Source of the DNA: Rhodoferax sp.
GTDB taxonomy: Bacteria > Pseudomonadota > Gammaproteobacteria > Burkholderiales > Burkholderiaceae_C
Direction of reading: 5' to 3'
Assembly (NCBI GenBank): GCA_025351745.1
Contig: JANXVI010000106.1
Span: 1-34,779 of the forward strand
Length of the DNA: 34,779 nucleotides
The notes beneath the pieces are model-generated. The model made no database searches, had not been told where the DNA came from, and saw only the letters and a list, made by a program, of their open reading frames with translations. Every line of letters begins with the position of its first letter. Position 1 is the first letter of the stretch. The position numbers were made by a program, and so were the translations under genes. Of the stretch, positions 1 to 34,779 are shown one piece after another.

Positions 1-1
1 T

Positions 2-50
2 GGCGCAGGCCTGCGGACTTTTGAGTCCAACCCCAAGAAAACACCGTATT
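2..50 (+). other. possible 3' tail of an upstream reading frame
   Basis: A frame open from the window edge ends at a TGA at 48-50, just before the inverted repeat at 56-96. In many Burkholderiales two cyanophycin synthetase genes lie side by side, so this could be the end of the first one. That is inference: 16 codons are too few to recognise a family, and another frame also stays open here. Confidence 0.2.
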
Positions 51-55
51 GATAA

Positions 56-96
56 CTTTGCGGGACAGACCTTCAGCTCTGTCCTCAACTGATTAG
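56..96. repeat. inverted-repeat element E, copy 1
   Basis: GGACAGA at 63-69 pairs with TCTGTCC at 78-84 across a short loop. The outer sequence continues to 94 as CTCAACTGATT. Read on the minus strand, the 19-base arm (94 to 76) is identical to 10975-10993, and the other arm (71 to 58) matches 11007-11020 at 13 of 14 bases. The loops differ completely (4 against 13 bases). The element lies directly upstream of the cphA ribosome binding site (AGGA near 95-98). Confidence 0.75.
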
Positions 97-103
97 GACG
101 ATC

Positions 104-2674
104 ATGGAAGTCACCCGTATCCGAGCCCTGCGTGGACCCAATTTGTGGAGCCACCACACCGCCATTCAGTCCATTGTGTCCTGCGATTCCCAGGAGCGTG
201 CGATAGGAAAGATCGACGGTTTTGAATCGCGGCTGCGTGCCCGGTTTCCCGAGATCAGTCCGTTCCAGCCGACGGGCCATGATGATTCGATCCCCATGGT
301 GCATGTGTTGGAGCTGGCAGCGCTGGGTTTGCAGGCGCAAGCTGGGTGCCCGGTGACCTTTAGCTGCACCACGCCGACCGTGGATGCCGATGTGTACCAG
401 TTGGTGGTGGAGTACAGCGAAGAAGCCGTCGGCCGTCTGGCCATGGATCTGGCGCAGGCACTGTGCCGATCGGCACTGGACGACACGCCGTTTGACCTGG
501 CCGATGCGCTGACCCAACTGCGCGATCTGGATGAAGATGTGCGTCTGGGGCCTAGCACCGGCTGCATCGTTGACGCGGCGGTAGCCCGCAACATCCCCTT
601 CAGCCGCATGACCGAGGGCAGCATGGTGCGATTTGGCTGGGGCAGCAAGCAAAGGCGCATTCAGGCGGCCGAGATGGATGTCACCAGCGCGATCGCCGAG
701 GCTATTGCCCAAGACAAAGAGCTGACCAAAAAGCTGCTCGCAGCCGCCGGCGTGCCGGTGCCCGCGGGCCGCACTGTGACAGACCCGGAAGATGCCTGGG
801 CGGCGGCTTGTGAAATTGGCCTGCCCGTGGTCGTCAAACCCAAGGACGGCAACCAGGGCAAAGGGGTTACGGTCAATATCACCACGAAGGAACATCTGGT
901 CAAGGCCTACGCCATTGCCACCGAGTTTCGCGATGACGTTCTGGTGGAACGCTACATGCCAGGCAATGATTTCCGCCTGCTGGTAGTCGGCGACAAATTG
1001 GTTGCTGCGGCACGGCGCGACCCACCCAAGGTGGTGGGAGACGGCGTGCACACTATCGCCGAGTTGGTGCACCAGGTGAACCTGGATCCACGCCGTGGCT
1101 CCGGCCACTCAACCTCGCTCACCAAAATTCGCATCGATGACATCGCACACGCCTGTTTGGCCAACCAGGGCTTCAAGGCGGACGACGTTCCGGCCAAGGG
1201 CCAGCGCGTCAACCTGCGCAACAACGCGAACCTGTCCACCGGGGGTTCCGCCACCGATGTGACGGACGACGTGCACCCTGAGGTTGCGGCGCGCGCAGTG
1301 GCCGCGGCCCACATGGTGGGCCTGGACGTGTGTGGCGTGGACCTGGTGTGCGATAGCATCCTGCGACCGATTGAAGAGGTGGGCGGCGGCATTGTGGAGG
1401 TCAACGCTGCACCAGGCCTGCGTATGCATTTGAGCCCCTCTTTCGGCAAAGGCCGCGCTGTCGGTGAGGCCATCATCTCCAGCATGTTCAAGAATGGCCA
1501 GGACGGACGCATTCCCATCGTCGCGGTGACCGGTACCAATGGCAAGACCACAACGGTGCGGCTGATTTCACATCTGTTGGCGCAAAACGGCCTGTGCGTG
1601 GGCATGACCAATACCGACGGCGTCTATGTCGGCGGTCAGTGCATAGACACGGGCGACTGCAGCGGACCCAAGAGCGCACGGAGCGTGTTGCTACACCCCG
1701 ATGTGGACGCTGCCGTGCTGGAAACGGCACGCGGCGGCGTCTTGCGCGAAGGCCTGGCGTTTGACCGCTGCGATGTAGCCGTCGTTACCAACGTCGGCAG
1801 CGGCGACCACCTGGGCCTGAACTACATTACAACCGTGCAAGACCTGGCTGTGCTCAAGCGCGTCATTGTTCAAAACGTGTCGCCCAGCGGCGTCGCCGTG
1901 CTCAACGCCAACGACCCCATCGTCGCAGCCATGGCGAGCAAATGCCGGGGTTCAGTCACGTTCTTTGCGGTCGATAAACTCCACCCCGTGATGGCTACGC
2001 ACCGCGCTCAGGGTCAGGCCGTGGTCTACGTAGAAAACGGCCAGATCGTTGCTAGCAAGGGCGACTTCCAACAAACTGTTGCGTTGGCAAACATCCCGAT
2101 CACCATGGGAGGGGTGATCCCGTTTCAGGTGGAAAACGTCATGGCCTCGGTTGCGGCAGCTTGGGCGCTGGGCCTGGACTTGGACACCATCCGCAACGGA
2201 CTTTCGGGCTTTTCAAACGACACCGATAACGCGCAGGGCCGCTTCAACTTCTTCAAGTACCGCGGCGCCACTGTCATTGCCGACTATGGCCATAACCCCG
2301 ATGCCATGGTGGCCTTGGTCCAGGCCGTCCAGGCGATGCCCGCCACGCGACGTTCGGTCGTGATCAGCGGTGCCGGCGACCGGCGCGACCAAGACATTCG
2401 CCAACAAACCGAAATTCTGGGCGACGCCTTTGACGAGGTCATCTTGTACGAAGACCAATGCCAGCGTGGTAGGCAGGATGGCGAAGTGATTGCGCTGTTG
2501 CGACAGGGCTTGACCCACGCAAAGCGGACCACCCAGTCTTCGGAAATCAAGGGTGAATTTGTGGCGATTGACACCGCCATGGACAAGTTGGTGGCGGGTG
2601 AACTCTGCCTGATTCTCGTGGACCAGGTGGAAGTAGCCTTGGCGTATATCGCGGCCAAGGTTCAAAAGAGCTGA
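104..2674 (+). CDS. cphA: cyanophycin synthetase
   Basis: This enzyme polymerises aspartate and arginine with ATP into cyanophycin, a cytoplasmic nitrogen and carbon reserve. At 856 residues it is close to the usual 850-900. The N-terminal region is followed by an ATP-grasp domain with KPKDGNQGKGV near residue 245, which drives addition of one amino acid. A Mur-ligase-like domain follows with the P-loop VTGTNGKTTT near residues 474-484 and the downstream Mur-type motif DYGHNPDA, which drives addition of the other. The ATG at 104 has AGGA about six bases upstream. It converges with gpsA 27 bases downstream, with no clear terminator between. No cyanophycinase is visible, though one may lie upstream of the window. 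Both ATP-using domains look intact, so an active synthetase is likely. Whether it is the primer-dependent main enzyme or the second copy often found in this order cannot be told. Confidence 0.95.
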   Translation: MEVTRIRALRGPNLWSHHTAIQSIVSCDSQERAIGKIDGFESRLRARFPEISPFQPTGHDDSIPMVHVLELAALGLQAQAGCPVTFSCTTPTVDADVYQLVVEYSEEAVGRLAMDLAQALCRSALDDTPFDLADALTQLRDLDEDVRLGPSTGCIVDAAVARNIPFSRMTEGSMVRFGWGSKQRRIQAAEMDVTSAIAEAIAQDKELTKKLLAAAGVPVPAGRTVTDPEDAWAAACEIGLPVVVKPKDGNQGKGVTVNITTKEHLVKAYAIATEFRDDVLVERYMPGNDFRLLVVGDKLVAAARRDPPKVVGDGVHTIAELVHQVNLDPRRGSGHSTSLTKIRIDDIAHACLANQGFKADDVPAKGQRVNLRNNANLSTGGSATDVTDDVHPEVAARAVAAAHMVGLDVCGVDLVCDSILRPIEEVGGGIVEVNAAPGLRMHLSPSFGKGRAVGEAIISSMFKNGQDGRIPIVAVTGTNGKTTTVRLISHLLAQNGLCVGMTNTDGVYVGGQCIDTGDCSGPKSARSVLLHPDVDAAVLETARGGVLREGLAFDRCDVAVVTNVGSGDHLGLNYITTVQDLAVLKRVIVQNVSPSGVAVLNANDPIVAAMASKCRGSVTFFAVDKLHPVMATHRAQGQAVVYVENGQIVASKGDFQQTVALANIPITMGGVIPFQVENVMASVAAAWALGLDLDTIRNGLSGFSNDTDNAQGRFNFFKYRGATVIADYGHNPDAMVALVQAVQAMPATRRSVVISGAGDRRDQDIRQQTEILGDAFDEVILYEDQCQRGRQDGEVIALLRQGLTHAKRTTQSSEIKGEFVAIDTAMDKLVAGELCLILVDQVEVALAYIAAKVQKS

Positions 2675-2701
2675 TATCGCCCCTGCGGCGAAACCGTAGG
2701 C

Positions 2702-3718
2702 CTATATGCCTTCGGCTGTGGGGTCACGCCCCATCAGGGCTGCGACCGCTTGCGAAGGCTGAACGCGGCCATCCAGCAAATCCACCACGCAATGTGCAAT
2801 TGGCATCGCAATGCCAAGGCTGCTTGCGCGCTGCACGACGGTGCGTGCGCTGTACACGCCTTCGGCCACGTGGCCTAGCGACTCAATCGCCTGCTGCAGG
2901 GTTTGGCCATGCGCCAAGGCTTGGCCCACACGCCGGTTGCGTGACAAATCACCCGTAGCGGTGAGCACCAGATCGCCCAAACCACTGAGGCCCATGAAAG
3001 TCTCGGCCTTGGCGCCCAGCGCCAGACCCAGACGGGTCATCTCTGCCAACCCGCGGGTGATCAGTGCAGCCCGGGCGTTCAAGCCCAGCTGCAGCCCGTC
3101 ACACAGGCCGGTGGCGATGGCCAGAACATTCTTGACGGCCCCGCCCACTTCGACGCCCACCACATCGTCGTTGGCGTAGACCCGCAATGTGGCGCTATGG
3201 AACGCCAGGACCAAAGCATCACGCACCGTGGCGTCGGCACTGGCGGCGACCAGGGCTGTGGGTTTGCCCAGGGCGACTTCTTGCGCAAAACTGGGGCCGC
3301 TGAGCACACCGGCGCGCAGACCAGCAGCCACCTGCGACTGAATTTCATGCCCCATCAACCCAGGTGCTGGCCCTACGCCGGCTTCAAAGCCCTTGCACAG
3401 CCAAGCCACCGCAGCACTGCAGCCCCGAAGTTGGATCAGCAGACCGCGCAGGCCCGCCATCGGCGACGCCAGGATCACCAAGTCTTCAGGCCGCAAGGCG
3501 ATCAGCAACTCCGGCAGGGCTTGGCTATTGATGTCCAGCATCGATGGCAAAACCACGCCCGGCAAATAGCGTTGATTTTCGCGACGTTGCTGCATGGAGA
3601 GCGCTTGGGCAGCGTCGCGCACCCACAACGTCACTCCATGCGGCGCCAAGGTCTTGAGGCTGGCGTTGACGGCTAGCGCAGTGCCCCAGGCGCCCCCCCC
3701 AATTACTACTATTTTCAT
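2702..3718 (-). CDS. gpsA: NAD(P)-dependent glycerol-3-phosphate dehydrogenase
   Basis: GpsA reduces dihydroxyacetone phosphate to sn-glycerol-3-phosphate, the backbone precursor of membrane phospholipids, in the cytoplasm. The protein has 338 residues, the usual size. The Rossmann dinucleotide loop GGGAWGTA is at residues 7-14. LCKGFEAG carries Lys109, GPSFAQEV is near 141-148, and [11 protein letters not shown] carries the catalytic Lys196. The C-terminal substrate motif [18 protein letters not shown] is present. It is the last gene of the rhodanese-grxC-secB-gpsA run, an order common in Burkholderiales, 51 bases after secB. That gap, and probably the first codons of gpsA, are covered by repeat F copy 1 (3705-3755). 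The start at 3718 is fixed by the Rossmann strand MKIVVIGGG, but no good ribosome binding site precedes it. Confidence 0.95.
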
Positions 3719-3755
3719 AGCATCAGTATCAGTGGATACGAGGGCTAGGGGGCAG
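3705..3755 (+). repeat. dispersed repeat F, copy 1, overlapping the gpsA start
   Basis: In plus orientation a stem-loop region with CTAT...ATAG is followed by ACGAGGGCTAG at 3738-3748. The distance from the stem start (3705) to ACGAGGGC is 33 bases, the same as in the copies at 13107, 22646 and 34190. The first arm falls in the first codons of gpsA and the rest fills the secB-gpsA gap. The stem is weaker than in copies 2 and 3. Confidence 0.6.
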
Positions 3756-3769
3756 TTTTGCCCTAATGA

Positions 3770-4246
3770 CTACTGTGTCAGCGCGCTGCTGGGAGCGTTG
3801 GCCGACGCAGCAGCCTGAGCCTGTTGTTGTTGCTCGTACATGGCCTGGAAGTTGATTTCTGTCAGGTGCACGGGTGGGAAACCACCGCGCTGGATCAGAT
3901 CCGCCACATTGCCGCGCAGGTAGGGGTAGACGATTTGTGGGCAAGCGATACCCATCAACTGGCCCATTTGGTCTTCTGGCACGCCACGGATTTCGAAAAT
4001 GCCGGCTTGCTTGGCTTCAACCAAGAACACCGTCTTGTCTTTGATCTTGGTGTGCACGGTAGCGGTCACAGCTACTTCAAACACGCCGTCAGCGACGGGA
4101 GCTGCTTCCACACCCAATTGGATGTCTACGGTTGGCTGCTCTTGCTCCAGCAGAATGGCGGGAGAGTTAGGTTGCTCCAGCGAGGCCTCTTTAAGGTAGA
4201 CGCGTTGGATCTGGAAAACGGGAGTCGCAGGAGTCTGGTCGGACAT
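3770..4246 (-). CDS. secB: protein-export chaperone SecB
   Basis: SecB is a cytoplasmic tetrameric chaperone that keeps precursors unfolded and hands them to SecA for export. The 158-residue protein fits the family (about 150-170). It opens with the strand [20 protein letters not shown] and continues with the conserved [29 protein letters not shown]. The core ends with the segment [33 protein letters not shown]. The tail is rich in Gln and Ala, as usual in this class. GAAAG lies upstream of the ATG at 4246. It sits between grxC and gpsA as in many Burkholderiales. The 138-base gap from grxC holds a terminator-like hairpin, so secB may also have its own promoter. Confidence 0.97.
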
Positions 4247-4265
4247 AAAAACAGTCTTTCAAAGT

Positions 4266-4309
4266 AAAACAAAGCCCGCCCAAGAACTTCCGGGAAGGCG
4301 TATGGCGGG
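4266..4309 (-). terminator. terminator-like hairpin between grxC and secB
   Basis: On the minus strand CCCGCC (4309-4304) pairs with GGCGGG (4280-4275), and a smaller CTTCC/GGAAG hairpin is nested inside. A T-rich tail, CTTTGTTTT, follows. It could end part of the grxC transcript or structure the secB leader. The loop is long and the T tract interrupted, so this is tentative. The rest of the gap 4247-4384 shows nothing else I can name. Confidence 0.4.
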
Positions 4310-4384
4310 AATTAACGGGAGTTTCGTTAGACGCGGATTATCTCAGGCTGCAAGGCTCACCACCGGGGCCGATTCGCGCGCGAT

Positions 4385-4645
4385 TCAAGCTGCATTGAGC
4401 AGGGGCACTAGGCCACCCCGGCTGTCCAACGCCATCAGGTCGTCACAGCCACCTACGTGGGTGGTACCAATGAAGATCTGCGGCACGGTGCGCCGCCCAG
4501 TGATCTCCATCATCTTGGTCCGCTCGTGCGGTAGGTTGTCCACCCGAATTTCATCGATGTTTTCTACCCCTTTGGTGACCAAGATACGTTTGGCCTGCAC
4601 GCAATACGGGCAGGACGCCGTGGTATACATTTTTACGGATTGCAT
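4385..4645 (-). CDS. grxC: glutaredoxin 3
   Basis: GrxC is a small cytoplasmic thiol-disulfide oxidoreductase that uses glutathione to reduce disulfides and glutathionylated proteins. The 86-residue protein starts MQSVKMYTTASCPYC, with the dithiol active site CPYC. TVPQIFI supplies the cis-proline and VGGCDDL the glutathione-binding end. A longer upstream frame exists, but the start at 4645 matches the family length and has AAAGG just upstream, inside the end of the rhodanese gene. The gap to the rhodanese stop is only four bases, so the two are probably translated together. Confidence 0.95.
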   Translation of the reverse strand: MQSVKMYTTASCPYCVQAKRILVTKGVENIDEIRVDNLPHERTKMMEITGRRTVPQIFIGTTHVGGCDDLMALDSRGGLVPLLNAA

Positions 4646-4649
4646 AGCA

Positions 4650-5057
4650 TCAGGCCTTTTCAATCGGTAGATTGGCCGCTTTCCAGCCGACCATGCCACC
4701 ACCCAGGGCCTGGGCTTGCCCGTAACCCAATTTCTTCGCAATCGCCACCGCGCGCCCCGAGCGTGCACCGGACTGGCAGACCAGGATCAGGGGCAAAGAT
4801 TTGTTCTTGACTGCGGCGGAAAGCTTGCTTTCCAGATCCGCGAGCGGAACATTCTTGGCACCGCCCACATGGCCAGAGGCAAATTCCGCGGGATCGCACA
4901 CGTCCACGACTACGGCCTTTTCGCGGTTGATCAGTTGCACCGCCCCAGCCGGGTCAAGTCCCGCGACGGTGGCACCTTGGATCACGGGCCACAGCAGCAT
5001 GGAGCCTGAGGCAAGGGCTACCGCAATCAACATCCAGTTGTCGAGAATGAATTTCAC
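4650..5057 (-). CDS. membrane-anchored rhodanese-like protein
   Basis: This is a single-domain rhodanese (sulfurtransferase fold) of 135 residues. An N-terminal hydrophobic segment (about residues 7-30, WMLIAVALASGSMLLWPVI) probably anchors it in the inner membrane. The active-site loop CQSGARS holds the catalytic cysteine that carries the persulfide. The GTG start at 5057 is supported by AAGGA 7-8 bases upstream and by the need to include the membrane segment. It heads the run leading to grxC, secB and gpsA. Redox or sulfur handling beside glutaredoxin is plausible, but the physiological substrate is unknown. Confidence 0.9.
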   Translation of the reverse strand: MKFILDNWMLIAVALASGSMLLWPVIQGATVAGLDPAGAVQLINREKAVVVDVCDPAEFASGHVGGAKNVPLADLESKLSAAVKNKSLPLILVCQSGARSGRAVAIAKKLGYGQAQALGGGMVGWKAANLPIEKA

Positions 5058-5099
5058 ACTTTATTCCTTGTAAGTTAGCGAGCTTTCAACCCACCATTT

Positions 5100-5105
5100 T
5101 AGAAT
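5100..5105 (+). promoter_or_regulatory. possible -10 box (TAGAAT) for gpmA
   Basis: TAGAAT lies in the 115-base divergent gap between the rhodanese gene and gpmA, one base from the TATAAT consensus. No convincing -35 box is seen. If used, transcription would start near 5112, which fits translation from 5173 rather than from the in-frame ATG at 5104. Confidence 0.25.
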
Positions 5106-5172
5106 GCAAGATGTTTTGCTGCCCAACGGCACTTCGAACGCCCTTCCTATTTCCGTTTTTACCGCCTGCACC

Positions 5173-5916
5173 ATGTACAAACTCGTTCTCGTTCGCCATG
5201 GCGAATCCACCTGGAATCTGGACAACCGCTTCACCGGATGGACTGATGTAGACCTCACGCCCACCGGCGTGGAACAGGCCAAGAACGCGGGTCGGCTGCT
5301 CAAGGCAGAAGGCTACGAGTTTGATGTCGCATACACCAGCGTCCTCAAGCGCGCCACCCGCACGCTGTGGCACTGCCTGGATGAAATGGACCGCACTTGG
5401 CTGCCAGTCGTGCATTCCTGGCGCCTGAACGAGCGCCATTACGGCGCGCTGCAGGGCCTCAACAAGAGCGACATGGCCAAGCAGTATGGCGACGCCCAAG
5501 TATTGCAATGGCGCCGCAGCTACGACACCCCACCGCCAGCACTGGAACCCACCGATGCCCGCAGCGAACGCGGCGACCTGCGTTACGTCAAGCTGGAGCC
5601 CGGCCAGGTTCCGCTGACCGAATGCCTGAAGGACACGGTCGCCCGCGTGATGCCATTTTGGAATGAGTCCATGGCCCCCGCCATACGGGCTGGCAAACGC
5701 ATCTTGGTGGCAGCACACGGCAATTCAATACGGGCGTTGGTCAAGTACCTGGACCTGATTGGTGACGACGACATCGTGGGTGTGAACATTCCCAATGGCA
5801 TCCCGCTGGTGTATGAATTAGATTCCGACTTGAAGCCGATTCGCCACTATTACCTCGGGGATGCACAAGCCGCAGCCATGGCTGCCGCGGCGGTGGCCTC
5901 GCAGGGCAAAGCGTAA
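5173..5916 (+). CDS. gpmA: 2,3-bisphosphoglycerate-dependent phosphoglycerate mutase
   Basis: This cytoplasmic enzyme interconverts 3- and 2-phosphoglycerate in glycolysis and gluconeogenesis through a phosphohistidine. It has 247 residues, the normal length. LVRHGEST near residue 5 carries the phosphorylated histidine. [12 protein letters not shown] and the later [11 protein letters not shown] supply the other active-site residues. An in-frame ATG exists at 5104, but the 23 extra residues are unlike the family, and the start at 5173 gives the canonical [11 protein letters not shown] beginning. The ribosome binding site is weak. The C-terminus is Ala-rich and ends 120 bases before ctpA. Confidence 0.95.
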
Positions 5917-6036
5917 AAAAGGCGCGGGAAAGTGCGGGTTTTCCCCGTATTTGCCACGCAATCCAAACGCCAACCGAAGGAACTCGCTGCAAGCCAGCAC
6001 CTCCAAGGTGTATATTGAAGCGGCACTGGAATACAT

Positions 6037-7476
6037 ATGGGTCAAAAACTGAAAATTGCAGGTTGGATTGGGTTGGGCGTGATGGCCGGCGCGCTGACGA
6101 CGGTGTCATTGCAGACGGTCGCGCGCAGCACTTTGGCGCCGCTGCCGTTAGAAGAGTTGCAACAGCTTGCTGCCGTATTTGGCATGCTCAAGAGCGACTA
6201 TGTGGAGCCGGTTGACGAGAAGAAGCTGATCACCGAGGCCATTGCCGGCATGGTGTCCAGTCTGGACCCGCACTCCCAGTACTTTGACAAGAAATCGTAC
6301 AAGGAATTCAAGGAAGGCACGTCCGGGCGTTTCGTTGGCGTCGGAATTGAAATCACCCAGGAAGATGGCTTGGTCAAGGTCGTCTCTCCTATAGAAGGCT
6401 CCCCGGCCTTTCGAGCCGGCCTCAAGCCCAATGATTTAATCACCCGCATAGACGAAACCGCCGTGAAGGGGCTCTCCCTGAACGAAGCCGTCAAGCGTAT
6501 GCGGGGCGAACCCAATACCAAGGTGCTTTTGACGATCTTCCGCAAGGACGAAAACCGCACGTTCCCCGTCGACATTGTTCGCGAAGAAATCAAGCAGCAA
6601 TCAGTGCGCGGCAAAATTATCGAACCCGGCTATGGCTGGATTCGCGTCAGCCAGTTCCAGGAACAAACCGTCGACGACTTCGCGAAGAAATTGGACGAAA
6701 TCTATAAACAGGACCCCCATCTGAAGGGACTGGTCCTGGATCTGCGCAATGACCCTGGCGGACTGCTCAATGCAGCCGTCGCAGTGTCGGCCACGTTCTT
6801 GCCTGAGAATGTGACGGTCGTTTCCACCAATGGCCAAACGGCCGATAGCAAACAACTATTCAAAGCGACGGTTCGCGATTATCTGGGACGCGACGGCAAC
6901 GATCCGCTCAAGAAGCTGCCTTTGGCCCTGAAGAAGGTGCCGCTGGTGGTGCTGGTCAATGAGGGGTCGGCCTCTGCCAGCGAAATCGTGGCGGGTGCTT
7001 TGCAAGACCACAAGCGCGCCACGTTGATGGGGAGCCAGACTTTTGGCAAGGGCTCAGTCCAGACCTTCCGGGCCTTGGGGCCGGATACCGGCTTGAAGAT
7101 CACCACATCGCGCTACTACACGCCCAGCGGCAAATCTATTCAGGCCAAAGGCATCGTGCCTGACGTGATGATCGACGATACCGAAGAAGGTAGCCCTTAC
7201 GCGGCGCTGCGCACCCGTGAAGCAGACCTGGGTAAGCATCTGACCAGCGGGCAGGGCGAAGAAGTCAAGAACGCCACACACGAAAAGGCGCGGGATGAGG
7301 CCCTGAAGCGGCTTGAGGAAGAGTCGCGTAAGCCCAACTCGGAGAGGCGTCCGCCCGAATTCGGCTCCGACAAAGACTTCCAGCTGCTGCAAGCGCTGAA
7401 CCAGCTCAAAGGACGACCGGTTCTGGTCAGCAAGACCCAGGTGGAGCGCAAGGAAGAAGATTCCAAGGAAAACTAG
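6037..7476 (+). CDS. ctpA: S41-family C-terminal processing protease
   Basis: This envelope serine protease cleaves near the C-termini of periplasmic or membrane-associated proteins. It has 479 residues. A hydrophobic N-terminal segment (about residues 7-28) acts as signal or anchor. A PDZ domain lies at about 97-175 (GVGIEITQEDG to the strand LLTIFR). The protease core holds LRNDPGGLL near 236-244, the catalytic Ser313 in NEGSASASEIVAGAL and the general-base Lys338 in TFGKGSVQT. The C-terminal 80 residues are charged and lysine- and glutamate-rich. The ATG at 6037 has GGAA about eight bases upstream. The gap from gpmA (5917-6036) contains only a weak hairpin near 5926-5945. A repeat-like element separates it from the next gene. 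Confidence 0.93.
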   Translation: MGQKLKIAGWIGLGVMAGALTTVSLQTVARSTLAPLPLEELQQLAAVFGMLKSDYVEPVDEKKLITEAIAGMVSSLDPHSQYFDKKSYKEFKEGTSGRFVGVGIEITQEDGLVKVVSPIEGSPAFRAGLKPNDLITRIDETAVKGLSLNEAVKRMRGEPNTKVLLTIFRKDENRTFPVDIVREEIKQQSVRGKIIEPGYGWIRVSQFQEQTVDDFAKKLDEIYKQDPHLKGLVLDLRNDPGGLLNAAVAVSATFLPENVTVVSTNGQTADSKQLFKATVRDYLGRDGNDPLKKLPLALKKVPLVVLVNEGSASASEIVAGALQDHKRATLMGSQTFGKGSVQTFRALGPDTGLKITTSRYYTPSGKSIQAKGIVPDVMIDDTEEGSPYAALRTREADLGKHLTSGQGEEVKNATHEKARDEALKRLEEESRKPNSERRPPEFGSDKDFQLLQALNQLKGRPVLVSKTQVERKEEDSKEN

Positions 7477-7481
7477 GACAT

Positions 7482-7562
7482 GGCCCCCACGCTGGTCGCT
7501 TCGCGTACTGCGCTGCCCCCCGAGCGGGCGCTTTCGCCTTGGGGCGGCCCGGCGGCGAAACG
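7482..7562. repeat. GC-rich palindromic intergenic element between ctpA and the moeB-like gene
   Basis: CCCCGAG at 7518-7524 pairs with CTTGGGG at 7538-7544, flanked by further GC-rich repeats. The layout (CCCCCACGCTG, then GCCCCCCGAG, then CCTTGGGGCGGCCCGG) resembles a family I know from Comamonadaceae intergenic regions. There is no T tract, so it is unlikely to be an ordinary terminator. It ends a few bases before the next start codon. Confidence 0.6.
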
Positions 7563-7567
7563 CTGCA

Positions 7568-8332
7568 ATGGATGACTCGCAGCTGCTGCGCTACTCGCGC
7601 CATATTCTGCTCAATGAGATCGGGGTGGAAGGCCAGGAACGGATCATGCAGGGTCGTGCACTGGTCATCGGGGCTGGCGGACTGGGCTCTCCTGCCGCGC
7701 TGTATCTAGCGACCGCCGGCGTTGGGCATCTGACCCTCGTAGACCACGATACCGTCGACCTGACCAATTTGCAACGTCAAATTGCCCACACGCAAGCGCG
7801 GGTCGGACAGCCCAAGGTGGAGTCGGCTAGCCAAGCCTTGCTCGCCATCAATCCTGAACTCAAAATTACCACCTTGGCCGAGCGTGCAGATGCTGCGCAC
7901 CTGGACATCCTGGTGGCGGAGACCGACGTTGCGCTGGACTGCAGCGACAATTTTGCAACCCGCCACGCGCTGAACGCAGCCTGCGTGCGCCATGGCGTGC
8001 CCTTGGTTTCCGGTGCGGCCATACGATTCGATGGGCAGTTGGCGGTCTACGACGCCAAAGACCCGCTGTCCCCGTGTTACGCGTGCGTGTTCCCACTCGA
8101 TACCGATTTTGAAGAGACGCGTTGCGCAACGATGGGGGTTTTTGCCCCTCTGGTCGGCATCATCGGCAGCATGCAGGCCGCTGAAGCGCTCAAGCTACTG
8201 AGTGGTGCGGGTCAATCCGCCATAGGCAGGCTGCTGATGTTGGATGGCCGTGATATGACCTGGAGCGACATCCGTTTAACGCGCAATCCGGACTGTCCAG
8301 TATGCGGAACCCAGCTCCAAGACTTGCCTTGA
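7568..8332 (+). CDS. moeB: HesA/MoeB/ThiF-family adenylyltransferase
   Basis: Proteins of this family adenylate the C-terminal glycine of a small sulfur-carrier protein (MoaD for molybdopterin, ThiS for thiamine) so that it can accept sulfur. The protein has 254 residues, the single-domain size without a rhodanese tail. The nucleotide loop GAGGLGSP is near residues 36-43. DNFATR is the usual motif after the acidic DCSD. Two zinc-binding pairs, CYAC and CPVC, are visible. RCATMGVFAPLVGIIGS matches the MoeB-type crossover region. No moaD, moaE or thiS is nearby, so the carrier is not known from context and MoeB versus ThiF is not settled. The start lies right after a palindromic repeat with a poor ribosome binding site. 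Confidence 0.85.
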   Translation: MDDSQLLRYSRHILLNEIGVEGQERIMQGRALVIGAGGLGSPAALYLATAGVGHLTLVDHDTVDLTNLQRQIAHTQARVGQPKVESASQALLAINPELKITTLAERADAAHLDILVAETDVALDCSDNFATRHALNAACVRHGVPLVSGAAIRFDGQLAVYDAKDPLSPCYACVFPLDTDFEETRCATMGVFAPLVGIIGSMQAAEALKLLSGAGQSAIGRLLMLDGRDMTWSDIRLTRNPDCPVCGTQLQDLP

Positions 8333-8412
8333 CAGTGACACGTAGCGGTTGGGTGAGCGCCATAATTACTCAGTAAATCGGCTGCAACTCTGAGGCAGGT
8401 GAGCTGCTTTGC

Positions 8413-9264
8413 GTGACACCACTGACCCAGTTCCTGTTATGCTTTAACGATAAAGAGCCAACCTCAACAGTGACAACCCCGGCGTCCCCATCCACCCTTG
8501 AATTGCAGCAGTTGCGATTGGACGATGCGCGTGCTTTGCTGGACCATGCCATGTTGGGGTCCCTGCCGTCACGCGAACAATCACCACTGGAGTATCTGCA
8601 GGGTGTCATTGACGGCCTATGCGAACTCTCTCTCAAAGACCCTCTGACCGGCCTTGGCAACCGTCGGCATTTCCGCGCAGTGCAAGAGCGCACCATCGAT
8701 GGCGTTGCGCGATCGGGCGATCCAGCGCTGTTGTTAATGCTCGACATTGACCACTTCAAAAGCGTCAATGACACCCAAGGTCACCAGGCTGGTGATCAGG
8801 TGTTGCAGGCCGTGGCCCGTTGCGTGGCCAGTTGCGTGCGTCCCATGGATACCGTTGCCCGTTATGGTGGAGAAGAATTTGCAGTCGTACTACCCAACTG
8901 CCACGCCTCTTTTGGCGCTACCGTGGCCGAACGTATCCGTGCGACCATCGAAGCATTGGTGATTCCGATATCGCCCGTCTTGTCGCTGAAGGTGACCATC
9001 AGCATTGGCGGCGCCTATGCACCAGAGTGGGTGCGCTCAACCGCAGAATTGTGGACGGAGCGTGCCGACGTTCAGCTATACCGGGCAAAAAAAGAAGGCC
9101 GTAACCGTGTATGCCTGGACCACCAGCAAGAAATTTATGTCAGTGCCGAAGAAAAAAATCTCTTGTTTGGCCATCTCGCTCTGGGTGACCCGGCATGGAT
9201 CGAAAATGTTTCCGGCGAAGTGCCAGGCAGTCTCGCCGCCAGCGCCATGCAAAGGGTGAATTGA
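8413..9264 (+). CDS. GGDEF-domain diguanylate cyclase
   Basis: The GGDEF domain makes cyclic di-GMP from two GTP. The protein has 283 residues. The N-terminal 75 or so contain no sensor domain I recognise. The catalytic domain begins at DPLTGLGNRR (about 77) and has DIDHFKSVND for metal binding. The active loop is GGEEF, with the inhibitory-site motif RPMD exactly five residues before it, so product feedback is likely. No membrane segment is seen, suggesting a cytoplasmic protein. The GTG start at 8413 is chosen because AGGTGAG precedes it by nine bases. The stop overlaps the start of the MinD-like gene by one base, so the two are translationally coupled. Confidence 0.9.
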   Translation: MTPLTQFLLCFNDKEPTSTVTTPASPSTLELQQLRLDDARALLDHAMLGSLPSREQSPLEYLQGVIDGLCELSLKDPLTGLGNRRHFRAVQERTIDGVARSGDPALLLMLDIDHFKSVNDTQGHQAGDQVLQAVARCVASCVRPMDTVARYGGEEFAVVLPNCHASFGATVAERIRATIEALVIPISPVLSLKVTISIGGAYAPEWVRSTAELWTERADVQLYRAKKEGRNRVCLDHQQEIYVSAEEKNLLFGHLALGDPAWIENVSGEVPGSLAASAMQRVN

Positions 9265-10100
9265 TGGCTGACAAACTAACTCCCCCAATTCCTAGCGAGG
9301 ATTCTTCGACGTTGCCCCTCAGGCCCGTGGGTAAAGTGATTGCGGTAACCAGCGGCAAAGGTGGTGTGGGTAAAACTTTTGTATCTGCGAACCTGGCCGC
9401 GGCACTGGCCAAACTGGGCCTGCGCGTGTTGGTGCTGGACGCAGATCTGGGGTTGGCCAACCTCGATGTGGTCCTTAACCTCTATCCCAAGATCACACTG
9501 CACGATGTATTCACCGGCAAAGCCAAGCTCGAAGATGCCGTCATCCGCGCACCGGGCGGGTTCTCGGTACTCTTGGCAGGTTCCGGTATGGTAGAGTACT
9601 CACGCCTGACGCCGGAAGTGCGCGACGACTTCTTGCGCGTCATGGCCGGGCTGGTTCCCCATTACGACGTCGTTTTGCTGGACACCGGAGCGGGCATCTC
9701 CGACGTGGTGTTGTTTGCAGTGTCGCTGGCGTCTGAAGTCATTGTGGTCGCAACGCCCGAGCCCACATCGTTGACCGATGCCTATGCCACGGTCAAGGTG
9801 TTGGTAGGCCAGCAAAAGCGACAGACCATACGCATGGTTATCAACCAGACTGCAAGACTGGGCGATGGGCGCGCCATCACCTTGCAATTGCAACAGGTAC
9901 TGGACCGGTTTGTGCCAACCGAACCAGGTCGCGCCATCAAACTGGTCCACATGGGCGATATTCCGGCAGACCATGCGGTGCGCCAGGCCATCATGCGCCG
10001 CCAATTGCTGATGCAGGCCACACCCAGTTGTCCGGCCGCGATGGCCATCTCGCAGTTGGCTCTCAAGCTCGAAGAGAGCGTGATCTCCCGCAACAAATAG
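9264..10100 (+). CDS. MinD/ParA-family ATPase (FlhG-like)
   Basis: This is a deviant Walker A ATPase of the group that positions cell structures such as the division site, flagella and DNA. It has 278 residues. The loop SGKGGVGKT covers residues 30-38 with the signature lysine. LDADLGLANLDVVLNL is the switch region typical of the MinD/FlhG branch, and LLDTGAGISDVV is the Walker B strand. The N-terminal 20 residues are proline-rich, and I do not see the DQA..LR activation motif of true FlhG. The start at 9264 shares one base with the cyclase stop and has AAGGG upstream. A longer in-frame start at 9195 would lie wholly inside the cyclase gene and is rejected. With no flagellar or min genes around, the cargo is unknown. 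Confidence 0.88.
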   Translation: MADKLTPPIPSEDSSTLPLRPVGKVIAVTSGKGGVGKTFVSANLAAALAKLGLRVLVLDADLGLANLDVVLNLYPKITLHDVFTGKAKLEDAVIRAPGGFSVLLAGSGMVEYSRLTPEVRDDFLRVMAGLVPHYDVVLLDTGAGISDVVLFAVSLASEVIVVATPEPTSLTDAYATVKVLVGQQKRQTIRMVINQTARLGDGRAITLQLQQVLDRFVPTEPGRAIKLVHMGDIPADHAVRQAIMRRQLLMQATPSCPAAMAISQLALKLEESVISRNK

Positions 10101-10115
10101 GCACAGGGCGGGCTA

Positions 10116-10961
10116 TCAGGCTGTCACAATCCAGCCCTCCAGTGGATCCATGTCTGCAGGCAAGCCATAGAGCGAGTCACCTTCGGAATGTTGCTGGTCC
10201 GCCCATGCGGCTTGCACGAGGCACAACACGGCGTCCAGTGCATCGCCTGTGGCGTCGTCTACCAACGCATCACGCTGGGCGTGCGTCAGCTTCAGGCGCA
10301 GACCCAAACGGGTACGACCTGCCTCCAGCCCTGTGACGAGGTCTTTGCGCGCGATCAAACGTTCAGGTGTTTGTTTGGATCGCTCATCACTCTTGTAACT
10401 TCGTTGGCCCAGTATTTCGCGTGCCAGCAGGCCGGGATAGGCCTCCAAAGCGACCTTCTGGGGCGACACTTCATCGGATTCCAGCACAGCGGATGACGGC
10501 ATATGCAAACCTGGCATGCTGACGCCTGCGGCCAGTAGCCGTGGCACGCCCGCATGCAGCATATAAGCCACCGGAGGATTCACCCACTTCATCGAAGGAC
10601 TGGAGCCCGCTGGCCGATCGCAAGCCCGATGGGCAAATTTACCCCCCACCGGCCGCGCACCGCAGAATGCCGCAAACGCATCACGGATCTCCGCACGGGT
10701 CAGCGTGGTGTAGTGCTGTATGCAGGCCCGCCACTCCAAAGGCCATCCCAGTGCCCTGACTAACTCACGTGGCAACCCGAACGGCAGATCAAAACCGCCG
10801 GTCCAGGCAACAGGTTGCGACAACCATTGCTCAAAGGCTGCCAGCGAGGGCAAGCGCTCCAACTTGTCCATTACCACGACATGCCCGCGCAACCGGCCCC
10901 ACGCCACGACAATGGGTTTGCGACCCGAGGGCGCACTGGAGAAATCACAACCGACCAGCAT
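10116..10961 (-). CDS. DUF429 domain protein
   Basis: This 281-residue protein opens with LVGCDFSSAPSGRKPIVVAWG, the DUF429 signature, predicted to adopt an RNase H-like fold with an acidic first strand. FDLPFGLPRELV and, near the end, DDATGDALDAVLCLVQAAWA are the other conserved blocks. The late aspartates would complete a metal site. Function in this family is not established; nuclease-like activity is inference from the fold. The ATG at 10961 has AAAGGGCAAGG directly upstream. It converges with the MinD-like gene (15 bases) and is separated from the EamA gene by repeat E copy 2. Confidence 0.8.
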   Translation of the reverse strand: MLVGCDFSSAPSGRKPIVVAWGRLRGHVVVMDKLERLPSLAAFEQWLSQPVAWTGGFDLPFGLPRELVRALGWPLEWRACIQHYTTLTRAEIRDAFAAFCGARPVGGKFAHRACDRPAGSSPSMKWVNPPVAYMLHAGVPRLLAAGVSMPGLHMPSSAVLESDEVSPQKVALEAYPGLLAREILGQRSYKSDERSKQTPERLIARKDLVTGLEAGRTRLGLRLKLTHAQRDALVDDATGDALDAVLCLVQAAWADQQHSEGDSLYGLPADMDPLEGWIVTA

Positions 10962-10974
10962 CCTTGCCCTTTCA

Positions 10975-11020
10975 AATCAGTTGAGGACAGAGCCGCCCCA
11001 TGCGTCGGTCTGTCCCACAA
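10975..11020. repeat. inverted-repeat element E, copy 2
   Basis: GGACAGA (10985-10991) pairs with TCTGTCC (11009-11015). The 19-base arm 10975-10993 is identical to the minus strand of 94-76, and 11007-11020 matches the minus strand of 71-58 with one mismatch. The 13-base loop is unrelated to that of copy 1. It fills nearly all of the gap between the DUF429 gene start and the EamA gene end. Confidence 0.75.
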
Positions 11021-11023
11021 GTC

Positions 11024-11905
11024 TCAGGATAGCGCCAACGCCATGACACCAGCGCCAATACAGGCCGCGCCAAAGAAGCGCGCGAGCCGATCGCCCTCAC
11101 CGAGCAACTGCCCTCCGATCAAGGCTGCGAACAGCATGGATACCTCACGGGCCGGTGCCACACGGCTCAACGGAGCCACCTGCATGGCATACAAAACCAA
11201 CACATAGGAGATGGGACTGATGACGCCGACAACCGTGGCGTACTTCCACTGGACCTTCCACAACGATCGCGCCTCGTGCGGCTTACGAAACAGCGCGGGC
11301 AGAAGGAATGCCAAGCGCACAAAATTGCCGAAATAGTCGACCAGGATGGGGGACATGAACAGCATCTTCACTGCGTAGCCGTCGACCACCGTATAGCTGG
11401 CAATGAACACCCCTGTCAGCAACCCATACAACATGCCCTTTCGGACCCTCGCACGGTGGTCTGCACTGTGTGTATCGCGGAACAGGCCGGGACCACCTGC
11501 AATGAGGAAGACGCCGATGACAACGGCAAAAACGCCGCCGAAACCCAAAGCGGAGATATGTTCCCCCAAAAAGAGGGTCGCCACCAAGGACGACAGCAAA
11601 GGACCGGAGCCCCGCGCCAGCGGATAAACAACCGTCAAATCGGCCTTGCGGTAACCCCGCAACAGGACCACGAAATAGATGGTGTGCAGCACGCCACTGG
11701 CGGCAACAAGACTCCACTCATGTCGCCCCCATGCCGGCACCTGCTGCCAGCCCAGCCATAGTCCCACCGGGGCCCAGAAAACCATCATGACCAGCGAACT
11801 GAAGCACGAGAAACGTACATCGCCGCCCGCCTTCTTTGCAGCGATATTCCAACATGCATGGATGAGCCCGGCCAGTATGACCAACGCGAGGGCAGATGCG
11901 GGCAT
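11024..11905 (-). CDS. EamA/DMT-superfamily membrane transporter
   Basis: This 293-residue integral inner-membrane protein has about ten hydrophobic segments arranged as two EamA repeats, the build of the drug/metabolite transporter superfamily. The first repeat includes LIHACWNIAAKK near the N-terminus and VYPLARGSGPLLSSLVATLFLGE. The second contains VDGYAVK and VAPAREVSMLFAALIGGQLLGEG. The substrate cannot be read from sequence; family members export amino acids, metabolites or drugs. It lies 12 bases after the BLUF gene on the same strand and may share its transcript with folE. Confidence 0.88.
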   Translation of the reverse strand: MPASALALVILAGLIHACWNIAAKKAGGDVRFSCFSSLVMMVFWAPVGLWLGWQQVPAWGRHEWSLVAASGVLHTIYFVVLLRGYRKADLTVVYPLARGSGPLLSSLVATLFLGEHISALGFGGVFAVVIGVFLIAGGPGLFRDTHSADHRARVRKGMLYGLLTGVFIASYTVVDGYAVKMLFMSPILVDYFGNFVRLAFLLPALFRKPHEARSLWKVQWKYATVVGVISPISYVLVLYAMQVAPLSRVAPAREVSMLFAALIGGQLLGEGDRLARFFGAACIGAGVMALALS

Positions 11906-11917
11906 GCCCGAACGGCT

Positions 11918-12340
11918 TTATGCTCTGCCGATGATGGAGGCTGTGGCCATCAGTTCTTCAAGCAGCGCCAAAGACACCTTACCTGACACAGAATAGGGGT
12001 CCAGCTCAGGCTTCTCTGCGTACTTCAACAGGATATTGGTGTTGATCTTGGACATGTTGACCTGGCCCATAGTCCAGCCACCAAAACGCCGTTCCGAGAT
12101 TTCCTCGTAATGCAGCAGCACAACATCCTTGTGCCGCGCATCGCGCTGGATGTGGCCGTACAACTCGCTCACCGGCATGCGACCGCCTTCTATGGCCTGC
12201 AGAAAAATACCACCGCCGTAACACAGAATACCGGTGATGCCGCAGGTCGGGTTGTAATGGCGGGCCTGCGTCAATATGGCCTCGATGGCGTCGGCACCGG
12301 AATCGACGGCACGACTGGCATACAACAAACGTACCAACAT
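11918..12340 (-). CDS. BLUF-domain blue-light sensor protein
   Basis: BLUF domains bind FAD and sense blue light. This 140-residue protein is one BLUF domain (residues 1 to about 95) plus a C-terminal extension of about 45 residues. The photochemical residues are all present: Tyr7 in RLLYAS, Asn30 in the segment leading to CGITGIL, Gln48 in FLQAIEG, and Trp89 with Met91 in GGWTMG. It should therefore be photoactive. There is no fused output domain, so signalling probably goes through protein contact. It follows folE with only three bases between, which suggests coupled translation, and precedes the EamA transporter by 12 bases. Confidence 0.93.
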   Translation of the reverse strand: MLVRLLYASRAVDSGADAIEAILTQARHYNPTCGITGILCYGGGIFLQAIEGGRMPVSELYGHIQRDARHKDVVLLHYEEISERRFGGWTMGQVNMSKINTNILLKYAEKPELDPYSVSGKVSLALLEELMATASIIGRA

Positions 12341-12343
12341 GGA

Positions 12344-13069
12344 TTAGCCTTTCCGTGGGATCAAGGACAAAAACTCGCGCCGCAAATTGGGATCTTTCAG
12401 GAACACACCGCGCATGACCGAGTTGATCATCTTGCTGTCCATGTCCTTTACGCCCCGCCAAGCCATGCAGTAGTGGCTGGCTTCCATGACGATGGCCAGG
12501 CCATCAGGTTGGGTTTTTTCCTGGATCAGGTCTGCCAATTGCACGACCGCCTCTTCCTGGATCTGGGGCCTGCCCATGATCCACTCGGCCAGACGCGCGT
12601 ATTTGGACAAGCCAATAACGTTGGTGTGTTCGTTGGGCATGACGCCGATCCAGATCTTGCCGATGACGGGGCAGAAATGGTGGCTGCAGGCACTGCGCAC
12701 CGTAATGGGGCCGACGATCATCAATTCATTCAGATGGCCGACGTTCGGAAATTCGGTGATCGCGGGGCATGCGACGTAACGGCCACGAAACACCTCGTTG
12801 ACGTACATCTTCGCCACGCGACGCGCCGTGTTGTCGGTGTTGTGGTCGTTGACGGTGTCAATGACAAGGCTGTCCAATACGCCTTGCATTTTTACTTCGA
12901 CTTCATCGAGCAATTTTTCCAACTCGGCTGGCGTAACGAAGTCTGCGATGTTGTCGTTGGCATGGAAACGCTTGCGGGCGGCCACGAGACGTTCGCGGAT
13001 TTTGACGGAAACGGGGGTTCCCTCATCGGTGTTGGCTGGGTTCATGGTAGTCGGTGTTTGCATTAGCAT
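12344..13069 (-). CDS. folE: GTP cyclohydrolase I
   Basis: FolE converts GTP to 7,8-dihydroneopterin triphosphate, the first step of folate (tetrahydropterin) synthesis, in the cytoplasm. From the ATG at 13069 it has 241 residues. The zinc and active-site motif SACSHHFCP holds Cys128 and His131, and SHYCMAWRGV holds the third zinc ligand Cys201. The core NTDNTARRVAKMYVNEVFRG and IGLSKYARL are typical. A TTG nine codons upstream keeps the frame open, and ATGs at 13063 and 13045 are alternatives. The N-terminal 40 residues are poorly conserved in the family, so the exact start is uncertain. NudB, encoded at 15122, would act on its product. It is tightly linked to the BLUF gene. Confidence 0.94.
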   Translation of the reverse strand: MLMQTPTTMNPANTDEGTPVSVKIRERLVAARKRFHANDNIADFVTPAELEKLLDEVEVKMQGVLDSLVIDTVNDHNTDNTARRVAKMYVNEVFRGRYVACPAITEFPNVGHLNELMIVGPITVRSACSHHFCPVIGKIWIGVMPNEHTNVIGLSKYARLAEWIMGRPQIQEEAVVQLADLIQEKTQPDGLAIVMEASHYCMAWRGVKDMDSKMINSVMRGVFLKDPNLRREFLSLIPRKG

Positions 13070-13106
13070 TGTCAGAATACTACCAGCCTTTGACAAGTAG
13101 GGTTTT

Positions 13107-13159
13107 TAGCCGCTGGCCCTCGTGTTTACTGCGTTTTCAGCTATCAATTCAATAGCGAC
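13107..13159 (-). repeat. dispersed repeat F, copy 2, between clsB and folE
   Basis: On the minus strand GCTATTGAATTGATAGC forms a stem-loop (13156 to 13140), followed by ACGAGGGC at 13123-13116. The stem start to box distance is 33 bases. The copy fills most of the gap between the clsB stop (13149) and the folE start, and overlaps the last codons of clsB by about ten bases. Confidence 0.75.
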
Positions 13160-14369
13160 GATTCGCTACATAGAGCAGCAAGCGCATCATGCCAAAAGCG
13201 AGTCGGTCCAGCAGGCGCTGGCGCAACGGACGCTGGGCATAGGATTGGGCATGGAGTTGTACGCCATGGGATTGCATGGCCGCCTCCAGACAGGAGCGCA
13301 AGGTCGCAGCAAATTGAGCATCGTCAACCACCACATTCGCTTCTCGCGCGAGCAACAAACTCAAAGGGTCCAGATTGGAGGAGCCCACGGTGGCCCACCG
13401 TCCATCCACCACGGCCACCTTGGCGTGCAAAAAACCCACCGAATACTCATGGATCTCAACACCTGCGGCCAGTAGCACGCCGAGCACTGGCCGCGCACCG
13501 TGGTACTGCATGAAATATTCATAGCGCCCTTGCAACAACAATCGCACCCGTACACCGCGCTTGGCTGCGTGTACCAAGGCGCGGCGCAATTTGCCACCGG
13601 GCAAAAAGTAGGCATTGGCGATCAACACCTCCGTGCGGGCTGTTGCGATGGCCTTCAAGTAAGAGCGTTCAATGCGGGTGCGGTTACGAAGGTTGTCACG
13701 TACGACCAGCATGGCACGCATGCTCGCGTGGGCCGCTTCAATTCGGTTGGCAGGTGCGACATCCGCAGCACTAGCCATGACTGTCGAGTCATTCCAGGTA
13801 TCGTGTGCGTCCTTGAATTCCATATGCCTGAGTTGGTGCGAAATTGTCAGCCGGTCCCAGAACTGCACCATGGCGCCGTGGACATCCGCCACCAGAGGTC
13901 CCTTCGCCACAACCGAAAAATCAAATCGTGGCGACTCCAATGCACCATGGCCCGGGTCAACATAGTCATCTAGTATGTTGATGCCGCCACAGAACGCGGT
14001 GTGTCTATCGACCACACACAGCTTGCGGTGCAAGCGACGCCAGACCACGGGCACTAGCAAGCCCAACCGGCCCAGCGGAGAAAACCGGTGCCAGAGAACG
14101 CCAGCGTCGGTCAGGCGCTTAGCCCATACATCTGGGACATGGGGCGTGCCGATGCCATCCATCAGCAAATAGACCCAAACACCCCGCAGAGCCGCGCGCT
14201 CCAGTGCGGCGGCGACCGCTTCACCCGTCACATCAAAATGGAAGATGTACGTCTCCAACCGCACTTCTTTCGCGCTGGCATCGATGGCAGCTATCAGGGC
14301 AGGGAAGAATTCGACACCGCCTTGCAAAAGGCGAACGTCGTGACCGTCCTTAAACTGCAGCGCGGTCAC
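13149..14369 (-). CDS. clsB: cardiolipin synthase B-like phospholipase D family protein
   Basis: Members of this family join phospholipids to make cardiolipin at the inner membrane. The 406-residue protein has two phospholipase D motifs: HRKLCVVD at residues 114-121 and HAKVAVVD at about 315-322, each followed by the usual G-rich stretch (FCGGIN and VGSSNLD). No N-terminal membrane segments are visible, which fits ClsB rather than ClsA. The GTG start at 14369 overlaps the stop of the phosphodiesterase gene by four bases. E. coli has the same ybhP-clsB neighbours, which supports the name. The 3' end runs into repeat F copy 2. Confidence 0.9.
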   Translation of the reverse strand: MTALQFKDGHDVRLLQGGVEFFPALIAAIDASAKEVRLETYIFHFDVTGEAVAAALERAALRGVWVYLLMDGIGTPHVPDVWAKRLTDAGVLWHRFSPLGRLGLLVPVVWRRLHRKLCVVDRHTAFCGGINILDDYVDPGHGALESPRFDFSVVAKGPLVADVHGAMVQFWDRLTISHQLRHMEFKDAHDTWNDSTVMASAADVAPANRIEAAHASMRAMLVVRDNLRNRTRIERSYLKAIATARTEVLIANAYFLPGGKLRRALVHAAKRGVRVRLLLQGRYEYFMQYHGARPVLGVLLAAGVEIHEYSVGFLHAKVAVVDGRWATVGSSNLDPLSLLLAREANVVVDDAQFAATLRSCLEAAMQSHGVQLHAQSYAQRPLRQRLLDRLAFGMMRLLLYVANRRY

Positions 14370-15109
14370 TGGACGTTCACAGGCAGTTCAAACTCGGCAA
14401 TCAGTGGCAGGTGGTCAGACATGCGCGCCCATATACGTCCACGCGGCACATGCAAGCCTAGAGGAGTCAACCCCCTGGCATAGACATGGTCCAGTTGCAC
14501 GACTGGCAGACGCGAGGGAAAGGTTGCGGCCTTTTGCTGGCTGAAAGACGCAAGGCCCGCCGAGCCCATGCTCTGTTGGACCGTACTACCCCAGTCGTTG
14601 AAGTCCCCGGCGACCACCAGGGCAGCGTCAGCGGGAACTTCCCGGCCAATGTATTTTTGCAACTGTGCGAGTTGGCGCACACGGCTGGCCTTGATCAAAC
14701 CCAGGTGCACCACGATCACATGCACTGCGCACCCGTGCACCGTCACTTCGGAGTGCAACAAACCGCGCTGCTCAAAACGGTGGTCGGACATGTCTTCGTG
14801 CTGGTGCGAAACCACAGGCCATCGAGACAACATGGCGTTGCCATGCTCGCCATGGCGTGTATGCGCATTGGTGCGATAGACCGCCGTATAGCCTTCTGGC
14901 GCTAGGAATTCAGCCTGAGGCATATCGGGCCAATGGGCAAAATACTCTGCCTCGCGCCGGTGCAGCTTACGCACCTCTTGCAAGCAAACAATATCGGCAT
15001 CCAGTTGCTCGACCGCGTGCCCCAGGTTATGTATCTCCAGGCGCCGCGCCGGGCCTATGCCCTGCACGCCTTTGTGGATGTTGTAGGTGGCGACCCGAAT
15101 CAATGCCAT
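14366..15109 (-). CDS. endonuclease/exonuclease/phosphatase family protein (YbhP-like)
   Basis: This 247-residue protein has the metal-dependent phosphodiesterase fold shared by exonuclease III, DNase I and inositol phosphatases. Visible active-site residues are Asn10 in VATYNIHKG, Glu45 in CLQEVRK, the GDFNDW motif in the second half, LDHVY, and the terminal SDHLP histidine. No signal peptide is seen. It overlaps clsB by four bases and lies 12 bases after nudB. The ybhP-clsB pair is conserved in enterobacteria, so a role tied to phospholipids is plausible, but the substrate is not known. Confidence 0.87.
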   Translation of the reverse strand: MALIRVATYNIHKGVQGIGPARRLEIHNLGHAVEQLDADIVCLQEVRKLHRREAEYFAHWPDMPQAEFLAPEGYTAVYRTNAHTRHGEHGNAMLSRWPVVSHQHEDMSDHRFEQRGLLHSEVTVHGCAVHVIVVHLGLIKASRVRQLAQLQKYIGREVPADAALVVAGDFNDWGSTVQQSMGSAGLASFSQQKAATFPSRLPVVQLDHVYARGLTPLGLHVPRGRIWARMSDHLPLIAEFELPVNVQ

Positions 15110-15121
15110 GTTTTGCCCTCG

Positions 15122-15613
15122 TTAACAACGACTGGCCCGACCGGCAAACCGGGGGAGCTGCAAGATTGCCTCTGCATTGGACGGCGAAAAACAGCGCTCG
15201 GCAGCTTGGTGGTGCGGCAGCCATTCGTAGGCCGTATGCTCGTGCGGATTGAGTTGTACACCACATCGCTGCGGTAGTTGTAGGCCAAACAAACGCTCGG
15301 TGTTGCGTGACACACCGGGCGCATAGCGGTGCAGCCATTGTGGGTAGATGTCGTAGTTATTCTCCAAATGCCAATCGGCCAAGGTGCCACTGCCTATCGA
15401 TTCTTGCGCACAGACGATGCCGGTTTCTTCGGCTACCTCACGTTCTGCGGTATGCGCCCAGCTCTCATCCGGGCTGTCTTTGCTGCCCGTGACCGACTGC
15501 CAATACTCAGCGCCCAAGCCGTCCCCGTCCGTGCGCCGGAGCACCAAGACATCCAATGCTCTCGTGTGTATGACCACCAGTACGGACTGCGGAATTTTGA
15601 AAGGTTTTTGCAT
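15122..15613 (-). CDS. nudB: dihydroneopterin triphosphate diphosphatase
   Basis: NudB removes pyrophosphate from dihydroneopterin triphosphate, the step after FolE in folate synthesis. The 163-residue protein starts MQKPFKIPQSVLVVIHT. Its Nudix box includes TGSKDSPDE followed by REVAEETGI, one residue longer in the first part than the classical pattern. HRYAPGVSRNTER is the NudB-specific segment. The ATG at 15613 is chosen over a TTG one codon earlier. No ribosome binding site is visible, because the six-T tract of the aspS terminator ends two bases before the ATG. Adjacent aspS and nudB also occur in E. coli. Confidence 0.9.
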   Translation of the reverse strand: MQKPFKIPQSVLVVIHTRALDVLVLRRTDGDGLGAEYWQSVTGSKDSPDESWAHTAEREVAEETGIVCAQESIGSGTLADWHLENNYDIYPQWLHRYAPGVSRNTERLFGLQLPQRCGVQLNPHEHTAYEWLPHHQAAERCFSPSNAEAILQLPRFAGRASRC

Positions 15614-15614
15614 C

Positions 15615-15642
15615 AAAAAAGGGCGCTATAAGGGCGCCCTTT
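15615..15642 (-). terminator. intrinsic terminator after aspS
   Basis: On the minus strand AAAGGGCGC (15642-15634) and GCGCCCTTT (15626-15618) form a perfect nine-pair stem with a seven-base loop. T residues continue to 15615, six in a row counting those in the stem. It lies 24 bases after the aspS stop and ends two bases before the nudB start codon. Confidence 0.85.
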
Positions 15643-15665
15643 GATTGTGCACCAAGCTATGCAAT

Positions 15666-17480
15666 TCAGACTACTTTGGCCCCCTCAGGCGCGCGCAGGC
15701 GGATATGCAACTCGCGCAACTGTTTCTCGTCCACAGGGCTCGGAGCCTGGGTCAACAAACATTGGGCGCGTTGGGTCTTGGGGAAAGCAATCACGTCACG
15801 GATGGACTCGGCACCGGTCATCAGCGTCACAATGCGGTCCAGGCCAAAGGCCAGGCCACCGTGCGGAGGCGCGCCGTATTGCAGGGCGTCCAACAGGAAA
15901 CCGAACTTGAGTTGGGCTTCTTCGGGCGTAATCTTGAGTGCGTCGAAGACTTTTTGCTGCACGTCGGCACGGTGGATACGAACAGAGCCTCCACCCATTT
16001 CCCAGCCGTTGAGCACCATGTCATAGCCCTTGGAGATGCATTTCTCGGGAGCCGTGACCATCCAGTCTTCGTGACCATCTTTGGGCGCGGTGAACGGGTG
16101 GTGGGTGGCGGTGTAGCGCTGGGCTTCTTCGTCGTATTCGAACATCGGAAAATCAACCACCCACATGGGGCGCCAGCCTTTCTCAAACAATGCGTTCTTC
16201 TTGCCAAAGTCGCTGTGGCCGACCTTAAGGCGCAAGGCACCGATGGCGTCGTTGACGATCTTGGACTTGTCCGCGCCAAAGAAAATCAGATCTCCGTTTT
16301 GCGCACCAGAGCGTTCCAGCACGGCGTTGAGCGCCTTGTCGTGGATGTTCTTGACGATGGGCGATTGCAGGCCGTCACGCCCCTTGGACAGGTCATTGAC
16401 CCGGATATACGCCAAGCCCTTGGCGCCATATATCTTGACGAACTCAGTGTAAGCATCAATCTCGCCGCGGCTGATGCCACCACTCTCGACCGACCCACCG
16501 GGTACCCGCAAGGCCACAACGCGACCGCCCTTCATCGTGGCTGCGCCTGAGAAGACCTTGAAGTCCACATCGGCCATGACGTCCGTCACCTCGGTGAATT
16601 CGAGCTTCACGCGCAGATCAGGCTTGTCCGAGCCGTAGCGGTGCATGGCTTCCTGGTAAGTCATGACCGGGAAATCGCCCAGGTCCACCTTGATGGTGTT
16701 CTGGAACACGGTCTTGATCATGCCCTGGAAGATGTCGCGGATTTCTTCTTCGCCCAGGAAAGAGGTCTCGATATCGATCTGCGTGAATTCAGGCTGGCGA
16801 TCAGCGCGCAAGTCTTCGTCGCGGAAGCACTTGGTGATCTGGTAGTAGCGATCGAACCCAGCCACCATCAGCAACTGCTTGAACAACTGGGGCGACTGGG
16901 GTAGCGCGAAGAACATGCCATCGTGCACTCGACTGGGCACCAGATAATCCCGCGCGCCCTCCGGCGTGGACTTGGTGAGCATGGGCGTCTCAATATCAAC
17001 GAAACCATTGGCATCCAAAAACTTGCGCACTTCCATGGACACGCGGTAGCGCAGCATCAGGTTGTTTTGCATGTAAGGGCGGCGCAGATCCAGCACGCGA
17101 TGGGTCAACCGGGTGGTTTCCGACAGGTTGTCGTCATCCAACTGGAACGGCGGGGTCACCGAGGGGTTGAGCACTACCAGCTCGTGGCACAGCACCTCGA
17201 TCTTTCCGCTCTTGAGGCCATCATTAACGGTGCCTTCTGGACGCGCCCGCACCAAGCCTTTGACCTGAACGCAAAATTCATTGCGCAAGTCTTCGGCGAT
17301 GGCGAACATGTCGGCACGGTCGGGGTCACATACAACCTGGACATAGCCTTCGCGGTCGCGCAGATCAACAAAAATCACGCCGCCGTGGTCACGCCGCCGG
17401 TTGACCCAGCCGCACAGGGAAACAGTTTCGCCCATTTGGGCTTCGGTCACCAGACCGCAATAATGAGAACGCATGGCCAT
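15666..17480 (-). CDS. aspS: aspartyl-tRNA synthetase, probably non-discriminating
   Basis: AspRS is a class II synthetase that charges tRNA with aspartate. The 604-residue protein has an N-terminal anticodon-binding OB domain starting [13 protein letters not shown]. Class II motif 2 is [18 protein letters not shown] and motif 3 is [15 protein letters not shown] near the C-terminus. The GAD insertion typical of bacterial enzymes lies between them. In the OB domain it has His32 (RRRDHGG) and Gly83 (RPEGT), residues associated with enzymes that also charge tRNA-Asn for later amidation. Two in-frame ATGs (17480 and 17474) are possible starts. GAAAGA precedes the first. A strong terminator follows. 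Confidence 0.96.
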
Positions 17481-17524
17481 AGCTATCTTTCAATGCGCCG
17501 CCCAAGGGCAGCGGGTTTCGCAAA

Positions 17525-18208
17525 CTAAGTGGATTTGGGCACGACCGCCTTTGGAGGCAGATGTGCGGTGGGGGGAACAGAGCCCATGGAAATAACATAG
17601 GTGAGGGCCTGGTCCACACTCATGGCCAGTTCAATCACATCCGCACGGGGCAATATCAGAAAAAAACCGCTGGTCGGATTGGGCGTGGTCGGCACATACA
17701 CGCTCACAAAGTCACTACCCAAGTGCGTCGCCACTTCACCCGTAGGCGTGCCGGTCTGGAATGCAATCGTCCAGCTTCCCGCGCGCGGGTATTGGATCAG
17801 CAAGGCCGTGCGAAAGGCATTTCCGTTGCTAGAGAAGAGAGTGTCGGACACCTTCTTGACGCTGTTGTAAATGGACTTGACGATGGGGATGCGGGTGAAC
17901 AAACCATCCCACTGCCTAAGCAGCCAGCGACCTGCGACATTGGACACCAAGGCACCGGTCAGCAGCATGAAAGCCGCCACAATCAGAACCCCCAATCCAG
18001 GGATACTGCCAAGTTGCCCGATAGCAGGTGCCATGCTCTGCGGAGCAACGGCAGCAATGCCGAACAGCACACTGCCAAGCACACCGTCCAAGGATTTAAC
18101 CAGCCAAGACAGCACCCAGATCGTGATGGCCAGCGGCAACCACACCATCAACCCAGTCAGCATGTATTTCTTGAATGGCACTGAACCCCCCGCTTCGGTG
18201 GACGACAC
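17525..18208 (-). CDS. DUF502 membrane protein
   Basis: This 227-residue inner-membrane protein has two long hydrophobic segments (about residues 15-38 and 70-95) followed by a soluble domain. RIPIVKSIYNSVKKVSDTL and VYVPTTPNPTSGFF are the hallmark blocks of DUF502. Its function is not established. The GTG at 18208 lies two bases after the fmdB stop. A second GTG at 18181, preceded by GGGGGG, is a good alternative start and would remove nine residues before the first membrane segment. It sits between fmdB and aspS, an arrangement common in betaproteobacteria. Confidence 0.85.
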   Translation of the reverse strand: MSSTEAGGSVPFKKYMLTGLMVWLPLAITIWVLSWLVKSLDGVLGSVLFGIAAVAPQSMAPAIGQLGSIPGLGVLIVAAFMLLTGALVSNVAGRWLLRQWDGLFTRIPIVKSIYNSVKKVSDTLFSSNGNAFRTALLIQYPRAGSWTIAFQTGTPTGEVATHLGSDFVSVYVPTTPNPTSGFFLILPRADVIELAMSVDQALTYVISMGSVPPTAHLPPKAVVPKST

Positions 18209-18210
18209 AA

Positions 18211-18555
18211 TCAGGAACCGGACGGGGTTGCAGTCGCCCCAGCGGATGATGGAGGTGGTGTTGCGCTCGGCTTGGTCACCTCAGACTTGGGTGCAGCCGC
18301 CTCAGTAGTCGCGGGCGCCGAAGCCCCGCTGCCGCCTTCGACGGGTGCCGTAGTGCCAGGCTGTGCGGTTCCGCTGCCCTTGAAGTCGGTGGCATACCAG
18401 CCAGAACCCTTGAGCTGGAATCCTGCGGCTGTGAGCTGCTTTTTGAACGACGTTTTGGAGCACGCTGGACAAACTTCCAGCGGCGGGTCGGACATTTTCT
18501 GCAATACGTCCTTGGCAAACCCGCAGGAGTCGCATTTATAGGCGTATATGGGCAT
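18211..18555 (-). CDS. FmdB-family zinc ribbon protein
   Basis: This 114-residue protein opens MPIYAYKCDSCG and has a second pair in CPAC, together one zinc ribbon with CxxC knuckles. The conserved FKKQLTAAGFQLKGSGWYATDFK completes the FmdB-type domain (residues 1 to about 65). The rest is a low-complexity tail rich in Ala, Pro, Ser and Thr. Proteins of this kind are thought to be small regulators or assembly factors, but the function is not established. It is followed by the DUF502 gene with two bases between. Confidence 0.88.
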   Translation of the reverse strand: MPIYAYKCDSCGFAKDVLQKMSDPPLEVCPACSKTSFKKQLTAAGFQLKGSGWYATDFKGSGTAQPGTTAPVEGGSGASAPATTEAAAPKSEVTKPSATPPPSSAGATATPSGS

Positions 18556-18607
18556 GGATGGTAAGCTCAGACTTCAAGTTGCAAAGCCTTCAATTATAGG
18601 CCGCCGG

Positions 18608-20173
18608 TTAAAACAGCCGCACCCGTATTACCAATTGCATGACGACCATCCCCAATGCAAAGCCTATTACGGAGTAGACAAGCCCCTGCAAGAGTTTGTT
18701 CGTGCGGCGCTGTTCCTTCAATAGTTCTTCGAGGGCGCCGCTAGAGCTATTGGGGTTCCCGCGCAAGAAATTGTGCAGCAGCATGGGCAGTTCCGGCAGC
18801 AGTTTTGCATAGTGCGGCGCCTGGTCCTTGAGTTGTTCCAGCAATTTTTGCGGCCCCACCTGGCCCATCATCCACTGCTCCAAAAACGGCTTGGCGGTTG
18901 CCCAGAGATCCAATTCAGGATCCAGCTCGCGCCCCAGACCTTCGATATTGAGCAGGGTTTTCTGCAGCAAAACAAGTTGAGGCTGGATTTCCACCTGGAA
19001 CCGACGCGATATTTGGAACAAGCGCAGCAACACCAATCCCAGCGAAATTTCCTTGAGCGGTCGGTCGAAATAGGGTTCGCAAACCGACCGGATTCCGGCC
19101 TCCAGCTCATCTACGCGGGTTGTGGGGGGAACCCAGCCGGACTCGATGTGCAGTTCGGCCACGCGCTTGTAGTCGCGCCGAAAAAATGCGGTGAAGTTTT
19201 GTGCCAGATAGTCTTTGTCGGATTCCGTCAGTGTGCCCACAATGCCAAAATCAAGGGAGATGTAGCGACCAAATGTCTTGGGCGCAATGCTGACCTGGAT
19301 GTTCCCGGGGTGCATGTCAGCATGGAAAAAACCATCCCTGAAGACCTGGGTAAAGAAAATTGTCACACCATCCCGTGCAAGCTTGGGGATATCAACCCCA
19401 GCCTCACGCAGCCGCTCCACCTGGCTAATGGGCACACCATACATGCGCTCCATCACCATAACCTCGGTGGCGCACAAGTCCCACACTATTTCCGGGATCA
19501 TCACCAGCTGCAGGCTCTCCATATTGCGCCGCAACTGGGCTGCACTGGCGGCTTCACGCAGAAGATCCAGTTCGTCGTGAAGGTGTTTGTCGAATTCGGC
19601 GACAACTTCACGAGGACGCAGGCGCTTGCCGTCGGCAGACGAACCCTCGACCCAACCGGCCATCATGCGCATCAACCGGAGATCTTTCTCAATGGCACCC
19701 AACATGCCAGGGCGCAACACCTTGACTGCCACTTGGCGCTCCAGTCCATTGCGGTCGCGCACCACGGCGAAGTGGACCTGCGCGATGGAGGCACTGGCCA
19801 CCGGTTCATGCTCGAACGATACAAAAATCTCGTTCAACGGTTTGCGTAACGCTCGCTCAATCGTAGCCACCGCCACTTCGGACGGGAAAGGCGGAACACG
19901 GTCCTGCAGTTTGGCCAATTCATCGGCAATGTCCAGCGGCATGAGGTCGCGACGGGTGGACAGTACTTGGCCGAATTTGACAAAGATGGGGCCCAAGCGC
20001 TCGAGCGCTTCACGCAGACGCTGGCCACGTGGCGCATCCAGATTGCGCCCAAGTGTCAGCAGCCGCGTCACATGCCGTAACCAGGGCTTATTGAGACCGT
20101 TCAGGACCAGTTCGTCCAGCCCATAGCGGAACACCACCCAGGCGATAAAAAATCCCCGGTATAAGCGGCTCAT
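18608..20173 (-). CDS. ubiB: ubiquinone biosynthesis kinase-like protein UbiB
   Basis: UbiB is an atypical kinase-like ATPase needed for aerobic ubiquinone synthesis. It is attached to the inner membrane and supports the soluble Ubi complex. The 521-residue protein has the family KxGQ motif (Lys66 to Gln69 in FVKFGQ) and the Ala-rich loop ASASIAQVH in place of a glycine-rich loop. The nucleotide lysine is in VAVKVLRPG, the catalytic segment is HADMHPGNI and the metal site is LDFGIVG. One or two hydrophobic segments near residues 495-518 form the C-terminal anchor. The start overlaps the ubiJ stop by four bases (ATGA). Confidence 0.95.
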
Positions 20174-20718
20174 GCAGTCGGTCCGCCGGACGTGCCCGGT
20201 GCGCCACGACCTGCAAACTGCTTGACGGCATGCGCCACTGCCCGTGAAGCCTGCATGAGCCCGTGCGCCGGCGCATCGCCCAACAGGCGTGCCAAATCTT
20301 CCTCCAGGTCCCAGCGCACATGGTCAATCAGCCAACTGACATCGGCCGCCAATTGCACGTCGCCATCAATGCGCACGCCAGGCTTGTTGCCGGCCATCAG
20401 GCTTTGGGCAATCGCCAACGGAGATTCTTCGGTGATAACCAGCGCCAAATCAGTCCGTGCTTCCGGGTCTGCCAGATCGAACAGGCCGGCGGGTGTCACG
20501 ACTACCATGAAGGTCATGTCGCGCCATTGCATGCGCACCACACTGCCTTTTTGGCGTATCAATCGTTCCATCGCCTGAGGCTCCTGCATCAGTACATGGT
20601 TGAGCAGCAGCACGATGCGCCGGTGCACCTCGTCTATGGCCCACGAGGGCGGCGTGAAGGGGAGGCTGAAGTTCTGGAGGAAACCCTGCAGCATGGAAAA
20701 TGGGGACTGTGTTGCCAT
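20170..20718 (-). CDS. ubiJ: ubiquinone biosynthesis accessory factor UbiJ (SCP2 domain)
   Basis: UbiJ is a lipid-binding scaffold of the soluble Ubi complex that handles hydrophobic ubiquinone intermediates. The 182-residue protein has the SCP2-like core [19 protein letters not shown] and [22 protein letters not shown] (split here only for quoting), then a helical C-terminal part [20 protein letters not shown]. The match is by architecture and place rather than long identity. It sits directly before ubiB with a four-base overlap, as in the conserved ubiE-ubiJ-ubiB order. Here a Tim44-like gene separates it from ubiE. Confidence 0.9.
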
Positions 20719-20739
20719 GGCGAATTATGGCTCACCCCC

Positions 20740-20850
20740 CGGCAGGCGCACGGCGTGTCGCGGCACTTCCCCCCTTGAAGGGGGTAATACCGGCGGACCA
20801 GTCTGGCCTGTTCAGAGGTTTCCCTGGTAAGGCAAGTGCGACGGGGAGGC
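20740..20850. repeat. palindromic intergenic element in the ubiJ-Tim44 gap
   Basis: CCCCCTTGAAGGGGG at 20770-20784 is a perfect 15-base palindrome. The GC-rich flanks, including GGCGGACCAG and TTTCCCTGGTAAGGC, resemble a repeat family I recall from Comamonadaceae intergenic regions. It occupies most of the 139-base gap between the Tim44-like gene stop and the ubiJ start. The stem has no T tract on either side. Confidence 0.5.
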
Positions 20851-20857
20851 AACTAGC

Positions 20858-21841
20858 CTATTGCAGAGCCTGCACGCCTGATACCAGCCAGCCGCGGCTT
20901 CCGCTGACGGGCTTGCTCATGTTCCAGACTTCGCGGAAAGGGCTAGGTCCGGCTGAGGGTTCTTCGCGGATCATGCCGGAGAACTCCACACTGGCCATGT
21001 AGTCGCCGCCGGTTTCTTCGATGCCTAGCAGGCGTGCCTCCAGCATCACAACATCGGTGCGATTGGGAGCAGCCCCGTGTTGCGACTCGCGCTCGGCCAA
21101 TTGCGCCTGAATTTCAACCAGCATGGCGTCGGTCATCATCGCGCGCAGGGCCGGAATGTCCGATTTGTCCCAAGCAACCTGCAAGGTCACGAAATTGGTT
21201 TTGGCGGCGGCCAAAAAGCCGTCACTGTCAAAGCCTGCCGGAATGCCCCAATTTTGCGAACCACTCAAGGCCGAGCCAATCATCGAAGTGGAGCCATCTG
21301 GATTCGGTGCCTGAAAGGCCATGCTAGTGCGTTCCCAGGGGCGTGCTGAAGCATCGTTGCCGACGTGGTCAGGGCTGTAGGGTTTGGCATCAGCCACTGG
21401 AAGTACGCCGCCATTGCCTGCACCCTGGAAGGCAAACGGTCCCGACTGTGGGCTGGTAGTTGCTGCGCGACGGCGCATGAACCAGCCAAGGCCCATCACC
21501 ACAACCATGGCCAGCAGTGCGAACATCAGAAACTGCCCCATGCCCGCTCCCAGTCCCAACGAGTGTGCGAGCCAGGCCAGGCCCAAACCAGCGGCTAGAC
21601 CGCCCAGCATGGCTCCCCAGGGACGCTTGGCCGCAACGGGCGGTGCAGCAAGGGTGGGTTTGGGTGCGGCATTGGACATGCCCTGCGAAGGCGCTGCCGG
21701 TGCGGCGGGTGTAGCCTCGCGTTGTGTGACATTGGATGACTGCTTGCCAATCGACTTGCCGCCACCCAACCGGCGTGCGGCCTCCGCGTTGATGCTAGAG
21801 AGGGCCAGCGCGGTGGCTAAAAGAATTGTCCAGATTTTCAT
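20858..21841 (-). CDS. Tim44-like domain protein
   Basis: This 327-residue protein has a signal peptide (about residues 1-22, ending NAEAA) and a Pro/Ala-rich linker. A hydrophobic Gly/Ala/Leu stretch (about 75-120) gives one or two membrane segments. A C-terminal Tim44-like domain follows, from about 190 to the end, including FVTLQVAWDKSDIPALRAMM. The domain is related to the lipid-binding part of mitochondrial Tim44; the bacterial function is not established. It lies between ubiE and ubiJ, so a role near the ubiquinone complex or membrane is possible. That is inference from position only. Confidence 0.87.
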   Translation of the reverse strand: MKIWTILLATALALSSINAEAARRLGGGKSIGKQSSNVTQREATPAAPAAPSQGMSNAAPKPTLAAPPVAAKRPWGAMLGGLAAGLGLAWLAHSLGLGAGMGQFLMFALLAMVVVMGLGWFMRRRAATTSPQSGPFAFQGAGNGGVLPVADAKPYSPDHVGNDASARPWERTSMAFQAPNPDGSTSMIGSALSGSQNWGIPAGFDSDGFLAAAKTNFVTLQVAWDKSDIPALRAMMTDAMLVEIQAQLAERESQHGAAPNRTDVVMLEARLLGIEETGGDYMASVEFSGMIREEPSAGPSPFREVWNMSKPVSGSRGWLVSGVQALQ

Positions 21842-21895
21842 GATGACTCCAGGGGAACACGGTATGTGGGATTCTTTGTGAACTTCACAAGCTTC

Positions 21896-22627
21896 CTAAC
21901 ACTTGATTCCAACATGCAATGCCACCACTCCGCCCGTCAGGTTGTGATAGTCCACATGGCCGAAACCCCCTTTGTGCATCATGGCTTTCAATTCGGCTTG
22001 GCCGGGGTGCATGCGTATGGACTCCGCCAGGTATTGGTAGCTGGAGTCGTCACCGGCCACCAGTTTGCCCAATTTCGGCAGCACCTTGAACGAATACCAG
22101 TCGTAAATCTTCTCCAGAGGCGCGGCAACCTTGGAAAACTCCAACACCAGCAATTTTCCATTGGGCTTGAGCACACGGTGCATCTCGGCCAGCGCCACAT
22201 CTTTATGCGTCATGTTGCGAAGGCCAAAGGCGACGCTGACCAGGTTGAAGTAGTTATCGGCAAAGGGCAGCTTTTCAGCATCACACACCAGTGTGGGCAG
22301 AGTTACACCTTCGTCGATCAGGCGATTGCGCCCTGTGCTCAGCATCGCTTCGTTGATGTCGGAGTGAACCACCTGCCCAGTTGCACCTACCTTTTTGGAA
22401 AAAGCCAAAGCCAGATCGCCCGTGCCGCCCGCAATGTCCAATGCCTTGTCGCCTTCTTTCAAGTTGGCCACCACGAGTGTGTAGGCCTTCCAAGCCCGAT
22501 GCAGCCCCATGGACATCAGATCGTTCATCAGGTCATATTTGGGTGCAACCGAGTCAAAAACACCGCGCACACGGCTCGCCTTCTCCGCCTCGTCTACCGA
22601 TTTGAAGCCAAAATGTGTTGTTGTCAT
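21896..22627 (-). CDS. ubiE: ubiquinone/menaquinone C-methyltransferase UbiE
   Basis: UbiE methylates the quinone ring with S-adenosylmethionine during ubiquinone (and menaquinone) synthesis. The 243-residue protein has [13 protein letters not shown] as the SAM-binding loop. The family motifs [17 protein letters not shown] near residues 31-47 and [11 protein letters not shown] are present. [13 protein letters not shown] and the segment after it complete the fold. It is the first ubi gene of the run, 80 bases after the DUF971 gene, with repeat F copy 3 in the gap. Confidence 0.96.
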
Positions 22628-22645
22628 ACTATTGGTGAGGGTAAA

Positions 22646-22700
22646 TATAGCCTATAGCCCTCGTAGACATTGCGTGAGCAGCTATTATTTTTATAGCAAC
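22646..22700 (-). repeat. dispersed repeat F, copy 3, between DUF971 and ubiE
   Basis: On the minus strand GCTATAAAAATAATAGC forms the stem-loop (22697 to 22681). After CTGCTCACGCAATGTCT comes ACGAGGGCTATAGGC starting at 22664. The stem start to box distance is 33 bases. This is the cleanest copy in the window. It fills most of the 80-base gap upstream of ubiE, so it lies in or near the leader of the ubi transcript. Confidence 0.8.
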
Positions 22701-22707
22701 TACATAA

Positions 22708-23121
22708 TCAATGGCTGGCGCAAGCTTTCCCTGATTTTGCCACCATGGACGCGTCACGGTCGATATTGGCGGCTTTAAGGCGGTCTACATAGTCCCGCCA
22801 CAGGCGTTCCTGCTGTGAACCCAAGAAGTAAAGGTAGTCCCAGGAAAAGATGCCGGTGTCATGTCCGTCAGAAAACCGGGGTTGCACGGCGTAGTTGCCG
22901 ATAGACTCCAGCACCTCTACGTCGATGTCACGCTTGCCGGTTTGCAGGATCTCCTGACCCGGGCCATGGCCTTGCACCTCGGCAGATGGGGAGTACACGC
23001 GCATCAATTCAAAGGGGATGCGAAAGCTTGCGCCATCCGAAAATCTGACCTCCAATACACGCGACTGCGCATGGACCGTCAGCGCTTGCGGCGTCGGAGC
23101 GCCTGCCTTCAAACCTGCCAT
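22708..23121 (-). CDS. DUF971 (gamma-butyrobetaine hydroxylase-like N-terminal) protein
   Basis: This 137-residue protein consists of one DUF971 domain, a small zinc-binding-like fold also found at the start of gamma-butyrobetaine dioxygenases. Recognisable parts are LEVRFSDGASFRIPFELMRVYSPSAEV and the C-terminal DGHDTGIFSWDYLYFLG (both conserved). The role of the free-standing domain is not certain; links to Fe-S or redox assembly have been suggested for the family. It precedes ubiE as in other Burkholderiales. The stop of tpsB lies 15 bases upstream, so transcripts from the secretion operon may read into it. Confidence 0.87.
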   Translation of the reverse strand: MAGLKAGAPTPQALTVHAQSRVLEVRFSDGASFRIPFELMRVYSPSAEVQGHGPGQEILQTGKRDIDVEVLESIGNYAVQPRFSDGHDTGIFSWDYLYFLGSQQERLWRDYVDRLKAANIDRDASMVAKSGKACASH

Positions 23122-23136
23122 GGGTACACCATTTTG

Positions 23137-24786
23137 TTAAAACCGGGCAGACACATTAACATGCAATTTCTGATCACCTGTTTGCGGTAGTCCCGAGCCC
23201 GCCACGTAAGGCAGGCTACTGCCCGTGAACACGCGACCAAAGTCGGCAGTCACGGTGAGCGCAGGCAGGCTGTAACGCAAACCTATGCCGGCGCTCGACA
23301 AGGTATCGCTGGCCGGTTTGGGGTTGCCATTGGGATTCTTGTTGCCCAACCATCCGGCATCTATAAAGCCCAGCAGGCGAAGCCCTGGCACTAGCTCGCG
23401 CGTGGTCAACTCGGTCGAGACAAGCAACCCGCTGTCGCCAGCGATCATCCGCTCACCCGTACCGCGCACCGACGTAGCGCCCCCCAAACCGAATTGCTCG
23501 CCGGAAATCAAGGCGTCGTTGCTAAACTGAAACTGACCGCGCATGCCCCACAGCCAGCCGACGCCAACCTGGGTCAGGTAATTGGCACCACCGCGCAGGA
23601 CCCTCCAATCGACGTTGGATACGCGAGGGTCTTCTGACTGGTAGGAGAGCAAATCGTTACCCGACCCACCCGACACATTTGCGGAAAAGTCGACGTTATA
23701 GCCCCACACTGCAGAGTCGGATTCCATTTTGGCGGTGTAGCCCAGGCTCAAGGGGCGGCTGCGCCGGACCCTTTGACCCACTAACGGTACGCCGTTGATT
23801 TGGGTCACGTCGAACTGTTTGTCGTCTATACCGAGACCAACATAGCTGCGGTAGCCGCCATCGGGTGGCAAGTAATGGTTGTAGTTGAGACCAAAGGTCT
23901 GGCCCGCGCCGGTGCTGCTGAATGCGCCGAAATTGCCGACCACATCCGAGTGCGTGTAACTCGCGCCCGCAACACCGCCTAAACGATACAGCGGAATGCG
24001 GTAATTGAGACCCAACTGCCGAACGTCGGAGGGGCGCTCCAACGAAGTCGTATAGGCGGCAGTCAGTTGGTGGTCGCTATCAAACAGGTTCGAATGGGAG
24101 CCCGACAAGGTAAGGCGGTCGTTCCCTGTGGCGCTGGAGCCCGTGTTGCTCTCACCGATGGAAAAATTCCATGGCTTGGCTTCTTTGACCACGATGCGAG
24201 CATCGATCTTGTCGGCTTCATCCGACTCCTTCAGCGCCACTTGCAACTGCTTGCCTTGCGATTCGTTTGCGATAGCGGTTTGGACCGCAAGTGTGCGGAA
24301 ATTAGGTGCGGTTCCTTCTTTTAGCTCTGGCAGGCTGGCGCGAATATTGGATTCGCTAAAACGTTTGCGCCCTTCCACGGTCACTTTACCAATCACAAAC
24401 TTCACGATATTGAGTGTGACTGCCTTGCCCACTTCTTGCGGCGGAAGGGCGACGCGGTACAAGGTGTAGCCTTTGTCTTTGAGCGCTGCCTCCAGCGCAC
24501 TGGTTGCCTTCTGCAAGGTTTCAATCGTCGCGTCAGTCCGCAGGTAAGGAGCCAACACACGCGTAGCCTCGCCATCGGCCAGCGGGTTGTCACCCGTAAT
24601 ATCAAATCCGCGAATGACGAAAGTGGGTGCCGCCGACTGCGGTTGTGTTGGCGCAGCGGCAGGCTGGACCTGCTGCGCGGCGACGGACAGGGGCCAGGTA
24701 ACGGCACAGGACAGCAATGCCAGCGAAGCGGTTCGACACCACTGGGGCGAAGATTCGATGGGAAAAGAGTGCTTGCAATACGACAT
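23137..24786 (-). CDS. two-partner secretion outer-membrane pore TpsB (ShlB/FhaC family)
   Basis: TpsB proteins are outer-membrane barrels that secrete one partner exoprotein. From the ATG at 24786 the protein has 549 residues. A signal peptide ends near the Ala-rich PLSVAAQQ. A Pro/Gln-rich linker follows, then two POTRA domains (about 55-205) beginning FVIRGFDITGDNPL. A 16-strand barrel runs from about 210 to the end. The conserved barrel loop motif is GLGGATSVRGTGER, and the final residue is Phe as needed for barrel assembly. A GTG four codons earlier is the alternative start; the ATG has CAGGTAA upstream and lies two bases after the fecR stop. It probably secretes the TpsA encoded at 26159. 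Confidence 0.92.
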   Translation of the reverse strand: MSYCKHSFPIESSPQWCRTASLALLSCAVTWPLSVAAQQVQPAAAPTQPQSAAPTFVIRGFDITGDNPLADGEATRVLAPYLRTDATIETLQKATSALEAALKDKGYTLYRVALPPQEVGKAVTLNIVKFVIGKVTVEGRKRFSESNIRASLPELKEGTAPNFRTLAVQTAIANESQGKQLQVALKESDEADKIDARIVVKEAKPWNFSIGESNTGSSATGNDRLTLSGSHSNLFDSDHQLTAAYTTSLERPSDVRQLGLNYRIPLYRLGGVAGASYTHSDVVGNFGAFSSTGAGQTFGLNYNHYLPPDGGYRSYVGLGIDDKQFDVTQINGVPLVGQRVRRSRPLSLGYTAKMESDSAVWGYNVDFSANVSGGSGNDLLSYQSEDPRVSNVDWRVLRGGANYLTQVGVGWLWGMRGQFQFSNDALISGEQFGLGGATSVRGTGERMIAGDSGLLVSTELTTRELVPGLRLLGFIDAGWLGNKNPNGNPKPASDTLSSAGIGLRYSLPALTVTADFGRVFTGSSLPYVAGSGLPQTGDQKLHVNVSARF

Positions 24787-24788
24787 AT

Positions 24789-26171
24789 TTACCTGCACTG
24801 GTTAGACGAACGGATACGGTTCTCATTCAGCAAACTGGTCAACATGGGATGTAGGCTGTTGGGCATGGGCGTGCGATCGAACTCCAGGAACAAGGGAGTG
24901 AGCAGCGGCCGTACCGCATTGCCATCAATGCCAGCAAATCCGGTTTCACCACGCCCTAAATGCAGCGTCTGCTGACCCGTCACCACTTCAATATGTCCGT
25001 CGCGCACAAAAACGAACAGCCCTTCCTGCCCATCGTCAACAGCACCTTCTGCAAAAAGCTGCTTGGTATCCACCACCACTCCATCCGGACGCGGCAAATT
25101 TTGCAAGGTAGGACCACCCAGCGGTCGAATTTCGTTGGGGCCTATAAACAAGCCTTGACCCGCTTGTAAAAGCTGTAGCGCCGTTTGACCATTGGGAGTA
25201 ACTTCGATCGTACCCAGCCAGGTGAACAAACTGCAGCCAGCGTCCGTCGCGCAATCCAGGTCCAGGCCGGTACCGCGTATTCCAATCGTGGCAGTTGGTG
25301 TGGTGAAGCCGACATTGCGTGTATTCGCCTTGCCGATCAATCCTGTCAAGGCGCGAAGCGATCCGCGCAGCAGGGACACCAGGAAGCGCCCATCCTTTGG
25401 GTTTTTCTCATCGAACACAAAGCTATCGACCCTGAACCGCGTTACCGGTCCCAGTGTGAGCCGGCTGTCGTCCCGAAACGCCAGCACTGCATTGGCGCTG
25501 GAGCCGGTTTCAACCACATCGCCGGGGTAGACGCTTCCCCCTGGCACCACGCGTCGGCGCACGCCACCAGAATCCAGCGCGTTGATTTCACCCAAGGCGG
25601 AGACCAACTTGGCACTTGCCTGCACCGCGTTTTCGCGCGGTTTCTCGTTAATCTGCCCAGATTCTGTTTTGCATTCGCTTGTGCATAGCCGGGCATCAAA
25701 GTCCGTACCACGTATACCCAAAGTTGCAGTCTTGCTAACGACCCGCGCTGCATTGGGCGCATTCTTGGAGATCAATCCGGTGATCGCCCGAAAGCCTCCG
25801 CGCAACAACTGCATCACCATGCTGTTGTCAGGCGCGCTTTCCTTGAAGTTATATTGCTGGATGACCATTTCGGAATTGGGGCGGACCGTCATGCGGGTCC
25901 CGTCCTGCAGCTTCACAATGGCAGACGCCCCTTCGGCCGTCGTCAAACGGTCGCCTTGCTTCAGTGCCAAACCCTTGCCCAAGGTGCGAGGGCCTTGGCC
26001 TTCCGACTGGGCAAAGCCGACTCCGCGCGCAAATTCGACCTCGCCAATGGTTTGTGCTCGCGCCGCGCTGCCGATGCAAAGCAGCCCAGCTGCGAGCAGT
26101 AAAAAGGATCCAGCGGCCCAGATCTGGTAAAGGGATTTGTGACCCTTGAAGTCATTGGTCAGGGTCGGCAT
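24789..26171 (-). CDS. periplasmic protein with two tandem FecR domains
   Basis: This 460-residue protein has a signal peptide ending SAARA at residue 39, so the mature part is probably periplasmic or surface-linked. Two FecR domains follow. The first (about 60-170) has MQLLRGGFRAITGLI and TATLGIRGTDFD. The second (about 200-320) has VSLLRGSLRALTGLI and TATIGIRGTGLD. The near-matching blocks show an internal duplication. There is no sigma-regulator membrane helix or cytoplasmic part as in true FecR, so iron signalling is unlikely. It overlaps the tpsA end by 13 bases and abuts tpsB, so it is probably part of the secretion module, perhaps binding the exoprotein or cell wall. That role is inference. 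Confidence 0.88.
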   Translation of the reverse strand: MPTLTNDFKGHKSLYQIWAAGSFLLLAAGLLCIGSAARAQTIGEVEFARGVGFAQSEGQGPRTLGKGLALKQGDRLTTAEGASAIVKLQDGTRMTVRPNSEMVIQQYNFKESAPDNSMVMQLLRGGFRAITGLISKNAPNAARVVSKTATLGIRGTDFDARLCTSECKTESGQINEKPRENAVQASAKLVSALGEINALDSGGVRRRVVPGGSVYPGDVVETGSSANAVLAFRDDSRLTLGPVTRFRVDSFVFDEKNPKDGRFLVSLLRGSLRALTGLIGKANTRNVGFTTPTATIGIRGTGLDLDCATDAGCSLFTWLGTIEVTPNGQTALQLLQAGQGLFIGPNEIRPLGGPTLQNLPRPDGVVVDTKQLFAEGAVDDGQEGLFVFVRDGHIEVVTGQQTLHLGRGETGFAGIDGNAVRPLLTPLFLEFDRTPMPNSLHPMLTSLLNENRIRSSNQCR

Positions 26172-29100
26172 GTTTCACCCTCCAACACCAATTCGTTTCT
26201 GCTCTTGTCCTTGCCCGGTTTGCCATCTTTTTGGTCCAACAAAGCGACTTCAAATTTATCCAGGAACGCGGTGACCAGATTGGTTTGCACGACTGCATTC
26301 GACAGTTGAACGACGTCGTTGGATGGCGTTGGCGTTGGCGCTGGCGGCGGTGGTGGCGTGACCGGCGGGATCGGAATAGTTGGCGCTATCGGGATCGTAG
26401 GTATTGTCGGCGCACCACTAGGGTTCGAGGCCAACGGTGGCGGGGTAACAAGGACACCTGCCACCTTGTAAGTCACTGGCATCGCGCCCGAAGCTGCTCC
26501 CGGCCCCAATGTCATAGTGCCGCCAACCACTGCGGTGACACCTGCCGCGCCGTAAACGATGCTGTTCTGGGTCAGGTTGTTTGCGGCATTGAGTTCGACA
26601 GAACCGCCCGACGAATAAACCGGCCCGCTCAAAGTCATATCCCCGGAACTGGTGAGATTCGTGGCGGTCAACACAATATTTCCGCCTGCGGACACACCGC
26701 CAGACCCTACGGTCAATGGGCTGTTCGCGGTTATGGAAGTACGGCCAGAAGACTTGACAGTCTTGGTCGTTATTCCACCGATATTTGATACCACGACGTT
26801 GCCACCTGCATTGTTGATATCCAAAGTGCCCAGTGCACCTACATTGGTCAACTCTACGTTCCCGGAACTGGTGTTGGTGGCAATGAACGAGCCAATGCGA
26901 TTGCCAGCATCGTTAAGCACGGTTCCACTGTTTGAACTGGTCTTCAGGGATTCAGCCGTAATACCTCCCAACTGCGTAATGGACCCGTTGGTGGCAGTCA
27001 GGGACACCGTCGGTGCCTTGAGATTGCTGAAGACAATTCCCCCTGTTGATGTCAAAACATCAATCGTCGACACGTCTATGCTTCCACCAGTCTGGTTAAA
27101 GGGGCCAACGACCTTTAACGAGCCCCCGCTGACGGCCCCGCCGGTTTGGTCATAGCCTGCAATATTGAGGCCATCGCTCACTTTCAACGTACCGCCACTG
27201 ACAATAATAGGACTGCCACTGGTCAGCGACTTCAGACTGGTCGTTTCAAAAAAGGCTCCGAACACGATGGGGCCCGCGCCTGCTGGAATAATTACACTGG
27301 CCACGTTGGCACCATCGGGCAAGGCGTCCCAATTTCCGGCGCTGCCCCACCAACTGTTATTCGAACCGCCAGTCCAAGTCGAGGTAGCCCTTTGCGTAAC
27401 AGTCCCAACATTGCCACCAATGATGGGCACAGCGTAACCATAGACAGGCTTACCGCCGGAGGTCAAGATCCCAGTTACGGTAACGCCACTGGCCGTGACC
27501 AGCTTACCGGTCCCAACATTCTTGTCGTCGAGTGTCAAAGATCCGATGTTCAACACGGCACTGGAAGTAAGGTCTCCATCGATAGCGCCCCCGGTTATGG
27601 TGGGAGAAGTCACGCCAGATAGACTGATGCCAGTATTGCCGTCATAAACCTTGGATACCGATCCATTGAAGGTGGTGGACGACAGGGTCAATGACGGTGC
27701 AGCGGCGACGATCACCCCGTTCCCCGTGCCCAAAAGTACCGAGCCGTAGGTTGCGTTGTACTGTTTGAACGCCATGCCAGTTGGGAACGAACTACCAGCA
27801 ATGACGGGCACGTAGACCAGCCAGCGCCCCGTCCCGGGAGAAATGAAGGTGGTTCCGACATTAACCGTACCCGCAGTGGTCGACAAGATAATGGCGTCGC
27901 CGCCTGCATTCGTTGTGATACTGCCGGTGCTACCGGGCAATGAAATTCCTGACGACGCAAATAGCCTCACCCCACCGCCCGTTGCAGAAATAGTAGGACT
28001 TGTCGCGGAAATCGAGCCACTCGTGGATGTCAGGTCGACCCCACCTGCGCTGGTACTGATCGCCCCACCCTGGGTAATGTTTCCTGTGGCCTTGACACTA
28101 AGCGAATCCGCATTAACGAAACCGACAGTCAAAGCTGAGCTGTTTTTGACATCCACGGCCGCAGCACTGGTCACCGTCAGATTACTCAAATTGTTGGCGG
28201 CATTGTTCAACGTTACGCTGCCCGTACCAGCTATTACAGTTAGACCACCACCCGCAAGAGCCATGGCACCAGACTGTGTAATGGCGCCATTGTTCGACTT
28301 CAATGTCATCGACCCATTGAATGTGGTGGGACCGTTAGAAAAGCTGCCTGCATTCGCAAAAGTGACTGATCCGGTTCCGGGGCTCGACACGTTGAACGTG
28401 CCAACCGCATTGGAGTCATTGAACAGGGATGCGCTACTGGCCGAAATCACCGACAGACTGCCGGCGGTAAGCGCTTCAATCGGCGATGTACCCTGCGTAA
28501 TTGAGCCTGCGCTTATCAGGGAAAGCGAACCTGACCCAGCGTTAACCACGTTGCTGATCTGGATGGTTGACCCATCCAAAGTAACAGCCCCGCCACTGGT
28601 GCTTACGCCGGTGACGAGACCCACCGTACCAACCATAATGGGCCCGGCGCTTTTGTAGCTAAAACCACCTCCAGAAACAGTCGCGGCAATGGTAGATACG
28701 CTGTTGGCATTGTTAAGGGAGACCGCGCCACCCGCGTCGACTCCCAATGAGCTGGCACTGATGTTGCCAGCCGATTGCGCAATACCGCCGCCGGACTTCA
28801 ACTTCAAGGAACCAATACCCAAACTCACCGAGGCACCCAGCGACATGCTCCCATTGGTGGAGAGCAACGATAAATTGTTGCTGGTTCCGCTGATCGCTGC
28901 CGAAACTGTGAGGTTGTCAATTGCAGTCACTGACACGTTGGTGGACCCCAGCGCGGCGTTCAGGGAGGTAACGTTGAGCGTTCCCGTTCCTGGAGATGTG
29001 AAGTTGGGAGAACCCGTCACATTAAAAGTGGCGCCTGAAACAATGTCGATGTTGTTCGGGTCCAGCAACCAAAGCCCGGTCGCGCCAAGGGGCGCACGGG

Positions 29101-30427
29101 TATCCACATGGGCATCCGCAACGACCAAAGACTGTTTGCCAGACGTCTCCACAAACCCGCCATCGCCACCCCATGCACCGCCCCGGGCAGAAATGGCTCC
29201 GTGCGCACGGGTCGTATCGTCCGCCCACACAATGACTCTGCCGCCATTTCCGTTGTCCGTGGCGTCCGCCTTAATAGACGCCTGCGGTCCGAAATACACG
29301 AAATTGGCGTTTTGTACATCGGGGTTCTTGCCTTGGTAATCCCCGCCTACGCGCACATTGCCACCGCCCTGCGCGCCTGACACGTCAATGGTGGCTTGGT
29401 CGGTCACTGCGACACGGTCGCCCAACACATCCACGCTGCCACCTGTGGTGCCAGTACCAACAATCTTGCCAGCACCTTCGACGAAGGCATCGCCACTGGA
29501 CTTGAGCACCACTTTGCCGCCCTCCAGGCTGGCGCGGGTCGCTTGAATCAATCCGCTATGCCGCAACGTGCCGGCGAAAATACCTACCGCTTCGCCCTTC
29601 AAGGTTCCCAGGTTTACCGCTTGATCGGTCGGCGCCTGTACGTGCAGATTGATTCCCTCAAGCCCCCGACCGGTGATCTCGATTTGCTGTCCGGCGGCCA
29701 AAATGGTGGTTCCATTGGGCGCTTGAATCAGGGCGTCTAGTGCGGTGTCAACCTTGGCGCCCAACAAAACAACGTCTCCACTTCGCGCCAGAATGCTGCC
29801 CTGCACCGAAACCCCGGTCGTAGCACCCGCGCCATCGCCAAAGCGCATGCGCCCGGCCAACGCGTCCGCATCCGTCATGCGCAAACTGGATGCTGTGAAA
29901 CCCGCCGTATCTACCACCGCGCCCGTGCCAACTGCGATGCCCGACTGGTTGACGAGCACCACATTGCCATTGCTGGACAGCGTGCCGAAAATGGCCGAAG
30001 GTGTATTGGTGACGACCCGGTTTATGACCGTGCTGGTGGCGTTGGGCTGCTGAAAATAGGTAGTGTTGCCGGTGGGGATGGAGAAACTCTGCCAGTTGAT
30101 GGCGGAATGGTTGGTTCCCGTTGCATTCTGCGTGGTCACCAGCAGTCGGTTGCCTGTGGTAACCATGGTCGCCTGCCCCGCCACAGCGACGCCACCCGTC
30201 GGGTTAGCGAACGCACAGCCCGTCATTGCGCCCCAAGCCAGTGCAACCCCGAGCGCCAGCGCACTCAGGTGGATGAGAATACTTGATGGGGTTTGGTGCG
30301 CGCTGCTCCGGCTGGCGCCACTGGATCGCCCGCGCCCCGAATCAATTTCCGCGACTGCCACCATGGCACCCAATGACTCGTTCCAAACGGTCCGATACAC
30401 ATGATTGAGTGAAGCCCGAGTACTCAT
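26159..30427 (-). CDS. two-partner secretion exoprotein TpsA (filamentous haemagglutinin family)
   Basis: This large 1422-residue protein is predicted to be exported by TpsB and act at the cell surface, usually as an adhesin. The extended signal peptide begins SLNHVYRTVWNESLGAMVAV, and cleavage is likely after CAFA at residue 74. The TPS secretion domain spans about 75-330, with the variant NQSGIAVG in place of NPNGI. Long beta-helix repeats rich in Gly, Ser and Thr follow to about 900. A YDG-type segment has KVYDGNT near 925. WTGGSNNSWWGSAGNWD is near 1020. A Pro-rich linker (about 1342-1375) precedes a charged C-terminus ending ETCRP. The ATG has GGAG seven bases upstream. It heads the operon tpsA-fecR-tpsB. 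Confidence 0.92.
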   Translation of the reverse strand: MSTRASLNHVYRTVWNESLGAMVAVAEIDSGRGRSSGASRSSAHQTPSSILIHLSALALGVALAWGAMTGCAFANPTGGVAVAGQATMVTTGNRLLVTTQNATGTNHSAINWQSFSIPTGNTTYFQQPNATSTVINRVVTNTPSAIFGTLSSNGNVVLVNQSGIAVGTGAVVDTAGFTASSLRMTDADALAGRMRFGDGAGATTGVSVQGSILARSGDVVLLGAKVDTALDALIQAPNGTTILAAGQQIEITGRGLEGINLHVQAPTDQAVNLGTLKGEAVGIFAGTLRHSGLIQATRASLEGGKVVLKSSGDAFVEGAGKIVGTGTTGGSVDVLGDRVAVTDQATIDVSGAQGGGNVRVGGDYQGKNPDVQNANFVYFGPQASIKADATDNGNGGRVIVWADDTTRAHGAISARGGAWGGDGGFVETSGKQSLVVADAHVDTRAPLGATGLWLLDPNNIDIVSGATFNVTGSPNFTSPGTGTLNVTSLNAALGSTNVSVTAIDNLTVSAAISGTSNNLSLLSTNGSMSLGASVSLGIGSLKLKSGGGIAQSAGNISASSLGVDAGGAVSLNNANSVSTIAATVSGGGFSYKSAGPIMVGTVGLVTGVSTSGGAVTLDGSTIQISNVVNAGSGSLSLISAGSITQGTSPIEALTAGSLSVISASSASLFNDSNAVGTFNVSSPGTGSVTFANAGSFSNGPTTFNGSMTLKSNNGAITQSGAMALAGGGLTVIAGTGSVTLNNAANNLSNLTVTSAAAVDVKNSSALTVGFVNADSLSVKATGNITQGGAISTSAGGVDLTSTSGSISATSPTISATGGGVRLFASSGISLPGSTGSITTNAGGDAIILSTTAGTVNVGTTFISPGTGRWLVYVPVIAGSSFPTGMAFKQYNATYGSVLLGTGNGVIVAAAPSLTLSSTTFNGSVSKVYDGNTGISLSGVTSPTITGGAIDGDLTSSAVLNIGSLTLDDKNVGTGKLVTASGVTVTGILTSGGKPVYGYAVPIIGGNVGTVTQRATSTWTGGSNNSWWGSAGNWDALPDGANVASVIIPAGAGPIVFGAFFETTSLKSLTSGSPIIVSGGTLKVSDGLNIAGYDQTGGAVSGGSLKVVGPFNQTGGSIDVSTIDVLTSTGGIVFSNLKAPTVSLTATNGSITQLGGITAESLKTSSNSGTVLNDAGNRIGSFIATNTSSGNVELTNVGALGTLDINNAGGNVVVSNIGGITTKTVKSSGRTSITANSPLTVGSGGVSAGGNIVLTATNLTSSGDMTLSGPVYSSGGSVELNAANNLTQNSIVYGAAGVTAVVGGTMTLGPGAASGAMPVTYKVAGVLVTPPPLASNPSGAPTIPTIPIAPTIPIPPVTPPPPPAPTPTPSNDVVQLSNAVVQTNLVTAFLDKFEVALLDQKDGKPGKDKSRNELVLEGETCRP

Positions 30428-30434
30428 GATGCAA

Positions 30435-30438
30435 CTCC
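30435..30438 (-). promoter_or_regulatory. tpsA ribosome binding site
   Basis: GGAG on the minus strand, seven bases before the tpsA ATG at 30427, is a good Shine-Dalgarno match. It fixes this start, which also gives the complete extended signal peptide. Confidence 0.7.
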
Positions 30439-30471
30439 AAAAAGCGACCAGCCACGGCCCCAGAGGGACGC

Positions 30472-30484
30472 TTTAATGATTAAA
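30472..30484. promoter_or_regulatory. A+T-rich palindrome in the tpsA divergent promoter region
   Basis: TTTAATGATTAAA is a perfect 13-base palindrome in the 127-base gap between tpsA and the adenylate-forming pair. A related half, CATTAAAGG, occurs about 40 bases further on (near 30520). It might be an operator for one or both transcripts. The rest of the gap 30428-30554 shows no clear -10/-35 pair. Confidence 0.35.
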
Positions 30485-30554
30485 TCACAACACCTTCTGC
30501 CGCAAGCCGCAATGTAGGGCATTAAAGGCATTCACGTATCAGCTATGTAACTCA

Positions 30555-31583
30555 ATGGATACATTTCGCAACACACTGCTGGATTGGCCGCAGGCAGCAC
30601 CCACCGCCGCCATCCATACCCTGACCGACGCCGATTTCATCCGTAGCCTGGAACTGGGCCCCCAGCAATGGTGGAAAACATGGCAAGCGCAACGTTTGGC
30701 GGAGTTACTACAGTGGGTCGGGAAAAATGACTTCACCAGCCTGCCCGTCCTGCGCCGGGAAGAGTTTCGTGTCCAGTTTGGGGCGCATCCCGGACGATCT
30801 CCGCAAGAACATGGCGCCTTGACGCAGATCCATAGCTCGGGTTCGACCGGCGTTCCGGTTGCGTTCTGGCGTTCAGAGCTGGCCATGCGGATCAACTTCA
30901 GTCACTACTTGGCAGACCACCGGCGCCAGAGCCGCGACCTGCACGCCGCGCTTGCCGTCATCGCAGCCATGCAGGACCCACACACCGGCAGTCACAACCC
31001 CGTGGCGGGTGACCCATGGATATACCCGGGTGCACAGCTGGTGCGCAATGCAGTGCAATTCACGATGTTGGAGCATGCGCAGTGGGTCTGCAAACACACT
31101 CCTGAATACTTGGCTACAACCGCCACAACCTTGTCGAATATCCTCTCTTTGATAGAACTGAACCGGTTGCCTGCACCGCGGGTAGCACAGATCCTGACTT
31201 CGTCAGGCATAGTTACACCCGAGTTGCGCATGCGGGCGCGCCGAATCTTAGGAGCCAGCATCCGCGACCGCTATGCCTGTGACGAGCTGGGCCCACTGGC
31301 GTTCCAATGCCCGCAAAGCGACGACTATTACCATGTTGCCGTGGCCAACGCCATCGTCGAAGCAGTGGCTGCGGATGGACAACTTGCGCCCGAGGGGATT
31401 TGTGGCAACCTGTTGGCCACTGGACTCCACCAATGGGCCAGCCCAGCGCTGCGCTATGAGCTAGGGGAAATGGCAGCTATCCACCCCCACTGCCCTGCGT
31501 GCGGCGTCTCCGTGCCCACGCTGAGCCAATTGACGCGTCGCAAGCAAAGCCCAACCCACTCACTCCCGGGGGTTGCGCCATGA
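30555..31583 (+). CDS. shortened adenylate-forming enzyme (PaaK/CoF synthetase-like), member 1
   Basis: This 342-residue protein resembles the large N-terminal domain of phenylacetate-CoA ligase-type adenylating enzymes. The ATP loop SSGSTGVP is at residues 94-101. RYACDELGPLAFQC matches the motif whose Glu binds magnesium. RYELGE stands where RYxxGD is usual, so the ribose-binding Asp is replaced by Glu. A CPAC pair follows, and the protein ends without the C-terminal lid domain that holds the catalytic lysine. Full ligase activity is therefore doubtful. No good ribosome binding site is seen before the ATG at 30555. It overlaps member 2 by four bases and is divergent from tpsA. Confidence 0.8.
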   Translation: MDTFRNTLLDWPQAAPTAAIHTLTDADFIRSLELGPQQWWKTWQAQRLAELLQWVGKNDFTSLPVLRREEFRVQFGAHPGRSPQEHGALTQIHSSGSTGVPVAFWRSELAMRINFSHYLADHRRQSRDLHAALAVIAAMQDPHTGSHNPVAGDPWIYPGAQLVRNAVQFTMLEHAQWVCKHTPEYLATTATTLSNILSLIELNRLPAPRVAQILTSSGIVTPELRMRARRILGASIRDRYACDELGPLAFQCPQSDDYYHVAVANAIVEAVAADGQLAPEGICGNLLATGLHQWASPALRYELGEMAAIHPHCPACGVSVPTLSQLTRRKQSPTHSLPGVAP

Positions 31584-32626
31584 GCTGGCCCGACGATGGG
31601 GAAGGCGCGTCCATCCTGCGCGTGGTGGACTCCCAAGCTTTCCTGGCCCTGGAACACAGCGGCCTGGGCAATATTGCACAATGGCAAACGCTGCAATTGA
31701 ATGCCTTGGCCCAATGGCTGTTTGAGCAAGTACCCTGGTGGCGTGAGAGGCTAGGCGCAGGCGTTGATGCAGCCCACTGGGCGCGGCTACCCATCCTCAG
31801 CCGTTTTGAATTGAGAAACATGGTTGCGCTGCACCGCGCCCCACCGGTGCCAGATGGACACGGCGCCGTGTCGGGCGCTCAACGCAACGGCGTCCATACA
31901 GGCGGGGCTTCTGCCGGAGCCCACTACTTCATCTCCACTCTTGCCCAGCGGTTGATCAACCATGCGTTCTACGCCGACCACCAGCGCCAAGGCCGAAACC
32001 CTTTTCTGCCACACGCCTGCATAGCCGATGACATACCGCTTCACAGCGGCGAACATATCGTCAATGAGGCGTCCCTGGCGCACGCTCAGGGGCCGCAAGC
32101 CCTGCGCAATGTCGAGCTGTTTACCAAAGCACAACACGTGCACTGGATTGCGCGGCAACAACCTGCCTACCTGACGGTGCGACCGGACTGGTTTGAAGTC
32201 GCCTTGGTGCACGCGGTGGCCAACAAACAGCCGCTACCGGAAATACGCCAATTGCTGACCTTTGGTGCCACCGCCACCGACAGCCTGCGCCGCAAAGCCC
32301 GCCAGTGGCTGGGCGCCAGTGTGCGGCACCGTTACACCTGCCCCGAGTGCGGGCCGCTTGCCTTCCAGTGCCCGCACAGTGACGCACACCACCATGTCGC
32401 CGTGGGCAATGTCAAACTGGAAGTGGTCGACGATGCGGGACAGTTGCTGCCCGTCGCCGGTGACGACACCGCACCGGTGCCGGGCCGTGTTCTTGTTACC
32501 GCCCTGCACCAATACGCCACGCCCTTGGTGCGCTACGACACGGGTGACGTTGCCGCGTTGCATGCCGGCTGCCCGGGTTGCGGTCTTGCGGTGCCTACAC
32601 TGTCCAAACTACGGCAGAACGTATAA
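31580..32626 (+). CDS. shortened adenylate-forming enzyme, member 2, with degenerate ATP loop
   Basis: This 348-residue protein is a clear paralogue of the preceding gene. RYTCPECGPLAFQCPHSDAHHHVAV aligns with RYACDELGPLAFQCPQSDDYYHVAV (each quoted in part), and a CPGC pair plus VPTLSKL closes both. The ATP loop is HTGGASAGA at 106-114 instead of SSGSTGVP, so it has lost the usual phosphate-binding residues. It keeps RYDTGD, the ribose-binding motif changed in member 1. It too lacks the C-terminal lid domain. The ATG at 31580 overlaps the member 1 stop (ATGA), so the two are probably made in equal amounts. The substrate is unknown. Confidence 0.8.
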   Translation: MSWPDDGEGASILRVVDSQAFLALEHSGLGNIAQWQTLQLNALAQWLFEQVPWWRERLGAGVDAAHWARLPILSRFELRNMVALHRAPPVPDGHGAVSGAQRNGVHTGGASAGAHYFISTLAQRLINHAFYADHQRQGRNPFLPHACIADDIPLHSGEHIVNEASLAHAQGPQALRNVELFTKAQHVHWIARQQPAYLTVRPDWFEVALVHAVANKQPLPEIRQLLTFGATATDSLRRKARQWLGASVRHRYTCPECGPLAFQCPHSDAHHHVAVGNVKLEVVDDAGQLLPVAGDDTAPVPGRVLVTALHQYATPLVRYDTGDVAALHAGCPGCGLAVPTLSKLRQNV

Positions 32627-32646
32627 GGCACCCTCAGCTGACAGGA

Positions 32647-34779
32647 TCAGACCAGCACCCGCTCTATCCCGCCCGCATTGGCAATGGCCACGTACTCTGG
32701 CAACCATTCCTTGCCCAGGATCTGGTTCGCCATTTCAACGACGATGTAGTCCGCCTCCAGCAGGCCGGTCTTCAGATCGTCCTGGTATCGGTTCAAGCCC
32801 ATCAGGCAGCTGGGGCAGGACGTCAGTATCTTCACGTTCTGGTCGGCCTGCACGCTGCCGGCTGCGCGCAGAGCGGTTTCACCCTTGCGGATTTCTTCTT
32901 CCTTGCGAAAGCGCACCTGGGTCGACACATCGGGACGCGACACTGCCAGACTGCCGCTCTCGCCACAACAGCGGTCGCTTTTGAGCACGTTGTCACCCAC
33001 CAGGGCCTTGACGGTCTTCATTGAGTCGCCCAGCTTCATCGGGTTGTGGCAGGGCTCGTGGTACAGGAAGCCGCCTTGGCCGGCGGGCAAGGTGATGCCT
33101 TTTTCGAGCAGGTATTCGTGGATGTCGATGATGCGGCTGCCGGGGAAGATTTCCTCAAACTTGTAGCCCTGCAACTGGTCATAGCAGGTGCCGCAACTGA
33201 CCACGACGGTCTTGATGTCCAGGTAGTTCAGCGTGTTGGCCACGCGGTGGAACAGCACCCGGTTGTCGGTGATCATCTTCTCGGCCTTGTCGAACTGGCC
33301 GTTGCCGCGTTGCGGATAACCGCAGCACAGGTAGCCCGGTGGCAGTACCGTCTGCACGCCGGCGTGCCAAAGCATGGCTTGGGTGGCCAGCCCCACCTGG
33401 CTGAACAGACGCTCTGAGCCGCAACCGGGGAAGTAGAACACCGCCTCGGTCTCGGCCGTGGTGGACTGCGGGTTGCGGATGATGGGCACGTAATCCGGGT
33501 TTTCAATATCCAGCAGCGCACGAGCCGTCTTCTTGGGCAGGCCGCCCGGCATTTTCTTATTGATGAAGTGGATGACCTGCTCTTTGATCGGCGCTGTACC
33601 GACCGTGGCGGGCGGGGCGCTGGTCTGCTTGCGCGCCACCAGGGACATCAGCCGGTTGCCCATGCGCTGCCCCTTGAAGCTCAGGTTGGTCAGGGCGTGG
33701 GCAAACTGAATGCCGCGCACGCTTTGTGTACCAATGAACCAAGCCTGAAACGCGGACATGGGGCGCCAGCTCTTCTTGCCCATCTTGCGCAGCAGGTTGC
33801 GCATGTTCATCGTCACATCGCCAAAGTCGATGTTGACCGGGCACGGCGACAGACACTTGTGGCACACCGTGCAGTGGTCGGCCACGTCTTCAAACTCTTC
33901 CCAATGCTTGATGGAGACACCACGGCGCGTCTGCTCTTCGTACAAGAAGGCTTCCACCAACAGCGAGGTCGCCAGAATCTTGTTGCGCGGGCTGTACAGC
34001 AGGTTGGCGCGCGGCACGTGCGTGGCGCACACCGGTTTGCATTTCCCGCAGCGCAGGCAGTCTTTGACCGAATCGGCGATGGCGCCAATATCGCTCTGCT
34101 GCATGATCAGCGACTCATGGCCCATCAGCCCAAACGACGGCGTGTAGGCGTTCGTCAAATCCGCGTAGGCCGGGAATGCATTGGATGAATTGGCCTCTAG
34201 CCCTCGTCCGCCTTGGGCACCATGCTCCTGATTTCGTAGCAACTTCCCTTTGTTGAAGCGCCCCTCAGGATCGACCCTGGCCTTGTAATCGGTAAACGGT
34301 TGCAGCTCTTCGTCGGTCAAAAACTCCAGCTTGGTAATGCCAATGCCGTGTTCGCCCGAGATCACGCCATCCAGGCTGCGTGCCAGCGCCATGATGCGTT
34401 TGACGGCGCCATGGGCGGCCTGCAGCATCTCATAGTCGTCGCTGTTGACGGGAATATTGGTGTGCACATTGCCATCACCCGCGTGCATGTGCAACGCGAC
34501 CCACACTCGCCCCTTGAGCACGCGCTGGTGGATGGCAGTGCACTCCTTCAAGATCGCCTGAAACGCTGCGCCGCTAAAGATCTCTTGCAGTGGCGTGCGC
34601 AGCTGCGACTTCCAGCTCGCCCGCAGGCTGTGGTCCTGCAACTGGGCGAACAGCCCTTCGACGCCATCGAGCCAGCCTTGCCACTGGGCGCGCACATGCG
34701 CGACCAGCGCCAGCGCTTGGCCGACGCGGTCTTCCAGCAGCTCGGCCGCGGGGATGTCATTGGCATCGTCGCTCTTGCC
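32647..34779 (-). CDS. FAD-linked oxidase / Fe-S oxidoreductase fusion, 5' end outside the window
   Basis: This is the last 710 residues of a large oxidoreductase that fuses a GlcD-like FAD domain to a GlcF-like Fe-S domain; the frame is open through the window edge. Such proteins oxidise 2-hydroxy acids such as lactate or glycolate and pass electrons to quinones. The end of the FAD domain is seen in HMHAGDGNVHTNIP and GEHGIG. Two 4Fe-4S motifs follow (CLRCGKCKPVC near 34027-34059, CTVCHKCLSPCP near 33841-33873). Two CCG domains follow (CCGYPQ, CCGESG). The substrate cannot be told from this part. Between NKGKL and ADLTNAYTPSFG the protein carries about 25 extra residues encoded by repeat F copy 4. 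Confidence 0.88.
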   Translation of the reverse strand, partial: GKSDDANDIPAAELLEDRVGQALALVAHVRAQWQGWLDGVEGLFAQLQDHSLRASWKSQLRTPLQEIFSGAAFQAILKECTAIHQRVLKGRVWVALHMHAGDGNVHTNIPVNSDDYEMLQAAHGAVKRIMALARSLDGVISGEHGIGITKLEFLTDEELQPFTDYKARVDPEGRFNKGKLLRNQEHGAQGGRGLEANSSNAFPAYADLTNAYTPSFGLMGHESLIMQQSDIGAIADSVKDCLRCGKCKPVCATHVPRANLLYSPRNKILATSLLVEAFLYEEQTRRGVSIKHWEEFEDVADHCTVCHKCLSPCPVNIDFGDVTMNMRNLLRKMGKKSWRPMSAFQAWFIGTQSVRGIQFAHALTNLSFKGQRMGNRLMSLVARKQTSAPPATVGTAPIKEQVIHFINKKMPGGLPKKTARALLDIENPDYVPIIRNPQSTTAETEAVFYFPGCGSERLFSQVGLATQAMLWHAGVQTVLPPGYLCCGYPQRGNGQFDKAEKMITDNRVLFHRVANTLNYLDIKTVVVSCGTCYDQLQGYKFEEIFPGSRIIDIHEYLLEKGITLPAGQGGFLYHEPCHNPMKLGDSMKTVKALVGDNVLKSDRCCGESGSLAVSRPDVSTQVRFRKEEEIRKGETALRAAGSVQADQNVKILTSCPSCLMGLNRYQDDLKTGLLEADYIVVEMANQILGKEWLPEYVAIANAGGIERVLV
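34190..34243 (-). repeat. dispersed repeat F, copy 4, inside the oxidoreductase gene
   Basis: On the minus strand GCTACGAAATCAGGAGC (34240 to 34224) stands in the stem position, with a decayed stem. ACGAGGGCTAGAGGC begins at 34207. The distance from stem start to box is 33 bases, as in the other three copies. The reading frame passes through without a stop. Confidence 0.7.

Follow-up and report, generated by a model that had tools for sequence, protein, structure and literature searches.

An in-frame repeat in a Rhodoferax oxidoreductase gene as a probable site of a long bipartite motif network kept up at the DNA level

The stretch of Rhodoferax sp. DNA analysed here as a whole (the window; 34,779 nt, contig JANXVI010000106.1 of assembly GCA_025351745.1) carries near its end a copy of a dispersed repeat that is read in frame as part of an Fe-S oxidoreductase. 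The question raised by this locus is how a repeat came to be part of a protein-coding sequence and whether it is there as the relic of an insertion. In the first-pass annotation, which was made from the letters of the window, the copy was regarded as an insert resembling the protein-coding palindromic elements of Rickettsia. Here, the copies of the repeat in the same genome, the orthologues of its host genes in related genomes and the codons over which it lies were analysed. With a probability that we put at a little under 60%, the window copy belongs to a network of sites, spread over the genome, that share a long bipartite DNA motif and are kept up at the DNA level.

The element and its place in the oxidoreductase gene

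The box ACGAGGGCTAGAGGC of the repeat occurs with up to two mismatches at 311 places in the 5.1-Mb genome of the window (G000; 498 contigs, 91.7% complete, about 6.9% contaminated), and the reversed box at 11. In the aligned copies about 66 columns are conserved, comprising GCTAT-N7-ATAGC, a 16-nt spacer, ACGAGGGCTAGAGGC, C-N-ATTT and a weak tail, and the motif of about 66 nt can be described as bipartite, the 16-nt spacer separating the left core GCTAT-N7-ATAGC from the right core ACGAGGGCTAGAGGCC-N-ATTT. The mean G+C content of the element is 45% (79 copies). For scoring, a weight matrix of 66 positions was built from 29 other copies. The window copy at 34178..34243 on the minus strand reached 49.1 bits with this matrix, the maximum in 40 dinucleotide shuffles of the window being 8.9 bits. 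Its left core (34224..34240), delimited by the column conservation of 74 genome copies, reads GCTAC-GAAATCA-GGAGC, the right core box (34193..34207) is an exact match, and the conserved ATTT-type tail (34187..34190; conservation of 0.70-0.82 in the 74 copies) is here ATTC, all on the minus strand. The exact box and the matrix score thus confirm the copy of the dispersed repeat, named repeat F, that the first-pass annotation had recognised on the minus strand at this place. Further copies in the window were found at 22635..22700 (minus strand, 64.6 bits), 13094..13159 (minus strand, 43.0 bits) and 3702..3767 (plus strand, 40.6 bits).

A palindrome of the Rickettsia type, implied by the comparison made initially, was not detected: the sole dyad spans 5 bp, without covariation over 54 copies. 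Given this and no Rfam match in the six loci scanned, a hairpin or a structured RNA was rejected. No terminal repeats are evident in the column profile of 74 copies. A RAYT/Y1 transposase is a less likely driver, its family being present in 20 of the 22 element-rich and in 27 of the 38 element-poor genomes and so showing no clear association with the element. The sole Y1_Tnp gene found in G000 (L190, contig C412) lies between weak element-like matches of 14 and 10 bits; 20 Y1_Tnp matches were counted in G015 and 0 to 5 in other genera. In mobile DNA, the consensus of a single dialect matched (E 0.01) no record among 50,697 of phages and three among 72,556 of plasmids, the latter all from Comamonadaceae, and an exact gapped pattern had no match in viral_contigs.

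The host gene (32647..34779, minus strand), delimited by its open frame and Pfam hits, is cut in its 5' part by the contig end. Its reading frame of 710 aa is open through the element and runs off the contig, and the Pfam domains are FAD-linked oxidase C-terminal, 4Fe-4S dicluster, cysteine-rich CCG and DUF3400. Since FAD-oxidase_C covers residues 80-180 and Fer4_8 residues 238-317, the element copy, which encodes LLRNQE...RGLEA, sits in the interdomain linker, and its initial placement in frame between the FAD and the first Fe-S domains was correct. This linker would be tolerant of the motif, and the peptide itself is expected to be without a role. The accompanying statement that in homologues NKGKL is followed almost at once by ADLTNAY applies to some of them, the shortest block having 26 codons, but cannot be generalised: the linker stretch is shared by many relatives, and the block comprises 34-64 codons where the element occupies this site, 66 in L095, and 26-61 codons in linkers free of it.

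The distribution at this linker site was determined in 119 homologue loci, 59 collected automatically (L031-L089) and 60 fetched by place, 60 genomes of the family and 100 of the genus having been searched. The element lies at the same codons in 46 of the 119 loci, at other offsets in two (L033 and L095) and is missing in 71, the scores of positive and negative linkers being non-overlapping (-2.7 bits or above vs. -17.9 bits or below). The position and frame common to 46 homologues are at variance with a lineage-specific insert. Mapped on a tree built from the flanks, presence at this site requires 18 changes, of which no fewer than 12 are forced by branches with good support. The copies at L033 and L095 are offset by +24 and +51 nt in the same linker with the frame unchanged. 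Among named relatives (the best 80 among the matches listed, which partly overlap the 119 loci), 39 score above -3 bits on the G000 matrix, all of these except L432 at a common offset; the carriers include Polaromonas, Acidovorax and Giesbergeria, and the closest named relatives among the matches listed are Rhodoferax MAGs (92 and 90%). In a few further homologues, from Variovorax and Polaromonas, the stretch has the look of a decayed copy and the peptide is similar. Homologues carrying the residues and no repeat-like DNA, which the first-pass annotation had named as evidence against its reading, were thereby found in part, namely two from Variovorax and two from Polaromonas in which a similar peptide is kept although the match of the DNA is weak or gone.

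Another repeat, G+C-rich and some 77 nt long, was picked by eye in the same linker of at least 6 of the 119 homologues (L035, L053, L114, L115, L124 and L149). It is also dispersed elsewhere, for example in the window at 7483-7563 and in the comEC locus L367, and it may be the beta-proteobacterial repeat element (BRE) of PMC3110155.

Copies in other genes and in related genera

In 70 loci around box places of G000, 77 element hits of at least 25 bits were obtained, and around 34 of these the frame stays open for 30 codons or more in either direction. The element is present both outside recognised genes and within many genes, where three reading frames predominate; 12, 7 and 5 of the 26 copies with at least 60 open codons on both sides belong to these three frames, and within genes both orientations and different frames occur. 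Besides the window gene, 17 further genes with in-frame copies were examined in G000: an error-prone polymerase (dnaE2), an FtsX-like permease, xdhA, cca, an EamA-type transporter, trmJ, purK, L-threonylcarbamoyladenylate synthase (sua5), an ImuB-like protein, gluQ, yhhN, a UvrD-type helicase (addA), dnaX, acnA, comEC, an amidase and earP. The family hits of the permease, EamA and the partial dnaE2 are below the curated cut-offs, that of trmJ is just below, and the ImuB-like protein had no family hit; its identity as ImuB and several of the short gene names are our assumption. Neighbours among the 18 genes are purK/sua5, dnaE2/imuB and addA/dnaX (close together in G066). Two similar versions each of the ftsX (L002, L003) and dnaE2 (L001, L029) copies are present on separate contigs of G000, perhaps owing to a strain mixture. 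The central statement of the first-pass annotation, that a dispersed repeat is in frame within a protein-coding sequence, consequently holds and extends to other genes.

The length of the block containing the element was compared between orthologues with and without it. In purK, 44 codons are found in 30 of 30 orthologues, element-bearing or not, their scores being 28-60 bits in 12 and -11 bits or below in 18 with none between, and in the two alignments inspected the element segment matches PurK proteins of solved structure without a gap. Orthologues that have the element and those that lack it can also be equally long in dnaE2 (48 codons), ftsX (49) and xdhA (49); yhhN has 48 codons in both states, with one negative only, and at cca, where 17 of 30 loci are positive overall, a length of 37 codons is common to 8 positives and 6 negatives. 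The block of imuB has 48-54 codons with the element and 25-26 without, and that of gluQ 48-55 with and 23, 23, 27 and 54 without, which amounts to a gain of about 22 codons in imuB and, relative to three of the four negatives, in gluQ. Lengths vary in eamA, trmJ, dnaX, comEC, earP, the amidase and sua5, addA had no negative, and EarP and Cca are longer at the element than distant solved homologues. In acnA, the element was present in 11 of 11 loci found (11 of 41 genomes matched), down to 11.8 bits and with 41-71 codons.

As orthologue lengths are equal in purK, can be equal in other genes and are greater with the element in imuB and mostly in gluQ, the element overlies codons that were already there at some sites and is accompanied by extra codons at others. 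Insertion as the sole mechanism was rejected on the orthologue lengths: those of purK contradict it, and those of several other genes are in poor agreement with it. Since gains of about 22 codons exist, an insertion may nevertheless have occurred at some sites, possibly that of the window copy included. Of the likeness to Rickettsia insertions, the in-frame repeat in genes remains, but an addition of codons does not fit purK, dnaE2, ftsX, xdhA and yhhN, in which orthologues of both states can be equally long.

A covariance model of 54 copies, applied to 60 genera, gave a match in 29, at least 14 matches in 22 (with counts up to a ceiling of 78) and at most 3 in 38; roughly one sampled genus in three is thus rich in the element (named relatives are Comamonadaceae). 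When four other genera were searched again with 150 candidates scored each, at least 61, 116, 139 and 149 matches were obtained. Five genera differ in spacer and box, and leave-one-out assignment to the genus was correct for 133 of 153 copies from these five (largest class 79) and for 131 of 153 on positions 20-39 alone. In a test of the gene copies, which was run with pseudocounts, the best match of the oxidoreductase copy was the genus it came from in 3 of 5 cases with the whole element and in 4 of 5 with positions 20-39, and the yhhN copies did so in 2 of 2 genera with positions 20-39.

The window gene copy was present in 17 of 21 element-rich and in none of 29 element-poor genomes examined in a sample of one per genus. 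Within the same genus, all 35 genomes in which at least two of the distant genes oxidoreductase, purK, cca and acnA could be scored were concordant over the two to four genes, 16 having and 19 lacking the element. With up to 18 genes, G062 (15/15), G081 (18/18) and G066 (18/18) were positive throughout, and no positive gene was found in G091 (0/14), G082 (0/15), G063 (0/15), G087 (0/7) and G044, which belongs to another genus (0/11). The 32 positives among 70 genus rows do not form one clade (4 changes, AU p 0.00027). As the host sites were picked from G000, joint presence in near kin is expected; the informative part is the joint absence on separate branches, which speaks for a common cause. 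The sites are stable in genomes about 80-84% identical in the oxidoreductase protein and jointly absent in others.

Conservation of the DNA and the explanations considered

Upkeep of the element as DNA was assessed at third codon positions with identical amino acids. To keep the test from selecting for its own outcome, the orthologues were chosen on codon positions 1 and 2 only. A total of 187 pairs was kept, 112 of them below 20 bits. For the pairs of at least 20 bits, and with core classes defined on the G000 copies, tested copies included, third-position identity was 477/547 (87%) in the cores, 183/272 at middling positions, 111/190 in the spacer and 4717/7321 (64%) in the flanks. The core exceeded the flank in 72 of 75 pairs and in 18 of 18 genes, or in 17 of 18 when one most diverged pair per gene was used. 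In the 32 pairs with faint signal (0-10 bits on positions 1 and 2) core identity was 96/172, below that of the flank (2163/3398), and in the 65 pairs below 0 bits it was 48/186. In view of the low core identity in pairs below 10 bits, the conservation is confined to orthologues having the element, and the faint-signal pairs show that its maintenance is not universal.

The same upkeep is seen in the choice of codons. At the Leu position of the element CTA is used by 36 of 46 positive oxidoreductases vs. 32 of 3034 flank Leu codons, and at the Arg position CGA by 31 of 46 vs. 29 of 1691 flank Arg codons; among the 71 negative oxidoreductases, the counts of CTA and CGA are 2 and 2. An insertion of the relic type is not in agreement with these data, the cores being conserved at synonymous positions like a maintained DNA site. 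Conservation also differs far more from column to column than if a master copy had decayed uniformly (variance 0.036 vs. 0.003). The copies are more related than independent draws (identity spread 0.0762 vs. 0.0635 ± 0.0017 after shuffling), and therefore some copying between them has taken place. Copies in one genus (G042) form clear sub-families (identity spread 0.116 vs. 0.062 shuffled), which suggests some recent copying in this genus. Outside the box, the pairwise identity of copies is 51-59% in the four genera measured.

If the element were mobile, added length, even decay, no synonymous constraint and independent fates of the sites would be predicted. The first prediction holds at some sites only and the others do not hold; therefore, a network of maintained sites is preferred. 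In such a network, a putative trans-acting factor would recognise the motif, or a recombination process would favour it, candidate drives being sequence-biased DNA uptake and exchange as with DNA uptake sequences (DUS), or a chromosome-organising protein. As long as the factor is present, selection or biased exchange would write and repair the motif at all places where the protein can accommodate the resulting peptide, and upon loss of the factor the sites would erode together. We infer the existence and nature of this factor, and likewise that new sites would arise by substitution or overwriting. More tentatively, at odds that we judge as below even, the element may be a long bipartite address of about 66 nt with genus dialects, written through coding sequence by a putative trans-acting system that some lineages would lose altogether, with joint erosion of the sites as the consequence. 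An address of this kind would comprise some hundreds of sites per genome with a measurable effect on amino-acid and codon choice, and we know of no longer uptake-sequence or genome-address motif.

Among the alternatives, the one that survives best, and which we nonetheless regard as unlikely, is that a short mobile element (MITE-like, cf. the Rickettsia palindromic elements, RPE) was inserted in frame long ago, that its peptides are tolerated and decaying, and that the window copy is shared by descent. Many dispersed copies, the roughly 22 codons by which imuB and, vs. three of four negatives, gluQ are lengthened, the position and frame common to 46 of 119 homologues, the two copies at other offsets in the linker (L033, L095), the entry of the second G+C-rich repeat into the same linker and the Variovorax and Polaromonas homologues resembling decayed copies all fit such an origin. 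It is opposed by the unchanged length in purK and the equal lengths in several other genes, by the synonymous conservation of the cores and the strongly uneven column profile, and by sites that are stable over the identity range given above and jointly absent in other genomes.

A functionless homogenisation drive, in which recombination or conversion between partly similar sequences writes the element in short patches over whatever sequence is present, is quite improbable, although it would account for the overlay without indel in purK, the dialects at orthologous genic sites (positions 20-39 of yhhN in 2 of 2 and of the oxidoreductase in 4 of 5 genera) and some relatedness between copies, and conversion between copies would also yield synonymous conservation. 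A conversion tract should carry spacers and cores alike, but within a genus the spacers are not homogenised like the cores (111/190 vs. 477/547), and the identity of 51-59% outside the box in the four genera measured also speaks against such a drive. Very improbable are a useful linker peptide with a chance resemblance to the repeat, for which Asn at codon 11 in 45 and Glu at codon 13 in 44 of 46 positives would speak but not the 66-nt match far above shuffles, the rare synonymous codons kept and the use of different reading frames and both strands in other genes, and a structured or regulatory RNA element, where conserved cores and fixed spacing are set against both orientations in genes, the lacking covariation and no Rfam match in the six loci scanned.

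If the preferred network of maintained sites is real, a system of sites that spans the genome and has not been described before exists in Comamonadaceae (relatives of Rhodoferax, Polaromonas and Acidovorax) and constrains the sequences of proteins such as PurK, the CCA-adding enzyme, aconitase and the error-prone polymerase, and repeat-like peptides in proteins need not stem from insertion. Relatives with and without the tested sites constitute a natural experiment, and because these sites are present or lacking jointly, the putative factor can be searched for by gene presence and absence.

Comparison with known systems

The box letters ACGAGGGCTAGAGGC were not found in the mostly open-access literature searched, and the accessible text of publications on Comamonadaceae repeats, uptake sequences and palindromic elements contained no description of the element, BRE being nearest. 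REP elements with RAYT transposases are short dispersed repeats with a small dyad. Their tag types include, in the accessible text, GTAG and CGTC (PMC3733652); no GTAG- or CGTC-tagged hairpin was noticed in the present element, and the Y1 transposase does not track it. BRE of Bordetella, Polaromonas and Rhodoferax are, according to the accessible text, of about 90 bp with 69% G+C in Bordetella and up to 29 copies (PMC3110155). They resemble the element as short dispersed repeats in Comamonadaceae with some copies wholly within coding sequences (accessible text of PMC3110155), but the element has 66 nt and 45% G+C.

RPE are described in the accessible parts of the sources as palindromic elements of about 150 bp that are inserted into genes, and similar protein-coding repeats are reported there for Wolbachia and Methanocaldococcus (PMC10969869, PMC2996958). 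Common to these and to the element, which was examined in 18 genes, is a dispersed repeat that encodes parts of unrelated proteins in frame. The element differs from RPE in that it is not truly palindromic, in many cases brings no extra codons and is under constraint at synonymous positions; the addition of codons relative to homologues, by which RPE are recognised, is not the rule for the element and was observed in imuB and vs. three of four gluQ negatives.

The DUS of Neisseriaceae are, in the accessible text, approximately 10-mers with thousands of copies and clade-specific dialects (PMC3630211), and for uptake sequences including those of Pasteurellaceae copies inside genes, a favoured orientation and relatives in which the motif is not abundant are reported in the parts accessible (PMC3630211, PMC2346458). 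The element is similarly over-represented, lies in frame inside genes with one orientation favoured, has clade-specific dialects and is not abundant in some related genomes. It differs by its length of about 66 nt, its bipartite structure and its approximately 300 copies, as opposed to about 10 nt and thousands of copies for DUS, and any link to competence would be by analogy. The network would be most like uptake-sequence dialects in its behaviour, but its length places it outside that class.
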